Shown one piece after another: positions 1-64,000 of a stretch of 64,000 bases of DNA; position 1 is the first letter of the stretch; the number at the start of each line of letters is the position of its first letter. Source of the DNA: Prasinococcaceae sp. CCMP 1430. Lineage: Eukaryota; Prasinodermophyta; Palmophyllophyceae; Prasinococcales; Prasinococcaceae. The DNA is taken from NCBI GenBank assembly GCA_013416795.1, contig RQSC01000062.1:78448-142447 (forward strand). The letters run 5' to 3'. The position numbers and the translations under genes are program-made. The notes beneath the pieces are model-generated. The model did no database searches and was not told where the DNA came from. It was given only the letters and a program-made list of their open reading frames with translations.

Positions 1-52
1 GGGCCGCGCGCCGCGCGTAGCGCGCGGCGCGCCCCGCACGCAGCGCACGTAC

Positions 53-103
53 CTTCTTCTTGTTGTCCACATATCTGTCCGCCTTGGCGCCCTTGACCGC
101 CAT
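53..103 (-). CDS. First exon of a gene leaving the left edge, possibly ribosomal protein P0
   Basis: On the minus strand an ATG at 103 opens 17 codons (MAVKGAKADRYVDNKKK) that end exactly at a GTACGT splice donor at 52-47. The rest of the gene would lie left of base 1. The short, lysine-rich start resembles N termini of plant and algal cytosolic ribosomal proteins. My closest recollection is 60S acidic protein P0, which begins with a similar MAVK-type leader followed by a Tyr and a lysine cluster. That identity is only a guess from 17 residues. The exon/donor structure itself is clear. The next exon would decide. Confidence 0.4.
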
Positions 104-825
104 CGCAGCGGCGCCGGACGGCGCGCCGGGCGTCGAGTGGCACCCGGTCGCCACGTCGCAGCACAGCGTGCGGGGCGGCCGCCGAGCCAATACGCGCGTG
201 CGCGCCCGCCCCGCCGCCGCCCGCCGACAAAAGCAAAACGACACCAAATTTTATCCGTCGTTTCAATATGATTGAATATCTTCATCGAGTGCCGCGGCTC
301 CCGCCCGGATCGTCGCGCCCTTCCGTCGAATCCCGCGGATGCGGCGAATCCGCACGGCAAGAAAAAGCGCGCTCGTGTTCGGCGCCTGGCGCTGACGGAA
401 ATCGCATGCGTTTTGACCTGCCGCCGGCATCGGGGCGCATTGACCGGCGGCGCGCGCGCCGATCGGCGGCACCAACCCAAAAAAGCTAATAAGGGTATTT
501 CTAAGACTAGGGTTCAATTCTGCGTGTGCGTATGCACAGTCCATGTGCGCAGGCACGCGCCTAGCTACAGTAGCTAGCTAGCGCCTGTGCACGTGCCTGT
601 GCACCGTGCACGTGCCTTTGCCTAGAGCACCTCCAATAGTGCGCAGTCAGTTGGCTTGCGTGCTTCTTGTGAGACTGCCCGCCGCGTGGCCGGCACATGT
701 AGCCGCACGGCAGACTGCGTAGGGTGAGTTCTTGAGAGCCTGCATCGTGGTCATCACAGTGCCACAAATGGCTGTGTCGCTGTCTCGGGCCGGGTGGGCA
801 CGCGGGCACACAGGTGCGCTGTCCA
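104..825. other. Intergenic region with no recognisable gene
   Basis: About 720 bases upstream of the minus-strand exon at 103 and downstream of the minus gene ending at 826. Short open frames occur on both strands but none shows a conserved domain or plausible exon structure. Around 520-625 there is a run of GTGCAC/CACGTG-like palindromic words (gtgcacgtgcctgtgcaccgtgcacgtg), which are E-box/G-box-like. No regulatory role can be shown from sequence alone. Confidence 0.4.
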
Positions 826-1452
826 TCATCCCGAATTCTTCTGCTGTTTGATGAGCAAGGAGAACTTCGCCTCTGCCTCGACGTACTGCGAAAACGTGTC
901 GCGCTTGCGGAAGTGAGTCTTGTCGACGGGGTCGAGCTCATCCTCCTCATAGACGTAGGCATCCTTTGACGTGCTCAGGCCGTAATTGGGCACGATAGTG
1001 TATCCAGCATTCAGCCGCGAGTTCATCTTCTTGCTCATCTCGAAGACCAGTTTGGAGTCTTCGTCCTTGTCGTAGCCTTCAGGCATGGGGGACCCTCGGC
1101 GAGCATTCTCCTCTGCCTCCTTGGCCTGCGTGTGCGCGAGACGTGAAGCGCCAGCGGGATGTCGTACACGCACGAGCGGGAGCGTGCGTCAGATGCAGGC
1201 TCGGGCACTTGCGCACGAGCGGGGCGGCGCGCCTTTGTCCGCTTTACACGCGCGCGTGCCGGGCTGTCCACGCACCCTGGCAATAGCGGCGCGCTCGGCG
1301 ATCGTCTGCTTTGGCTTGAACTTCATGCCCTCGTCGACTTCCTGCATGTCGAGCAGACCCTGGCGCACCTCCTTACGTAAGACTTGGCCACGAAGTTTAG
1401 TGTCGTGGTGTCCGGGCACCCGGCTTGTTCCACCAACGTCACGGCTGCTTTT
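826..1452 (-). CDS. Unrecognised conserved-looking protein, 3' two exons, 5' end missing
   Basis: Two minus-strand exons join in phase 0. Exon 1452-1276 is preceded by a very pyrimidine-rich tract ending CCACCAG and ends AGG|GTGCGTGG. Exon 1125-826 begins after TGCGCAG and ends at TGA. The product's C-terminal 158 residues are charged and soluble, with the segments LLDMQEVDEGMKFKPKQT, IVPNYGLSTSKDAYVYEEDE and KRDTFSQYVEAEAKFSLLIK. I do not recognise the family. The helical, charged C terminus suggests a small intracellular protein. No ATG is found in frame in the first visible exon, so at least one upstream exon is missing. The region 1500-1980 holds a poly-G stretch (polypyrimidine on the sense strand) and no clear coding signal. 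Confidence 0.6.
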
Positions 1453-1981
1453 CTGGTGGCTTGGGGGAAATGGAGGGGAGGGGGGGGGGGGAAGGGGGGA
1501 GCAAGGGCACGCGCGCGGCACTCGTCTGCGGGACTGACCCCGAACGCGCGTGGGCGACGGCGCGCTTGCTGTGCGTGCGCGGGTCCAGGCGCGCTGCGGG
1601 GCGGGGCGCGCGCACGCGCGTGTGGCGCTCCCTCGCTTCCCTACACCTCTCCCCCGGCCAACCCGCCCCCTCTCCAAAGCAGTCGCCCTCGCGCCCCCAG
1701 AGCGCGCACACGCATGCGCTCGCCGCCGCCCGCGCGCGGCGGCGCGCAACCGCACGCGCGCGTGCCCCGCTTTGGGCACTTGGACCGAGATCTGCACGAC
1801 CGAGCCATCAGATGGGAGCGCTACCACCAGACATTGGAACCCTAGTGCATACCTTAAATCACACGCACTGTAACCCTTACTGCACTCGTCTGCTGCACTC
1901 GTCTGCAACTATGGCTGACTGTCGGGGTGACGCAGGTGGGGCAGGGGGAGCGAGTGGCGGTGGCGGGGGTGCAGATGTAGG

Positions 1982-3091
1982 ATGTCACGGGCGTGGTGGT
2001 GTTGGCTCGCACGCGCTGGCACGCCGGCACGGGCGCGCGCCGCGCCCCGCTGGCGTGAGCGGTGCAGGCGCAGGCGCAGGGGGCGGGCGCTGTGGCGTGC
2101 GGGAACTGCGGCCATAGGGCCCTCGTTCCCGCCGACGACGGCCGTCGGCTCGGATGCGTGGAGCGCGTTCGGGCGAGCGGCTTCCGGCGAGTGGGACGGT
2201 GCGCTCGTGGCGTTTGACGCGCTCAGTGGCGCGCCACTGCCGCTGCCCGACCGCCTCGTGCCCGAGGCGTTCCGGGAGTGGGGGGAAGCGCTCTACGATC
2301 GGCAAGCCGAGTCGCACGTGCTCGCTGACGACGAGCGACTCGAGCTACGAACGCGGCTCGTGGACCCCGTCGCTGGCTGCGAGGAGGACGCAGTCAGTTT
2401 CGAGGAGGAGCTCAGGGACGTGCTGCGCGGCGCGACGGAGGACAAGACCATCCTGCCCTCGGGCGCGTTCTCCGCTGGCTGCCGCGTACTGCCGCGCGCA
2501 GGTGATGAGTTTTTGCTCGAGTGCGCAGTGCCACTCGCGCGGGGAGACGAGCGCCTTAGGTACAGGCACTACATACGCGAGCGCGCAGGCGGAGAGCAAC
2601 CCGCCGTGCGCCTCCAGGTGATTGCAGAGCGGCGCGTTGGCGAGCACCACACCGCGATGGGGCTCTCGCAGCCGCTGCCGCCTTCCACATGCGCGGGGAG
2701 CTACCCCGAGTGGGGTAAGGGTGGCATCGTGCGCTGCGCAGAGGAGGAAGCCGACCGCAACGATTCTGAGGGGCCTTCGCCGCGGGCCTTCCTCGACGGC
2801 CCTGGCGTGGCCGAGCGCGCCTGTGTGGTGCTCGGAGAGGGTCCTGGGGGCCAGACCGTCAACGATCTGGGCGAGCCGTGGCTCGCGCTCGATGCGTCCC
2901 GCAGCGTCGACTCAACGTCCCTACCACCGCTCGTCCCGCTGCTCGCGGGCGCTTTCGGTGCGTACCATGCGGCCAGCGCTACGGCCGACGGCTCGCTCGT
3001 GATCGTCGCCGGCCACCGCGATGGGTGCATTGTGCGCGCGTACGACTCGAACGGCCGGCTCGACTACGTGCAACTCGCCCAGCGATCCTAA
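1982..3091 (+). CDS. Probable plastid protein of unknown function
   Basis: A single 369-residue frame runs from ATG 1982 to TAA. The first ~55 residues are extremely Arg/Ala-rich and low in acidic residues, as expected of a transit peptide. The conserved part starts near residue 61 with WSAFGRAASGEWDGALVAFD, followed by AFREWGEALYDRQ and LADDERLELRTRLVDPVAGC. These signatures resemble, from memory, a plant and algal chloroplast family of unknown function with the same WS.FG...SGEWDG / REWE..YDWQ / LADD / GCE.DA order. The C-terminal half, with a GSLVIVAGHRDGC strand, is less familiar. There are no membrane segments. It converges with the Myb gene (180-base spacer). The exact N terminus is uncertain. 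Confidence 0.7.
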   Translation: MSRAWWCWLARAGTPARARAAPRWRERCRRRRRGRALWRAGTAAIGPSFPPTTAVGSDAWSAFGRAASGEWDGALVAFDALSGAPLPLPDRLVPEAFREWGEALYDRQAESHVLADDERLELRTRLVDPVAGCEEDAVSFEEELRDVLRGATEDKTILPSGAFSAGCRVLPRAGDEFLLECAVPLARGDERLRYRHYIRERAGGEQPAVRLQVIAERRVGEHHTAMGLSQPLPPSTCAGSYPEWGKGGIVRCAEEEADRNDSEGPSPRAFLDGPGVAERACVVLGEGPGGQTVNDLGEPWLALDASRSVDSTSLPPLVPLLAGAFGAYHAASATADGSLVIVAGHRDGCIVRAYDSNGRLDYVQLAQRS

Positions 3092-3271
3092 TATGCAGCG
3101 CACGCACGCACGCAGCGCTGCGCGCGCGCACCATCGCTCAACACCTGGCGGCTCGGGGCCGCCGTTTACTGTACAGTGAGAAATGAAAAAGAATTACGAC
3201 CCTGTGGCGGCGTGGCGCGAGCGAGCGCCCCCAGGCTCTCAACTACTTGTGCTGCGTGCGTCTACGGTCCT

Positions 3272-3733
3272 TCACTTCTTGGTGCACTTGTATCGTCGGC
3301 AAAGCTTCATGTAGTACTTCTGCGCGTGGCTGCGCACCTGCACGGCGGTGCGCGTCCCAACGTCTGCGGCGATGGCCTCAAAGTTTTCCGCGCCGTACTT
3401 CTTGACCGCCACATGGAAGCGCTCGCATTCATCCTTGCTCCAGTAGCGAGTGCTTGCTGAGCCGGCACCGCCGCCGTGCGCATTTGGGCGTGGCTTGGGG
3501 CTCCGCTTCTTCACTCCGCCTCCAGCCGTAGAGCCGGTAGCCCGCGTCTTCTTGGTCGATCTGAAGCTCTCTTCGATCGCGGTCTGCCTGCTCGTGGGCG
3601 TGGGAGTGTCCACCGGCACCAGCACGGCCGGCGCGTCCAGCACGGGCGGCACTGGCACACGCATCATGGCCACGGCGACGGTATCCGCTGAGATGGGGAG
3701 ACGTGCCGTCATGCATACCTGGGAGGATGCCAT
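3272..3733 (-). CDS. SHAQKY-class single-repeat Myb transcription factor
   Basis: A 153-residue single-exon protein read from ATG 3733 to TGA. Residues ~94-153 form one Myb/SANT repeat: RYWSKDECERFHVAVKKYG, the AIAADVGTRTAVQVRSHAQ recognition helix, then KYY and a basic tail. The SHAQKYF signature defines the plant-type 1R-Myb class (CCA1/RVE-like and DIV-like factors). Here the last residue is Tyr, giving SHAQKYY. The first Trp of the repeat is present and the second is replaced by Phe (ENFEAIA), as in many 1R-Mybs. The N-terminal 90 residues are Pro/Thr/Val-rich, then basic with a KKRSPKPRP nuclear-localisation-like cluster. It is likely a nuclear DNA-binding regulator, targets unknown. The repeat sits at the extreme C terminus, so no separate activation domain follows. 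Confidence 0.85.
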   Translation of the reverse strand: MASSQVCMTARLPISADTVAVAMMRVPVPPVLDAPAVLVPVDTPTPTSRQTAIEESFRSTKKTRATGSTAGGGVKKRSPKPRPNAHGGGAGSASTRYWSKDECERFHVAVKKYGAENFEAIAADVGTRTAVQVRSHAQKYYMKLCRRYKCTKK

Positions 3734-4546
3734 AGTCGTGCCTTCACGCGAGTGCCTCTCCGTATCCGTCTGGTGCTCTCTCGCCCGAGTGCGTCGTGCG
3801 GTGCGTCTCCGCTTGTGGTGCGCACAGTGGCGCGCAACGGTGAGCGCATGGAAGGCGCGCGTGCGTGCGCGCGTGCGCGTGCGCGCCTTCGCGCCCCCCC
3901 CCCCCTCCTGTTCGATTGCACGATGCACGGGGCACGGGCCACTCGATTGCACGGAGCACAGAGCACGGGGCACGGGGCACGGGGCACGGCGCGCGGCGCG
4001 CGCGCGACGCGCGCCACGACGCCCGTTCGTGCCCGCGGAGGCTATCCGCATCGGGCGAATGTTTTGAAAAGGTCTCCCGTCTCTCGTCATGATCAAAAAT
4101 CGTACAGTAACGGTCGCCGCCAGTTGGCAGCCAGGGGAGCGCGCGCCCGGCTGCGGCGATGCGCATCGGGATTGCTGCTGCTCGCCAGGAGGAACAGGAA
4201 CGCCGCGCGAGGCCTGCATTGCCGAGCCGCTGCCGCTGCGGTCAAGTGCCGGGGGGGGGGAAGCGCTCGCGGGACGGCCGCGGTCGCGCGGGACTGCTCG
4301 CAGGACGGCCGCGGCCGCGCGAGCGGACCGATGTTGCGCGGAGGTCCGCGGGCGCGCACGCGCGGGGACGGCGCACCCGCAGGCGGCCGCAGCTCGCGTT
4401 TTCCCCACCATTTCCGTCCCGAAAAAGAAAAATTAAAATACTGTAGTTATGAAGTGCTGAGCTGGCGGGGCGCTGCCCGCCACTCTCGCCCGCGCTCGCG
4501 CGCGCGTGCGCGTGCGCGTGCCTGCCAGCCCCTGCCGCGGCGTGCC
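3734..4546. promoter_or_regulatory. Divergent intergenic region between Myb and HCCA-isomerase genes
   Basis: About 810 bases separate the start codons of the divergent Myb (minus) and tandem HCCA-isomerase (plus) genes, so both 5' regulatory regions must lie here. It contains a run of imperfect gcacgggg/gcacggg units (about 3920-3995), a CG-alternating stretch (3860-3890) and a comparatively AT-rich island near 4420-4450 (gaaaaagaaaaattaaaatactgtagtta), a possible promoter core about 100 bases upstream of ATG 4547. No TATA box can be assigned with confidence. Confidence 0.35.
3957..3997 (+). repeat. Tandem gcacggg(g) short repeat
   Basis: Units of roughly 7-8 bases (gcacggagcacagagcacggggcacggggcacggggcacggc) repeat head to tail upstream of the Myb gene. 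This looks like a young simple-sequence expansion in the shared promoter region. No coding function is seen. Confidence 0.6.
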
Positions 4547-6219
4547 ATGGCGGGTGACGGCGGAGGAACCGGCGCGCGCGCTCCACACGTGGAGTTCTTC
4601 TTCGACGTGGCGTGCCCGTTCGCGTTCGTGGCGTCCTACAAGGTGGAGGCCGCCGCCCGCGCCGCCGGTGCGGCGGGCGTCGAGTGGTCGCCGGTCGCTT
4701 TGGGCGGGGTGTATAGGGACGTGAAGGCGCCGCAGGGGACGCGCTCAGCGTCAGTGGTGATGTGCGCAGCGAAGTGTGCCATGGTGGGCAATGACCTGCG
4801 CGTGATGGCCGCGCGTGCGGGGGCGCCGCTGTGTGGCAACACGCGACACCCGGTGCGCACGCTGCGCGCGCTGCGATGCATATGTGCGGCTCCGCCGAAG
4901 GACCGGGCTCGTCTCTCACGCGTGCTCTTCGAGGCGTACTGGCGCGATGGGCGAGACCTCGGAGACGAGGCTGAGTTGATACGCGTGCTCACTGCGTTTG
5001 ATGCCTCCCGTGCCGCTGGGCTGCTCGCCGCCTCCGAGAAGGAGGATGTCAAGGTGCGGTGCGCAACGCGAGCGTGCGCGTGCTGCGCGCGCAGTCGATC
5101 GCGCGCATTTCGCTCACCCATCTTGCGCGCACGTTCGAACTTGCCCGCTCGCACACGCCCAGGCGGCGCTGCGCGAGCACAGCGAACGGCTTGTCGAGTT
5201 GGGAGGATTCGGAGTGCCCGCGTATGTCGTGCGGCGGCCTTGGCCTGGCGGAGTGGACGGGAAGCTTTGGTGGGGACAAGACGTCCTGCATTTCGTGGCT
5301 GCGGATTGCAGAGAGCTCGACACTCCCGAGCTACCACAACCGAGGCAGTTGCGACTCGAACCTACTGCCAGAAAGCCTCGGTGTGTGTTCTCGAAATCTT
5401 TGCCTTTGAGTCGCCGCTCGCGCACGGGTGCGCCTGCGACAAAGACCAACATCCTGACGAAAATGCGCCCCCCCCCGCGCGCACGAACGCACGAACAGCA
5501 CGCTTGTGCTGTACGAGGACGTGGCCAGCCCATTCTCCTACTTGGCGTCGACGGCCGCGGAGGCGCTCGCCGAGCGCTGTCGGGTGCGCCTACTACGCCG
5601 ACCGGTCCTCGTGGGCGCTCTCTTCAGGGAAATTGGCACGCCCATGGTGCCTATTGCTCATGCGGGTGAGGCCAAGGCTGCCTACCTGCGCAGAGAGATG
5701 GAGGCATGGGCGGCTGCACGGGGTGTGCCCATCTGTGTGCCTCACCCGCACTTCCCGCTGAGGACAACGCTTGCGCAGCGCGTGCTTGCGGGGCTTGCGC
5801 ATGTGGTCGAGGCCGCGGACGAGGGCACGGCCGCCGAGCAGCGTGCGCGTGCACGGCTGTCTGCCGCATCGCGCGCGCTATACACCGCCGCGTGGGCGCG
5901 CGGCGAGGACGTTGGCCAGCCCGGTGTAGTGGTCGCGGCGCTGGAGGCGGCCGGTTTTGGCGCCCTCGGGGCGCGCGAGGTCGTCGACAAGGCTAAGGTG
6001 AATGGCGGTGATGCGCTCCGGTCCAACACCGCTGAGGCCATCGCCGCGGGCGCATGCGGCGTGCCTACCTTTGTGGTGGATCTGGTTGAGAGGGGCGGCC
6101 AAGCCGCGAACACGCCCGCATCCTGCGCGCTCGTGTGGGGCCAGGACCGCATGCATGTCGTCGAGGAGTTGCTGCGCGGATGGGCGCCCCCTTCGCGCCT
6201 GCCATCGGCGCGGCTATAG
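4547..6219 (+). CDS. Tandem two-domain HCCA isomerase / GST-kappa (DsbA-fold) protein
   Basis: Three exons join in frame: 4547-5053 (donor GTGCGG), 5163-5380 (after CGCCCAG; donor GTGTGT) and 5499-6219 (after CGAACAG, ending TAG), giving 481 residues. The protein contains two copies of the DsbA-like thioredoxin-fold domain of 2-hydroxychromene-2-carboxylate isomerases and kappa-class glutathione transferases. Copy 1 begins VEFFFDVACPFAFVASYKVE and ends with GVPAYVV and WWGQDVLHFV. Copy 2 begins LVLYEDVASPFSYLASTAAE and ends with GVPTFVV and VWGQDRMHVV. The family's active-site Ser of the (D/S)PYS motif is Ser in copy 2 but Cys in copy 1. The GVP cis-proline loop is present in both. Family members use glutathione as cofactor or substrate. 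The substrate here is unknown. There is no obvious targeting peptide. Confidence 0.88.
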
Positions 6220-6278
6220 GAGGGACCCGACGTCCTATTAACAACAAATAGTCACTAGACTAGTACTAGACTCGCACA

Positions 6279-7569
6279 TCACGGCTGGCCGTTCGCTTCA
6301 CCGTCCGCCTTTGAGACGAACGGATCCTCGTCGTCCTCGTCCTCTTCCTCGTTCCCAAGCGACCTCCCCAGCACTAGATCGTAAAAGCCGCCACCGCACA
6401 CGGCGCCAACGATGGGCGCCAGGATGTACACCCAGAATCCGTCGCGCGGCCCCGCGATTGCTACGTCACCCCAGCCCGCGATAGCCGCCACGATGCGAGG
6501 CCCGAAGTCGCGAGCGGGGTTCCACCCAGCCTGCGTAATTGGCGCGTACAGGCTAAGGTTGACGCCCACGAGCGCGCCAATCATGAACGGCACGGCCACC
6601 TTTGCGTTTCCTCCGCCGATGGCAGTGTTGCGCGGGTCGGTGAGCGCGAAGATCACGAAAGCCAGCAGCGCGGTGCCCCATGCCTCCACCAGGAAGGCGT
6701 GGCCGAGGCTGCACGCCTGCAGATTGTTTGAGACGGCTGTGGGTGGGCCGGCGCGTGGATGAGAGTAGGCGGTGCGCATGCGTGCGCGGCAAGCGTGGCA
6801 CGCGAGGCTGTGGGCGTTAGGACGCTGAAGGGTCGCTCAGGGGGGCCGCCCGCGCGCGGCATGCACGCGTTCGCCGGCCTGCTCGCTCGCTCGAACGCGC
6901 GCACGCACCATCCGCCTCTCCCGTGTGCGCGTAGAGGTACGGGTTCGGGAAGTACTCGCCGAACGCCGCCGCCGTCAGTATGCTCTCCGGCTCCCCCCGC
7001 ACAATGCCGTTGGAGCGCTCGTAGTGGTGGATGATGCCATTGAAGATCATGAGGTTGAGAGCGCCGCCAAGAATGCCCCCTAGCAGCTGCGCTGCAATGT
7101 AGTGAGGCACCTTCGACCACTCGAAGTCCCTGAGCGTGGCAAGTGCAATAGTGATGGCCGGGTTGAGGTGGGCCCCCGACACATGGGCGGTGGTGTAGAT
7201 TGCGAGGGACACGCCGAGCCACCACACCACGGCCACCTGCCAAATGCCCGCCTGGGCTCCACTGAGCGCGGCGCACACGACGCCGCAGCCGAACAGCACG
7301 ATGAGCGCCGTGCCCCACAGCTCGGCGATGAATTCGCCAGCGGTTTTCGTCTCGAGGAACCGCGTCTGCCTGACCACCCAACGCGCGAGCTGCGAGCGGC
7401 GCGGCGCCTTGTGGACGGCCACGGCCGCAGCCTGGGGCTCGTGCACGCACATGGTGCGCCGCGCCGCGCTGCGCGCCGCCGCGTCGCGCCGTCCGCCCCA
7501 AGTGGCGCGCAAGAGCCGCCGCCGCGGAATCTCAGCCGCCACTTGCGCCGCGCTCGAGCATCTTTTCAT
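6279..7569 (-). CDS. Aquaglyceroporin (MIP family, GlpF type)
   Basis: Two exons, 7569-6909 and 6736-6279, join in phase (G|CC) to give about 372 residues. The intron has a GTGCGT donor and a CCCACAG acceptor. The channel has two hemipores: SGAHLNPAIT carries the first NPA motif and GWNPARDFGPR the second. The Asp after the second NPA (NPARD) is the hallmark of glycerol facilitators and aquaglyceroporins rather than strict water channels. Six hydrophobic helices are visible, among them LWGTALIVLFGCGVVCAAL, VAVVWWLGVSLAIY, LVEAWGTALLAFVIFAL and VYILAPIVGAVCGG. The C terminus is acidic (NEEEDEDDEDPF). The N terminus is basic, and its start is uncertain because an in-frame upstream ATG exists at 7659. 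Expected role: passive glycerol or small-solute flux across the plasma or an internal membrane, for example in osmoregulation. Confidence 0.92.
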
Positions 7570-8458
7570 ACTTTCGAGCGCGCCGCGCGCGCGCGCACTC
7601 GGGGAACGGTCGGTGGCCGCCTTCCGCGTTGGCCCGAATTCGCGACCCGCAAGGCGCACGACTCGCGGTGCTGTGTAAGAAGCTTCTTAGCAGTCGTGTC
7701 TGAGCGTCCCGCGGGCGCCAGCAGCGCCGAGCAGCGCCGAGCAGCGCCGAGCCGTTCCCGCACGCGCGGCGCGGTCGCCGCCGGCCAGGCTGTGGCTGCT
7801 CATGTCGGCCAGGTCTTCGGGTGTGCAGCGCGCGCCCGCGCCCCGCGCGCGCGCCCGCCGGCTCGGAGCTCTATTCAGGGTTTAGAACTTTCAACCCCAA
7901 TACGGTAGTCCTCACGTTTGGGTTCAGATACACGTTTTCGCCATCCTGCTGTGCTCCGCCGCGTCGTGTGGCCAGCAGCGCTCCTGGGGCGCACCCAGGA
8001 TTTCAAGGAGAAATTCCGCGGGCGGAGCGGCAGCGGGCCCCGGCGCGCGCGCGCGCCGCAGACCGGCGGAACCACGGGTCTACGCGCGTGGATTGCGGGG
8101 TAAGAAACGATTACCGGGTATGTGCGTCTCACACCCGAGTAATTTGATGGGGCATGACCGGGGTCGGGCGAGGTCCAAGAGCGCGCGCGCGCGCGCGCGC
8201 CAGGCTGCCGCCCCCCCACCCACCCCCCTGCCTGCTCCGCCCCGCCCGCCCCCGCGCGCTTCCACGCGAGTCGAGGCGCGCGCGTGGGCTGGGAGGCTGG
8301 TCCCACCGCNCGGGGTGGTGACCGCGCTGTTTCGAGCGCGCGCCCAAAAGGCGGCGCCGCCGCCACAGCGCGCGCCGGGAGCGCGTGCAACCGCGCGGCG
8401 CCACTCGCCTGATCCGGTCTCTCGGCGGGGCGCGCGGGCGTGTGACACGCGCCGCGTC
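7570..8458. promoter_or_regulatory. Divergent intergenic region with a single N
   Basis: About 890 bases between the divergent aquaporin and RING genes. It contains a 12-base unit (agcagcgccgag) repeated about three times near 7720-7755, an AT-richer island at 7865-7935, a (CG)n alternating run at about 8180-8201 that could adopt Z-DNA, and one ambiguous base at 8310. No coding exon is supported. Confidence 0.4.
8310..8310. other. Single ambiguous base (N)
   Basis: One N lies in ccgcNcggggtgg between the aquaporin and RING genes. Isolated Ns in this window may mark joins or unresolved GC-rich bases. Here no gene is broken by it. Confidence 0.9.
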
Positions 8459-9466
8459 ATGGCGGTGCCCGCAGGCGGAGCCGGCGACGGCGATGCCGAC
8501 GCCAACGGCGTGGAGCTCAGCACTGCCGTTGCTGCAAGCTTCGACGGGCGGTCCCAGTGCGAGTGCGCCATCTGTGCGTGCACCCTCACCGAGGCGCCCC
8601 CTACCCCTGCGCCTGCCCCTGCCCCTACTGGGGACGACGCGAACGCGGCAGCGGACGCGGAGGACGGAACCGAAGATAGCGCGCCAGTCGCATTCCCGGC
8701 CGCGCCTGCGTGGGCATGGTCGTCGTCCTTCACCTTCCCCTGCTGTCATAACAGCGATTGCTGCGTGCGATGTGCCGCCGAGTGGGTGGGACATCAGGCA
8801 GATGAGGAGCTTCGCCGCCCGCATCCGCGCGCCGCGCCCGAGAGCGCGCTCCCTGCGGACCTCATTTCCTGCCCCTTTTGCCGCTCCAGCGACCCCGTCG
8901 CCATGAACAACACGGTGAGTGAGCGTGACAGCGGAGACGACTGACGCACGCGTTGATGCTCTTCGCTGGAGGCCCCAGTAGGGCGAGCGAGACTCCAACC
9001 GCCGCTCAGGCACGCTCTTGCTACCTCTCGCGCCAGCATGCCACGATTCCTGACCCGCCAAAACACACGGTTGCCGTGGCGTCCGCCCTCCTGTGTCGCG
9101 CTCGCGCAGGTTGAGCGGCTCATCAAGGCCGTGAAGCGCGTGCCCAAAGTGGAGGCGAGCGCCGTCGGCAGCGAAACGTTTGCCGCAAGTGGCACGGTCG
9201 ATGAGGAGGGCCGAGAGCGCATACTCAAGGACCTGCGGCGAGCACGCGGTGCGCTCGCCGTCCTGCGCGGAGATACGGAGAACGCGGAGCTGGGGATGCT
9301 CGAGCGCAGCGAGCACCAGGCGGAGGGCGGCCACGGGCGCTGCGAGACGCAGGTGAAGCGCGCGCTCCGCACGTCGGGCGTCGCGCTCCGAATCTGTGGC
9401 ATAACCGTCCTCGGCATAGTCGAGCTCATCTTCTGCTGCTCCTACGGCAGATTCGAGGACATGTAA
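8459..9466 (+). CDS. Membrane-anchored RING-type zinc-finger protein
   Basis: Two exons, 8459-8914 (donor ACG|GTGAGT) and 9110-9466 (after CGCGCAG, stop TAA), join in phase 0 to give 270 residues. Residues ~38-145 hold a RING-like finger: CECAICACTL, then a ~50-residue Ala/Pro/Asp-rich insertion, then FPCCHNSDCCVRCAAEWV, and after a second insert SCPFCRSSDP. This fits a RING in which the loop between the first two zinc-ligand pairs is expanded. The second exon encodes a charged helical stretch and ends with one hydrophobic segment (TSGVALRICGITVLGIVELIFCC), a probable C-terminal membrane anchor. A membrane-bound E3 ubiquitin ligase role is inferred. A gene at 61443-62549 has the same unusual architecture. 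Confidence 0.75.
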
Positions 9467-9657
9467 CGCGCAGCGAATTGCGGCGTAGCATTGCGGCGTA
9501 GCGGCCGAAGCAACTGTACACAGCACGAGCAGATTCTACTATTTCTATCTACACACTTCCCACGGTGCCTCGTGCGCGCGCGCGCGCAGGGCCGCAGCAT
9601 TCGTCGGCCTGCGCGCAGGCCGTGCCGTGCGCGGGCCGTGCCGCGGGCCCACGCCTC

Positions 9658-10389
9658 TCACCTGTAGCCCTTGCGCGGATCGTTGCCTCTAAACTGCCTG
9701 TAGCCGAACCACTCCTTGTCGCCTGGCCACTTGCCCTCTCCAGCGGGGAGCTCACCGCCCAGCGCGGCCTCCTCGTACCAGTCGTTGAACCCGCCTTCGA
9801 CGTAGGCCAGGTCCTCGTACCCAACCTGCGACAACTCGTAGGCAGCCATGAGCGCTTGAGAGCGCGTCGAGTCGAGCATGATCCCGTAACTGCCGCCGAG
9901 CGGGACGGCGTCACGCACGAGCGAGCCACCAAGCTGGTCGGCGAGGATGAGGGGCGCCCGCGTGTCCGGCAGCGCGGCAAGCGCTCCGCGCGTGAAGTTC
10001 GGGTCGCGCAGCTTGACACCGCCACGCAGGCCGATCGGTATGCCGAACTCCCACAGCGAGAGACCGAGCAGCCTGCGCAGCGGCGTGGAGTACGTGTACG
10101 GCAGGTTCACCGCGCCGGGCACTCGCCATTCGTCAAAGTCCGGGCCGAAACGTACGTCGACGAGCGTCGCGCCATGCTGCATGGCGGCCCACGCGTCTGC
10201 GGGCGCGAGCGCACGCACGCCGCGCTCGCGCAGGTACGCGTGCGTGAGGCTCCAATGTGGGCTGTCGCGCCCGAGCCCCGGGATGACCTCGGTGCTGCCT
10301 GGCGGCGGCGAGGCCTCGAGGCCGCGCTTGTACGCGGACGAGCACGCCGCGCGCGAGCGTCGCTGCCGCCGCCGTCGCCGCCACCGCGC
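9658..10389 (-). CDS. Rhodanese-like domain protein with Cys replaced by Asp
   Basis: The coding frame ends at TGA 9658 and is open upstream to the N at 10390. It has about 240 residues of clear protein. The rhodanese fold is recognisable from ALAPADAWAAMQHGATLVDVR (first strand), FDEWRVPGAVNLPY, the active-site-loop region GSYGIMLDSTRSQALMAAYEL, and VEGGFNDWYEE. In catalytic rhodaneses the loop has a Cys where this protein has Asp (LDSTRS), so thiosulfate sulfurtransferase activity is unlikely. Many plant plastid and thylakoid rhodanese proteins are non-catalytic. An Arg-rich, Ser/Ala-containing N terminus may be a transit peptide. The start is not resolved: a minus-strand ATG at 10427 is in another frame and would join only if the N hides an indel. 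Confidence 0.75.
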   Translation of the reverse strand, partial: ARWRRRRRQRRSRAACSSAYKRGLEASPPPGSTEVIPGLGRDSPHWSLTHAYLRERGVRALAPADAWAAMQHGATLVDVRFGPDFDEWRVPGAVNLPYTYSTPLRRLLGLSLWEFGIPIGLRGGVKLRDPNFTRGALAALPDTRAPLILADQLGGSLVRDAVPLGGSYGIMLDSTRSQALMAAYELSQVGYEDLAYVEGGFNDWYEEAALGGELPAGEGKWPGDKEWFGYRQFRGNDPRKGYR

Positions 10390-10390
10390 N
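10390..10390. other. Single ambiguous base (N) at a gene break
   Basis: The N lies in the 5' part of the rhodanese gene, 40 bases from the start codon of the divergent helicase gene. The rhodanese frame loses its initiator here, which suggests the true base count at this point is not one. Confidence 0.85.
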
Positions 10391-10429
10391 CCACGGGCCT
10401 CGCGCTGTTCGGACGCACTGCGCTCATCT

Positions 10430-13400
10430 ATGGGTGCGGCGCGCTCGGCGAGCAGGTCGCGCGGCGGCGGCCAGCGTTGGTGGGACCCTGAGTGGCGAGC
10501 GCAGCGCCTCGGCGGCGGCGGCGGTGGCGGGCGCACCGAGCTCGATGAGGCGGCGATGTGGGAGCGGCTGTCGGAGCTCGCCCGCGGAAGCAGCGGGAGC
10601 GAGGAGCTCGTCTTGCGTGAGAACTACGGCAGGGACGGCGCAGCGCGTATCGCGCAGCTCGCGGCGCAGGCCGGGTTGCACTTCAGGTCGTATGGCAGCG
10701 GGCGCGCGACTGTGCTGGTGGCGAGCACGCAGCCGCTCCCGTCGTATCGCGCCGACCTCGTCGTGGCAGGTGGCGGGCGGCGCAGCGTGGTGCCTGTGGA
10801 TGAGCGCGAGGTGCGAGCGCGTTTCGATGCGCTCGCGCGCAGCGGGGGCGAGCTCGTGCTGCGCGAGAACTTCGGCCGAGAAGGCGCCGCGTTCGTGGGC
10901 GAGCTCGCCGCTCGCGCGGGGTTGCACTTCCGCTCGTACGGCAAGGGTATCAACACGGTGCTCGTAGCGAGCACCGAGCCCCTTCCCAACTATAGGGCGG
11001 ACCTCGACGCGAGGCACGGCACCAAGCAGGCTGAAGTCTCCATATCCGGCGCGGACGCGCACCGCCTGGAGGCAGCGCTTGAGAGGGTGCAGAGGAGCTC
11101 GGTACTCGGCGACGTGGGCGCGGGCCGCGCGGGCAGCTCGGGTGCACACGCGGGGGAAACGCCTGTGGGTGAGCCAGGGAGCGGCGCAGCGACGGAGGCC
11201 GGCGGCACGCGCGGGTACGTGCCGCCGCACATGCGGGAGCGCAAAGCACGTGGAGCAGACGCGAGCAATGGTGTGGTCGCGGATGTGCCAGACAACTGGG
11301 ACAGCGACGGCGGCGCGGCAGCGACGGTCGCGACGCCCGGAGCGGACGCCGGAGCGCCCCCCAAGCCCACCGCCACAGCTGCATCGCGCGAGGCCTCACA
11401 GCAACTGCAGGAGCGCCAGCGCGCGGCGCTGCAGTCGCCTGCCGCGCGGCGCATGCTGGACTTCCGGCGAAAGCTGCCCGCCTTCGACGCAAAGGCGCGC
11501 TTGCTCGAAGCGGTTGCGTCGCACCAGGTGGTGGTCGTGAGCGGAGAGACGGGCTGCGGCAAGACGACGCAGCTCCCGCAGGTAAGTTTCTGAGGGCGCA
11601 TGTTCGCGTGCGCGCGTGCGTATGCGCTGTGTGTGCGGGCAGGTCCGTGTCCTTGCGAGCCTCCACGACCGGCCTGACTGACGGAATCCCGCCCCACCCC
11701 ACGCAGTTCCTGCTCGAGGAGGCGATCGAAGCGGGCAAGGGCGGCGAGACGTCCATCGTGTGCACACAGCCGCGCCGGATTGCCGCGATGAGCGTCGCGC
11801 AGCGCGTGGCAGACGAGCGCAGCGAGCGCCTGGGTGACATCGTTGGCTATCAGGTGCGCCTCGAAGCCAAGCGCTCGGACAGCACCCGGCTCCTCTTCTG
11901 CACGACCGGCGTCCTCCTGCGCAAGCTGGCTCAGGACAGGGCGCTCACCGGCACGACGCACATCATCGTGGATGAAATCCACGAGCGAGGGATGTATGAG
12001 GATTTCCTTCTGATTGTGCTGCGTGACTTGCTGCCCATGCGCCCCGACTTGCGCGTGGTACTCATGAGCGCCACGCTCAACGCCGACACGTTCTCGGCGT
12101 ACTTCGGCGGGTGCCCGACGCTGCACATCCCAGGCTTCACGTTCCCGGTGGACGTGCGCTACCTTGAGGACATTGTCGAAGCGACCGGCCACACGTTCAT
12201 GCCACAGCAGCAGCAGCAGCAGTCGTGGCGTGGCGGCGGTGGCGGCCGCGGCCGCGGTGGAGGCAGGGGGCGGGGCGGGAGCTGGCGGCGAGGTGGGGAC
12301 CAAGTTGCGCTGCATCATCAGCCGGGCGCGGATGCGGACGCGCGCGGGCCCGAGAGCGAGTACGCCTCGCCCGACTTCCTTTCTCGGTACTCAGAAGCCA
12401 CGGCGCGCAGCATGCGGGGATGGAGCGAGGACGATATGTTCGACCCCGACATCGTGGTTCGTGCCATCGAGCACATCCACGCAGACCTGGGCCCGGGCGC
12501 TGTGCTGGTCTTCCTGAGCGGGTGGGACGAAATATCGAAGGTCCTCGACGGATGTCGGGACTCGCCCGTGCTGCGCGGGTGCCAGCTCCTGCCATTGCAC
12601 GGCGGCATCCCGACCGAGCAGCAGCGCCAGGTCTTCGCCCGCCCGCCCGAGGGGCAGCGCAAGGTCATCCTCTCCACCAACATTGCGGAAACCTCGATCA
12701 CCATCGACGACATCGTGTACGTGGTCGACGGAGGGAAGTCGAAGCAGACCTCGTACGATGCGCTCAACAAGCTCGCTGTGCTGCAGCCCGACTGGGTGTC
12801 GAAAGCCGCCGCACACCAGCGCAGGGGCCGAGCGGGGCGCGTGCAGGCTGGCACGTGCCTGCGGCTGTACCCGCGCTGGCTGCACGACGGCAAGCTCATT
12901 GAGCACACACCACCTGAGCTGCTGAGGACTCCGCTGGAAGGGCTCATCCTACAGATCAAGTCGCTCGGGATGCCGTGCGCGAAGTCCTTCCTGAGCAACG
13001 CGCTCGAGCCGCCGGAGCCGCGTGCGGTGGACAACGCGCTCGACCTGCTGGAGACGATCGGCGCCATCGAGTTGGTCGCTGGCAGCGCTCGGAGCGCGCC
13101 TGCGGGTGGCGAGCGGCTGACTTCTCTGGGCCGCCACTTGGCTACGCTGCCGGTGGATCCGCGCGTGGGGAAGATGCTCGTGATCGGCGCCGTCTTCGGC
13201 CAAGCTGAGGCTGCCGCAGCTATGGCAGCCGCGCTGGCCTACCGCGATCCGTTCGTGCTACCGATGGACAAGAAGGCGCAAGCGGACGCCGCGAGGGAGC
13301 GCATGGCCGCTGGCACGGTCTCCGACCACGTTGCGCTGCTCAACGCGCTCGTCGGCTTCCAGGAGGCGCGCGCCAGGTACGGCAGGGGAGGCGCGGAGCG

Positions 13401-14163
13401 ATACGCGCGCGAGAACTTCCTGTCGTCGCGCACGCTGGGCATGATCGAGGACATGGCCGACCAGTTCATGTCGCTCTTGCGCGACATCGGCTTTGTGAGC
13501 TCGCGAGGCGGCCGCAGGGGGTTTGGAGGGAGCACCCTCAAGCGCCTGGACGCCTCGTCGCCGGAGCTGCCGCTCATGCGCGCGATCGTCGCGGCGGGGC
13601 TGTACCCCTCGGTGGCGGCGGTAGGCGGCAAGCGCTTCCGCACCAAATTTCACACGCGGGAGGATGGCGGGGCCGTCGAGGCGCATCCGTCGAGCATCGC
13701 GAGCCGCACGGCCGCGGTGGACTTCGCGCACGACTGGCTCGTGTACGGCGAGAAGGTGAAGACTGCCAACATATTCCTGCGGGATTCGACCATGGTGAGC
13801 AACTACACGCTGCTGCTCCTGGGTGGCGCCATGGACGCGCGCATCGACGAGCGCTCGGGTGACACGACGTACGCGCTGCTCGGCGGGTACGTGCAGTTCA
13901 CCGTGGACTCGCGCACGGCGCAGCTCGTGGGCGCGCTGCGCGCGCGCCTGGATGAGCTGCTCGCTGCCAAGCTGGCCGACGCGCGGCTGGACGTCGGGCC
14001 TGGCGGGCGCGAGATCGTGCACGCCATCGATGAGCTCCTTCGCTCCGAAAGCGCCCGCGCGGACGCGCGGCGCGACTACGAGAGGCAAGAACTCGAGCGG
14101 CGCACGGCGGAGAGGCGCCAGAGGAGGGAGGGCAGGTACCAGCGCCAAGAGCAGCGGTACTGA
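10430..14163 (+). CDS. DEAH-box RNA helicase, DHX36/DExH3-like, with duplicated N-terminal module
   Basis: Two exons, 10430-11581 (CAG|GTAAGT) and 11707-14163 (after CCACGCAG), join in phase 0 to give 1202 residues. Helicase motifs are all present: GETGCGKTTQLPQ (I, ~372), TQPRRIAA (Ia), DEIHERG (II, ~473), SATLNA (III), LVFLSGWDEI, STNIAETSITIDD (V) and QRRGRAGR (VI). The helicase-associated winged-helix/ratchet and OB-fold regions follow, with VYGEKVKTANIFLRDSTMVS. The N-terminal WWDPEWRAQ and PLPNYRADLDARHGTKQAEV segments match plant DExH3-type helicases. Residues ~40-185 contain that module twice (ELVLREN..GR.GAA, AGLHFRSYG.G, VLVAST.PLP.YRADL). Gly/Arg-rich inserts (SWRGGGGGRGRGGGRGRGGS) interrupt the core after ~545. 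Likely role: 3'-5' remodelling of structured RNA. The start codon faces the rhodanese gene. Confidence 0.92.
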
Positions 14164-14265
14164 CCTGCGGCCCGCGCGGAGATGCGACGTCTCTATTAAT
14201 ATTAGTCAAATGGTCGCCGTGCGAGGTCGCGCAGGCCCCAGCGCAGCCCAGCGATCGCGCGCGCG

Positions 14266-15186
14266 TCACGCCACCGCCTCGACCTTCCACACCATGGGGG
14301 CGCTGGGCGCGGCGTCCATGTCGACGGGCGCGACCTGCAGCGCGAGCACGCACACGCCCTCCTCGCACGCGCTTAGCTTGGCCATCTCGGTGATGGTGCG
14401 CCCCGCCTCGGTGCCCGCGCGCTCCTCCTGCTCCGCAGTGGGGCCGGTGCTGCGCGCGGGCAGGCCGAACCACTCGCGGTGCGCGGCGAGCGGCCCCCCG
14501 TCGTCCTCCCTGTCGACCGACGGCAGCTCTGTCACGAGGTGGCGCGCGGCGGGGAAGAGCTCTCGCAGCGTCCGCACGCACGCCTGCGTGAGGTAGGGCG
14601 GGTTGCTGCCGCTGTAGTCCGTCGCGTACCCGCCAGGCTCCGCCTGCGTGCGCAGCATGACCGCGCCGCACGAGCGCATCGCCTCGGCCGCTCGCCCTGG
14701 GAGGACGCCCGCCAGCGCGGCGAGCGCGCCCGCCGCCCTCGCCGCGGCCTGACGCGCCGCCTCGGCTGAGTACACTCGATCGGCAGCGTCGGCTTTGCAC
14801 TCCCCCGGCTGCGACTCCGCGTCGCCGCTCTCGCGCAGCGGTACCGCGCGTAGCGCGAGCACCGCAGCGGCGCACGGCGCGCCGATGGGCTCGGCCGCGT
14901 CGAGCGCCATGAGCGTGGGCCTGCCGGCGCGCGCGACGTGCGCGGCCGTCTCGGTGTGCGTGCCGCAGGCGTGCGCGCAGCACGACAGCGTGTAGCAGTT
15001 TACGTTGGCGCCGCCGGCGACCGTGCACACCGGCGCCGCCGAAGCCCTGCCAATGCCAAACGCGCGCGGCATGCGCAGCGGCTCGAACGGCGCGACGGCG
15101 AGCGCGCACCGCTCCGCGGCGGCCGCGGACGCGTCCGCTCGCAGCGCGACGCCCCCCAGCTCGAACTCGAGGCGCGCGCGAAGCAT
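14266..15186 (-). CDS. Cyclase-family metal-dependent hydrolase (kynurenine-formamidase-like)
   Basis: A single exon of 306 residues from ATG 15186 to TGA. The metal-binding signature of the cyclase/arylformamidase family (HxGTHxDxPxH) appears near residue 70 as CAHACGTHTETAAHV, with Glu where most members have Asp. Downstream blocks VTELPSVDREDDGGPLAAHRE and TITEMAKLSACEEGVCVLALQVAPVDMDAAPS are, from memory, characteristic of a bacterial (Bacteroidetes-type) branch of the family with a GTHTEC.GH motif. The family hydrolyses amide or lactone bonds with a divalent metal. The substrate here is unknown, and kynurenine formamidase is only a family-level analogy. No transit peptide is obvious. The gene converges with the helicase (100-base spacer) and could be a horizontal acquisition. 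Confidence 0.75.
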   Translation of the reverse strand: MLRARLEFELGGVALRADASAAAAERCALAVAPFEPLRMPRAFGIGRASAAPVCTVAGGANVNCYTLSCCAHACGTHTETAAHVARAGRPTLMALDAAEPIGAPCAAAVLALRAVPLRESGDAESQPGECKADAADRVYSAEAARQAAARAAGALAALAGVLPGRAAEAMRSCGAVMLRTQAEPGGYATDYSGSNPPYLTQACVRTLRELFPAARHLVTELPSVDREDDGGPLAAHREWFGLPARSTGPTAEQEERAGTEAGRTITEMAKLSACEEGVCVLALQVAPVDMDAAPSAPMVWKVEAVA

Positions 15187-16255
15187 CGCCGGACGAGAGC
15201 GCGCCGGCTCGCGGAGAGCGAGGGGGGGCGGTGGAGGTGCGGGCAGGGAGGGAGATCCCACCCTCTCTCCTCCCGTGCCCGCCCGCCCGCCCGCCCGCCT
15301 GCCTGCCTGCCTGCCTGCCTGCCTCCCTCTCCCCACACCCGCCTCCACCTCTGCGCGCGCGCGAGAGCCCGTGTTCTGGCGCCCGTTTTCCCCCCCCCCT
15401 TCCCGGCGCACCCACCTCTTGCGCGCCCGTCCGCGTTTTCCCCTATTCACCCGCATGGCCCGCCCGGGGAAACATTCTGAAACGGGGGAAGCGGCGAATT
15501 GCAGCAGGGGCGCGCATTCGCGCTGCCGGTTTCGACGATGGGGCGCGTCGATCGACTGCGGATGGTTTTGACGAGTCGATCGGAGTCGGGCGCAGGGCAA
15601 CGTTGCGAGCTTGGTGGGAAGCCGACGGGCGGACGGAGGGATCGCGCGCGCGAACCCGAACCTCTCAATGCGTATTTTGGGTTTATTATTAGGGTGTGAT
15701 TTTGGAGCGCGAGCGCCGGGCGCTGCTGCGCCCGGGTCGCCACTGGACGAAAACGAGAGGCGAACCCGGTCCGAAGCTTGCATCTCCGGTCTCTTCCCCC
15801 GGCAGGCGCCCGACTGACCGTGGTACCGCACCACCTCCGGCGGTACGAATCCTGGTGGTCGTCGCGGGCGGACTCCCATTCGGCCCCGTGGCGCTCCTCC
15901 CACCCACCCATCAGTCTCCGCATGAAACTGTCCTCATGCATGTGTTCGCGGGGCTCGCTGGGGCTGTGGATTCCCTCTGTGTCTGCCCCTTGGCGCACCC
16001 AAGGGAACCCGCGACGCGCGCGCGCGCGCCCTCGGCGGCCCCACGATTGAGCCCCGGCGCGGACTGCCGGATTGCGCGGATTCCAAACGTGGGGCGCTGC
16101 CGCGGCGCCCCGCGGAGTCGGCGGGGCGCCTGCGGGCCTCGTCGCTGCGCTCGCTCCGTGCGCCTCGCCCGTGCCAGGGCGACGCGCAAGTGCGCGCCAC
16201 CGCCGGGGCTGCTGGCTCCGCTGCTGCTGGAAACGGCGGAGGCGCCGCCGGCATC
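15187..16255. promoter_or_regulatory. Divergent intergenic region with tetranucleotide repeats
   Basis: About 1070 bases between the divergent cyclase and AP-3 sigma genes. Besides the CCCG/CCTG repeat, it holds an AT-richer patch around 15660-15700 (gcgtattttgggtttattattagggtgtgat). Several open frames are present, but none has a recognisable domain. Confidence 0.4.
15277..15324 (+). repeat. Compound tetranucleotide microsatellite (GCCC)n(GCCT)n
   Basis: About five GCCC units are followed directly by about seven GCCT units in the intergenic region upstream of the cyclase gene. A compound repeat of this kind is expected to be length-polymorphic. Confidence 0.85.
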
Positions 16256-16502
16256 ATGATCAGTTGGGTGGTGGTCGTCAACAACGTTGGCGTGCCGCGG
16301 CTCACGCGCTTCTACGGGCAGCCGAGCGTCCCGGAGCAGCGGCGGATCATCGACGCGGCCTTCAGGACCATCGCGGGGCGGCCCGAGGGTGCGTGCGCGC
16401 GCCCGGCGTGCGCGCGCGCGAAGGCGGGGTTGGAAGAAGGGGGCGAAGGGCAGCGGCCAGGCGCACGGCAATCGGAGCCTCGTTTGGTCGGACGATGCTC
16501 CC

Positions 16503-16556
<54 letters not shown>

Positions 16557-17026
16557 AAGCGGATGCCGAGACTCCTGGGACCCCACGGACGCGACAGCGT
16601 TGGATCCTCGCTACCACTTCTATCATTCCCTCGCTGACCACCAAGCTTCCCGCAGGCGTGTGCTCGTTCGTGGAGGACGAGGAGACCTTCGGCAAGGGCA
16701 TGCGCGTCGTGTACCGCGTCTTCGCGACGCTGTACTTCGCGGTGTGCGTCGACGAGGCCGAGAGTGAGCTGGGCATCGTCGACCTCATCCAGGTCTTCGT
16801 GGAGACCCTCGACCGCGTGTTCGACTCGGTGTGCGAGCTCGACATCATCTTCAACTGGGAGAAGGCCGGCACCGTGCTCGACGAGATGGTCTGCGGCGGC
16901 ATGGTGGTGGAGACGAGCTCCGGCGCCGTCCAGGCGAACTACGGCGACATACAGCGGCACATCAAGCAGGACGCCTCCGGCTCGCAGAGCTTGCAGGCAG
17001 GCCGGGCAGCGCCCAGGCGAGGGTGA
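16256..17026 (+). CDS. AP3S: AP-3 adaptor complex sigma subunit
   Basis: Exons 16256-16388 (GAG G|GTGCGT) and 16656-17026 (after TTCCCGCAG) join G|GC to give 167 residues. The start MISWVVVVNNVGVPRLTRFYG is the conserved longin-fold N terminus of small adaptins (MI.a.LvfNN.GkPRL.kFY). The second exon gives VCSFVEDEETFGKGMRVVYR, YATLYF-like FATLYFAVCVDEAESELGIV, DLIQVFVETLDRVFDSVCELDIIF and LDEMVCGGMVVETS. These match the sigma-3 class (AP-3) better than sigma-1/2, because of the SELGI(L/V)DLIQVFVETLD block and the GGMV.ET motif. AP-3 sorts cargo from endosomes or Golgi to lysosome/vacuole-type organelles. The intron carries a ~51-base poly-C run just upstream of the acceptor. The last ~25 residues are unlike other sigma-3 proteins. 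Confidence 0.95.
16504..16554 (+). repeat. Poly-C homopolymer (~51 bases) inside the AP-3 sigma intron
   Basis: An uninterrupted run of about 51 C lies in the 267-base intron of the AP-3 sigma gene, about 100 bases before the CTTCCCGCAG acceptor. It may act as a polypyrimidine tract. The exact length is likely unreliable in the assembly. Confidence 0.9.
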
Positions 17027-17676
17027 GGGCGGCGGCGGACCCCGCCCTCTCCCTCCCCTCCGGGGCGCGCGCGTTGCGCGGCGTCACTCGAGAGGCGCGA
17101 TGGATTCACTATCGCCCGCGGCCGTCGCGACGCCCCCGCCCGCGTGCGCCCGCCCGGGCGGGCCTCGCGCGCTCCCTCGCGCGCTGCGCCCCTCCGCTCG
17201 GAGGTTACGGTTGGTACAGTTAATATTGGAGCACGTAGATTGTTTTAGGGTTGCAGTCGTGGTCCGCGCGCTCGCGCTCGGGCGGCGGCGGCAGTGCTCC
17301 CAGCAGGCCTCGGCGCGGTGGTCGGCGCATTGCTAGTCGCGCGGGCGCTCCCCAAGCCAGCCCAGTGGTGCACGGTTGTCGAAGTCTTGTATGCAGGTGC
17401 CCTATACCCTGCTGGTTAAGTGCACCCCTTGCAAAAAGTTCGCGCGCGCGTTGTTCGCTGCAGCGCTCCGGCCTAACAAGACGTGTCTGGTTCTTTCCGG
17501 GTTGGGCTGTTGTGTGTGTGTGTCGCGAAAGAATTGTGTGTGGTGTATGCTACAGAGCCGTCGATCCCCTCGACGCTTCCCGTTGCTCCCCTTCTGACCC
17601 CAGTCAGTCTGACCCCTGACCCTCCCCCCCCCCTTTCCTTACCCTCTCCCCCCCCTCTTCCCCCCCAGCTCGTCCC
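17027..17676. other. Convergent 3' intergenic region
   Basis: About 650 bases between the stop codons of AP-3 sigma (plus) and the aminotransferase (minus). Near 17215-17245 a short AT-rich segment (acagttaatattggagcacgtagattgtttt) may serve 3'-end formation. From 17615 to 17670 there is a strongly pyrimidine-rich run (C-runs interrupted by T) ending in CCCCCCAG, which on the plus strand looks like a splice acceptor although no exon follows on that strand. Confidence 0.4.
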
Positions 17677-19035
17677 TCAGCACTCGGCGAACTGCTCCTT
17701 GACGGCGGCCAGGCCGGCGTCGAAGGCCTTCAGCACCTGCTCGACGTCTCTGGCGTCGTGCGCCGCCGACAGGAAGAAGTTGTGCGTCGGGTGGATGAGC
17801 ACGCCCTCGTCAATGACCTTGGTGGCAAAGGCAACGGAGCGTGGCCGGTCGCGCGTGTTGCCAGCCTCGGCCATGTCGGCGTCGAAGGTGATGATGGGCA
17901 TCGTGTGCGGCCCGGTCACCTGCGCGGCGACGCCGTGCTTCTGCGCGAGCGCGCGGAAGCCGTTGCAGATGTCGTCGCCGGCCTTGTGCATGCGCTCCAG
18001 CGCGTCGGACTCCTTGACGATGCGGAGCACCTCCAGGGCGGCCGCCATCGGCGCGGGCGACACCCAGTAGGTGCCCGTCGAGAAGATCTTCGCCGCGGCG
18101 TCCTTGCAGATGTCCTTGCCGACCATGGCCGAGAAGGGGTGGCCGTTGGCGATGGACTTGCAGTGCACGCTGATGTCGGGCTGCACGCCCAGCGGCGCCC
18201 ACGATCCCCGCGCGTCGATGCGCAGCGTGCAGCGGATGTCGTCGAGCACGAGGAGCGCGCCGGTGCGGTCGGCGAGGTCGCGGCAGGCCTGCGCGAACTC
18301 CTTGGTGGGCATCTGCGCCGGGGCGGCGAGCGGGTAGCTGAAGCCGCCCGCGAAGATGCCGGCCAGGTCGTCGCCGGCGGCCTCCGCGGCCTTGTGCAGC
18401 GACTCGACGTCGTTGAAGACGTAGTTGATCTGGTGGGCGTGGTCCTCGGGGAGCACGCCGGGCATGCCCTCGTGCCACGGGGCGGGCGTGCCGTGGTAGG
18501 CGCCGCCCTCGACGAGCAGCACGCGCTTCTTGGTGTGCGCGCGGCAGATGAGGCGCGCGATCGAGGTCGTGTCCGAGCCGTTCTTGGCCATGAGCGCCCA
18601 GTCGGCGTGGGGGAAGAACGACACGAGCTCCTCGGCGAGCTCCACCGAGCGCTCGGTGGGGCCGCTCAGGCACGCGCCCACGGTGGCCTGCGCGTTGACC
18701 GCGCGCTCGACCGAGGGGTGCGCGTAGCCCAGGAAGTTGCAGCCGAAGCCGCACATGAGGTCGACGAACTCGCGGCCGTCGGCGCCGAGGAGGCGCGCGC
18801 CGTAGCCGCGCTCGTAGAAGGCCGGCGCGCCGAGCTGCGTGAGCGCCGCCATGGGCGTGCGCGTCCACTTGAGGCCCGGGAAGACGGCACCCGCGCGCTT
18901 CGCGAGCTCCTCGTCGACGGCGGGCGAGGGCGGGTCGGTGCGCCCCTTGGCCATCTGCAGGGTCGATCCGCCGCAGTTGCTGGGCGCGGCCGCCGCCGTG
19001 GCGGCGGCGGTCGCGGAGATGAGATGCGGAGGCAT
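17677..19035 (-). CDS. Class III PLP aminotransferase, glutamate-1-semialdehyde aminomutase-like
   Basis: A single exon of 452 residues from ATG 19035 to TGA. Class III aminotransferase features: the RLLGADGREFVDLMCGFGCNFLGYAHP entry, PLP-phosphate-binding AKNGSDTTSIARLICRAHT, the Gly-rich LLVEGGAYHGTPAPWH, LLVLDDIRCTLRI (Asp pairing with the pyridine nitrogen; most relatives have DEV rather than DDI), and the Schiff-base lysine in SVHCKSIANGHPFSAMVGK. FSTGTYWVSPAPMAAAL is the conserved FxGTxxxNPxAMAAAxA-type block of glutamate-1-semialdehyde aminomutases. The LDDI and CKSIANGHP variants make it a side branch rather than the canonical HemL of tetrapyrrole synthesis. The first ~30 residues (Ala/Ser-rich, few acidic) could be a transit peptide. 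The substrate is undetermined. Confidence 0.88.
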   Translation of the reverse strand: MPPHLISATAAATAAAAPSNCGGSTLQMAKGRTDPPSPAVDEELAKRAGAVFPGLKWTRTPMAALTQLGAPAFYERGYGARLLGADGREFVDLMCGFGCNFLGYAHPSVERAVNAQATVGACLSGPTERSVELAEELVSFFPHADWALMAKNGSDTTSIARLICRAHTKKRVLLVEGGAYHGTPAPWHEGMPGVLPEDHAHQINYVFNDVESLHKAAEAAGDDLAGIFAGGFSYPLAAPAQMPTKEFAQACRDLADRTGALLVLDDIRCTLRIDARGSWAPLGVQPDISVHCKSIANGHPFSAMVGKDICKDAAAKIFSTGTYWVSPAPMAAALEVLRIVKESDALERMHKAGDDICNGFRALAQKHGVAAQVTGPHTMPIITFDADMAEAGNTRDRPRSVAFATKVIDEGVLIHPTHNFFLSAAHDARDVEQVLKAFDAGLAAVKEQFAEC

Positions 19036-19391
19036 GGCGTGTGCGCGGGGTCGGCGCGCTCGCGCGGGGGGCGCGGTGCGCGCTCGGCGACGAGCGCGGA
19101 CCCGACTCTCCGCGCGGCGAAGCGCGCGCGAGAGCGAGCGAGCGAGAGCGGCGCAGCTCCGCGAGCGAGGACGCCCCCGCGGCGAATTCGCGCATTCGCG
19201 GCGAATCCGACCCCGCGAATCCGACCGCGCCTGCCTTTTCCCCCTTTGCGGCCGGCGGGTCGGCCGCGCGCGTCCCCGGGAAGGACTCCCGGAACGGAAG
19301 GACTCCCGGAACGGCGCGCGCGAAACGCGCGCGGCGCCGCGGTTTGAACGGGCGCGCGCGCGCGCGCAATTGCGGTTTCGGTCCCACTCAC

Positions 19392-19537
19392 GCCTCCATA
19401 CGCGCGCCCGCCGGGCGGGCCGCCCGCCTGCACACCCTCCATGCCATAGGCATCGTAAAGCGCGCGGCTGTCAGCGTCCGCGAGCACCTCGTACGCGCGC
19501 GCCACGGCCTTAAACATCTCCTCTGCGCCCGGTTCCC
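19392..19537 (-). pseudogene. Orphan J-domain (DnaJ) exon truncated at an N
   Basis: The minus strand reads PGAEEMFKAVARAYEVLADADSR then ALYDAYGMEGV and a Gly/Pro-rich G/F-like start. This covers helices III-IV of a J domain and ends GGC|GTGAGT, a good splice donor, at 19391. The upstream half of the J domain, with the HPD motif, is missing: the frame runs into the N at 19538 and no matching exon lies beyond it. No downstream DnaJ exon (zinc-finger or C-terminal domain) is found before the aminotransferase gene. It is either a gene fragment or the result of a wrong join at the N. It is distinct from the DnaJ gene at 49598-51055. Confidence 0.65.
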
Positions 19538-19538
19538 N
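19538..19538. other. Single ambiguous base (N) breaking a J-domain exon
   Basis: The N falls inside the J-domain coding segment. Coding similarity stops abruptly here, which suggests a contig join or local misassembly. Confidence 0.85.
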
Positions 19539-20164
19539 CGGCGCGAGACGCCGATGCGATTTGATGGCGACGGCCGGCCGGGCGCGCGCGCGCGCGAGCG
19601 GCCCGGGGCGAATTTCAATTCGGGTGCGCGGGGTGAACGAAGGATGAAAAGCGTTGATTCGTGTCTTTTACCAACGGGAGCGCTGGGGGCGCCCCCCCGC
19701 GCGTGTCCTGCCGTCTGCGCGCGGCGCCGCGGGCGAGAGGCACCTTCCGAACCCACAGCCCGTCCGGCGCGCGCGCGGACGCGACGGGAGCGCGACGCCG
19801 GCAGAGCCACGGGACGATCCGGTCGGCCGCAGACACGCGGATGCCGTCGTCGGTCGGTCTGAGGCGCTTTTCGCTCGCTTCCTTTACGTCCACCAGATCC
19901 GATATTTTCATTTTCTGTGTTTCGCGCAGGCGCGCGGGCGGCACCCGCAGGTACGGCACGGTAAGGGTATGGGTCGCGCGAGTTTGGGTGAGAATTCGAA
20001 GGGAAAGGGTTTGCGACCGTTACGCCGCGCCGCGGGCCGGCCAACCCGACCGCCCTGGCGCCGGCGCCGTGAGGGCGCGCCGCGAGCGCGGGCGCGCGGG
20101 CGGCCGGGTGATAAGCATACAACGGTTACGTGTACAACATGGGGCGAGCGGGCGCGCGCAGAGC

Positions 20165-22058
20165 TCAGAGCTCGAGCAGCTCCGTTTCGGTCCACTCGGC
20201 GTCCGCCGCGCCGAGGCGGCGGCCGCGCGCGCGCTCCTTCTCTTCATCCCCGGCCCGCTCGTCGTGCGGCACGTCGAACGCGCGAGGCACGCGCGCGCCC
20301 GCCGCCGACCCGCCCACAGCGCACACCAACGCCACGGCCGTAAAGGCCAAGAGCTGCGGCCGCGGCGCCGTCCCCGTTTGCGCAGCGTGCTCGGCGGCCG
20401 ACCACAGCACGCCGCCCAGGGTGGGGCCGCAGGCGCGCGCGGCGCTCGCCATGCTCTGGCCGGTGGCGTTCAGGCGGCCCAGGTACTCATGCCCCAGCGT
20501 GTTGGCCATTGTCTGTATGATCGACGAGAAGGCGATGGTACCGGCCACGCGCGTGCAAGCCTGCGCGACGCACAGACACGCCAGCAGCAGCGCGCGCGGC
20601 GCCGAGGCGGGGAGCAGCGACGGCATCGGCAGCATTGCACAGCTCGCCGCCGACAGGAGGAAGCCCGCGCGAAGCATCCGTACACAGCCATATCGGTCCA
20701 TCAGCGGAGGAATTGCGAGCAGGGTGAAGGCAAACACGGCCGCGCCGCCAACACTCAATATGACGCTGATGTCCTTCGTGTCCAGCGCGAGCCCGGCGCT
20801 GTCGCGCGCGCTCGCGGCGAACATCGGGAAGAGCTCGTCCATCATGATGTACACCAGGGCGATGAGCGTGTAGCTCGCCAGCACGCCGCGCACGCCCTCG
20901 ATCTGCCACCACTTCAATCGATGCTCGGTGCTGGCCGCCCCCTCGAGAACTGCGGGCAGGTGCGCGTGCCCCTCCTCTGCGGCCTCCGCGCGAGCCGCCA
21001 GCTGCGAGCTCGAGCCCTGCATCTTGGTGAGGCCGCGCAGCGCCCTATCGAGCGCCTCGTCCTCCGTCCGCGCGTGAAGCTTGTGCTCGCTCGCATCGCA
21101 CGAGTCCCCCCCCACCCCAGCCAGCAGCCCGTCCGTCTCCCCCTCGCTCTCCTGACCGGCGGAACCGCCGCTGCGCGCGCGCTTGCTCGCCAGCGTTTCG
21201 GGCAGGAAGAGAAGCACGAGCGCCCCCGCGCTGATGGAGAGCGCCCCTGCCGCCGCGCACGGCGCCAGGAAGGGGCGCGACGGAACAAGCCCCACGAGAG
21301 CGCCCGCGAGCACGGGGCCGCACGCCGTGCCGAGGTTCCACGCGAGGCTGCCGGCACGCGCGCACGCTGGCGTCAGCAGCTGCGCGACTATCGACGATGA
21401 TGCCAGCGAGCGGGAGTGGCGCCGGTCGGCAGCGCGCGCACGCGCGTGCCCTGGGCGCGTACCTGATGAAGCTCATCGCCCGCGCCTGATTGCTCGCGTC
21501 GGTCAGCTCCGCAGTGACGCAGCGCACCGCCGGCGATATCGAGTTGAGGCAACCTGCGAGCAGGCGGATCGCGACCGCGGCAGAGTAGCTCGGGGAGAGT
21601 CCGAGCGCGATGCTGAGCGCGCCCGCGCTGAAGCATCCTACCAGCAGCACGGGCTTGCGCCCCCAGGTGTCCAGGATGCGCCCGCTCACCGAGCTCGACA
21701 GCATGAGGCCGAGGGGATAACAGGACGCCAGCATGCCAGCGCGTCTAGCGACGATGCCGTCGCTGACGTCGGCCTCGCCGCCCGAGCCGTCGGCGGCCGG
21801 CGTCCACGACTGCACGAGGAAGACCAGCATGGGGAATAGCATATTCACTTGCACCCCCTGCGCGCACTGCGCCAGGAAGATGCACGCGATGCCCGCGCGC
21901 GGCAATGGCGTCGCCTCGCGCGGCGCGCCGGACCGCGGCATCGCTGCGTCGCTCGGGCTGCGGCGGCCCGCTGCAGTCACGCGCGGCGCGCGCCGTGTGG
22001 CGGCGCACCGCGGCGGCGCCGCGTGGCAGCTTCTGGATAATAAATGGGAGCCAATCAT
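20165..22058 (-). CDS. Major facilitator superfamily transporter
   Basis: Exons 22058-21463 (ATC AG|GTACGC) and 21347-20165 (after GTGCCGGCAG) join AG|C to give about 592 residues (475-550 if a later ATG such as 21941 is used). About 12 hydrophobic segments are visible, e.g. AGIACIFLAQCAQGVQVNML, MLASCYPLGLMLSSSVSG and VLASYTLIALVYIMMDELFP. The MFS motif A between TM2 and TM3 is SGRILDTWGRKPVLLVG. LAWNLGTACGPVLAGALVGL spans the splice junction and is typical of TM5. A long hydrophilic loop (~110 residues, Glu/Ser-rich) separates the two six-helix halves. The pattern resembles the ZIF/ZIFL (zinc-induced facilitator-like) and related drug:H+ antiporter groups, but the substrate cannot be assigned. 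The C terminus carries DEERAGDEEKERARGRR. Confidence 0.85.
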
Positions 22059-22634
22059 CGACCAAACAAATGCAGGGCCGCGATTGCGAGTGCGATCGCA
22101 ATTAGGGGGTGAAAAGTAGGGTTTGCGAAGTCATTGCCGATCGCCGAGGACCGAACAGCCACAAAATGCGGACCCTATCAAAACGAAAACAGCCTGTTCG
22201 TATCGATGCGCATTTCTGCGCGCGCCGCCGAGTGCGAGCCTCGACGATGGTGCGCACGAGTGCCAGCGCTCGCGCCCCCGTGCGGGCGCCACACGAGGCG
22301 CCGGTGGTGCTGCGGGTGGGTGCGTGAGGGGGGAGGGAGGGCCTGCTGCTCACTCGGAAGGGCGAGCCCAACCCGGGCGCCTCTTCCGTTCCGTCCCCGC
22401 CCGCCCGCGCCGCTCGCGCGCGCGGGAGGAGGCCGCGCGGGGCGCGCGGCCGCCCCATACCCCGCCGCCTCGGCTCGGGGCTCTGGAAGCGCTCGCGCCC
22501 GTGGGCGTGCGCGTGTGCTTTTGGCTCGGAGGGAGCATGGACGCGCATCGGGCAAGATGCCCCTTTGGCAGGGCGGGTCGGGGAGCGGCGCTCGCGCCGG
22601 TTGAGTCGTCCGACGCCGCGCACCTGCTGACGCC

Positions 22635-22665
<31 letters not shown>

Positions 22666-22824
22666 ACCGGCGCGCAGACGCACTCGCAGCAGGCGCCGCC
22701 CTTCCCGAGCGGCGCCGACGACGGAGGGCGGCCGAGGCAGTCGCAGAGCCGCGGCGCTAGGGCGACGGCGGCCGCCGTGCAGGGGATCAATGCCGCGCAG
22801 GGGGCAAAGGGCGCGGGCGCCACC
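22059..22824. promoter_or_regulatory. Divergent region between MFS and SUMO-protease genes
   Basis: About 770 bases. An AT-richer core at 22030-22200 lies directly upstream of the MFS start (tggataataaatgggagcc; caaaatgcgg...tatcaaaacg). The part near the protease gene is GC-rich and holds a ~30-base poly-C run (22636-22665). The region downstream of the poly-C is open in the protease frame, so the protease may have an upstream exon or longer N terminus. Confidence 0.4.
22636..22665 (+). repeat. Poly-C homopolymer (~30 bases)
   Basis: An uninterrupted C run lies 160 bases upstream of the SUMO-protease ATG, on the sense strand of that gene. It may be a polypyrimidine tract of a 5' UTR intron. 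Confidence 0.85.
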
Positions 22825-25504
22825 ATGGTGGAGAGACAGAGGGGGAAGAAGGGGCAGCGGCGCCAGTCGGCGACGCCGCCACCGACGAAGAAGCATCGCC
22901 CCGCAGCGCCCAAGTCCGCGCCCGCGAAGATGCCGCGCGCGCCGCGCGACGGCGACAACAAGGAGATGCCCATTGAGCTGAACTCGTCATCGGAGGAGGA
23001 GGGAGAGCCCGCGGGTGAGCGAGTCCGTCGCCATCGCACGCGCAGCAGCACTGGGGCGCTGGTCGAGCAACCCAAACCTTGCGAGCGCTTTGGTATCGCC
23101 CCCGAGCGTGCGATCATGTACCCCAGCGCCGACGATCCGGACAGCATCAAGGTGAAGGGCGCCGACCTCGGCGTCCTCGAAGAGGATGAGTTCCTCAACG
23201 ACACGGTGGTCGACTTCTACATCAATTACCTCGACTCCCTCCTCGAGTTCGCTTAGTTGTCGCCCCAGCTTCCTGCGCACATGTAAAAGTTGTGGAAGAA
23301 GTTGTTCTTCGAGCTGACGCTCAAGAGCGCCGTCAGGAAGGACTCAAAGGCCACAAGGGACGAAAGGCTGCGCCAGAATGCGGCTGAGGGCGATGCTTGC
23401 AATGACAACGAGGCGGGAGGCGCCAGCGCGAGCGCAGATGCGGGCGAGGGTCCGAGAGCAGCCGGGCAGAGCGGCGGCGGCGCTGGTGGGAGCGGAGACC
23501 CCCGAGGCGACGCGTCGGACTCGGCAGATGCCCCGGACGCGCCGAACAGCGACGGTGGCGACCCGTCGCAGTCGCAGCAGTCGAATCATGCCAAAGGCTC
23601 AGCGGGCGCAGATGCGGCCCCGGCGGTGGCCGAGGGCGCAGGCTCAGGCGCTCCGAGCGCGCCGGAGCCGTCGAAGAGCAAGGCCGAGGCCGAGCTCTCC
23701 GCCATGATCAAGTGGACCAAGTCAGTGGGTCTTTTCGACAAAGACTTCTTGTTCTTGCCTTTGAACAAGGATCTGCACTGGAGCCTGGCGATTCTCTGTC
23801 ACCCCAGTGCCTATGCCCGCGGCGCCAAGCCTGACTGCGACGACGGCGATATCGAGATCGTTGACACGGGGGGTGACGGCTGCAGCAGCGAAGTCCAGCC
23901 CTGCCTACTCCATCTGGACTCTTTGCAACCCCACCATCAAATTGCGGACTGGAAGGCCCCACTGGTCCGGTTCCTGAACGCAGAGTGGGACGACGCGGTC
24001 GACAAACGCCGGGGCCTACCCCCGCAGCACATGGGGGCGGGATGTCAGAAGCCCGAGTTTACAACCAAGAAGCTGCCGCACATGTCTATTCCCGACCTGC
24101 CGAAGCAGCCAAACTTCTGCGATTGCGGGCTCTTCATGCTGCACTACATCGAGCGCTTCGTGCAGAGCGCCTTCAGGCCCGTGGACGCCGCGCATCCGGA
24201 TGCGCTCAAGGGTGCGTGTCGCTCGCAGCGCCTCGTGCTGACCGCCGAGACAGGCTTTGCGTGCGTGGGACTCGCGCGCGCGCGCGCGCGGGCATCGCCA
24301 CTCGCACGCGTGGCTGTGCAAACCGCGCGTAGCTCTGCCCGCAAGCGAAGGTGTGGATGCTACCGCGACCGCGCCGTGTCACGCTGAGACACCCTGCTCG
24401 TTCGTACCGAATGCGAGCAGACAGTTCCTGTATGTTTTCTGGTACCGCGGCAAGGACAGCCGCGAGTGGTTCCACAAGGAGGGGGCGATGAAGCTGCGCG
24501 CCCGTATCCGCAGCATCCTCCTGTCGCTCTTCTGGGAACAGGGCGACGAGAAGGAGAAGCGGGCCATGAAAGAATTGCCCGCGTTCGAGGAGTGGCGTAA
24601 GGAGCACAAGATGCCTTGGCCGCCAGACCGCCCCAAGCCCAAGCCTCAGCTAAACGCCCGCGGCCAGCTGCCGCAGCGTGGTCAGCAGCTTCCGAACAAG
24701 CCCAAGAGGACCATCGCAACGAAGACGACGGAGGAGGGCAAGCGAAACGCCCGTGACGCGGCAGTGCGCGCAATGCAACACGCTGGCGACCCATCGCGCA
24801 AGCGAAAGGACAAGGCGTGCAATCCAGGGGTGAAAAAGTTCGTGACCGACACCGCGCGGTCTGCCGCGGACAGGCGCCGCTCGCGCACGACTCGGCAGGG
24901 TCACGAGCAGGACAAGACGCTTGCGCACGACCACCACCAGCAGCAGCAGCAGCGGCGCGCATGGCGAGGCGCAACAGTTGGTGACACGGCGGATGCAGAG
25001 TCTGACGAGGGGTCGCCGCCTCCGAAAAAGCCGAAAGTGCAAACGCTGGGCCAATCGTCGTCGGACGATGACGACGGCATCGACATTCAGGACGAGGAGG
25101 ACGACGTCTGCGATAATAAGCGCGTGCCCCAGCCTCAGACGTTCAGCAAGACACGTTCGCAGCAAGCCAAGTCGCCCGCAGCTGCCAAGAAGGCCCTTCA
25201 CAAGACCCTGGCCAAATTAATGAAGCCGGACCCACCCGTGGGTTCAAAGCCGCGCTCCGACGAGCGCGGCTCGCGCAGCAAAGCACCGAGCAAGCCTCTT
25301 CAGTCCATCAACGAGGATCCCTGGGACGTCCGGGGGGGCGGCAGCGTGGCAGCGTGTGGGCCTGCTGGCACCGACACAAATGCTGCCGCTAGTTTGCTGC
25401 GCGCGAGTGCACAGCTGCCCTACCAAAAGCCGGAGCTTCAGGTCGTCCTAACAGCGGGGTGCGTGGAGCAGTGGTCTCATGGTGAAGAGGGCAGCCCCGC
25501 GTAG
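22825..25504 (+). CDS. Ulp2/SENP6-7-like SUMO protease, with two in-frame stops
   Basis: The start lies in a strong Kozak context (GCCACCATGG). The peptidase C48 core is recognisable in one frame from 23100 to 24211: LEEDEFLNDTVVDFYINYL, catalytic His in DLHWSLAILCHP (~23776), Asp in LLHLDSLQPHHQ (~23911) and Cys in LPKQPNFCDCGLFMLHYIERF (~24118). An intron (about 24212-24420) is followed by EWFHKEGAMKLRARIRSILLSL and a long basic tail with polyQ and Asp/Ser-rich stretches, ending TAG 25504. The split catalytic domain with a ~120-residue acidic insertion is typical of the Ulp2/SENP6/SENP7 group, which trims SUMO chains in the nucleus. Two stops, TAG at 23254-23256 and TAA at 23284-23286, interrupt the same frame. 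No GT-AG intron of suitable length removes them. It is either a pseudogene, a sequence error or recoded. Confidence 0.8.
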
Positions 25505-25666
25505 CCTCCTCACCGGGGGGGTGACGGGCAGGGACGTCGGAAAGTCCAATGATGAAGCAGGGGGCACGAAGAGACGCCCCTCGCGCTCCGGGCGCGCAAG
25601 CGCATGCTCGATTGTACATTTTTGTTACTATACGTACAGATGTGAATTGGTTATTACTTTTGCCGG

Positions 25667-27011
25667 TCAGTTCCACTCGAGCGCAGCCCTGTCCTTCCAG
25701 TACCTCGCGCTGTCCTCCTTGCACTCGACCAGCAGCCGCTCGAGCGCGTCGGGCGCACAGCGCTGCAGCGCCTCCATGGCCTGAGGCGCCTGCGCGTTGG
25801 AGCGCGCGTGCGCCCGCGTCGCCGCGCCGCTGAGCACCACTGGCGCGCAGTCCAGCGCCATCGCCGCGCCCATAGCAAGCGCGTCGGGCGGCACGCCCAG
25901 CGCCGCTGCCGTCTCCCGAAGCGGCCCGCTCCGCAACACCCGTCCGTTCGCCATCGCCTCCTTGATGATCACGCTCATGCCTGCCTCGCCAGCTTCGTCC
26001 AGAGCCTGGGGGGGGGGAACATACGTGCGCGCGCAGGGTCGAGAGCGGGCGCGCACAAGCGCGCAACTGGCGGGTCAGAGCGCGCGGCAGGCCAAACGAT
26101 CGAGACGCCGGCAGCGTCGCACCAACGCAGAGCACGCACCTCCCCCGCGCTTTGCTCGAGCACATTGTAGGTGGCCTGCACGCAGTCGAACAGACCTGGC
26201 GCGCGGCGCAGCGCCTCGCGCAGCGTATCAGCCTGCGCGGTGCCGCTCAAGGTGAGGCCCAGTTTCCAGCCACGGGCACTCTTGAGCTCGCCGAGCTCTT
26301 GCAAGACGTCCGCGTCGAGGAAACCACTATCGAGCGTCGCCGAGTGCACTTGGTAGAGAGCGACGTGATCCCCTAGCAACGCAACGCTCTCTTGCACCTG
26401 CGCGCGCAGGTTCGTGACGGAGTGCTACGCGCGAGAAGAGAGGGCGCACGCACAAGATAGGCAAGAAAATAGAGAGCCAGGGTCAGTCTCACAGACGTTG
26501 CTCGGGGAGCTGCGCGGACACTTCGCAGTGGTCACCGACATCGACGACACACCTCCTTGACCTCGTGCGGCTCGCCGTCCGTGTCGACGCGCCAGCCGGC
26601 GGTGTAGCGGTAGCCCCACTTCGAACCGACAATAACGTCGCCCCTGCGTAGGCCACGCGCGTCGAGCCAGCCTGCGAGGAATGCCTCAGACAGGCCGTAC
26701 GAGCGCGCAGCATCGAAGTAGCGCACACCGGCGTCGTACGCCTCGTCGAGCACGGCATAGCAGTGCTCGCGCATGGCGGCCTCACTGCGGTCCGCGCCCA
26801 GCGCGGCAAGATCCTCGCCCCTGCCGAGGTTGATATAGCCTGGCCTGCCGAGCGCGGCGAGGCCGAGGCCGACGCGTCCGCACGCGCCAGCGGGGAGTGG
26901 TGCGCCCAGGAAGGCGTCGGCGGCGCGTACGCACTGCCGGCGCGTGTACCCGCCGCGTGGCGTGGCCGGCCGCCCCACCGCTACGCGCGCCACCCCGCCG
27001 AGCGCGCTCAT
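25667..27011 (-). CDS. Aldo/keto reductase
   Basis: Three exons, 27011-26553 (GAG|GTGTGT), 26424-26140 (after CGCGTAG; GAG|GTGCGT) and 26005-25667 (after CCCCCCAG), join in phase 0 to give 360 residues. The (beta/alpha)8 AKR fold is shown by the catalytic tetrad: Asp and Tyr in AGVRYFDAARSYGLSEAFLA, Lys in VIVGSKWGYRYT and His in DHVALYQVHSAT. The third exon gives AGMSVIIKEAMANGRVL and the C-terminal helices. The family reduces aldehydes and ketones with NADPH. The closest general type is the bacterial/plant group that includes L-galactose dehydrogenase and pyridoxal reductase, but the substrate cannot be set. The N terminus (MSALGGVARVAVGRPATPRG) may be a short transit peptide. The gene is divergent from the kelch gene (330-base spacer). 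Confidence 0.88.
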
Positions 27012-27341
27012 GGCCGCCGTCGCGATGGCAGATCGCCGATGTCGCTATTGGCGCGCCTGTAGACACAGGACCACCTGCGCTTGCACCTACCCCTGGGCCT
27101 GCGCCGCCCGCGCCTCGGCCTGGGGCTAGGCCCGCGTGCTCGCGCCGTGCTCGCGCTATGTCGCCATCCACCAAAACGGTTTCTCCGAGCAATCTCTCTG
27201 GAAAAAAGTGGGGCGCCCTCGCGCGCACACGCGGGTGTTCCCCCCAGCAGCGTGCTCGTGCCACACTGGGCAAGTGCGTACGCGCTCGCCCCGGCCCCTG
27301 TGGGGGAGCGAGGCTGCGCCCGCCTTCACCCGCCGTGCGCA

Positions 27342-29345
27342 ATGGAGGCCGTGTGGACGCGCGTCGACGCAGCGGGCGCCGCACCAAGCTCGCGCAGCGG
27401 ACACACGCTCACGGCAGTCGGCGGCGATGGCAAGGGTGCCCTCGTCGTGCTCTACGGCGGCACAGACGTCCGCCGCAAGGCGTACTTAGGCGACGTGTGC
27501 GTGCTGGACGTGGCGAAGAATGCGTGGATAGAGACCCCGCTTGGCGCGGGCTCGGGCGTCTACGCGGGCGATGGGCGCGTGGAGCCTGCCGAGGATGCCG
27601 AGCCAACAGCGCCTCGCGTGGCAGGCGGCAGCATGGGCGCAGGTGCGGCCGCTGGCAAGGGTGGTGGCAGTGGCGAAGTAGGAAGCGAGGAGAGCTCTTC
27701 GAGCAACCCAACCCATCCGGGGGAGCGCGCATTTCACTGTGCCGCCGCGCTTTCTGGCACGCGCATTACTGTCTTCGGCGGCCGCAAGGGTCGCACGCGC
27801 TTCAACGACACGTGGCTGCTCGACACGTGCGAGTGGGCGTGGCGCAGGCCGCGAGTGTCGGGGCCGCTTCCGGCCGGGAGGGACTTTGCGGCCGCGGCAG
27901 CGTGTGGCAATGACGATGCCGATGGTGACCGCCTGGTCGTATATGGTGGCTGGGACGGCGCGGGTTGGCTCGGAGACGCGTGGTTGCTGCACCTCTCGGC
28001 AGACGGCAAAGAAGGGACGTGGCAGACGCTTTCGCTCGGCTCGCCGGCGCCGGCGCCTCGTAGTGGCCACGCGCTCTTGGCAGGTACTGAACAGAGCCGG
28101 AGACTGTACATATTCGGCGGGGGTACCTCCAGTGGGGCGCTGCTCAACGACTCGTGGAGCCTTGACGTCGAGCCGGATGGCACAAGCGCATGCGCAAAAC
28201 TGCCAGCGTCTGCGCCAACCCCGCAGGGCCGGAGTGGTCACTCGATGTCGCGCCTCGGCCCAGTCATGGTCTCGTTTGGCGGGCATGGCACGAGTGGCTG
28301 GCTGCAGAAAACGGACAAGTACATGGATTTTGTGTGGCTCTACGCGCTGCCCACCCTGCGGTGGAGCCACGCGGCTTGCAAGCAGTCCGGGACTGCCTCG
28401 CCGGCTGCTCGAGCATACCACGCGTCGGCTTCCGTCGGCGGACGCGTGCTCATATGTGGCGGCTACGATGGCAAGGCATCGCTTGATGATTGCTGGTGGT
28501 TGGCCCTGAGAGACGGCGAAGCCGCGTCAGTGCAGGCGTCCGCCTCGCAGCCCGCCGCGCCAGCTCCGCATGGACAGCTCACAAAGGCTATGTCGCAAGC
28601 ACATGAGAAAGGGCAGCAGCGGCAACAGCAACAGCAACAGCAGCAGCAGCAGCAGACGCAGCAGCAGGTGGGGAGTCAGGAGCAGGGGGCTTTATCGGCG
28701 CCAGCGCCTCAGCCTCAGGTGCAGGCGCAGCAGCAGCGCGCGGACAAGTCGCGCTCCACGTCGTTCTTTTCGACGCTGGCTGGCAATTTGAGCAAGGCCA
28801 TGCCCATATTTGGCGGGGCTTCGGGCAGTTCCGCGCAGCAGCCTCAGCCACAGCGGCGCGAGACCGCGACGGTCACGAAGGGCGACGACACGGAGAGCGC
28901 CAAGGCGCGTGCATGGCGAGACCTGCGCCGCAGAGCTGGCCTCGAGCAGCGCCCGCAACGCCCGTCGGCGCCGCGCCTGGCGCCTCCAGCGGCGCCAACC
29001 GCCGCGCTGGCTGCCATCGGCCGCCGTGTTTCGTCGCAAGTGGGTGGGCCCGTCAGCGAGCAGAGCGCCGACGAGGACGCTGCCATCGGGCGCGCCTACT
29101 TGTTGTCGTGTGATCCTGATGATCTCGCTCTTGATGAGGTCGGAGTGATGCTCTCGGATTATCGTCGAGCTGTGTGGGGCAAGTCCCCGGGCCCAGCCGT
29201 CGGCGACGACGGGAGCATGGCCTGGCAGGCCGAGCTTTCCACAACCATGCAGTTTGTCAACGCGGACGTGGCATCACTCCATCTCGTGGATGTTGAGATG
29301 CTGCAGATGGCCTACAGCTCGGTGTACAGCTCGGTGGCTTGCTAA
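27342..29345 (+). CDS. Kelch-repeat protein with polyQ linker
   Basis: A single exon of 667 residues from ATG 27342 to TAA. Residues ~1-400 contain about six kelch blades, each with a hydrophobic strand plus GG and a distant Tyr/Trp pair: GALVVLYGGTDVRRKAYLGD, TRITVFGGRKGRTRFNDTWL, DRLVVYGGWDGAGWLGDAWL, RRLYIFGGGTSSGALLNDSW, PVMVSFGGHGTSG and GRVLICGGYDGKASLDDCWW. A Gly/Ala-rich insertion of ~60 residues lies between blades 1 and 2. Residues ~420-480 are glutamine-rich (a CAG/CAA tract). The C-terminal third is Ala/Arg-rich and ends with a helical acidic segment (AYLLSCDPDDLALDEVGVML). Kelch propellers mediate protein binding. No BTB, F-box or ACB domain is seen, so the partner and pathway are unknown. 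Confidence 0.9.
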   Translation: MEAVWTRVDAAGAAPSSRSGHTLTAVGGDGKGALVVLYGGTDVRRKAYLGDVCVLDVAKNAWIETPLGAGSGVYAGDGRVEPAEDAEPTAPRVAGGSMGAGAAAGKGGGSGEVGSEESSSSNPTHPGERAFHCAAALSGTRITVFGGRKGRTRFNDTWLLDTCEWAWRRPRVSGPLPAGRDFAAAAACGNDDADGDRLVVYGGWDGAGWLGDAWLLHLSADGKEGTWQTLSLGSPAPAPRSGHALLAGTEQSRRLYIFGGGTSSGALLNDSWSLDVEPDGTSACAKLPASAPTPQGRSGHSMSRLGPVMVSFGGHGTSGWLQKTDKYMDFVWLYALPTLRWSHAACKQSGTASPAARAYHASASVGGRVLICGGYDGKASLDDCWWLALRDGEAASVQASASQPAAPAPHGQLTKAMSQAHEKGQQRQQQQQQQQQQQTQQQVGSQEQGALSAPAPQPQVQAQQQRADKSRSTSFFSTLAGNLSKAMPIFGGASGSSAQQPQPQRRETATVTKGDDTESAKARAWRDLRRRAGLEQRPQRPSAPRLAPPAAPTAALAAIGRRVSSQVGGPVSEQSADEDAAIGRAYLLSCDPDDLALDEVGVMLSDYRRAVWGKSPGPAVGDDGSMAWQAELSTTMQFVNADVASLHLVDVEMLQMAYSSVYSSVAC

Positions 29346-29482
29346 TTCTGGTTGTGATCGCGCACGGACAGCTGCGCGCAGGCGGGCGCGTTCGGACCCA
29401 CTTTCCCCGATTATTAACTCAGATTGTCATGTGATGCTAGAGATGTAGACCTTCAGGTAGACGGACAGCCGCTGCTGGCTAG

Positions 29483-32400
29483 CTAGAATGTCGCTTTGAT
29501 CTTGATTGACTTCTGCGCTGCGAGACTGCTGGGGTGCCTAGCACCATCCCTCTCCGTCGGCGGCAGCTTAATCCCCGCCAGCTTGTTGTCGGCAACTCGT
29601 CTGATGTGCGAGTCCTCGCCTGAGAATTCGTTGACGTACAGCGAGTGCGTGTCCAAGTACTGCAGATCGTTGGTGTCGTCGTTGCGGCGCACAACGTAGC
29701 GGAAGTTGAGCACGGTGGGCGGGTCGGAGCCGGTCTCATACAGGAAGCCGGTGGGAAATATGGGCTCGCCCGGCAGGCCCGTCGTCGAATTGTCGTTCAT
29801 GCCGTTGGTATCGTCTATCGTGACGAGCACGAGCTTGATCTGCGCGCACACGCGGTAGTAGAGGCCCATGTAGTGTTCCTGGAACACCCACTGGTCGTTG
29901 TCGGCGCCGCAGGACGCCTTGACAGCCTCAGAGAAGTGCACCTTAACGTCGATCACGTCGGGCACGCCGGCTGAGTTGTCGCCACCAGTGTTGATGCCAT
30001 AACCGGTGTTGTAGCCGTAAGTGGTATCGTGTACATCCGAGGTGACGTTCTGCACATATGCGCGCCCAATAACGAGATCCTTGTTGTACGAAAGCGACTG
30101 CGTCGCGCCGTGCGAACCCAGCATGGCGCCGCCTGGCTTTGGCAGCGTCAGGAGCGCGTCGTTGAATTTGCAGCGCGAGTAGTCATTGTTGTACACGTTC
30201 TTGCGGCGCACATAGGCCGTGGTCACGTCTACAGTGAAGGACAGGCTCGAGAAGTTCGGTGACGACACGCCGCACGACGCGCCGCTCACCGCGCCCGATC
30301 CCGAGTAGCCGGTGGAGACGCCAGGCACGGCGCATGTGGTTACACCAAGCGTGATCCGGTCGCCGGTGACGGACACGATTGTGTACTTGCCGTTGACAGT
30401 GCCAGCGTCGGTGCCGCCCACGCCTGCAATGTAGATGATGTCGCCGGCAAGCAGGGTGTGCATGGCAGCGACCGAGCCAGATGTCTGCGGCGAGGCGTGG
30501 CTCACGAGCGTGAGCACGGCTGGGTCGGCGGCAGTGATTTCGCTCACTTGATAGTGGTCGGCACACGCACGCTTGATGGTCGCATTGCCGCCGTCGAGGT
30601 CGAGCGCGTCGGTGCCAGTGTAGTCGAGGTCAGCGCTCAGGTGCGTCTGGCCCGAGGTGAGCGCGAGGGCGCCGACGTTCTGGTCGTAGCCGTCCGCGCC
30701 ACCTGCACCGCGTGCACCTGTCTGCACCCTGTACTCAAACGCCAGAATGTTGTCCATGGACTGTTCTATGCGCTCCTCGTCGAATTGGCGCTCTCGGCGC
30801 AGAGAGCTCACAGTGTTTCCGCCGTCGAAAGCCAGCCCCGTGGAGGTGTAGGTGTCGCTCGAGAAGGTGCAGTAGTGGTTGCCATGCGCCGAGGCGTCGG
30901 TCAGCCCGCCGCCCTCGAGGCTGTGCGAGCGACAGCGAATGCCCGTGTTGACGCGCTGGATGGTGACCGCGCTCGACTCGGGCGTGTCGTGGTCGCTGCC
31001 GGGAGTGTATCGCGCGCCGGCAATGTAGCCTGAGCCCGGCGGAACTGAAGTCTCCGAGCCACCCAGCCTTCCCGTGTAGAACGTCAACCCGCTGATGTCC
31101 AGCGGGGGCTCCAGCGAGAACTCCCATTTGGTGACGTGCGACCCGACCGTGAACTGCTTGTTCAGCGAGTCAGCGTCCGGGCCGTAGACGCCTCGGATGA
31201 TGACGATGTCGCCTGTGGAGAGCGTGTGCGTCCCGCGCACCTTGAAGACAGTGCCCACTGTCGAGGTGTCTGCGCTGGTGCATCCCTCACTGGAGGAGGC
31301 GCACACGCCATCGGCGAAGAGCTGCAATGGGTCCTCCATGGCGGAGTTGTCCGTGTGAGCGTCATTGCTCAGCCCAGGGCTTGACGCAAACTCGCCGTAC
31401 CTGCGCTGATTGGCCAGCGAGTACGCCTCCTCGCCCTTTTTGAGCGGGTTTGGCTCGTTGTTCTTCCAGAAGGCCTTCTTCTCGCCGAAGCCGCCGCCGG
31501 CGTAGGTGGCGTAGTGGTCCGCCGCGCCAGCCTCAAAGTGCGAGCCCAAGTCCAGCTTGAGCCGCGGCGAGCCGTACACGACCACCGGCTCGGAGAAAGT
31601 CACGAAGATGTAGATGAGGTCGTCCTCCTCGTATGACCAGTCGTGCTCGCCGTGTGCGGGATTCGGCACGGCGTTCGTGGGCGTCGGCTGGCGCAGCACA
31701 AACGCAGAGCTCACGTCCCAGTCCATGCCCGTCGAGTCGAGCGCTGCGCCAGTGGCCACATTCTCCAGCGTGAAGGTGGTTGCGTGCAGCAGACCATTCG
31801 CGTCGTTGCCGTCCCCGTCGGCCGTACCGCTCACGTCGGTCACCTCGAACTCGATGCCATTAATTGAGTGTCTGTCTAAACCCCGGACGCTCTCGATCTT
31901 CACGCGGTCTCCCACCTCGAGTGAGTGCGTACCAACCGTGGTGACGGTCGCATCGGCGCTCGATTGCTCCACAGATCCAATCTGGAAGATGTTGCGGTAC
32001 TGATAGTTGTCCGCGCGGCGGTTAGGCGAGTACGAGGTCACACCCACAACGAAGGGTTGGATCTTGAGGTGCACGCGGTCCACCGAGCCAAGGCTCGGAT
32101 AGGCATCGAGGGAGATCTGGAGGTCGTCACGGCAGTGCGAGAACGCGCAGCGAGCATCGCGATGCAACGCAGCGGTGCTCAGCGCGCCGCTCGCCTTGTC
32201 GAGGCCGAGGCGATCGTGTTGGTTGATGCCTGCGTACGGGCCTGATAGTGTGCCCTCGCCCGAGCTGGCAAGGCCGAGCGCGTCGCCCGCGCCGCGCCTC
32301 GAGCGCACGCGGTTCGCGGGCTGCACAACCGAATTGATGAGCGCGGCCTCCCAGTAGCCCCCCGCGAGCGTCACGTGCGTGTGGCCGCTCTGGCGACCCT

Positions 32401-33022
32401 GGCGCACCTCCGGCCCGCTCCGGGGCTCATCCAGGCGCTGCGGCAGGTTCTCCCATCCCACCCACCGCGTGTTGCCGCCGCTCACCGACAGCGCAAGGAG
32501 GGAGCGCGCAGCGGATCGCGCAGCCCCGTCGGCCCCGACGCCGTCGCTGCGGACCGCCTCGAAACCGGCGTCCATCGACAGCAGCGAGCGCACGCTTTCG
32601 CCTGCGCCTGCTGCTGCGCCGAGCAGCTCGTCGGCGAGTGCAAGCTCCTCGTCTGTCGGCACGACGCTAGCTGCAGGGGCGGGGGCGGAGGTGGCACCCT
32701 CCACATCCTCCGCGTGTGCGCCCCGCCTGCCTGCCCCACCGGACGCGCACCCGCCGCCCTGCGGCTGCTGCTGCTGTCTCGGCTGCTGGGGCTGCACGTG
32801 CCGCCGCTGCTGCTCCTCCGGCTGTTGCTGCTGCTCCCCGCGCCGCTCGTCTGCACCACCCTCGACCGCCACCGCGCGCTTGAGCATACCCACGATGCCG
32901 CCGCTCTGGCCTGTTGCCTCGTCGTTCTCGGCCTGCGCGGCGGCGCGGCGCTCGGCGGCGCGTACCGCCGCGTCCGAGGCGTCTGAGCGCGCCGCCGAAG
33001 CACTCGCGGGCGCGCCGCTCCC
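29483..33022 (-). CDS. Large adhesin-like repeat protein, 5' end lost in gap
   Basis: One open frame of ~1180 codons from the N gap (33023) to TGA 29483. The first in-frame ATG after the gap is 32887. The N-terminal part is intracellular-looking (polyQ, EQQQQPEEQQRR). From about 32480 the sequence changes to a Thr/Ser/Gly/Asp-rich beta protein. Two repeat types are visible. One is HxLxxGDxVxIxxVxGxDxxSxNGxxxV, seen as GTHSLEVGDRVKIESVRG, GTHTLSTGDIVIIRGVYG and HTLLAGDIIYIAGVGG. The other is an adhesin-type strand pair: VTFSEPVVVYGSPRLKLDLG, IDVKVHFSEAVKASCGAD, LAFEYRVQTG...DLDYTGTDALDLDGG and LNFRYVVRRND...DLQYLDTHSLYVN. Such FSE/LxLD/DLxYxGTxAL repeats occur in large surface adhesins. Surface location is inferred, since the signal peptide, if any, would be in the gap. 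Confidence 0.75.
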   Translation of the reverse strand, partial: GSGAPASASAARSDASDAAVRAAERRAAAQAENDEATGQSGGIVGMLKRAVAVEGGADERRGEQQQQPEEQQRRHVQPQQPRQQQQPQGGGCASGGAGRRGAHAEDVEGATSAPAPAASVVPTDEELALADELLGAAAGAGESVRSLLSMDAGFEAVRSDGVGADGAARSAARSLLALSVSGGNTRWVGWENLPQRLDEPRSGPEVRQGRQSGHTHVTLAGGYWEAALINSVVQPANRVRSRRGAGDALGLASSGEGTLSGPYAGINQHDRLGLDKASGALSTAALHRDARCAFSHCRDDLQISLDAYPSLGSVDRVHLKIQPFVVGVTSYSPNRRADNYQYRNIFQIGSVEQSSADATVTTVGTHSLEVGDRVKIESVRGLDRHSINGIEFEVTDVSGTADGDGNDANGLLHATTFTLENVATGAALDSTGMDWDVSSAFVLRQPTPTNAVPNPAHGEHDWSYEEDDLIYIFVTFSEPVVVYGSPRLKLDLGSHFEAGAADHYATYAGGGFGEKKAFWKNNEPNPLKKGEEAYSLANQRRYGEFASSPGLSNDAHTDNSAMEDPLQLFADGVCASSSEGCTSADTSTVGTVFKVRGTHTLSTGDIVIIRGVYGPDADSLNKQFTVGSHVTKWEFSLEPPLDISGLTFYTGRLGGSETSVPPGSGYIAGARYTPGSDHDTPESSAVTIQRVNTGIRCRSHSLEGGGLTDASAHGNHYCTFSSDTYTSTGLAFDGGNTVSSLRRERQFDEERIEQSMDNILAFEYRVQTGARGAGGADGYDQNVGALALTSGQTHLSADLDYTGTDALDLDGGNATIKRACADHYQVSEITAADPAVLTLVSHASPQTSGSVAAMHTLLAGDIIYIAGVGGTDAGTVNGKYTIVSVTGDRITLGVTTCAVPGVSTGYSGSGAVSGASCGVSSPNFSSLSFTVDVTTAYVRRKNVYNNDYSRCKFNDALLTLPKPGGAMLGSHGATQSLSYNKDLVIGRAYVQNVTSDVHDTTYGYNTGYGINTGGDNSAGVPDVIDVKVHFSEAVKASCGADNDQWVFQEHYMGLYYRVCAQIKLVLVTIDDTNGMNDNSTTGLPGEPIFPTGFLYETGSDPPTVLNFRYVVRRNDDTNDLQYLDTHSLYVNEFSGEDSHIRRVADNKLAGIKLPPTERDGARHPSSLAAQKSIKIKATF

Positions 33023-33042
33023 NNNNNNNNNNNNNNNNNNNN
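33023..33042. other. Assembly gap (20 N)
   Basis: Twenty N bases separate the 5' part of the adhesin-like gene (minus) from the 3' end of a plus-strand frame. The true length is unknown, since a round number of Ns usually marks an estimated gap. Confidence 0.95.
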
Positions 33043-33043
33043 C

Positions 33044-33202
33044 GCGCCCCGCGCCCCGCGCCGCGCGCGCGCTCGCGCGCTCTTCGGCGGCGGCGGTGGA
33101 GCGAAGCAGGCCAAGGGCAAGGGCGCGCCGCAGAAGAGGGGTCGGGCGAGCGCCAAGGCCACCGACGAGGATGTTCCGTGGTACATCAGCAAGTGCGTGT
33201 GA
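33044..33202 (+). CDS. Possible C-terminal fragment of a gene lost in the gap
   Basis: Immediately right of the gap the plus strand is open in one frame to TGA 33200-33202. It ends in a basic then acidic tail: ALFGGGGGAKQAKGKGAPQ, KRGRASAKATDEDVPWYISKCV. The composition (Lys/Gly/Ala, then TDEDVPWY) looks like a real protein terminus rather than random GC-rich DNA, and the opposite strand gives no comparable signal. The family is not recognised. If real, the rest of the gene lies inside the gap or in front of it. Confidence 0.35.
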   Translation, partial: APRAPRRARARALFGGGGGAKQAKGKGAPQKRGRASAKATDEDVPWYISKCV

Positions 33203-33861
33203 GCGCTCCGTGCGCGCCGCCTGTGCGCGCTGCGTTTGCCCGTGCGTGACTCGCTGATGCGGTGGTCCCTCGCTGCGCCCCCCCCCCTCTCCCTCACGCC
33301 TCCTACGGTTCGGACCGTCCGCAAACGCACACCAAACGCACGCAACGGAAAGGGAGCGCCATAAATTCCGCGAACTCTGTTTTCTCCCTTCCATCTCCGC
33401 TGCAGTCAATCCCCGTGGCACCGAAATGAAATGCTCGACCCTCGACAGCTGGCACAACCGACATGTCGGTCGGTGGGCACAACGGGTCTGAGAAACGCCA
33501 GTACAGATCAAAAGCAATGTCGCGGGCACGGCCTGGCCATGATGCCATGGCCATGGCATGGCCATGGCATGCCGCCATGCGCAAGAGAGGCTGCCCTTGG
33601 TATCGCCGCGCCCGGCCTCGATCCCGCGTGGCACGGCACCAAGGGCGAGCTGCCCTTCACCAACTCGACCGCACGGCGGCGCGCGGCGGCGCGCTTTCCG
33701 AAGCGCTCGGGCGAGGGGCGCTGCGGCGCCCGCCTGGAGCAGGTTGCCACGGGCGCGGCGTAGAGGTCTTAGGATCGAGGAGGGGGTTGAGTCGGGTGTG
33801 TGGGGGCGCATCGTCCACGGTGCCCGCCGCGTGGGAAATGGGTGTGGCAGAAACCGAGTGA
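33203..33861. other. Intergenic region with CCATGG palindromic cluster
   Basis: About 660 bases. At 33533-33575 the words ggccatgg/ccatggcatgg repeat to form nested palindromes (for example tgccatggccatggca). Open frames on either strand lack domain signatures. The 33780-33861 part is upstream of the coiled-coil gene. Confidence 0.4.
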
Positions 33862-34859
33862 ATGGACGGCTCGAGCGAGCACAGCGGCGCCGGCGCCGGC
33901 GCCGCGTCCGCGAGCTTCCTCCAGCAGCGCCACGGGGCACTCTCGCCCGCGGCGGATGGCACGGAGCTCGCGGCAGGTGAGCAGCAATCGGCACAAACAC
34001 AAAGCGCGCCACCTCCGCCGCTAGCGCGTGCAGACAGTGCGGTTAAGCGCATGCTCGAAGTTCCCGTGTTTGATGGCGCCGGCACCTCCGGCAGGCACGG
34101 CGTGTTGCCGATCATCTCGCCGGCAAGCGCAATGGAGCTAGCGCGGAGGCTGGAGGATGCGGCCAATGCACTGCTTTCACCACCACCACAGCCACCACCG
34201 AAATCCCCATCGAAGCAGGGTGCGGCAATGCCCCTCATGCCACCGCTGCCCAGGGCCGTCGCAGGTATCGGCAGTAGTGGGAAAAGGTCCGCGCGCCCAC
34301 CGCCCCTCGCGAGCAGTCCAGCAGTGCGGCCCCCGCCACTGCCGAGGGATGCACGTAGGGTGAGAGAGGGAGCACCCGAGCGCTCTCCTGCACCTCTGGC
34401 TGCCTACGGAGCCGATACGTCACCGAGCGGCGATGCGTCGCCCATGACGCCTGTCGGTGAGGCTCTTTTGGGTCCTGTCGAGGAGGTCGAACGAGCGCAC
34501 GTTGGTGAGCCGGCTCAGCAGCATTTGCACGAGTCATCTCGCCACCGCAGGGAGTCACTGCGGCAGCGGCAGCAGACCGGAGAGCAGCGAGGGCAGCAGC
34601 AGCAGCAGCAGCAAGGGCAGGGGCAGGGGCAGCAGGGGCAGCAGCAGCAAGGGCAGGGGCAGCTTACCGAGCAGCAAGTGCTGCATACGGAGCAAGAGCA
34701 GCCTGAAATGAGGGAAGAATTGCCATCGCAGGAAGCGACTGCACGGCGAGGCCGCCTGCGAGACAGACGAGAGATCTTCGAGCGCTTTGATGCAGCTGTT
34801 GCGCAGCCAGCGCCAACCCCTCCGCCCATAAACCACAGCAGCAGCAGCAGCAGCAGGGG

Positions 34860-34896
<37 letters not shown>

Positions 34897-36798
34897 GCCG
34901 GCAGCAGCAGCAGGGGCAGCAGCAGCAGCGGCAGCATCAGTGGACTTGAGCACCTGGATGACGGTGACAGCGTTCGGAACGGGGCATTCGGTGCCGATGA
35001 GGACGAGCCCACGATGGCGGAGCGTGACGCCGCTGAGCAACGTCTCCTTGCCGCCGCGTCGTCGGTGCCCGTGCCGCGCGAAGCCCTGCTACCACAGCGC
35101 GAGGCGAACCCCGCTCCGACCGCGCCCGTATCCCTGGCTGCCGCTGACGGGTACTCGTCACCGCTACCGGTTCCACGCGTCGTGGTGCCGCCGCGGCGCG
35201 AACCAAGCCCGATGCCGCTGCCCCGTGCGGATGAACCCCCGCTGCAGACAGAAGAGAACGAGTGGCCCGCGGCGTGGGCATTCATGCGCTCGCCCGAACG
35301 CCTGCGTGGGGACAGAGCGCGGGGCGCTCAATCATTGAACTCCCCGCTGGGATCGCCGGGCGATGCGAGGGGGGCACCGCCGACTGTTCCTCGGGGTGGC
35401 AGGGCGGTGCCACCCGAGCCAATGAGCCCGCTCGACCTCGATCACGACGCTATTCTGCACTCGCCGCGCCTGCGCGAGGCGGCCGGCCGGGGCGATCAGA
35501 CACGCAGTTCGGCGGCTAGAATGCAGGTGGCCGCCGTGCCTTTGTCCGATGAATCTGAAAGCGAGTCATCGCGCGCGGAGGCGGCACCGCCACCTCGAGG
35601 GGACGTCATGGGCAAGGACGCCCCGGGTGAGTCGGAAGCATCGGCGTCGGATGGAGACTCTGATGAGATGTGGGGAGAGGAGGTCCATCTGGAACTTGCC
35701 CCTGCGGTCACTGGGCGCCCGGATGGCCGCGGTCGTGTGGGGTCTCGGCAGACCATAGATCCCTCAGCAAGGTCTGGGCGCGGCGTAGAACGCGGCCGAG
35801 GCGCAACCGCTGCCGCGCGGCGTACGCGTGCTCTTGAGAGCTCCTGCGCGAATGACGACGCGGATGACACAGACGTTGCGAGCGAGACCGCCGCGGAGGC
35901 CCCGGTACAGGCGCAGGCCGGGTTGGCAAACTCGGACGAAAGCTCGCCTGATGCCGCATCTGTGGCATCCTCGCTTCGAACCAATGCTCTGTACGACGAG
36001 GACCAGGACGACGGCGGGGACAGCGCAGCGGGCGCCAATGAGTCGGTTGAAAGGGGCAGTGCGGATGCAGAGGATGGGCGCACCCTTGCTGTACTCCCGC
36101 TGCGCGGTGCGGCGACGCGCAGCGCCGCAGATGTGCTGCGTGCTAGACGCAAGGGCAAAGAGAAAGCCGACTTGGAGAAGGGAAGTACCCAAGAGGGCGG
36201 AGCAGAAGAGCCGGGCAGCGACGGCGGACCTACCGATAATGGAGGAGGTGCCGGTCGTGCCGACAAACTAGGCGGTGGCAGCAGCAGCGGTGGTGGCAGC
36301 GACAGTACCAGCAATGGCACCTTCACGAACGAGGCGTTCGACTCAAGCAGCGCCATCGAGGAACAGGAAGGGCGGATCTGGGAGCTGGAGGGAGCTGTCG
36401 CACGCGGCCAACTCGAGATCGAGGAGCTTCGGAAGGCGCAGGCGGAGGAGGTCTCACGGATGGCTGCCGCTCACCGGACATCAATCGCGTCGATCAACGC
36501 AGCGCAGCGCGACCAGCGCCGCCTGCTGGCCAAGTCAGAGTCGGCCCGCGAGCATGCGCGTAAGCAGCACGCCACGCTGCTGCAGCAGCTCGAGATTCGC
36601 GACGACGAGGCGCTCGCCACGCGCCGGCGACTCAAGGTGGAGCGCAGCCGCGCGCAGGCGCTCGAGGAGGCGCTCGAGACGGCTCAGAGCGATGCCGCGC
36701 GCCTCTACCAGAGCCTGGCGTCCCTGCGGAGGGCCTTCGGCGTGCTCATGTGCGCCTGTGCGGCCGTCGGGCTGCGAGTCGTGCTCGGCCCTCGTTAA
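33862..36798 (+). CDS. Low-complexity coiled-coil protein with C-terminal hydrophobic anchor
   Basis: A single exon of 978 residues from ATG 33862 to TAA. Most of the chain is disordered: Pro/Ser/Ala-rich at the start, a glutamine-rich block (~240-275, CAG/CAA DNA), a serine-homopolymer block (~325-360, AGC DNA), then acidic stretches with [14 protein letters not shown]-type clusters that look like casein-kinase sites. Residues ~830-955 are a long coiled coil ([59 protein letters not shown]). The last ~25 residues include a hydrophobic segment ([19 protein letters not shown]), a likely tail anchor. This golgin- or tether-like architecture suggests membrane organisation, but the family is not recognised. 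It is co-directional with CAP-H2, breaking the strand alternation. Confidence 0.8.
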
Positions 36799-37253
36799 AA
36801 CAAGCGTACAGTAATGAATGCCAATTTCATCTCATGTCTCTGCGCCCGCATGCACCCCTTCCATTCCGCTCCCACACACACGCGCACGCGGGCGCGCATC
36901 CATCGCTCTTCAATTTCGCGTATTATGTCACATCGAATCGGATTATGTGGTTTTGGAAGAACTCATTTCGAAGTCAAAATGATCGGGGTCTGTATTGAAT
37001 TTTTGCGTGCGTTTTGACGTGCGGGCGCGCCGTCGGCCCGCACACGCCGCGCGCGCGTTCAAATTTTTCGCGCGCGCGCACCCTCGAGACACGCCCCTGG
37101 GTGTGGGTGTGGGTGCGGGACGGGAGGGGGGGGGGGCAGGGCGCCCCACACCGTGCGGCCCGCGCGCGTCCGCGCGCGCAGCCGCCACAGCCCCACTCCC
37201 TCCCGCGAGAGAGGGGCCGGGGCGTGCCGCGCCGCGCCGCTTGAATCGCGAGG
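36799..37253. promoter_or_regulatory. Upstream region of the CAP-H2 gene
   Basis: About 450 bases. The part from 36900 to 37010 is clearly AT-richer than its surroundings (tcaatttcgcgtattatgtcacatcgaatcggattatgtggttttgg) and may hold both the 3' end of the coiled-coil gene and the promoter of the condensin gene. A short poly-G run lies near 37126-37137. Confidence 0.4.
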
Positions 37254-39350
37254 ATGTCGCAGCGCCCGAGCACACGCCGCGCGGCCGACGCGGAGGATGA
37301 CGCAGCGGCGCGCTTCAAGCACCTCATCGAGCCTATCCGCGACCTTGCCAAGAACTGGAACGTCGACGTCGCGTCCGAGCTTGAGGACTACATCGGCGAG
37401 CTCGAGTCCATATCGTTCTCTGCGGACGGCGGTGTGACACAACTGAACTTCGCTGAGGCCGCGCTGCTCATCCAGGGCAGCGCGTGCATCTACTCAAAGA
37501 AGGTCGAGTACCTCTACGAGCTCGTGTTCCAGGCGATCAACTTCATCGAAAAGCGCAAGAGGAAGGAGAGGGAGGCGGCCAAGCTCGGTTCGAGCGTCAG
37601 TGCGGATGGCGCCGACAAGGACGTGGACCCCCTCGACGAGGACGAGCTCGATTTCCTCATGCTCGACGACGACATCCCCGAGGCCGAGGAAAGGGCCATC
37701 AACATGCGCGAGAAGGACCTGGAGATGGAGACGTGCCCACCGCCGACGGCGTACCGTCCAAAGTTCCCGTGGCTTCTGCGCCAGGCCACCGACCGTGGCG
37801 ACGGCGAGTACAACCTGAGCCAGATGCACGTTCACCGCTCGGGCGCGCTGCTGCTCGACCAGGGTGACATCAAGGCGCTCGACGACAACCTGGAGCCCGT
37901 CGCACAGCCCAACTTTGAGGACATTAACGCCGCCGGTGACTTCGGTGCGGGTGGATACGACGACGACGACGACTTCGGCGACGGCGGCAGCGGCGACTTC
38001 GGTGAGGGTGGTGCGCCCGGCGAAGCCCCTGCCAGCGGCTACTGGGTAGCGCAAGAGCGCGCGGCAGGAGGGAACGTGCCGCCGACGCCGGCGCTGACCT
38101 TGCATGGCGAAGATGAGGAGGAGTACAACCCGTACGAGCCGCTGGATGCCGACGACGCCAAGGGCGTGGGCAAGCTCACCGTGCGGCCCTTCCGGAAGGG
38201 GCGCACGCAGCTCAGCAAGTCGGCTATCGAAGGCGAGCCCGTCGGCGCCTCGCCCGCGGAGGGCGTGTCGCGCAGCGGCGTCGACCATGGAGTGCGCGTG
38301 TCCGCCGCGCCGACGGCGCCGACGGTGCTGTCGCAGCCCGCCTTCAAGGAATTCTCGTTCGCCTTCGAGGCCGCGCGGCGGGCCGCGCGCGCCCTGCGGA
38401 GGGCGAATGCGCGCCGCCTTAGTGGGCTGTCGCCGGGTCCTGGCCAGCGTGCGGCCGAGCTCACGCCCGGAAGCCGCGCGGCGGCATTTGACGCGCCCGC
38501 GGCGCAGGATGATCCCGGCTACGAGGACGACATGCCCGACTTCGGTGGCGGTGGAGATGACTTCGACGACGACGTGGATGGCGACATGGGTGCTTTCCCC
38601 GATGTTGGCGAGCAGGGGGCAGCGGGCACGTTTGGCTGGCTTTCCGGGGACGGCAACAACGCGGCCGCGCTGTCCACGCCGCGCTCGGCCTCGGCAGCGG
38701 TGTCGTATGCCGAGCTGGTGCGCGCCAAGGTGGACGAGCTGCTGGCGCGCACACTGGCGTCGGAGCGCGTGACGGAGCTCTCGCGGCGCGTGACCAATTG
38801 GCGTGACCAGATCGAGCCCGCGCTTGAGGAGGAGGAGAAGGCGGCGGCTTTCGACATCCACCAATACGGCGACGGCGTGCTCAGTGCGGTGGCCATGGAC
38901 GCCAAGACGGGCAAGCGCAAGGCCGACGACGTCGTTCGTGGCACCAAGATCGATTTCGCCGACGTCTTCGCCGCCGCGCGCCGCGCCAAGGTGGACGAGG
39001 CCACGTCGCGCGGCGAGGATCCTTCGACGGCGGGGGCGGGCACCGAGGCCGGCGAAATCGCGCGCACTTTTGCGGCGACGTTGCAGCTCATCAACGACGG
39101 GGCGCTGGAGATTGAGGCGATCGTGGATGACAGTGAGAGTGAGGTTGGAGAGGGCGGTGCGGGGGCTGCGGACGCCGGAGTGGCGAAGAGCTTCAAGATC
39201 ACGGTGCTTAACCCACACAGGCAAGAAATCACCACCGCGTATGACCAGATCGATGGGGGGGAGAATGTCGCGGCGCAGGCAGAGGCGAAGAAGCGCAAGG
39301 GCTCGAAGCGCGCAACTGCGGACACCGCCTTGCGTGAGACACAGGCGTGA
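37254..39350 (+). CDS. NCAPH2: Condensin II complex subunit H2 (kleisin-beta)
   Basis: A single exon of 698 residues. The N terminus [20 protein letters not shown], then [20 protein letters not shown] and [15 protein letters not shown], is the diagnostic CAP-H2 N-terminal domain that contacts the SMC2 neck. Later blocks also match: YNPYEPLD plus PFRKGRTQL in the middle, [37 protein letters not shown] and [14 protein letters not shown] near the C terminus (the kleisin winged-helix region that binds SMC4). Asp/Gly-rich acidic linkers (~215-260, ~420-460) separate them. CAP-H2 bridges SMC2/SMC4 and recruits CAP-D3/CAP-G2 in condensin II, which acts in the nucleus on early mitotic chromosome folding. 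The length compares well with ~605-680 residues elsewhere. Confidence 0.95.
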
Positions 39351-39504
39351 GCATGCCTGCGTGCGCGCGCGCGTGCGGCGGGCGACATTGGCTAGGCGAG
39401 ACGAGTAACCAAAGATAAAACACAAACGGGCGCAGCGGGCGATCGGTCTCAGAGTACACGTGAATTTACAAGGCGGCGTGCTACAACTCGCAAGGGAGCC
39501 ACCC

Positions 39505-40068
39505 TCATTGAGCGTCGAGATGCAGCTTCTTGTACTTTGCCGCGCGCTGGGCGGCCGAGCGCGCCTGCTCAGCAGCGCGCCGCGAGTCGGGCAGCGAGCA
39601 CGCGAGCGTCGCGCCGACGTACGCGTCCTGCAGCCACTGGCCGTGCATCTCGAGCAGCTTGCCGCCCTCCTTGATCTCAGCGACGCCGCAGCCATGCAGC
39701 TGACCCGCGCGCCAGCGCCCGCACACCTTGCTGCCATCGTCAAACGTGTGGCAGCCGGCGCCGTGCGGCTTGTGGTCGTGGAACTCGCCTTCATAGCACC
39801 CGCCCGCAGCGTACCAGAGCGAGCCGACATTCTCGGCCTTGCCGTCCTGCGCCCGGCGTGGGTGCGCGCAGGGGAGAGGCGGCGGCCGATCGTCAGGGAG
39901 TTAGCGGCAAAGCTCGTGGCTATGGTCGACGCTGCTACACGCATGCGCCCTCCTCACACGCACCTTTGTGTGGCCGTCGTACCGGCTGCCGTCGCGGAAG
40001 ACCAGCTCCTCGAAGCGCAGCGCCCCACCGCCGCCGCCCGTCGTCGCCGCCGCGGCTTTGTGCGCCAT
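39505..40068 (-). CDS. Small MORN-repeat-like protein
   Basis: Exons 40068-39964 (AAG|GTGCGT) and 39846-39505 (after GGGCGCAG) join in phase 0 to give 148 residues. The body has MORN-type repeats of the form YxGxFxxxxxHGxGxxxxxDGxxxxGxWxxGxxHG: LVFRDGSRYDGHTK, GGCYEGEFHDHKPHGAGCHT, FDDGSKVCGRWRAGQLHGCG and KLLEMHGQWL. About three to four repeats are present, some degenerate. The C-terminal 40 residues form a basic Ala/Arg/Lys helix (RRAAEQARSAAQRAAKYKKL). MORN repeats associate with membranes or act as scaffolds in protist cytoskeleton and flagella. The exact role is unknown. It is divergent from the Sfi1-like gene (725-base spacer) and convergent with CAP-H2. Confidence 0.8.
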
Positions 40069-40715
40069 CCCCCCTCCCGAAGCACACGCCCTCCCTCCCC
40101 CCTACACCTCGCCCAGATCGCGCGCCGCGCGCCGCGCGCCGCGATTCGCCGCCCACGCCCTGCGATCGCACGGCGCCCGCGGCGCGCTCGCAGCACCAGG
40201 CGGCCGCCGTCCGCAAGAGGGCACGCACGCACGCGTGCGCTGTGTGGGCCACCCCTCGCAACACCCCCGCCGCAGCCCGCGCCGCGCCGCTGGCTGGCAC
40301 GCCGCAGGCGTTCTCGTGCCTTCGTTCTGATGGCGCATAGAAAGCTCGCCCGTGGGCAAATGACTCTGTTTCCAGGGGCCCCGCGTCAGAGACTTCTCCA
40401 TCGAACGCGCGCACATGCGTGCGGCCGTGCCTGGCGTGCCAGCGTGTTCAGGATCCCAGGCGCCCCCGAACCCTATCCGCTCTCACAAAGACCGGGTCAT
40501 CCCATGGCTGTACCGGATATGCACGCGAAAATTGGCTGCAAAGACCGGGGTCAGACCCGATTCAGGCCGGGGTCGGCGTGTCCGCGCGCGCGCCGCCCTT
40601 GGGCACGGGCCGCAAAAGCGATTCGAAACTGGCGCGCGCGCGCCGCCAGCCTCGCTGCAGCGCGCCCTGTCCGCCGACGATGCCACTCCTGCCCCGCCTA
40701 GCGGGCGGGGAGGAA

Positions 40716-40749
<34 letters not shown>

Positions 40750-40792
40750 GAAGGTGTGCAGGGGGCGGCAAGAAGGAGGAGGGGCAGAGGCG
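40069..40792. promoter_or_regulatory. Divergent region between MORN and Sfi1-like genes
   Basis: About 725 bases. It ends with a ~33-base poly-G run (40716-40748) 45 bases before the plus-strand ATG. No conserved coding segment is seen, although long chance frames are open on both strands because of the base composition. Confidence 0.4.
40716..40748 (+). repeat. Poly-G homopolymer (~33 bases)
   Basis: An uninterrupted G run lies in the presumed 5' UTR of the Sfi1-like gene. G-quadruplex formation in DNA or mRNA is plausible from composition. The assembled length may be unreliable. Confidence 0.85.
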
Positions 40793-42964
40793 ATGGCGCC
40801 CGAGGTTGGCGCAGGCTTGGGCGTGGGCGCGCGGGCGCGTGCGTGCCGCGTGCACGTGGACGTGCCAGTCGCAATCGGCGAGCGCGGGCGGGGCGTGTTC
40901 GGCGGCATAGGTGGCACCAGCGCGGGCGGCGGCAGCGGCGCCGCCGAGAGACGGGCGGCACGCGAGCGACGCGCCGCAGCGCACGCCGCTGAGGTGGCGC
41001 GGCTCGCCAAAGCAAAGCTCGCGCGGCGCGCGCACAAAAACACGCGTGTCGGCAAGACCAAGGCGGCGCACACGCAGAAGGCGCGAGCGCCGCTGCAGAC
41101 GCTGAAAGAGGCCTGCGAGGAGAAACAGAGGAGAGCACACGGAAAGAGGAGGTCCGCCGCGGGCCGTGCTCTGCGAGCGTGGGCGGCGTATGCCGAGGCC
41201 GCGCGCTCGCACCGCGCGGCAGCTCTCGTGGCGTGGAGGGTACACTGTCGCGAGCAGCAAAGGCGTGGGTCGCAGGCGCCGCGTGACCTGCAGGCACGCG
41301 CGCGCGTGCCAAGCGACCGTGCCGGCGCTGGCCCGGACTCGGACGTCTGCGGCGATTCTTTCGAGGCGGTGTTGGACTCAGCGCCCCCGTCCTCGGCATA
41401 CACAAGCCCAGACTCAACGCACGGCGCGCGCGCGCACGGCAGCAGGGGTGAGGGTGAGGGCGCACCGAGCGGGCGGCGGCTAAGCGACGCATCCGTCTCG
41501 GATGCCAGCGCCGCGGAGGCGTTCTCGCCCTCGAAGAGCTTGGCGAACGTGAGCACTCTTGCGGCCGCGCTCACGCCAGGACTTTCGCCAGCGACGATCG
41601 GGCGCGCTGGTCCTGGGACGTTGGCGCATATGAGCGTGGACTGCAGCACCGACCCTGGCCGCGCGCGCGCGCCCAGGCCTTCCACGGCGCCCTCAGTCGC
41701 TAGTTCGGAGGAACGCGGCGAGCGCCTGATGGCCAGCTTGCGACAGAGCGATCCCTACCTGTACCTCCTGTGCGAGGCACGCGCTGGGAACGCAGGAAGC
41801 GCGCACACGCTCACTCCAGCGCAGGCGACCTCGGGGGGCAGCACGCGGGGCGCGCTCGCAGACGCCGGGGGTGCAGCAGAAGCCTCGACCAGAGCCGGCG
41901 CATCCACAAGAGCACCAGACGCATCGAGCGCCGATGCGAAGGCGTTCGGCGGTGGCGTCCCCGTGAGCGCTGACCGTCTTCGTGCTTCGGAAATGAGCGC
42001 ATGTGCAAGCCGCGACCAAGTCTGCGACTCCCCAGCTCGCCACGCGGCGGTGGCACAGTGGCTACAGTCCACGACGCCGCCCAAGGGAGCCAACGCCGCT
42101 GAGGATGTCGCCAGACAGATGGATGAGCCCGTGTGCGTTGGCGCAGACTATGTGGACGAGGCGGAGTTTTGGATGCTTGAATTGCAAGCAGAGCGCGTCA
42201 GTGGCGCCAACGATGCTTCTGCGGTGCAAGCCACGCGCGCACAAGCGCTGGCAGCAATGGTGGTGCACCTCGCGCGACGTGCGGGAATGCGGCGCGCAAT
42301 GCTTCGCTGGATCGCTGCCTTGCATTCTGCACAGGAGGAGCTTGTTGTCATGACGCTCGCGGCGGGCACGGCTGCGTGCGCGCAACGCCGTGCACGCATC
42401 GCCTTGAGGAAGTGGTCGCGGGCATCACGCCGCTCTCATCTGGCGCACGCGTTGCACATGCACGCCTCAGCGGCGTTCCATTGGCGGATGACGTCGCAGG
42501 CGCGTGCGTGGCAGGCTTGGACAGCTGCAGCCGTTTGTGGTCGCGGGGATGCCGAGGGGACGGTGCACTTAGCGCCAGCGCTGAACAGATTCAGTGCGCG
42601 TGCGCCTGCTGACCGAGGCGGCCGAGACGCTGACCTCGCTGGGCGAGCGCGTGGGCGCGCGCCTGCGACCCTCATGCAGCGGCAGGCGCTGTGGCGTTGG
42701 CGCACGAACGCTCTCCGCGCCAGGGCAGTGCGAGTGGCGTCCGCGCGTCGCAGCATGGATGTAGCGCGAGGGACGTTACTCGCATGGCTGCGCGTTGCGA
42801 TGCTCTCCACCATCGGCCCGACCTTGTCTGCAATTTGGCTCGGCCGCCGCTGCCGCTTGGCGCTGGTCAAGTGGCACGCACTCGCGCGCGCGCCGGCCAA
42901 CGATGCGCACGCTGCACTTGCCGAGTGCGATGCGCTGCTCTTCAGCCTCAATCCGTCGGTCTGA
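40793..42964 (+). CDS. Sfi1-like tryptophan-repeat protein (putative centrin binder)
   Basis: A single exon of 723 residues from ATG 40793. The chain carries scattered helical units with the Sfi1-type spacing of a Trp preceded by Ala/Leu and a basic patch: GRALRAWAAYAEAARSHRA, ALVAWRVHCREQ, RAMLRWIAALHSAQ, ARIALRKWSRASRRSH, FHWRMTSQARAWQAWTAA, QALWRWRTNALRARAV, GTLLAWLRVAML and RLALVKWHALA. Sfi1 proteins form long helices that bind centrin along each Trp-containing repeat at centrosomes or basal bodies. Between repeats ~60-160 and ~510-700 lies a ~300-residue Ser/Ala/Thr-rich disordered segment. The repeats are fewer (about nine) and less regular than in yeast Sfi1, so centrin binding is a family-level inference. 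The N terminus is Ala/Arg-rich. Confidence 0.7.
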   Translation: MAPEVGAGLGVGARARACRVHVDVPVAIGERGRGVFGGIGGTSAGGGSGAAERRAARERRAAAHAAEVARLAKAKLARRAHKNTRVGKTKAAHTQKARAPLQTLKEACEEKQRRAHGKRRSAAGRALRAWAAYAEAARSHRAAALVAWRVHCREQQRRGSQAPRDLQARARVPSDRAGAGPDSDVCGDSFEAVLDSAPPSSAYTSPDSTHGARAHGSRGEGEGAPSGRRLSDASVSDASAAEAFSPSKSLANVSTLAAALTPGLSPATIGRAGPGTLAHMSVDCSTDPGRARAPRPSTAPSVASSEERGERLMASLRQSDPYLYLLCEARAGNAGSAHTLTPAQATSGGSTRGALADAGGAAEASTRAGASTRAPDASSADAKAFGGGVPVSADRLRASEMSACASRDQVCDSPARHAAVAQWLQSTTPPKGANAAEDVARQMDEPVCVGADYVDEAEFWMLELQAERVSGANDASAVQATRAQALAAMVVHLARRAGMRRAMLRWIAALHSAQEELVVMTLAAGTAACAQRRARIALRKWSRASRRSHLAHALHMHASAAFHWRMTSQARAWQAWTAAAVCGRGDAEGTVHLAPALNRFSARAPADRGGRDADLAGRARGRAPATLMQRQALWRWRTNALRARAVRVASARRSMDVARGTLLAWLRVAMLSTIGPTLSAIWLGRRCRLALVKWHALARAPANDAHAALAECDALLFSLNPSV

Positions 42965-43076
42965 CTTCTGACTGTACCATACAACCTCGCTGCAATTTTT
43001 TTAATCAAACACGTTCGACACAGCAGCCCTGTTCGAAGGAGCTAGAACGCCGACGCCACTGGTGCGCGCATTGCGC

Positions 43077-44684
43077 CTACTCTGAGCCTGGCTCCCCCGC
43101 GACAAGTTCTGGCGGCAGCTCGAGCTCCTCTTGCTCCACATTGTCTGCAAGCGCTTGCCGCTGCTCGGCCTCGCGCGCGGCTTCCACTTTCTGCACGACC
43201 TCGGGTGGCGCTTTGGCGAGCGTTGCAGCCGCGATGGTGTCCTCGGTAATGGCCTCGAGTAGGGCCTCATCCCCGCGCAATGCCTCAACGCAATTGTCCT
43301 TGCCCTGCCCGATGTTGGTGCCCTGGTAGGCGTACCACGCGCCCTTGCGCTGAACGACGCTATTCTCTACGGCGGCCTGCAGAACAGATCCGACCGAGTC
43401 GATGCCACGGTCGAAAAGGATGTCCAGCTCGGCGACGCGATATGGGAAAGCCACCTTGTTCTTGGCTGCGGACACAATAGAGTTGCGCGATGATGAGTTG
43501 CGCGGGGTGTGCGAGGGTCAGCGCCGGGCGCCGAGCGCAAGACGGCGTCTTGACGTGTGGCATTCGCACGTTCCACACGCGCAGCGCTCCTGTAGACAAA
43601 GCAATAATCATCGGGCACACGCGCATCGCTTCGCGCACGCGCACGCACCGATCTTGACGCGAACCCTGATACCCGGCGAGGTTGAGTCCCTCGCTGCTCC
43701 CGTGCCCCCACCCTCGCCCCTGATGACCTCCGTGCGTCTGATGTCCATGCGCACGCTCGCGTAGAATTTGAGCGCGTTGCCGCCCGTCGTGACCTCAGGA
43801 TTGCCGTAGATGACGCCCACCTTTTGCCTGAGCTGGTTGAGGAAAATGATGGTGCAATCTGCCTTGTACGCGTTCGAGGCGATTTTGCGCAGCGCCTGGC
43901 TCATGAGGCGCGCGTGTGCGCCGACCTGAAAGAGGCCGATCTCGCCTTCGATCTCTGCGCGCGGCGTGAGCGCGGCGACCGAGTCCACCACGATCAGGTC
44001 GACAGCGGAGGAGCGCGCCAACTGGTCGACCACCTCGAGCGCCATTTCACCGCTCTCCGGTTGGCACACGACCAGGTCAGAGATGTCAAGTCCGCACGTC
44101 TCCGCCCATGCTGGGTCGAACGCGTGCTCGGCGTCGATGAACGCGACCGTCTGATTCTCATCCTGCGCAGCGGCGAGGCAGTTCAGCGCGAGCGTCGTCT
44201 TGCCGCTCGACTCGGGGCCGTAGAGTTCAACGACTGTCGCAAGGCGGTGCATCTGCGGTCAGCGGCGGCGGCGGCGGGGGATGTTGAGATATCGGCGCGC
44301 TGAGGCGCGTGGCGCTCGAGCGGGCGGTGCGCGGGCGGCGAGCTCACGGCACGTACTTCTTCCCCGCGGCAGCCCGCCGCCGAGCGCAAGGTCGAGGTTC
44401 AGCGCCCCGGTCGATGTCGTCCGCACCGACGCGGCGGCGGCCGCCTCATCCATCACCATGATGGATCCCTTGCCGTAGGCCCCTTCTATTTCGCTCAGCA
44501 CCTTGTTCAGCGCCGCCTTGCGCCCGTCTGTGGCGCCGGCGCCCCCCTTGGCCTTGGCGGCGCACGCGGGCTGCGCGCGCTGCGCGCGCCGCGAGAGGCC
44601 CAAGGAACGCCACGCGGGCTGCGCCGGCGGGCGCGCGCGCGCTGTGGCACACGGCGGCGTCGCCTCGTCGGCGCACCCGGAAAA
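43077..44684 (-). CDS. recA: RecA recombinase, bacterial type, probably organellar
   Basis: Three exons: about 44684-44357 (AGA A|GTACGT), 44233-43649 (after GCGACAG; ATC G|GTGCGT) and 43465-43077 (after TGTCCGCAG). Spliced, they give [42 protein letters not shown] (Walker A across the first junction), [22 protein letters not shown] (Walker B), [40 protein letters not shown] and [22 protein letters not shown] across the second junction. This is a complete bacterial-type RecA core rather than eukaryotic Rad51, as in plastid or mitochondrial RecA of plants and algae. The upstream Ala/Arg-rich stretch would be a transit peptide. No in-frame ATG is found there, so the start or a first exon is unresolved. 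Role: homologous recombination repair of organellar DNA. The C-terminal extension is acidic. Confidence 0.92.
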
Positions 44685-45342
44685 AATCCCGCGCGGGCGC
44701 GGGCGCCCGGGTGCGTTTTGACCAGTTTTTCGATGTAGGGTCTGTCTAGTCGATTTGTGGTATGCGAATGAATATTGTTTTGTCACGCCCCAGACGGTCT
44801 GAGGTTGGGGGGTAGTCGATACCCAAACACACACGCGGCACTCTACAGGCGGAGCACGAGATGCGAAATTCGGGCGCGTGCGTCGGTGCAGTGGCGGCTC
44901 CGTGCCTGCCGACCGAGCGTTTAAATCTGAACGAACCCTCACGGTGATTCAGATTTGGCGCGCGCTGGCCGCGGGCCGGGGGCGTCCAGCGCTGCAGGCT
45001 GGGTCGTTGCTCCAGTCTCGAGAGGCGGGAGCGCAATCTGGGATCCGGCGGGCCTTGGCAGAATATCTCCTGTGCACACGCACGCTGGCTGTTGGCCATG
45101 GCATAAGCACGCCACACGGCACTCGCTGCTCGTTGCCACTGCCCCCCCCTTCCCCTCCCTGCTCCTCACACTCCCCCGCGCACGCCTTCCCTCGAACGGC
45201 CGTCCGCCCGCCCGCCCGGTGCGCGCGAGCTGCGGGGTCTGAATCGCGGCGGGGCCGGGGCGGCGCCGCGCGGCGCCTACGGGGGCAATCGGGTTTCGGG
45301 GCGGCGGCGAGTGCGGCGCACGCAGGCGGCCGCGTCGATTCC

Positions 45343-46146
45343 CCCCCGGGGGAGAGCGCGGCCGCGCACGCCGAGAAGGACTCGGAGGTCGTGCAGGCGT
45401 CGGCACTCGAGTGGCTGCTCGCGGTGGCAGGCGTCGACAAGCGCGCCGTCCCCGCCGGGACTACGTTCGAGGACGCCATCGACAACGGGAAGCTGCTGCA
45501 CCACGCCTCGTCGGTCGTGCTCGACCGCCTGTACAAGAGGAAGCCCGCCGGCCCGCTGAGGTCAAACGTTGACTTTCTCAGGCCCACGAACTCGTCGTTC
45601 TGGGAAAATCGCGCCGCCTTCGCCGATGTCGAGGCGTTCCTCACCACCGCGGTGAGCATCGGCGTTTCGAGCGAAGACCTGTGCACGGCAGCGGACATCA
45701 TGGAACACAAGGATCCGCGCAGGGTGGCTTTGACGGTGCTGGCACTGTACCAGGCGGCCGTTCGGAAGGGTGTCGGCGGCCTGCCGAGGTTTGCGGGTGA
45801 GCGTGGCGACATGTCCACCCAGCACATCGAGAACATGCGCGACCGTATTTGGAGGGTGAACTCTGATCTGAACAACGGCACCGACATGCAGGATGAGAAC
45901 AAGCACAAGGGTGGCGCGGGCAGGTGGCTGCGAAGAGCGCTGGTTGTGCTGACAGCGGGCGGGCTGGGGGCGGCCGGGTGGTCGAAGTGTCGCCCCCTCG
46001 ACATTAAAGAGGGTGACACTCTGTGGGAATTGGCGCAGCGGCACCTCGGCGAGGGGAAACGGTACCAGAGGTTCCTCGACAAAAACCCGGAGCTCATCGC
46101 GCACCCCGATCTCATTTTCCCTGGCGATCGCGTTCGCCAGGTGTGA
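45343..46146 (+). CDS. Calponin-homology + transmembrane + LysM protein
   Basis: The coding frame is clear from about 45343 to TGA 46146 and stays open further upstream, but without an ATG, so a 5' exon is missing. Domain order: first a single CH-like domain (~110 residues) with ALEWLLAVAGVDKRAVPAGT, FEDAIDNGKLLHHASSVVL, SFWENRAAFADVEAFLTTAV and SSEDLCTAADIMEHKDPRRV (the helix typical of calponin-type CH domains), then a charged linker, then one hydrophobic segment (WLRRALVVLTAGGLGAAGW), then a C-terminal LysM domain: DIKEGDTLWELAQRHLGEGK, RYQRFLDKNPELIAHPDLIF and PGDRV. CH domains bind actin or microtubules, and LysM binds N-acetylglucosamine polymers. With one TM between them, the protein would face cytoplasm and exterior (or a lumen). 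I know no described family with this order. Confidence 0.8.
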   Translation, partial: PPGESAAAHAEKDSEVVQASALEWLLAVAGVDKRAVPAGTTFEDAIDNGKLLHHASSVVLDRLYKRKPAGPLRSNVDFLRPTNSSFWENRAAFADVEAFLTTAVSIGVSSEDLCTAADIMEHKDPRRVALTVLALYQAAVRKGVGGLPRFAGERGDMSTQHIENMRDRIWRVNSDLNNGTDMQDENKHKGGAGRWLRRALVVLTAGGLGAAGWSKCRPLDIKEGDTLWELAQRHLGEGKRYQRFLDKNPELIAHPDLIFPGDRVRQV

Positions 46147-46294
46147 GTGCGAAGGGCGCATGGGTCGCGCTTGGGGCTCCGGGGACCGCCCCTCGCGCGG
46201 GCCGTAGGTGGGCGTCGCGCGCGGGCACGTGCGACCCGACTGTAATAGGTTAGAAAGTCTCATACATAGGTTGCGCGTTCAAGTGCGGCGCGGC

Positions 46295-48424
46295 TCACCA
46301 GCGCGCCGCGGCCTGTGAGGCATAGTCCGCCTGCAAGTGCGAAAGCGCGCCGTGCTCGGCGTGCTCCTTGAGGGAATCCCACGAGCGCTGTTCGGCAATG
46401 TGCCCGACCCCTGTCTCCGTGAGCATCGTGTCTGCGAGGGTCCCGAATTTCGCGTTGGCCTGCGCCAGAATGCGTCCGCGTGCCAGGAACCCACAGCCGC
46501 GGGTGAGCAAGCCCGACCTCACCAGCGCCTTTCCCTGGAGCCGCCGCCTCGCCATCTCCATGTCTGCGGCGTGGCTCTCGCACTCGGCGCGGGGGGGCAG
46601 GTAGCCGACGGCGTGCGCGGTCTGCGCCAGCGCTTGGGCGTCGAGTGCGCAAAGCCGCCTGAGGCCGAATGTCAAGTGCGCAGTCTCCTTGCCGCACTCG
46701 GCACGCGCGGCCGCCGCCGTGAGCGCCGCTGGCGTGCACGGAGGTGGCCGACGCTTCCTTGGGGGCGGCGTGAAGTCCTGCGCAGGTGCGCGCTTGCCGA
46801 CCGCTTTATTTTGCTTCTTGTCCTTCGTTGCCGCCTTGGCAGTCTTGGCTGGTGCCTTCGCAGGCAAGGCTGCCTTCACGGGCGTGCTGGCCACACGCCC
46901 CGACCTGCGCACAGGGGCGCTCGACGCCAGCGGCGGCCTGCTTTTATCTGTCCCGTGCGGACGCGTGGGCTCACCCCCCTTCTCCCCTCGCTGCCGCTCC
47001 ACTTCCCCACGCTGCCGCCGCCGCTGCTGCTGCCGCTCTTGTTCCTGCTCCTCCTCCTCCTCCTCCTCCTCTTCCTGCTGCCGCTGCTGCTGCGCGCGAG
47101 GTTCCTGCGGCGACGACGGCATGGCTTCATCGCAATGCAGCGACACGCCCGCAGACGGTCCCGCCATCGCCTGAGCCGGCGCGCGTGGAGCGGTCGGCGG
47201 GGTCGCCCCACGCACCGCAACGGACACTGCCGGCGTTGGCGTGTCCACTGCCGCCAACAGTGGTGTGCCGGGGGACCCGACACCAGCGAACGCCGCCGCG
47301 CCTGGCAGGCGCGCAGCCGGAGTTCCCATGGCCGCAGCTGCAGCGGCGGCGCCTTTAGTGGTGCAATCGCGGGGCTGCTCGGAGGGTGCGGCTGAGGCGG
47401 CCGAAGCGCCGTGGCCCGGCGTGGCCGGCACCTGTGCAGCCGGAGGCGCAGCAGCATCAGCCCCGCGGCGAGTAACAGGGAGGTCATTCTCCTTGTCAGC
47501 AGGCTCCGCCGCGGCCTTCGCCCGCTGCTTGTGCTGCTTCCCCTGATGCGCTTCCCGGCTCTGCGCGGCGTCCAGCAGTGGCGCGGACGCCTTGGGCTGC
47601 TTGACCTCCGGCGACGCCTTGGGCGAGGCCGCTTTCGCCTCCTCGCTATCCTCTGCCGCCGAATTAGAGGCCTTCTCCTCGCTCTCGTGGGCGGCCCGCT
47701 CCGCTGGCTTCGGCGTCGTCTGCCTCTCTGCCGCCTGCGCGGCGGCCGGCGCAGGACGGGGTGCCGGCGCTGCGGACTTCTTCTCCTTCTCGGCTACCTT
47801 CGGCCACACTCCCTTCGCCGCGCCCGGCGCGAGCAGTCCCTTGGCGACCATGTCCTTGAAGAGCTTTTTGCATTGTGCGCCCGTCCTGCCTGGCACGTGC
47901 ATGCTGAAGAAGCCCCAGCGCGCCCCCTTGCCTGCGCCCGGTGGGCGCTCCTTGAGCGCGCTGACGAACCCTTGCTTTTCGGCGGCGCTCCATGCGCCGG
48001 CGACCTCCTTCTCGCCCGGCGCGCAGTAGCGCTCATAGAAGGCGTTGGGATCGGTGGGGATGAGCTTTAGCCACGCCTGCTGCCTGTCGCTACCCCACGA
48101 GCCGAACTCGGGCGGCTTGTACGTCTCCATGGGCGCCGCCGACGAAGCGGCCGCCGCGCCGCGCTTCGCCGGCGTGCCATGCTGCCCCGCGGCGGCCGCC
48201 GCGCTGCCGTCACTTGCGCGGCGCTTCTTCTCGGGCGTGCGGTGGGTCCTCTTTTCCCTCTCGGACACCCCAGCCTTGGGCCCCTCGCCTCTCCTCCCCG
48301 CGCCCGCGCCGCTCGCCGCCGCGGCCTCCTGCATGCTCTGCTGCATGACGAGCGCGAGCTGCTGTCGCTCGGTCAGCCGCACGCCCGACCGCGCGAGCGC
48401 GGCGAGGTCGTCCGTCGTGACCAT
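46295..48424 (-). CDS. SANT/Myb-domain nuclear protein, low-complexity
   Basis: A single exon of 709 residues from ATG 48424 to TGA. A Myb/SANT-like repeat sits at ~125-185: GAWSAAEKQGFVSALKERPP, RWGFFSMHVPGRTGAQCKKL and FKDMVAKGLL, with two Trp and the GRT.QCKK helix. The centre is Ala/Pro/Lys/Gln-rich, including an acidic EEEEEEEEEQEQERQQQ stretch and several SPxK/TPxK motifs. Basic clusters (KDKKQNKAVGKRAPAQ, PPPRKRRPPPC) look like nuclear-localisation signals. The C-terminal ~150 residues are helical with LTFGLRRLCALDAQALAQTAH and no known fold. It is probably a chromatin or DNA-associated factor. The upstream region, and part of any 5' exon, is lost in the 110-N gap. Confidence 0.8.
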   Translation of the reverse strand: MVTTDDLAALARSGVRLTERQQLALVMQQSMQEAAAASGAGAGRRGEGPKAGVSEREKRTHRTPEKKRRASDGSAAAAAGQHGTPAKRGAAAASSAAPMETYKPPEFGSWGSDRQQAWLKLIPTDPNAFYERYCAPGEKEVAGAWSAAEKQGFVSALKERPPGAGKGARWGFFSMHVPGRTGAQCKKLFKDMVAKGLLAPGAAKGVWPKVAEKEKKSAAPAPRPAPAAAQAAERQTTPKPAERAAHESEEKASNSAAEDSEEAKAASPKASPEVKQPKASAPLLDAAQSREAHQGKQHKQRAKAAAEPADKENDLPVTRRGADAAAPPAAQVPATPGHGASAASAAPSEQPRDCTTKGAAAAAAAMGTPAARLPGAAAFAGVGSPGTPLLAAVDTPTPAVSVAVRGATPPTAPRAPAQAMAGPSAGVSLHCDEAMPSSPQEPRAQQQRQQEEEEEEEEEQEQERQQQRRRQRGEVERQRGEKGGEPTRPHGTDKSRPPLASSAPVRRSGRVASTPVKAALPAKAPAKTAKAATKDKKQNKAVGKRAPAQDFTPPPRKRRPPPCTPAALTAAAARAECGKETAHLTFGLRRLCALDAQALAQTAHAVGYLPPRAECESHAADMEMARRRLQGKALVRSGLLTRGCGFLARGRILAQANAKFGTLADTMLTETGVGHIAEQRSWDSLKEHAEHGALSHLQADYASQAAARW

Positions 48425-48493
48425 CGCGGCCGCGCGCCCGGCTCGCGACGAGGCCCTCCGATTCCCCTCCCCCGCCGCCTCCCCTCCCGCCCG

Positions 48494-48603
48494 NNNNNNN
48501 NNNNNNNNNNNNNNNNNNNNNNNNNNNNNNNNNNNNNNNNNNNNNNNNNNNNNNNNNNNNNNNNNNNNNNNNNNNNNNNNNNNNNNNNNNNNNNNNNNNN
48601 NNN
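48494..48603. other. Assembly gap (110 N)
   Basis: The gap lies between the divergent SANT (minus) and nitrilase-family (plus) genes. It probably removes the shared promoter and the first exon of the amidase gene. Confidence 0.95.
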
Positions 48604-49556
48604 CCGCGCGCGCCGCGCGGCCGGGGGCGTCGCGCGTCGCGGTGGGCCAGATGACCGCGACCAACGACGCCGAGGCCAACTTCGCAACGTGCTCCGACCT
48701 TGCCGCGCGCGCCGCGGCCGCAGGGGCGAGCCTGTTGTGCCTGCCCGAGTGCTTCGCCTTCATAGGCGCGCGCTCGGGCGAGGCGCAGGCGATGGCCGAG
48801 CCGCTCGACGGGCCGCTCATGTCGCGCTACGCAGAGCTCGCGAGGAGCACCGGGCTCTGGCTGTCCCTCGGCGGCTTCCAGGAGGCGCCCACCAAACCCG
48901 ACCCCGAAGGGCGCATCTACAACACGCACGTCGTGCTCAGCCCCGACGGCGGCACGCGCGGCGCGTACCGCAAGATTCACCTCTTCGACGCGCCGTTCGT
49001 GAGCCTCGTGGAGAGCAAGCAGGCGCTCCCAGGTGAGGAGCTCGTGGCAGTGGACTCGCCCGTCGGACGGCTGGGGCTCAGCGTCTGTTATGACGTGCGC
49101 TTTCCAGAGCTGTATCAGGCGCTCAAGTTCGGCATGGGATGCGACGTGCTGCTCGTGCCCGCCGCGTTCACCGTGCCGACGGGCCAGGCGCACTGGGAGC
49201 TGCTGCTCCGAGCGCGCGCCGTTGAGAACCAGGCGTACGTCATCGCCGCCGCGCAGGCGGGCATGCACAACGAGGACGGCAACAGGCGCACGAGCTACGG
49301 CCATGCCATGATCATCGACCCGTGGGGTGAGGTGGTCGCCAAGCTCGACGACCCCGTCGGCACCGGCATCGCCGTCGCCGACATCGACGTGGCGGGCCGC
49401 CTCGAGGAGCTCGAGCAAAAGATGCCCCTCGCGGTTCACAGGAAGTACGACATTTACGGCGGCGTGAGCGGCAGCGAGAAAGCCAGGGAAGCCGCCGCGA
49501 TGCTGGACGCGTACAAGAACAATGTCGACCAGGCGACGCTTGAGCTCAACGGCTGA
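48604..49556 (+). CDS. Nitrilase-family amidase, NIT1-like (deaminated glutathione amidase), 5' end in gap
   Basis: The frame runs from the gap to TGA 49556, with about 300 residues of recognisable protein starting RVAVGQMTATNDAEANFATC. Carbon-nitrogen hydrolase catalytic residues are all visible: Glu in LLCLPECFAFIG, Lys in GAYRKIHLFDAP and Cys in LGLSVCYDVRFPELYQAL. The RFPELY... block, VPAAFTVPTGQAHWELLLRA, ARAVENQAYVIAAAQAG and SYGHAMIIDPWGEVVA are diagnostic of the Nit1/NitFhit branch. NIT1 removes the amide from deaminated glutathione, a metabolite-repair reaction in cytosol and mitochondria. The start codon is missing, hidden in the gap. The C-terminal extension (KAREAAAMLDAYKNNVDQA) is slightly longer than usual. 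It converges with the DnaJ gene with only 40 bases between stops. Confidence 0.92.
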
Positions 49557-49597
49557 GGGCGCGCGCTACAGCGCTCTGATAAACCTTCGACGGCGTA
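49557..49597. terminator. Short convergent 3' spacer
   Basis: Only about 40 bases separate the stop codons of the amidase (plus) and DnaJ (minus) genes. The AT-rich word cgtattaaataaatgtcat spans the DnaJ stop. With so little room, the two 3' UTRs must overlap. Confidence 0.5.
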
Positions 49598-51055
49598 TTA
49601 AATAAATGTCATGCCGCCGTCGCTCTCGGCGCTCGTCGCGCCCTCGCTGACCGGTCCGGCTGCCGCAGTGCGCGGCGGGCCTGCCGTGTGTCGCCTCAGG
49701 CGGTCGTCCGTGCGCAGCGCAACATCCTCGCCTTCGCGCGCCATCGCCATGAACATCGAGCGCGGCGCCTCGTCGCTGTTGATGTCAGCGAGGCCGACGT
49801 ACTGCTCCTCGGTGCCGGCATCCGCCGGGCCGCACTCCTCGCTTAACTCCGACCGCAGCACCCAGTAGTCGCAAACGAGCCCTGCCGCAGGTGTGAAGGA
49901 GCTCTCAATAGCGGTGAGAGAGCGCATGTGCGCGTATGCCGACACTTCCATGGGGTCCTTTACCCACGCGTCGTGTGGCACCTTCGCGGCGTCCACCTCA
50001 CACCCATCGCCCGCCAGCGCGAGAGTCGTGAGCGGCTCGAGCTCACACATACCCGTCAGCTCCTCCGAGAGCGTTCGCGCGTCTCCGCGGTCGGCGTTGC
50101 GTGCGACCAGTAGGCCCACGCCGCGCGAACGGACGCCCGCCACGATGTCGTTCTCGCGCAGCGGGTACTCGACGACGGTGCCGACAGATAGGCCCTTCGC
50201 GTCCGTCACGGTCTCGAACGCGCCGCTCTCGCCCTGCGCCTGCGCAGCCGCAGCCGCGCGTCTGCGCGCGGCTTCGCGCCGGCCCACCTTGCGCGGCTTC
50301 TTCGTGAAGTCGAACTCGCGCCAGCCCATCTCCGCCCACACCGCCGCGGCATTGCCACGTCCCGCGTCCGCGCCCGCACCCGCACCGTCATGCGCCTTCA
50401 TGCCCTCGCGCCCGTGCGCGTCATACAGCGCGCGGCTGCCTGCGTCGCTGAGCACGTCGTATGCGTCCGCCAGGGCGGAGAAAATTTGCGAGGCCGCAGG
50501 ATCGGCATTCACGTCTGGGTGCCATTGCTTCGCCAGCGAGCGGTAGGCGGACTTGATCTGCTGCTGCGTGGCGTCGGGCGAGACGCTCAGCAGGCGGTAG
50601 AGCTCCGTATGTGCGGCGCGGCCCTTGACGCGGGCGTCACCCGCGTCGGACGGACGGGCGCCGCCATGCTGCCCCCCCTGACGGCCGTGTACCTGCTTCT
50701 GCTGCTGCGCTCGCGCGCGCTTCTTGGCGTACATCTTGGCGATGATGCTCTCGATGGTGTCGAAGTCCTGCATCCCCTCGGGCGCGTTGTCGTCCGAATC
50801 GCCGCGTTCGCCTTCGGCGCTCAGTTCCCAGCCACCCGCCTCAGCGGCGGCGAGCAGCGCGGATAGCGCTCTGTCACTCACGCCGCGCGCGTCGTCGAGC
50901 GCGGGAGCCGATCCGCGGCACATGGCGAGCACCACGCGCAGGAGCGGCGCGGCGGCGGCCCCGCCATCAGAGGCACCGCATCGCAGCGCCTCGCCCAGGA
51001 GCGCCTCGGCCCGGTCCGCGCACGCGTCGGCAGCGCGACTGTCCGCGGCGCGCAT
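49598..51055 (-). CDS. DnaJ (J-domain) protein, plastid-type, with unknown C-terminal domain
   Basis: Read from ATG 51055 to TAA, ~485 residues. The frame stays open to 51349 without another ATG, so a 5' exon or transit peptide could lie upstream. The J domain is at about residues 145-215: TELYRLLSVSPDATQQQIKS, AYRSLAKQWHPDVNADPAAS (with the HPD motif needed to stimulate Hsp70), QIFSALADAYDVLSDAGSRA and LYDAHGREGM. Before it is an Ala-rich helical region and a charged KKRARAQQQKQVHGRQGGQ segment. After it are a basic linker and an ~200-residue region (VGTVVEYPLRENDIVAGVRS, RGVGLLVARNADRGDARTLS, GLVCDYWVLRSELSEECGPA) with no zinc finger. It is a type III co-chaperone. The compartment is not certain, but algae have similar plastid J proteins. 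Confidence 0.88.
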   Translation of the reverse strand: MRAADSRAADACADRAEALLGEALRCGASDGGAAAAPLLRVVLAMCRGSAPALDDARGVSDRALSALLAAAEAGGWELSAEGERGDSDDNAPEGMQDFDTIESIIAKMYAKKRARAQQQKQVHGRQGGQHGGARPSDAGDARVKGRAAHTELYRLLSVSPDATQQQIKSAYRSLAKQWHPDVNADPAASQIFSALADAYDVLSDAGSRALYDAHGREGMKAHDGAGAGADAGRGNAAAVWAEMGWREFDFTKKPRKVGRREAARRRAAAAAQAQGESGAFETVTDAKGLSVGTVVEYPLRENDIVAGVRSRGVGLLVARNADRGDARTLSEELTGMCELEPLTTLALAGDGCEVDAAKVPHDAWVKDPMEVSAYAHMRSLTAIESSFTPAAGLVCDYWVLRSELSEECGPADAGTEEQYVGLADINSDEAPRSMFMAMAREGEDVALRTDDRLRRHTAGPPRTAAAGPVSEGATSAESDGGMTFI

Positions 51056-51835
51056 GGCGCGCGCGGCGGCCGCCGCCACCTCGGCCACCCCGCCAGTTCC
51101 ATCCCCGCCGCACCCGCCCCCGCCGCGCGCGCCGCCACGCTCATCGCGCCCGCCACGCCCGCCGCGCACCCCTCGTGCGCAACACGCCTCGCGACGCAGC
51201 GCGCAATGTGTGGTGCGCCACACGCACGCGGCCGGCGAGACGGAGGGGGGGAGAGGGGAGAGCTCCCTGAGCGGACTCCTGTGAGCTGTGCGTGGGGGTG
51301 GGGTGGGTCCGGGTAGGCGGGTGGTTGGGTGGGAGGGCCCAGAGCGCACGCGTCTCTGCGCGCTTGGATAAGTCCTGCCGTCCAGCGTGCAACTATCCGG
51401 CGCGCTTTCCGGCGAGCGACACCGCCAGCTCAGACCTCCGCGTCGGTGACCCTCGCATCACCAGCCAATGCTCGAGCGTGGCTCGTTCAAACCCGTTGGC
51501 GTAATACAGCACACGTCCCCACGGGAGATCACTTTTTGAGGTCACGCGCATGCGATGCATGCCGGGCCAGGATCTCAGAGAGACTCCCCAGTCGCGGTGC
51601 TGGTCTAGGCGAGACCCTCCGAAGGGGCGCGGGGCGAAGGGGCGCGCCGCCGCGCCGTGCTCGCGCGCCCCCGAGTGGGTAGTCGAGCGGCGCAGCAGGG
51701 CGCGCCACACCGCCGCGGTGGACGGGGGGTCGAGCGCAGGCAGCGCAGGTGGCGCGAGGCGGGCGTGAGGCGGGCGGGAGGCAGGCGGGCGGTGGACGCC
51801 CGACTCACCAGCTGCTGCACAACCTGCTGGGTCAG
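51056..51835. other. Divergent region, 5' exons of the DnaJ and flavodoxin genes unresolved
   Basis: About 780 bases. Both flanking genes lack an ATG at the edge of their certain coding region, so their first exons or transit peptides probably lie here. A plus-strand start codon at 51550 or one close by could belong to the flavodoxin gene, but no exon pair with matching phase could be proved. Confidence 0.35.
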
Positions 51836-52997
51836 GGCGCGCATCAAAGCGACCCGCGGCGGCGACGTGTGCGTGCTGTGCGCGTCGGCGACGGGGCGCA
51901 CCGCGCGGGTCGCCGAGCGCGTCGTCGAGGAGCTGGGGCCGCGTGCCGAGCTCATCGACGCGTGCGATCTCGATGACCCGCTCGCGCTAGGTGCGCGATA
52001 CCCGGGCGGGCTCGTCGTGGGAGCGCCGACGTGGGCGACCGCAGCAGCGGCGCTGCGCACCGGCACACCGCTCGACGACGCGCTGTGGACGTTGCGCCGC
52101 GCAGCTGCCGCGGGCGAGCGTCCGTTGGCTCGCGTCGGCTTTGCCGTCTTCGGCTGCGGCGACGCGCGCCAGTGGCCGCTCAACTTCTGCGACGCGCTCG
52201 CCGAGATGCACGCGACGCTCGAAGCTGCGGGTGGGTCCCCGGCGGGCGAGTGGGTTGCGCGGGATGGCGACTACCTGTGCGAAGCGTCGCGGTCGGCGAA
52301 AGCCGGGGCGGACGGCGCGCTCTCCTTCGTTGGGCTGCCGCTCGACGAGATAAACCAGCCGCATCTGACCGCCGAGCGCGTGCAGAGGTGGGCCGCTCAG
52401 GTGCGTGGCGAGCTCAGCCTGGATGGGCCACCCCACGAGGTCGGAGGATTTGACAGGCCGGCGACGCAACCTTACACCATGGCAGCAGCGAACGCACAGA
52501 GTGCGGATGCGGGCGTGGCGAGCACCGCGCGCGCGAGCGGAGAGGAGCGCGTTGCTGGCTATGCCCCCCTGCTTTTTGGGCGCACGCTGGGCAAAAACTG
52601 GTACCAGCTCGGAGGCGAGGAGGATGCCGCCGCCGGCCGCTGGGTGCGCTTCGACGACGCACACGAGCTGCGCGTCTGCGCCGGCCGGCGAGGGCAGCCC
52701 GAGTGGCGGATACCCTTCCGCGCGCTCGCAGGCGTTGAGGTGATCGTCGAGCAGGGCAGCAGCGTTGGCGCAGGTCGGTCGAGCGCGTTGGCCGAGACGA
52801 GCGGGCTGTCGGACGTGCCTGTGACGCTCGCTCTCGCAGTCGATGGCGGTGCCTTCGATGGCAGCGGCGGCCCCGGCGCGTATGGGGACGCTGCGCGCCG
52901 CTCGCGCTGGGGGCGCACGCTCGTCCTGAGAGGAGTGAGCGCCTTCGAAGTGGCGGGGCTGTGCACGCTGCTCAGGTCGAAGGGCGCCCGCGTCTGA
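51836..52997 (+). CDS. Flavodoxin with ~190-residue C-terminal extension
   Basis: The certain coding region starts after GGGTCAG (likely acceptor, 51831-51835) and ends TGA 52997. An upstream exon with the start is missing. A long-chain flavodoxin covers the first ~175 residues: FMN-phosphate loop VCVLCASATGRTARVAE, first isoalloxazine loop GGLVVGAPTWATA (Trp), second loop VFGCGDARQWPLNFCDALAE, the ~20-residue insertion with SPAGEWVARDGDYLCEAS, and LSFVGLPLDEINQPHLTAER. In classical long-chain flavodoxins the second stacking residue is Tyr (GDxxxY). Here it is Trp. Plastid flavodoxin replaces ferredoxin under iron limitation. A ~190-residue extension (YAPLLFGRTLGKNWYQLGG, VLRGVSAFEVAGLCTLLRSK) of unknown fold follows. 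It is possibly a flavodoxin-derived regulatory protein rather than a simple electron carrier. Confidence 0.82.
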
Positions 52998-53087
52998 TCC
53001 GGAACCTGCGCTCTGTTTATATGTGTAGTAATGAGAATCGTGTGATGGGAATGTGCAGTGAGTCGCCCCTCGCGCCTGCTCGCCTGG

Positions 53088-53582
53088 TCATCTCCTTGCG
53101 AGCAGCGTCATGACGCGCCGCGCGGCCTCGGCGTGCTTGTCGGCGTCCGCTGCGTGCGTGTCAGGGTCGGTCTTGGCCAGATGCTCCTGAGAAAACACGT
53201 CGAACGGGGTGCCGTGCACCTGCTCGGCGGGAGTGCCGAGCGCATCTGCGCCATTGCCTGCGCCGTACACAGGCACGAGGTGCGCATGGAAGTGCGGGGC
53301 CTTGGGCGAGCCGAGCGCAGCCGTGTAGATTCGCTCTGCGCCCGTCGCCTCGACGATGGCCTGCGAGGCGGTGCGCAACGCTGGGCCGAGCGCGGCAGCC
53401 TCCACGTCGTCGAACGACGCCGCGTTGAGCACGTGCCTGGCCGTCACGAGCATCATGTGGCCGACGACGCCCACAGGCGCGCGCTTGGCGACCAGCGCGA
53501 ACGAGCCCGACCCGTCCCGCCAGAGCACGTCGCCCTTCTCACCGCGCGGGTACGCGCACATGCCGCACGCCGCCGCCGCCAT
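53088..53582 (-). CDS. HIT-family (histidine triad) nucleotide-binding protein
   Basis: From ATG 53582 to TGA, 164 residues. The histidine triad is PHFHAHLVPVY (HxHxHxx). Upstream, CGMCAYPRGEKGDVLWRDGS, FALVAKRAPVGVVGHMMLVT and ARHVLNAASFDDVEAAALGP give the usual beta-alpha core, with ALRTASQAIVEATGAERIYT as the long helix. The family hydrolyses or transfers nucleotidyl groups (AMP-lysine, Ap3A/Ap4A and relatives). The C-terminal extension (DVFSQEHLAKTDPDTHAADA) is longer than in small HINT proteins. The frame is open upstream to 53828 without an in-frame ATG. An overlapping minus-strand frame from 53754 with a Lys/Glu/Arg-rich helix (MHKEFKRRKEELERKKETAR) might be a separate 5' exon if an intron exists. 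Confidence 0.88.
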   Translation of the reverse strand: MAAAACGMCAYPRGEKGDVLWRDGSGSFALVAKRAPVGVVGHMMLVTARHVLNAASFDDVEAAALGPALRTASQAIVEATGAERIYTAALGSPKAPHFHAHLVPVYGAGNGADALGTPAEQVHGTPFDVFSQEHLAKTDPDTHAADADKHAEAARRVMTLLARR

Positions 53583-54147
53583 CCCGCGCGGCGTCCCCAG
53601 CGGCACCGTCGACGCCAGTGCCGATCGATCCCAACGCCAGCGCCCGCAGTGCGCGTGCAGCCACCCGCCGGGGCGAGCGGCGCACGCGCGCACGGCGGGC
53701 CGTCTCCTTCTTGCGCTCGAGCTCCTCCTTGCGCCGCTTGAATTCTTTGTGCATCTGGTCGAGGCGAGGAAAGCGGTACCGCGCCCGCCGCGCCCCGCCA
53801 CGCGCGCGCCAGCCCACCGCCGGCGCACTCCGATTCGGCTGCAGCGCAGCGCAAGCGATTTGAGGAGGAAAGCTTCTCACACGTGTGCACTGTGCCATCG
53901 TGCTTCAAATTCTGGTGATTGATGGCCTGGGGGTCAGCAACAAAACTGCGCCGATTTCGCCACTCGGGCCCTCGCCGGCGCGACGCTGCGCGTGCGACGC
54001 ACGACGCGCGCCTGCGACTGTGCCACACGGCGCCCTACGCGCGCGTGGACTCTGCTTGCGCCAGCAGGTGGCCGACTGGCGCTGCGGCGCGGCGCGTGAG
54101 CGCGGGCGGCCGTGCAGTGCGCGCGTATCCTCTGGCCGACAGGGGAG

Positions 54148-56033
54148 ATGGTGGCCGCGTCGTTGCCCGCCATTGTTGCCAGCGGAGCAGTCTTGGGCAT
54201 CGTTGCACGTGCCGCGGCGCTGCCGCCTGCCACCGGCGCGTCCGACCTGGAAGTGCAGGGCAGCACGCCGCCGGCGCCCGACACTGGCTACTACGAACAA
54301 ACGCTGGACCATTTCAGCCCGGTTGACAACCGCACGTGGTCGCAGCGCTACCTGTTCAGCAACACGTCGTGGGACGGCAGTGGCGAGCTGCCGAATGGAT
54401 GTCGCGGTCCCGTTCTGCTCTACACCGGCAACGAGGGCCCTATAGACGAGTTCTATTCGGGCAACGGTTTTGTGACGGAGGTCCTCGCGCCGGCTCTCGG
54501 CGCCTTCACGCTTTTCATCGAAGAGCGCTACTACGGCGAGAGCCTGCCTTTCGGTGACTCCACGTGGAACACGTCTTCGCCCAGCTACGACGCCGCCAAC
54601 CTACGGTACCTCACGACCGAGCAGGTTCTCGCTGATTACAACGTGCTGGTGCAGGACCTTAAGAATGCGACGCCGGGAATGGAGAACTGCCCCGTCGTCG
54701 CCTTCGGCGGCTCGTACGGTGCCACCCTGTCCACGTTTTTTCGTCTCGCGTACCCCAACACAGTCATCGGCGCCCTGGCCGCCAGCGCGCCCACTGGCTA
54801 CTACGACTCGCAGGCATGGCCGCAGTACGACGTCAACGACTTCACCTGGAGTTCAATCGTCGTCGATACGTACCTCTCCGCTGGCGGTCAGCCCTGTTTG
54901 GATGCCATCAACTCCGCCGTGGCTGCCATCGGAGCCACCCCGGTTGACCAGCTCGTTGAGGCTTTCAATGTGTGCAATGCATCAGGCCTTGGGCCAACCA
55001 CCAACGCCGACCTCTTCACTTATACTCTCGAGGGGTACCCTCAGTTGGATTACCCTTGCCCAGTGCCGCCGCTGCCCGCAAAGCCCGCGACAGCCGCGTG
55101 CGTTGTGCTGACCGAGGCCGCCGCCAACGGCACGAACGAGGCGCTGATCTCCGCGGCGGCAGAGGTCACGACCTGGGGGCAAGGCAACCCCGATGGCTCG
55201 TGCATCCAGACGCTGCCCGAAGGGCCCGGCGACGTGCCGGGTGACGGCCCTGGCCCTGGGGCCTGGGGATACCAGAGTTGCACGCAGACTCTTCACCCGT
55301 TCAGCTCGTCGACGCTCGATGGCCGTGGGTTGCGCAATTTCTCGTTCGTCTTGGCCGACGAGGAAGCCGTCTGCGACCAGAACTTCAACAGCACCGTCTC
55401 CCCCGATCTCGAAGCGCTCACGCGCACGTACGGCGGGTACACCATCCCCGCCAACATGATGGGCATCACCAACATCATCTGGTCGAATGGTACGCCGAAG
55501 ATTCATTGACGACGGCGCACGGCACGCGGCCGACACCAGCGCGCCCTTTCGACTCGGATGCGGCAGCCTCGCTCGTGCGGGCAATGCCGTCTTTGCGCCG
55601 CGCGTGGCGCACCGCTCTCCTTCATCTGACGCGTTTGCCCACGCCTCTCGCCCATTCAGGAAACCTCGATCCCTGGCACGGCGGGGGCTTCTATCCCCAG
55701 GGAACGGTGTGGTCTAACGCCAGCCAGCTGCACGTCGACGCCGGCCGCGGGCGGCACTTCATCTGGATCGATGGCGGTGCCCACCACGCCGATCTGCGCG
55801 GTCCTTGCCCGGCGGACCCCCCAGCGCTCACGCAAGCACGCGCGCTCGAACAGGGTACGTTGCTGCGGCAAGGCTCGGCGCCTTGTGCTTGTGTGTGAGA
55901 GCGCGAGCGTGCCCGCAGCAGCGCGCGATTGGCCGCGGCGTCTGACAGTCTGACTCGCGCCCATGCCCCGGCATCCTCTTCCCCATTCGAAGACATCATC
56001 ACCGCCTGGATCCTCGAGGCGGCCTCGGCGTGA
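54148..56033 (+). CDS. Secreted serine carboxypeptidase, S28 (prolyl carboxypeptidase) family
   Basis: Three exons, 54148-55489 (TCG AAT G|GTACGC), 55660-55854 (after CCATTCAG; CAG G|GTACGT) and 55993-56033 (after TTCGAAG), join in phase to give ~525 residues. A signal peptide opens the protein (MVAASLPAIVASGAVLGIV then ARA). The family start YYEQTLDHFSPVDNRTWSQR is followed by PVLLYTGNEGPIDEFY, FIEERYYGESLPFG and the nucleophile elbow VVAFGGSYGATLSTFFRLAYP (Ser). The second exon supplies NLDPWHGGGFYPQG (Asp) and WIDGGAHHADLRGP (His). The triad is complete. S28 enzymes cleave Pro-X at C termini or X-Pro at N termini in acidic compartments or outside the cell. Many Asn-X-Thr/Ser sites and Cys suggest secretion. 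The tiny last exon encodes DIITAWILEAASA. Confidence 0.93.
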
Positions 56034-56318
56034 GTCAAGCCCCCGCAGAGTGCACAGTCACTGCAAACTGTAGTCGTATAGCAAGTCTCTGACCATCTCC
56101 GGTTTTCTCTGAGTGTAGCGTGCAGTTGTCATCAGACGTTTCTTGTACAGTACAAGTTTTGACCAGCCCGGGGGACAGTTCCCCAACCGCCGCGCGGCAC
56201 CGGCGTGCGCGCGACGCGCGGGCGCACGCGCGGGCGGACGCGCGTGGAGGGCGCACGGGGACGTGCCTGCGCAGGCGTGCGCGGGTGAAGTCCATTCTTT
56301 GGCTCTGACGTACTCCGA
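56034..56318. promoter_or_regulatory. Upstream region of the LNR-array gene
   Basis: About 285 bases between two co-directional genes. The AT-rich patch agtcactgcaaactgtagtcgtatagcaagtctctgacc at 56055-56095 and tttcttgtacagtacaagttttgacc (56138-56163, containing the palindrome cttgtacagtacaag) are candidates for promoter or 3'-end signals. Confidence 0.35.
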
Positions 56319-56393
56319 ATGGCGTGCCACCGGAGACCACACCGCGGGCGCCGCGGCTCGGGGCGCAGAGTGCAGCTGCCCCGGGCCGGCGCG

Positions 56394-59300
56394 ATGGGGC
56401 GCGCGGCGCTCCTCTCCACGGGCGCCGCGGCGGCGCTCCTCCTCAGCCTGGCCGTGTCGGAGAATGCCGCGGCGTCTCCCGCATGTCGTACGAGTCGAGA
56501 CTGCAACTCGCCGATACCTTACTCCGCGCTAGCCGCGCGGCCGGCAGGGCCGAACGATGGCTACACGCCGGACGTGCTCGCGTCGGCGGGTGTGAGCGTC
56601 GAGCACGCTGCTGGGCTCGACCACGGCCTGCGCGTAACGGCCGCATTCCTGGGTGAGGTCTACCCCGCGCCTGCGTTCCTGTACGAGCCGGAAGGCCCCG
56701 ACGAGAGCTACGCGCAGGTGACGGAGGCCTTCTGTGCACAACAGAGCTTGTTTTGGGAAGACCCGAACTGCGGGTCATCCGAAGTCAGGTCGGCGCAGGG
56801 CGGGGGCGGCCAGTACTACGTCTCCACTTTGCCGCACTGCGATGAGAAGTGCGGGGAGAACGAGGCGGCCATCGCGCCGCTCTTCATAATGCCGGGCAGC
56901 AACAGCAATGGCGTCGACGTCGCCGCGCGCGCGGTGCACGAGTATACGCACGCCTTCCAATTCCTGCATGGCGGTCTGATCCCCGCGTGGCTGATGGAGG
57001 GCGGTGCAGTGCAACTCGAATGTCTGCTCGCCTCGCAGCTGCACTCGCCGCCCAAATACGACTACTTCTCCGGTTCGTACAGCAGTTGCTTCAAGTATGG
57101 AGGGGGCGGCGGGGGTATCCTGCGCAACACATTCAGCGGCTACCAGCCCGATGGCGGCGCCGCGCGCCCCGCGTTCGCCGACCTGCGGTATGCGGATGAC
57201 CGCTGCTGCGATACCGACCCCGCCTGCCCGCGAGACAGCACGTTGCACATCCCGAGTGGCCGAGACGATCCGACATCCAAGTACGGTCCAGGCTATGATC
57301 GCAAGCTCATATACGACGCCGGCGCCTATGCCGTTGCCTTCGCCATCCATCGAGCGAACTCGTCGAGCGCCGACTTCTGGCGCTCGATGTCCAAGGGCTT
57401 CTGGCACACCATCGCGTCCGTGCCGGTCGGGTCCACCGACTACGTGTCGTCGTACCCGAGCATGGTACCCGAGGGAGTCGGCTGGAAGGCGGCGCTCTGC
57501 AACTTCACGGGCGATGCCACTGTGGAGGATTTCTACGCTGCCTTCGAGGCCCACGTTCTTGCCGCTGGGGACGCCGACGCGCTGGCTGCGGTGCTTGAGT
57601 CCGATGCTGACATCGCCGCACAGGCGGCAACCGTCGCGGACGTCCTCGGTGGCGACTATCGCACTGCCGGGGAGAGGGCATGTTCCGCGGGGTCGAGCCC
57701 GAGCCCGTACGCAGACACGCGAAACTCGCCCCCGTGGAGCTACGGCGGCTCGCCGCCGTGGAGCACATGCAACAATGGCCTTTGCCCCGAGGGCTGGAAG
57801 GGCGACGGCACGTGCGACGATGCATGCAGAAATCCCGACTGCGGATGGGACCACGGCGATTGCTGTACGACCGTTACCGGCTGCAAGGACAAGTGGCTCG
57901 GCGACGGCCACTGCGATGACCAGTGCAACAACGAGATCTGCGAGTGGGATCGCGGCGACTGCGGCCACGACGAGCACCAAGACGACAAGTCGCCCCACAA
58001 CAACACCGACAGTGGGAGCACATGCAACAATGGCCTTTGCCCCGAGGGCTGGAAGGGCGACGGCACGTGCGACGATGCATGCAGAAATCCCGACTGCGGA
58101 TGGGACCACGGCGATTGCTGTACGACCGTTACCGGCTGCAAGGACAAGTGGCTCGGCGACGGCCACTGCGATGACCAGTGCAACAACGAGATCTGCGAGT
58201 GGGATCGCGGCGACTGCGGCCACGACGAGCACCAAGACGACCACCACGACGGCAATCACTGTGATGAGAACATGTGTCCGCATAAATGGAAGGGCGACGG
58301 CACGTGCGACGACGCTTGCATGAACCCTGAGTGCGAATGGGACTGGGGCGACTGCTGCAGTGAATGGGAGAATTGCGAGAACAAGTGGCTCGGCGACGGC
58401 TACTGCGATGAGTCGTGCAACAATAATGCTTGCGGGTGGGATTGGGGGGACTGCGACCACGACGACCATCACGACGACCACCACGACGACCACCACGACG
58501 GCAATCACTGTGATGAGAACATGTGTCCTCACAAATGGAAGGGCGACGGCACGTGCGACGACGCGTGCATGAACCCCGAGTGCGAATGGGACTGGGGCGA
58601 CTGCTGCAGTGAATGGGAGAATTGCGAGAACAAGTGGCTCGGCGACGGCGACTGCGATGAGTCGTGCAACAATGATGCTTGCGAGTGGGATTGGGGGGAC
58701 TGCGACCACGACGACCACCACGACGACCACAACGACGACCACCACGACGAAAACCCCTGTGATGAGTCAACGTGCCCCCCTGAATTCAAAGGCAACGGAA
58801 TGTGTGACTATGACTGCATGAGCCCCGAGTGCCACTGGGACTACGGCGACTGCTGCGCTGAGTGGAGCGATTGCAAGAACAAATGGCTCGGTGACGGCGA
58901 CTGTGACGACCAGTGCAATATCGATGTCTGCATGTACGACCAAGGCGACTGCGGATGGCCTGATGATGGACACCACGACGACCACCACGACGAGCACTAC
59001 TGCGACGAGGTGATGTGTCCGGACACCTGGAGGGGAGACGGCCAGTGCGACGATGCTTGCATGAGCCCCGAGTGCGGGTGGGACTACGGCGACTGCTGTG
59101 GCGAGTGGAGCGATTGCAAGAACAAGTGGCTCGGCGACGGCGACTGTGACGACCAGTTGCAAAACGAGTACTGCGAGTGGGATCGCGGCGACTGCGACCA
59201 CGACGACCACTGGGACGACCACCATGACGACCACCACGACGATCACCATGACGGCTTCGACGACTGCAAGTGCCCCGACAGCTGGGTGGGTGACGGCGTG

Positions 59301-59825
59301 TGCGACGAGCGCTGCGACAACGAGGAGTGCGGCTACGACGGCGGCGACTGCCAGTGCCATCCCAACTGCCCGTACACTTCGTGGATCGGCGACGGCGTGT
59401 GCGGTGCGTCACCACGCCTGTGCGCACGCTCTATAGCGCGCGCGCAGTTGAGATGCCTGAGGCAACCGTGCGCTCCGCCCTGACACGCGCGCGTCCCCGC
59501 CCGCCCTCGCACCCTCGACCCACACGCCTGCCCAATTCACTCATTGACAATCCAAACTCCCCCCACCCCCCGAAATGCAGATGCCGGATGCAACCGCAAG
59601 GCCTGCGACTTCGACGGCGGCGACTGCGTACCGGTGGACACAGGCAAGAAGACGGAAAAGAAGAAGAAGAAGAACAAAAAGAAGGACAAGAAGAAGAAGA
59701 AGCTCTCGAAGAAGCAGGTCAAGAAGCTCTGCAAGAAAGCGAAGAAGTCGAAGAAGAAGTGCAAGAAGGGCGACGCCAAGAAGAACTGCAAGTTCAGCAA
59801 GAAGAAGGGCTGCGTCCCCAAGTAG
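56394..59825 (+). CDS. Secreted metallopeptidase-like protein with 14 Notch (LNR) repeats and poly-Lys tail
   Basis: Exon 56394-59403 (TGC G|GTGCGT; an earlier in-frame ATG exists at 56319) and exon 59581-59825 (after AAATGCAG) join G|AT to give ~1084 residues. A signal peptide (MGRAALLSTGAAAALLLSLA) precedes a ~440-residue domain with the zinc motif HEYTHAFQF (56937) and a downstream WLMEGGAVQLE, the HExxH...E layout of gluzincin peptidases. Then come 14 Lin12/Notch repeats of the form C..xWxGDGxCDxxCxNxxCxWDxGDC, mostly in pairs, separated by linkers rich in His and Asp (GHDEHQDDHHDGNH, DHDDHHDDHHDDHHDGNH) likely to bind metal. LNRs fold around Ca2+ and three disulphides. The C-terminal ~60 residues are Lys-rich (KKTEKKKKKNKKKDKKKKK) with four Cys. 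Probably extracellular and cell-wall or matrix associated. The substrate is unknown. Confidence 0.88.
57761..58241 (+). repeat. Exact tandem duplication within the LNR array
   Basis: The block 57761-57986 (226 bases, two LNR repeats) is repeated without a visible mismatch at 58016-58241, with a 29-base spacer between. The following pair of units (58250-58500 versus 58502-58752) is nearly identical too. The array therefore grew by recent duplication of an LNR pair plus its His/Asp linker. Confidence 0.85.
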
Positions 59826-59844
59826 GCCAGGGCACTCTCTCTCT

Positions 59845-59882
59845 CTCTCTCTAGACACACTTGTAGTCCACTCTAGAGAGAG
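59845..59882 (+). terminator. Hairpin in the 3' UTR of the LNR gene
   Basis: A (CT)9 run (59835-59852) is followed by an inverted copy. CTCTCTCTAG at 59845-59854 pairs perfectly with CTAGAGAGAG at 59873-59882, leaving an 18-base loop, 20 bases after the TAG stop codon. It could be an mRNA 3'-end structure. Function is not shown. Confidence 0.5.
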
Positions 59883-59985
59883 CTAGGCCTGGTCCACTCG
59901 AGATCTTGCACCTGGCGCTTGCTCTCGAGCTCTCATTGTAAACCCTACATTCGCTCTCCCCTAACCATCATCCCCGCACCCTGGG

Positions 59986-61203
59986 ATGAGAGGCGTGTGC
60001 GCGCAGCGGATAAACGCCTGCGGCGGTCGGTGCCACACCTGGTGCGGTGCCCGCGTGGCGAGGCTTGGGAACGACGCGCACGGCTCTCGCTCTTGCCCTC
60101 CGCCGCCGAGGGCGTGGGCGATGCGCACGCTCGCAGTCAGTGGTGGTGGTGCGCCGGCGGCGGCAGCGCCGCCGTCAGCCCGGCCGCGGCAGCGAGGGCG
60201 GCGGCGGCAGGTGCGATGGTGCGCGGCTGGAAATGGGCCAGGAACGGACGCCGCAGGAGTGGCTGCGCGCGTGGCGGCCCTGCGCTCGGGCGAGGACGGA
60301 GGGCTTGGTGTGGTGCTCACGGGCGGCACGCGTGGCCTAGGCTTCTGCCTCGCGCGCGAGCTGCTCGCGGGGGGCCATCGCGTCGTGCTCTGCGGCCGCA
60401 ATGCAGAAAGGTTGCACGCTGCGCTGCGAGTGCTGCGGGATGGCTGCGGCGACGCCGCAGGCGAGAGGGTGGACGGCATCGTCGCCGACGTGGGCACGGC
60501 GGAGGACGTCGACGCGCTCGAATCGTTGGCGCGCAGGCGCCTCGGCGACGTACACCTTGTGGTGCACAATGCCGGCGCCGCGTCGCGCCGCCGAGCGCCG
60601 CTCGCTGACCTCGAGGCGGATGACATTCTCAATACCGTCAACGTCAACGTCGCCGGGGGGCTGCTCACCGCGCGTATGGCGCTGCGCCTATTCAGGGAGC
60701 AGCCACCTGCGGACAGCCCCGTGTACCACTACATGAGCTTCGGGTTCTCCAAGGCCGGGGCGAGCCTGTCGGCGAGTGCGCTCACGCACAAGGTGACGAA
60801 GCTTTCGCTGCCCGTGCTCGATAGCTACATTCTCAAGGAGCTCGCCTCGGACCGCATGCGCGACTACGTGGGCGTCCATCAGGTATCGCCGGGTCTGCTG
60901 CTCACAGACCTTCTGCTCGCTGATACAACGCCGGGCGTACGCTCGCTTGTCTTCAACGCGATAGCGGAGGAGCCGCAGGATGCCGCGCGTGAGCTCGCCC
61001 CCCTGCTGACCCGCGTCGACCAACGCGCGTCCCGCATCGAGCTTCTGCCGCTGCCCGCGGCCGCTGCGCGCATGGCTACCACCGTGCCGCGCGTGCTGCT
61101 GGGCGACGCCTCGGCCATGCGCTTCTTCGACAGGGAGGGCAACCGGCTCGGCAGCGCCAAGTACAAGGCGAACGGCGTGGAGGAGCTCTTCCCCGGCATG
61201 TAG
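59986..61203 (+). CDS. Short-chain dehydrogenase, chlorophyll b reductase (NOL/NYC1)-like, lacking the catalytic Tyr
   Basis: A single exon of 405 residues from ATG 59986 to TAG. The first ~90 residues are Ala/Arg/Ser-rich (a transit-peptide candidate). The Rossmann fold follows: GLGVVLTGGTRGLGFCLARE (TGxxxGxG), HRVVLCGRNAERLH and DVHLVVHNAGAASRR (NAG). VGVHQVSPGLLLTDLLLADT and VFNAIAEEPQDAARELAPLL match the C-terminal part of plant NOL/NYC1 chlorophyll(ide) b reductases (the .VSPGMV.TDLL block, then the AE.(P)...A..L.P motif). In SDRs the YxxxK pair is catalytic. Here the aligned segment FSKAGASLSASALTHKVTK has Leu where Tyr is expected, and Lys is kept. It is either a non-canonical enzyme or an inactive relative. 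Thylakoid pigment metabolism is the likely setting. Confidence 0.82.
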   Translation: MRGVCAQRINACGGRCHTWCGARVARLGNDAHGSRSCPPPPRAWAMRTLAVSGGGAPAAAAPPSARPRQRGRRRQVRWCAAGNGPGTDAAGVAARVAALRSGEDGGLGVVLTGGTRGLGFCLARELLAGGHRVVLCGRNAERLHAALRVLRDGCGDAAGERVDGIVADVGTAEDVDALESLARRRLGDVHLVVHNAGAASRRRAPLADLEADDILNTVNVNVAGGLLTARMALRLFREQPPADSPVYHYMSFGFSKAGASLSASALTHKVTKLSLPVLDSYILKELASDRMRDYVGVHQVSPGLLLTDLLLADTTPGVRSLVFNAIAEEPQDAARELAPLLTRVDQRASRIELLPLPAAAARMATTVPRVLLGDASAMRFFDREGNRLGSAKYKANGVEELFPGM

Positions 61204-61442
61204 TTACTCTGCTGTAAATCTGATGGTACACTGTACACCGTACCTCTGTTTCCGAGGGTGCGAGGAGATCGAGAAAAAGATTTCGCCAGCGGCGCGGCAG
61301 CGCCGCTGCAGCGGCGCGCGCGCGAACGCGGCGCGAATGCAGGGGGGCGGGGTGGAGCAGGCGCGGCGCGCTCCCCGCCGCAACCGAGGACGCGCTGCAA
61401 GGGTGGCGTGCGGGGCGAGGGGCGCGGGGGCGGCGCTGACCG

Positions 61443-62549
61443 ATGTTCTCGCGAATCTTGGCGTTGAGGTGCCCCGGGCGCGCGGGGCGAGGCCAGGCGG
61501 CGCAGCGGCGTTACGGCACGGGAGGGAGGCGCGCGGAGAGCTGCTGGGGGGCGCGCGCGTGCGCGCCGCCCGGCCTGGAGCCGGGACAAAAAGAGCGCGC
61601 TGTTCCGCAGCCGGTGCGGCCGGCAAGGCCAGTGAGCTCCCGCGCGCGAAAGGAGCGCGGCCCGTGGCTTGGCCCGGGCGGGGTGGCTCCCCTCGGCGGC
61701 ATGCTCAGCTGCGCGGAAGCGGTGCTCGCCGTGGAAGGCGATGGCGACAACGGCAGCGAGACGCAGCGCCTGCTGCTGCAGCGCGGCAGCGACGAGCGCG
61801 ACCCGCAGGACGCAGCGCTGCAGCAGCTTCCCATCGCCTCCAGGAGCAGCACGCCCGTTGCACACGTCGTTGTCGAGATCTTCGACGAGGTCTCCGTCGC
61901 GCCGCCCGTCGCTGATGGGACGCACCGGCGCACTCCCTCCATGCTGAGCGCATTCTCGGGCGGCGTGTCGGCGTCGCTGCGGTCCGTGCGCTCGCTGGCC
62001 TCCTTGTCTGCCAGCGAGTTCGAGGCTTCGCTCGACGCCGACGACCTCGACGCCGCCGAGGACCTGGAGTGCCCCTTGTGCGGGGAGTGCCTGTGGAGTG
62101 GCGACGTGGCGCCGAGAGAGGAAGGAGCGGACCCGGCCGTGGCAAACGCTGACGAGCGTCACGAGGCCGCAAGCCCAGTGGTGGCTTACACGTTCAGCTG
62201 CTGCAACCAAGTATCATGCGCGGAGTGCGCGAGCAAGTGGTGCCTGAAGCAGAGGCAGGAGCGGGAGCGCGAGCAAGCGCGCTTGCTTCTCCACTCCGAC
62301 GAAGTGCGGGAGCTTCCAGCACCTACCTGCCCGTTCTGCAGGAGTGCGATCAGCGACGAAGAGATGGTCGCCATGGGAGTCGAGGACGTCGAGCGGGCGG
62401 AGCGCGAAAGACGCGAGGCTGAGCTCGAGGAGCGGATGCAAGAGTACGTGCGCCTCAAGATATATCGGGGGCTCGGCCTCTTCCTCTTCCAGGCCACCAT
62501 GATTGGGATGCTCGTGGGATTCACGATATCCAGCAGCCAAAAACATTGA
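61443..62549 (+). CDS. Membrane-anchored RING-type zinc-finger protein (second copy of the architecture)
   Basis: A single exon of up to 368 residues. The first ATG is 61443, and ATG 61701 is an alternative that would drop an Arg/Pro-rich leader. The zinc finger lies at ~205-305: DLECPLCGECLWSGD, a ~35-residue acidic insertion, AYTFSCCNQVSCAECASKWC, then a charged ~35-residue insert, and PTCPFCRSAISDEE. It is followed by a Glu/Arg-rich helix (ERAERERREAELEERMQEYV) and a C-terminal hydrophobic segment (GLGLFLFQATMIGMLVGFTI) that should anchor it in a membrane. The arrangement (expanded loop, SCC/PCC block, CPFCRS, C-terminal TM) is the same as in the protein at 8459-9466, so the two are probably paralogues. 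Inferred role: membrane E3 ubiquitin ligase. Confidence 0.78.
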   Translation: MFSRILALRCPGRAGRGQAAQRRYGTGGRRAESCWGARACAPPGLEPGQKERAVPQPVRPARPVSSRARKERGPWLGPGGVAPLGGMLSCAEAVLAVEGDGDNGSETQRLLLQRGSDERDPQDAALQQLPIASRSSTPVAHVVVEIFDEVSVAPPVADGTHRRTPSMLSAFSGGVSASLRSVRSLASLSASEFEASLDADDLDAAEDLECPLCGECLWSGDVAPREEGADPAVANADERHEAASPVVAYTFSCCNQVSCAECASKWCLKQRQEREREQARLLLHSDEVRELPAPTCPFCRSAISDEEMVAMGVEDVERAERERREAELEERMQEYVRLKIYRGLGLFLFQATMIGMLVGFTISSSQKH

Positions 62550-62794
62550 AACCGGCAGCATGCACAGCTCGCCGGCTGCACGCGGCACGCACACATAGAT
62601 TCGAATGAGGCAACGGTAGAGTTCACCATTGGCCGCGCCCCCCGGTAGGGTGGACGCGCCATCTCCATCTGTAATAGTCCGTATACCGCCACGCCTGTGC
62701 CGCCACGCGCTCGAGGGAGCATGCAGTGGACCACACAGAAGGACGTTGTCAACGCGTGCATAAACTTACATGATACGTTGCGCTTGCCGCGCTC

Positions 62795-64000
62795 CTATAT
62801 TGAGCCGTTTGCAGTCCTTCCGGTGAGCGCATCCGTGCATAGCTGCTCCTGCTCGACGACGTGCTTCGCCAGGAACCCGGTGGCGGGACTGGCAGCGGGT
62901 GACCTGCCAGCGTACGTGATGAGCTCCGACTCGGGGCGCCCCACGGCGCGCATGGCCGTGCGCAAGCGGGGCTGTGCGCAGCGTCCGCCGCGGTGCGTGC
63001 GAGGGCAGCGGGCGCGCCTGTCAGCTTTGATGTGAGACGGCAGGCAAGGGCGGCACGCAGACAGCCAGAGTGCGTCACCCACAAGGGGCTGGGGGCAGGC
63101 GCTGCTGCTCGCCACGCAAGGCGTACCTGCATGTGGGCAAATGGCCCCATGTTCATTGGCTCCTCCTGGCACCACACCACCTCCGCATTGGGGTAGCGCT
63201 TGAGCTCGCGCATGACGAGGTCGAAGGGGAATGGGCTGAGCTGCTCCACGCGCGCAATCGCCGACTTTGGCGCGTCGTCCCCGTTGTTTTCACGCATCTC
63301 CGCCAAGTCATAGTACACCTTGCCCGAACACAGGATGAGCCGCTTCACGTCGGGCTCCTCGGCAGCGCCGTACTTGCGGTCGTAGATGAGGCGCTTGAAG
63401 CGCGTGCCCTGCAGCTCGCAATCACCCACCTCGTCGTCGAACTCGTTGATGTTGGACTTTGCCATAGGGTGGCGCAGCAGTGCCTTCGGGGAGAAGACGA
63501 TCAGCGGCTTGCGGAACTGACGATGCAGCTGGCGCCGCAGCACGTGGAAGTAGTTCGCCGGCGTGGTGCAGTTCACGATCTGCCAGTTGGCGTGCTGCAG
63601 CTGCATGCGGTTGTCCATGTCCATGTCCGGAATCACGTCGGGATGCTCGTCCGACATCTGCAGGTAGCGCTCCATGCGCGCGGACGAGTGCTCCGGCCCC
63701 TGGCCATCGTAGCCGTGCGGGAGCAGCATTACCAGGCCCGTCTGACGCAGCCACTTGGACTCACCGCTCGAGATGAATTGGTCAATGATCACCTGTGCGG
63801 TGTTGGCGAAGTCACCGAACTGCGCCTCCCAAAGCACCAGCTGATTGGGGGACTCCATGGAGTAGCCCAGCTCGAAGCCGAGGACGCCGAACTCGGACAG
63901 CGACGAGTTTGACACGGTGAATTGGCGGTCGTCCTGGCCGGGGAAGAGATTGTCCAGCGGGACGTAGCGCTCGCCGGTCTTCTGATCGTGCAGCAGCGCG
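62795..64000 (-). CDS. OGDH: 2-oxoglutarate dehydrogenase E1 component, C-terminal part (leaves right edge)
   Basis: Exon 64000-63127 (CAG|GTACGC) and exon 62971-62795 (after GCGCACAG) join in phase 0. The 5' part of the gene is outside the window. The visible sequence is the C-terminal third of the thiamine-diphosphate-dependent E1 (SucA/OGDH): TVSNSSLSEFGVLGFELGYS, LVLWEAQFGDFANTAQVIID, LLPHGYDGQGPEHSSARMER, TTPANYFHVLRRQL, RKPLIVFSPKALLRHP, LILCSGKVYYDLAE, VEQLSPFPFDLVMRELKRYP and VVWCQEEPMNMGPFAHMQ, with the last exon giving ELITYAGRSPAASPATGF. The enzyme decarboxylates 2-oxoglutarate in the mitochondrial TCA cycle as part of the OGDH complex with E2/E3. The terminal GFLAKHVVEQEQLCTDAL helix is normal. 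The gene is convergent with the RING gene at 62549. Confidence 0.97.

Follow-up and report, generated by a model that had tools for sequence, protein, structure and literature searches.

In a small green alga, probably a prasinodermophyte, one nuclear gene encodes a protein in which a predicted, divergent calponin-homology (CH) domain is followed by a short hydrophobic segment, a possible membrane anchor, and a C-terminal LysM domain. This domain architecture, taken alone, is very probably real. Our preferred reading of the whole, tentative at a probability of about 0.38 for gene, domains, anchor, and working together, is that the protein is a tether of the chloroplast outer envelope, with the CH domain in the cytosol and the LysM domain on plastid peptidoglycan. 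We infer the membrane insertion, the membrane concerned, the topology, the glycan binding, and the actin binding. The features of the gene are as follows, with positions counted in the window, the whole stretch of 64,000 nucleotides that was analyzed; P0002 and P0003 are the two protein clusters that share the architecture, at 99% and 50% identity, respectively.

45313..46146, plus strand: coding exon for the CH-segment-LysM protein, through its stop codon (open frame and codon usage; the exact 5′ end of the exon is a candidate)
45376..45795, plus strand: predicted CH domain, GAS2/CH3-like (PDB sequence matches, AlphaFold2 model, Foldseek and VIA)
45718..45720, plus strand: Arg codon aligned with GAS2 R144, an F-actin contact (alignments; contact as named in PMC12084551)
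45781..45852, plus strand: block after the CH domain (LPRFAGERG...RDRIW), largely common to P0003 (alignment)
45937..45981, plus strand: short hydrophobic segment ALVVLTAGGLGAAGW, possible membrane anchor (hydropathy and alignment with P0003)
46003..46134, plus strand: LysM domain (Pfam PF01476 at residues 221-264, counted in the 45343 frame; PDB TsaP LysM)

The CH Domain and Its Actin Contacts

The CH part appears from sequence and modeling to be a divergent calponin-homology domain, closest to GAS2-CH3. Searched against the PDB with phmmer (E ≤ 10), the CH piece gave four matches, all of them CH domains, namely GAS2 (E = 7 × 10−4), transgelin (0.046), calponin-2 (1.1), and calponin-1 (1.6), and the reversed piece, used as a control, gave none. 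The AlphaFold2 model was modest, and with it the GAS2-CH3/F-actin structure ranked first (Foldseek and VIA); Foldseek gave no match at E ≤ 0.001, with unrelated rows from rank 5 onward. By this structure comparison the predicted model has the CH fold. A model of the whole protein, built on a three-sequence alignment, was poor (pLDDT 41) and was left out of the fold search. The initial annotation had called a CH domain here and proposed HMMER as a check; the PDB sequence and fold matches support that call, but the Pfam CH model PF00307 had no match above its cut-off in the window protein, its CH piece, P0002, or P0003, and no NCBIfam CH model matched the window protein. Two PaaC chains, neither CH nor LysM, that matched the whole window protein in the PDB at E = 0.54 and 0.58 were taken as chance, as was a profile match to the EnrR repressor at 0.22.

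Among seven further CH domains from the genome, phmmer ranked the same one, a Pfam-recognized single CH domain (L024), first with both the window protein and P0003. With BLASTP, the window CH domain matched nothing among these seven better than E = 2.0, and P0003 matched L024 at E = 0.003 within the same set; a family profile was not significant against the seven, since 16 of 200 column-shuffled decoys did as well. The whole of P0003 gave no CH match in the PDB, and its CH piece placed GAS2 first at E = 1.1 with an unrelated protein at 1.5.

We describe the CH part as putatively cytoskeleton-binding because its closest relative, GAS2-CH3, is reported to bind F-actin as a single domain through named contacts (PMC12084551), and actin binding is plausible from the alignment. 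The named contacts that fall inside the alignment number four, of which only R144 is clearly kept (GAS2 chain numbered by eye): the motif is HKQPR in GAS2, HKDPR in the window protein, and HTDPR in P0003. T129 and E133 are replaced in the window protein by Glu and Thr, respectively, F108 aligns to Ala with a conserved Phe beside it, and the N-terminal contacts lie outside the alignment. This loss of GAS2-type contacts counts against actin binding, because mutating Y22, F108, E133, or R144, or removing the N terminus, is reported to lower the affinity of GAS2 (PMC12084551). The mammalian GAS2 type 3 CH domain (PDB 9kbx) resembles the algal one in being a single CH domain, the best match in both sequence and fold, with an HKxPR motif whose actin-contacting Arg is kept; it differs in its N-terminal hook, which is unaligned, and GAS2 itself has a microtubule-binding GAR domain (PMC12084551) and neither a transmembrane (TM) helix nor LysM. 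The GAR domain is absent from the 267-residue algal frame, where LysM is the sole Pfam match. Actin-family genes are present in the genome, as is a frame with four CH domains, presumably fimbrin-like.

LysM and the Peptidoglycan Machinery of the Genome

The LysM assignment, made at the C terminus by the initial annotation, is firm at the sequence level: Pfam PF01476 matches the window protein at E = 4.2 × 10−5 and 23.8 bits against a cut-off of 20.9, and the relatives score 22.5 bits (P0003) and 23.5 bits (P0002). In the PDB the LysM part is closest in sequence to TsaP (3jc8; E = 4.7 × 10−5), a bacterial protein with a different architecture. The best PDB LysM matches are 3jc8 and 6ve2, another LysM protein, both of them bacterial wall-associated pilus proteins. 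LysM domains are also found in soluble and cytosolic proteins, and glycan binding by the algal domain is putative.

Chloroplast peptidoglycan machinery is encoded in the genome (assembly of 24.5 Mb with 22 light-harvesting matches; window GC about 68%), namely MurC, MurD, two class A penicillin-binding proteins (PBPs), a plastid PBP, a LysM-M23 protein, and a LysM-transglycosylase. Only two loci came out of a Mur ligase search of the genome, in which neither MurE nor MurF appeared: one is MurD, which exceeds its NCBIfam cut-off, and the other is MurC, which at 315 bits falls slightly short of its cut-off of 335. The search for the PBP transpeptidase returned four matches, distributed over three loci, one class A PBP being on contig C112 and a second on C73, where it is in two pieces and probably split by an intron. 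The third locus is on AT-rich DNA with psbC, psaB, psaA, and chlB as neighbors (read by eye), which identifies it as plastid DNA. LysM matches in the genome number 17, at about 12 separate loci; besides that of the window, five were scanned with Pfam (L004, L006, L008, L009, and L012) and the rest were inspected as frames. A LysM protein with an SLT (transglycosylase) domain, the latter just over its cut-off, is also present. Two loci outside the window are listed here.

G000:C136, around 256500-266600: plastid PBP locus (L039/L042), AT-rich, beside photosystem and chlB-like genes, in a contig of 476,838 bases
G000:C73:516514-516993: LysM2 and peptidase M23 protein, DipM-like (L006; Pfam, with NCBIfam DipM models matching the M23 part below their cut-offs)

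On the contig of the plastid PBP, ycf66 matches occur at two places, one with an internal stop, which may indicate that plastid copies are joined or repeated in the assembly. Further LysM proteins confirmed by Pfam are L008 (G000:C43:184394) and L009 (C73:518514), with hydrophobic stretches beside LysM as judged by eye.

The alga is probably a prasinodermophyte, to judge from the assembly size, the GC content of the window, the plastid-encoded PBP, and ycf66, compared with the descriptions in PMC7455551 and PMC4194372. All ten core peptidoglycan enzymes are reported for Prasinoderma coloniale (PMC7455551), and ftsI and ftsW for some prasinococcalean plastid genomes (PMC4194372). DipM-like proteins combining LysM and M23 were listed in a 2014 survey from a glaucophyte, a moss, two charophytes, and Selaginella, and DipM, a LysM protein of plastid peptidoglycan, is placed in the intermembrane space in the glaucophyte (PMC4015805). 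DipM of glaucophyte and moss chloroplasts resembles the algal CH-LysM protein in having LysM and being nucleus-encoded, and it is thought to act on plastid peptidoglycan (PMC4015805); it differs in being a hydrolase without a CH domain, whereas the algal protein has no Pfam enzyme domain.

Chloroplast Envelope or Cell Surface

A tether running from cytoskeleton to glycan is the most natural reading of the architecture, and a chloroplast position is favored over the cell surface because the genome carries chloroplast peptidoglycan machinery. With its anchor near the C terminus, the protein would pass its tail across the outer membrane of the plastid, LysM in that tail would hold the peptidoglycan lying between outer and inner envelope membranes, and CH would stay in the cytosol and contact actin filaments; plastid position, shape, or division would thereby be coupled to the cytoskeleton. 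Against this stands the small number of Mur ligase loci, which leaves the peptidoglycan pathway incomplete as seen in the genome search.

The same domain order would serve a tether at the cell surface, with the anchor in the plasma membrane, LysM binding a GlcNAc-containing wall glycan, and CH holding cortical actin. P. coloniale, if this is the organism, is described as thick-walled, the main wall constituents being unknown (PMC7455551), which would suit such an arrangement. We nevertheless consider it unlikely. No match to chitin synthase family PF03142, the only one searched, was found in the alga's own genome (the controls being bacteria only), and very few chitosan-related genes are reported for P. 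coloniale (PMC7455551); moreover, the anchor is weak and followed by basic residues, unlike most ER-directed anchors (PMC4010795), and no signal peptide was seen in a model that lacks the N-terminal exon. The initial annotation had proposed a tether to an extracellular or luminal glycan, for instance at a wall- or scale-bearing surface: the architecture supports the link between cytoskeleton and glycan, but with peptidoglycan genes present and PF03142 unmatched, the wall or scale surface is the less supported part.

The outer-envelope layout that we prefer has partial parallels. The plastid division proteins PDV1 and PDV2 are tail-anchored outer-envelope proteins (PMC4010795, table) that are reported to span the outer envelope and recruit cytosolic DRP5B and are described as land-plant-specific (PMC4164004). 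The likeness is one of proposed layout, a cytosolic N-terminal part and one outer-envelope TM helix, the algal topology being a prediction; the domains on both sides differ. Another outer-envelope protein of chloroplasts, CHUP1, is actin-associated and has its anchor at the N terminus. It would likewise connect the plastid outer envelope to actin, but without a CH-LysM architecture.

The Hydrophobic Segment and Topology

The segment ALVVLTAGGLGAAGW of the window protein is 15 residues long with basic residues on both sides. Two of the CH helices outscore it by Kyte-Doolittle, and it is unfavorable on the Hessa scale. In P0003 the aligned segment exceeds every other stretch of the protein in hydrophobicity (mean 2.08 over 19 residues); it too has basic flanks, with a strongly basic RKASRRR just after it. 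On its own, the window segment is too weak to be called a TM helix, and the possible membrane anchor draws on P0003; the single TM helix of the initial annotation is therefore kept as a hydrophobic segment that is clear in P0003 but weak in the window protein. Outer-envelope anchors of signal-anchored proteins, the class for which the rule was made, have one TM helix of low hydrophobicity followed by at least three basic residues (PMC4010795). On the octanol scale, the segment means are about 0.0 and 0.23, basic residues are present, and under this rule the window segment is weak. For chloroplast tail-anchored proteins there is no trend in hydrophobicity or tail charge (PMC4010795).

The anchor would be C-terminal and the tail after it, about 54 residues, is mostly LysM, so the simplest layout that places LysM on peptidoglycan leaves CH cytosolic. 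A transit or signal peptide could be encoded in the missing N-terminal part. The basic RKASRRR of P0003 would also allow the C-terminal side to be cytosolic or stromal, in which case LysM would face no wall glycan and, like CH, would be a protein-interaction module; one PDB relative of the LysM domain, Kbp, is named a potassium-binding protein. This arrangement is rather improbable in our judgment, as the segment has basic flanks at either end and the best PDB LysM matches, 3jc8 and 6ve2, are wall-associated proteins. The shortness of the window segment, its unfavorable Hessa value, and its Kyte-Doolittle mean below those of two CH helices would instead fit a soluble protein in which the segment is no anchor, but the hydrophobicity of the P0003 segment and the basic residues flanking both segments make this improbable.

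Gene Model and Occurrence

In the open-frame listing of the window, the plus-strand frame runs without interruption from 44803 as far as the stop codon ending at 46146, and the frame and coordinates first assigned, 45343..46146, were right. The codon usage score, taken against 5,238 codons drawn from eight of the genome's open frames, rises from about 45313-45343, and from there to the stop this frame scores above the other two plus-strand frames. Upstream of 45313 there are only two weakly positive windows of the score, near 44893-44983 (2.0 and 1.0), and inside the gene a reverse frame scores equal or higher in a few, for example at 45553. No in-frame ATG occurs between 44803 and the CH part; therefore, the 5′ end of the gene lies in another exon, as the initial annotation had supposed. 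Candidate acceptors for the coding exon are AG 45310-45311 and AG 45324-45325. An exon beginning at ATG 44861 would be in frame with either GT 44878 and AG 45310-45311 or GT 44886 and AG 45324-45325 (by eye):

44861..44885, plus strand: candidate short first exon from ATG 44861 (speculative; lists of ATG, GT, and AG, paired by eye)

The starting Met of P0002 was rejected as evidence for where translation begins: the codon aligned with it is GCG, and gene calling may have rendered a GTG as Met. It is highly improbable that CH and LysM belong to separate genes or were brought together by an assembly artifact, for although the 5′ exon is missing, the frame is uninterrupted and favored over the other plus-strand frames in nearly all windows, and the order CH, segment, LysM recurs in P0002 and in the much more distant P0003, which upholds the assignment to one protein.

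Within 5.8 billion proteins, the architecture was found in only two clusters, P0002 and P0003, by searches that require shared 5-residue words, two of which scored only the approximately 8,000 candidates sharing most words; more distant relatives may have been missed by such word-based searches. Searching the same proteins with CH only added no relatives (2 of 622 candidates). One of the other searches listed another seven proteins, at E = 0.02-0.44, all of them Pfam LysM proteins covering only 12-13% of the query. The first 62 residues of P0003 align badly and resemble a read-through intron; this would place an intron inside its CH domain. A second match of the protein in the genome (C85) was rejected as a different long protein, similar over LysM and the preceding stretch. 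The rarity behind the earlier statement that no such architecture was known is supported. Full-text literature searches found no description of the CH-LysM pair: CH and LysM are each known, and the two linked by an anchor are undescribed within the reach of those searches.

Adjoining the CH-LysM gene and divergent from it is a bacterial-type RecA gene on the minus strand (43608-44258 and 44259-44720; first piece Pfam E = 7 × 10−80), probably organellar, in which a GT-AG intron some 120 bases long follows GLPRGR (by eye). A carbon-nitrogen hydrolase (nitrilase-type) gene lies on the plus strand at 48639-49556 (Pfam E = 3 × 10−57).

Implications

Even if the protein has another location, the pairing of CH, membrane segment, and LysM is without description in the full-text literature searched. 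It is a doubtful but appreciable possibility that the fusion of a cytoskeletal domain, via an envelope anchor, to a peptidoglycan-binding domain gave an early green-plant lineage a direct mechanical link between host actin and the cyanobacterial wall that persists around its chloroplast. The finding touches two questions, the retention of peptidoglycan in some green-lineage chloroplasts and the means by which the host controls an organelle that has a wall. If true, the joining of a host-type cytoskeletal domain to a wall-binding one, in a genome that carries peptidoglycan genes, would provide a concrete, testable link.

Follow-up and report, generated by a model that had tools for sequence, protein, structure and literature searches.

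A Lys-rich tail with four cysteines closes a gene at positions 56394-59825 of the window (the whole stretch of 64,000 nucleotides analysed here) and at least 18 further genes in this genome. In this count the copies on contig C31 and those on contigs C69 and C108 are each taken once, and a stray copy on contig C3 is left out. We found the tail in no Pfam family or solved structure and in no paper, and it has the look of a previously undescribed label by which proteins are addressed or anchored to the cell surface. Our preferred reading, held with moderate confidence, is that it is a wall or matrix retention module, carried in the window by a secreted protein with an LNR array and a metallopeptidase-like domain. 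This protein would have three working parts. The first is an N-terminal zinc-metallopeptidase-like domain (HExxH with a downstream Glu) that is predicted to bind zinc and may be proteolytic. The second is a set of 14 LNR modules of the calcium type with acidic, His-rich hinges, which may bind calcium. The third is the cationic four-Cys module, which follows a Lys-rich spacer and is attached by the genome to many otherwise unrelated proteins. Stabilised by disulfides, the tail would bind a polyanionic wall or mucilage electrostatically, so that its carriers are held around the cell, while the LNR array would space or present the protease at the cell surface.

Gene structure and the shared C-terminal tail

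The overall anatomy and the coordinates given by the sequence-only reading hold, with a Met at 56394 and a spliced frame that runs to the stop codon. The open reading frame spans 56319-59483 and its best start is this Met, at the head of a hydrophobic signal peptide, MGRAALLSTGAAAALLLSLAVSENAAAS. The signal peptide covers about residues 1-28 (56394-56477; here and below, features lie on the forward strand) and places a hydrophobic 12-mer, GAAAALLLSLAV, behind a short basic N-terminus. Exon 1 (56394-59403) and exon 2 (59581-59825) are joined in frame across a 177 nt intron (GT at 59404, AG at 59580) that lies inside LNR 14, yielding 1,084 residues and a stop codon. Support for the intron comes from the spliced product, in which LNR 14 becomes complete and a tail with matches in many other genes is gained. 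The order of parts is signal peptide, HEYTH...WLMEG domain, 14 LNRs with His/Asp-rich linkers and Lys-rich end. The earlier description of a secreted, LNR-rich, metallopeptidase-like protein finds support.

The long reverse-strand open reading frame at 56775-58745 was rejected as a shadow of the LNR repeats. Rfam and tRNA scans of the window returned nothing, and its GC content is about 68%. The same genome gives 22 matches to the chlorophyll a/b-binding family and is therefore that of a photosynthetic eukaryote, probably a small green alga. A serine carboxypeptidase S28 gene, whose product is perhaps secreted as well, lies directly upstream of the LNR gene (54112-55509; Pfam E 1.1e-41), and a gene for the condensin II subunit CAP-H2 is found at 37254-39350.

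The end of the protein, earlier taken as poly-Lys, is indeed Lys-rich, but it comprises a Lys-rich spacer (59646-59702) and then a conserved four-Cys module rather than plain poly-Lys. With its stop codon the module occupies 59703-59825, and it has 21 further genomic copies. The aligned copies give a 39-residue core with the consensus LSKKQVKKLCKxAKSKKxCKKGDAKKxCxFSKKKGCxPK, and K7, C10, K17, C20, G23, C29, C37 and P39 are invariant in 21 of them. A protein search of the genome with the last 61 residues of the window protein gave 22 matches, its own copy included. The same 22 were returned by a 38-residue query made from the other copies, and a DNA pattern for the tail finds all copies but the one on C51. 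The core stops at the stop codon in 20 of the 21 aligned copies. The exception is the first of a tandem pair on C31 (L124, C31:184500-188500), where two tail modules at 2699-2932 close one reading frame. No difference separates the copies on C69 and C108, which may come from a single gene that was assembled twice. Among the three tails on C3, one adjoins an RCC1 gene and is not clearly within it.

Similarity among these genes is confined to the tail. Blastn matched the tail region in 132 of the 190 pairs formed by 20 terminal copies, compared with 3 pairs for the 580 nt upstream of the tail and 2, both duplicate pairs, for the 400 nt after the stop codon. Synonymous divergence (pS) exceeded nonsynonymous divergence (pN) in 199 of 210 pairs of tail copies, despite an AAG codon bias that damps synonymous change, and the tail is under purifying selection. 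The last 220 residues of 13 carriers contain no segment of transmembrane strength (top 19-residue hydropathy 1.41, outside the tail). Because similarity is limited to the tail, synonymous change is in excess and a nearby transmembrane segment is lacking, the tail is a protein module. It is very improbable that the tail is instead a copied DNA element or a gene-conversion product with no function of its own. The many copies, and the close likeness of the tails of the window, C24 and C102, would suit such an origin, but the similarity does not extend upstream or past the stop codon and the synonymous excess argues against it.

Pfam assigns the tail to no family. Only weak matches were obtained, with 6 of 20 members hitting a Paramecium surface antigen domain (best E 0.016), a candidate that we rejected as chance Cys spacing. 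Searches with the tail found no solved structure and no viral relative, and a literature search with its sequence pieces found no paper.

Carriers of the tail and its possible role

The carriers are mostly unrelated to each other. Pfam identifies among them a GH19 chitinase, a protein with Temptin_C and Cu2_monoox_C, a Peptidase_M60 protein, a protein with DOMON and a complete Cu2_monooxygenase, and RCC1 repeats in two genes on C3. On C60 (L128, 868-3999), TED, A2M and receptor-binding domains lie in the exon before the tail exon, and this carrier is probably an alpha-2-macroglobulin, an algal thioester-type protein, as judged from these domains. The tail exon is joined to the upstream exons by assumption in this gene and in four others (L119, L120, L122 and L132). 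An esterase-like carrier scores just below the Pfam cut-offs, and the remaining carriers have no Pfam domain assigned. All of the six starts that were scored, among them that of the window protein, have hydrophobic signal peptides. Proteins with RCC1 repeats often reside inside the cell, and the RCC1 carriers count against retention at the surface, though one of them has a clear signal peptide. The suggestion that the window protein is matrix-bound was made earlier, when its tail was seen only as a cationic end; it gains indirect support from the tail being common to the other 18 or more genes.

The main rival, which we consider unlikely, gives the tail the role of a sorting or processing signal. 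It would be read in the secretory pathway and cut off by the time the protein is delivered, like bacterial C-terminal sorting domains, and the mature protein would be free or attached in some other way. A strict C-terminal position, a single tag on unrelated cargo and purifying selection would all be expected of such a signal, and a cleaved tag would look identical in the genome. However, the sequence upstream of the core shows no short cleavage motif that is invariant, there is no transmembrane segment of the kind seen in LPXTG or PEP-CTERM tags, and the four invariant cysteines suggest a folded module that stays on. Whether retained or cleaved, the tail would belong to an LNR protein that is probably an extracellular, surface-associated protease or scaffold.

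LPXTG, PEP-CTERM and type IX CTD are bacterial C-terminal tags found on many unrelated secreted proteins. The tail described here resembles them in being one C-terminal module across many unrelated secreted proteins; it differs in being rich in Cys and Lys, in having no transmembrane segment nearby and in belonging to a photosynthetic eukaryote. It is a tentative possibility that the tail serves a whole algal lineage as a dedicated cell-surface address. This address would be read by its own machinery or polymer and would assemble a coat of hydrolases, oxidases, inhibitors and the LNR protease, which would make it a eukaryotic counterpart of the bacterial sorting tags. A membrane-active or antimicrobial role, in which the Lys-rich, Cys-bearing tail is delivered together with hydrolases against microbes, appears improbable. 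Several carriers are hydrolases and the positive charge is strong (+31 over 65 residues), but the tail is also found on copper monooxygenases, RCC1-repeat proteins and apparently an alpha-2-macroglobulin, none of which is an obvious attack enzyme.

Among described systems, the closest analogue that we found is in diatoms, where short pentalysine clusters or Lys-enriched regions in silaffins and cingulins direct secreted proteins to the silica cell wall (PMC9650480, citing Poulsen et al. 2013). The likeness is that both are Lys-rich segments on secreted algal proteins. The diatom clusters are 12-14 residues long and contain five spaced lysines with no stated Cys frame (PMC9650480), whereas the tail has a 39-residue four-Cys core at the extreme C-terminus. 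If the tail does retain proteins at the surface, the proteins of the alga's wall and matrix could be recognised by a simple rule at the sequence level, and the tail could be moved to other proteins to display them at the surface.

The HEYTH domain

The N-terminal domain (about residues 29-440; 56478-57713) bears the gluzincin (clan MA(E)) signature. HEYTH at residues 182-186 (56937-56951) is presumed to be zinc-binding and catalytic, and Glu202 of the downstream WLMEG (56997-56999) is the presumed third zinc ligand. Together they fit the pattern HEYxHxxQ-x9-W-hydrophobic-x-EG-x-A. M9 collagenases are gluzincin-like and have HEYxHxxQ...WxxEGxA. Searched as a DNA pattern in bacterial and archaeal genomes, the signature gave 76 matches in 75 stretches. 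All 76 sit in open frames with a similar context and, by our own estimate, well below one match would be expected by chance; the motif therefore marks real proteins.

Outside the motif the domain stands apart. Pfam returned only LNR for the window protein and has no match for this domain. The MXAN_6640 HExxH-type gluzincins share its motif and spacing but have no significant similarity elsewhere, and the NF045524 model for them, the nearest in NCBIfam, scores the window domain at 17 bits against a curated cut-off of 140. The nearest match (L033, from Pseudohongiella) was rejected as a full-length homologue; its similarity beyond the motif is no better than that of shuffled sequence. This match is confined to its own genome among 369 in its class. 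No usable relatives were found in viral contigs, phages or plasmids, and no second copy of the domain was found elsewhere in the same genome. Two structure predictions, made from the sequence alone and with 12 sequences, had mean pLDDT values of 35 and 37, both below 40, and a fold search with these low-confidence models gave no match at E <= 0.001. The HEYTH...Glu202 signature is intact, but neither a Pfam match nor significant similarity outside the motif accompanies it. "Metallopeptidase-like" is a fair label, with "peptidase" read from the motif.

PAPP-A and the other pappalysins are metzincins of family M43, with HExxHxxGxxH and LNRs. The window protein is like PAPP-A in combining a secreted metallopeptidase-type domain and LNR modules on one chain. 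In keeping with the view that the two differ in peptidase type, the pappalysin motif is absent from the window protein, which has HEYTHAFQFLH with Gln replacing Gly and gives no M43 match in Pfam. It differs further in its gluzincin-type HExxHxxQxxH with WLMEG, its paired LNRs with H/D linkers and its shared four-Cys tail. Beside PAPP-A, the LNR protein would be a second case in which a metallopeptidase-type domain has been joined with LNRs, useful for asking why this pairing recurs. Notch and stealth proteins have the same LNR module (PF00066), which is the only family that Pfam finds in the window protein; none of the other Notch domains (EGF and ankyrin repeats) or stealth domains was detected in it.

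The LNR array and its His/Asp linkers

The LNR family scores 228 bits against a cut-off of 21.2 (E 8.8e-69), and Pfam marks 13 stretches in exon 1. With the repeat split by the intron, these make up the 14 LNRs counted earlier. Every LNR has six cysteines except LNR 12 (CDDQLQNEYC), in which one was lost, apparently through two compensating one-base changes. The proposed arrangement in seven pairs is seen in six direct pairs with a CC junction, but the seventh is looser. By Pfam and Cys counts, LNRs 1-12 with five mostly H/D linkers span 57768-59195; LNR 13 follows at 59265-59351 and LNR 14, interrupted by the intron, at 59355-59627. A 255-bp unit is repeated at 100% identity in LNR pairs 1 and 2 (57760-58241), so that one of these may have arisen by duplication very recently or be an artefact of assembly. 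Since the two pairs are identical in DNA, the true repeat number depends on the assembly. Between diverged pairs pS is 0.43-0.70 against a pN of 0.18-0.27, and the LNR units therefore evolve under constraint.

The linkers between pairs are 14-20 residues long and chiefly H/D, and the sixth and longest, DHDDHWDDHHDDHHDDHHDGFDD, precedes LNR 13 (59196-59264). The description of these linkers as H/D repeats is accurate for most of their residues, but the first linker, GHDEHQDDKSPHNNTDSGST, is mixed. Similar linkers, for example DHDDHHDDHHDDEPS, also separate the LNR pairs of a related gene at the end of contig C113. The upstream part of this gene is lost at the contig end, and the stretch read contains no tail exon. 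The linkers are therefore not confined to the window gene, which argues against mere slippage within one gene.

The C113 gene and the composition of the 561-residue repeat region (43 His, 125 Asp, net charge -134) are what would be expected if the window protein served mainly as a scaffold that binds metal or mineral. Calcium or transition metals would then be bound by the H/D linkers and the LNRs, and the HEYTH domain would lack protease activity. This explanation concerns the N-terminal and repeat parts and is compatible with either reading of the tail. We think it quite unlikely, as the HExxH and its downstream Glu are intact and match a pattern widespread in prokaryotes.

In the same genome, another Cys-rich domain, about 88 residues long (CPEPQVMN...TCGF), recurs on contigs C113, C51, C59 and C76, in LNR-bearing and other genes, with up to three copies on C59. 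An LNR gene on C76 (L022, C76:1-10000), in a stretch that runs into N, combines an internal Lys-rich segment with Asp/Tyr linkers and FG-GAP-like repeats. On C36 (L024, C36:8000-17999; 2760-8090), an open frame of 1,777 codons encodes LNRs followed by a long PSI-like Cys-repeat array and acidic E/P repeats.
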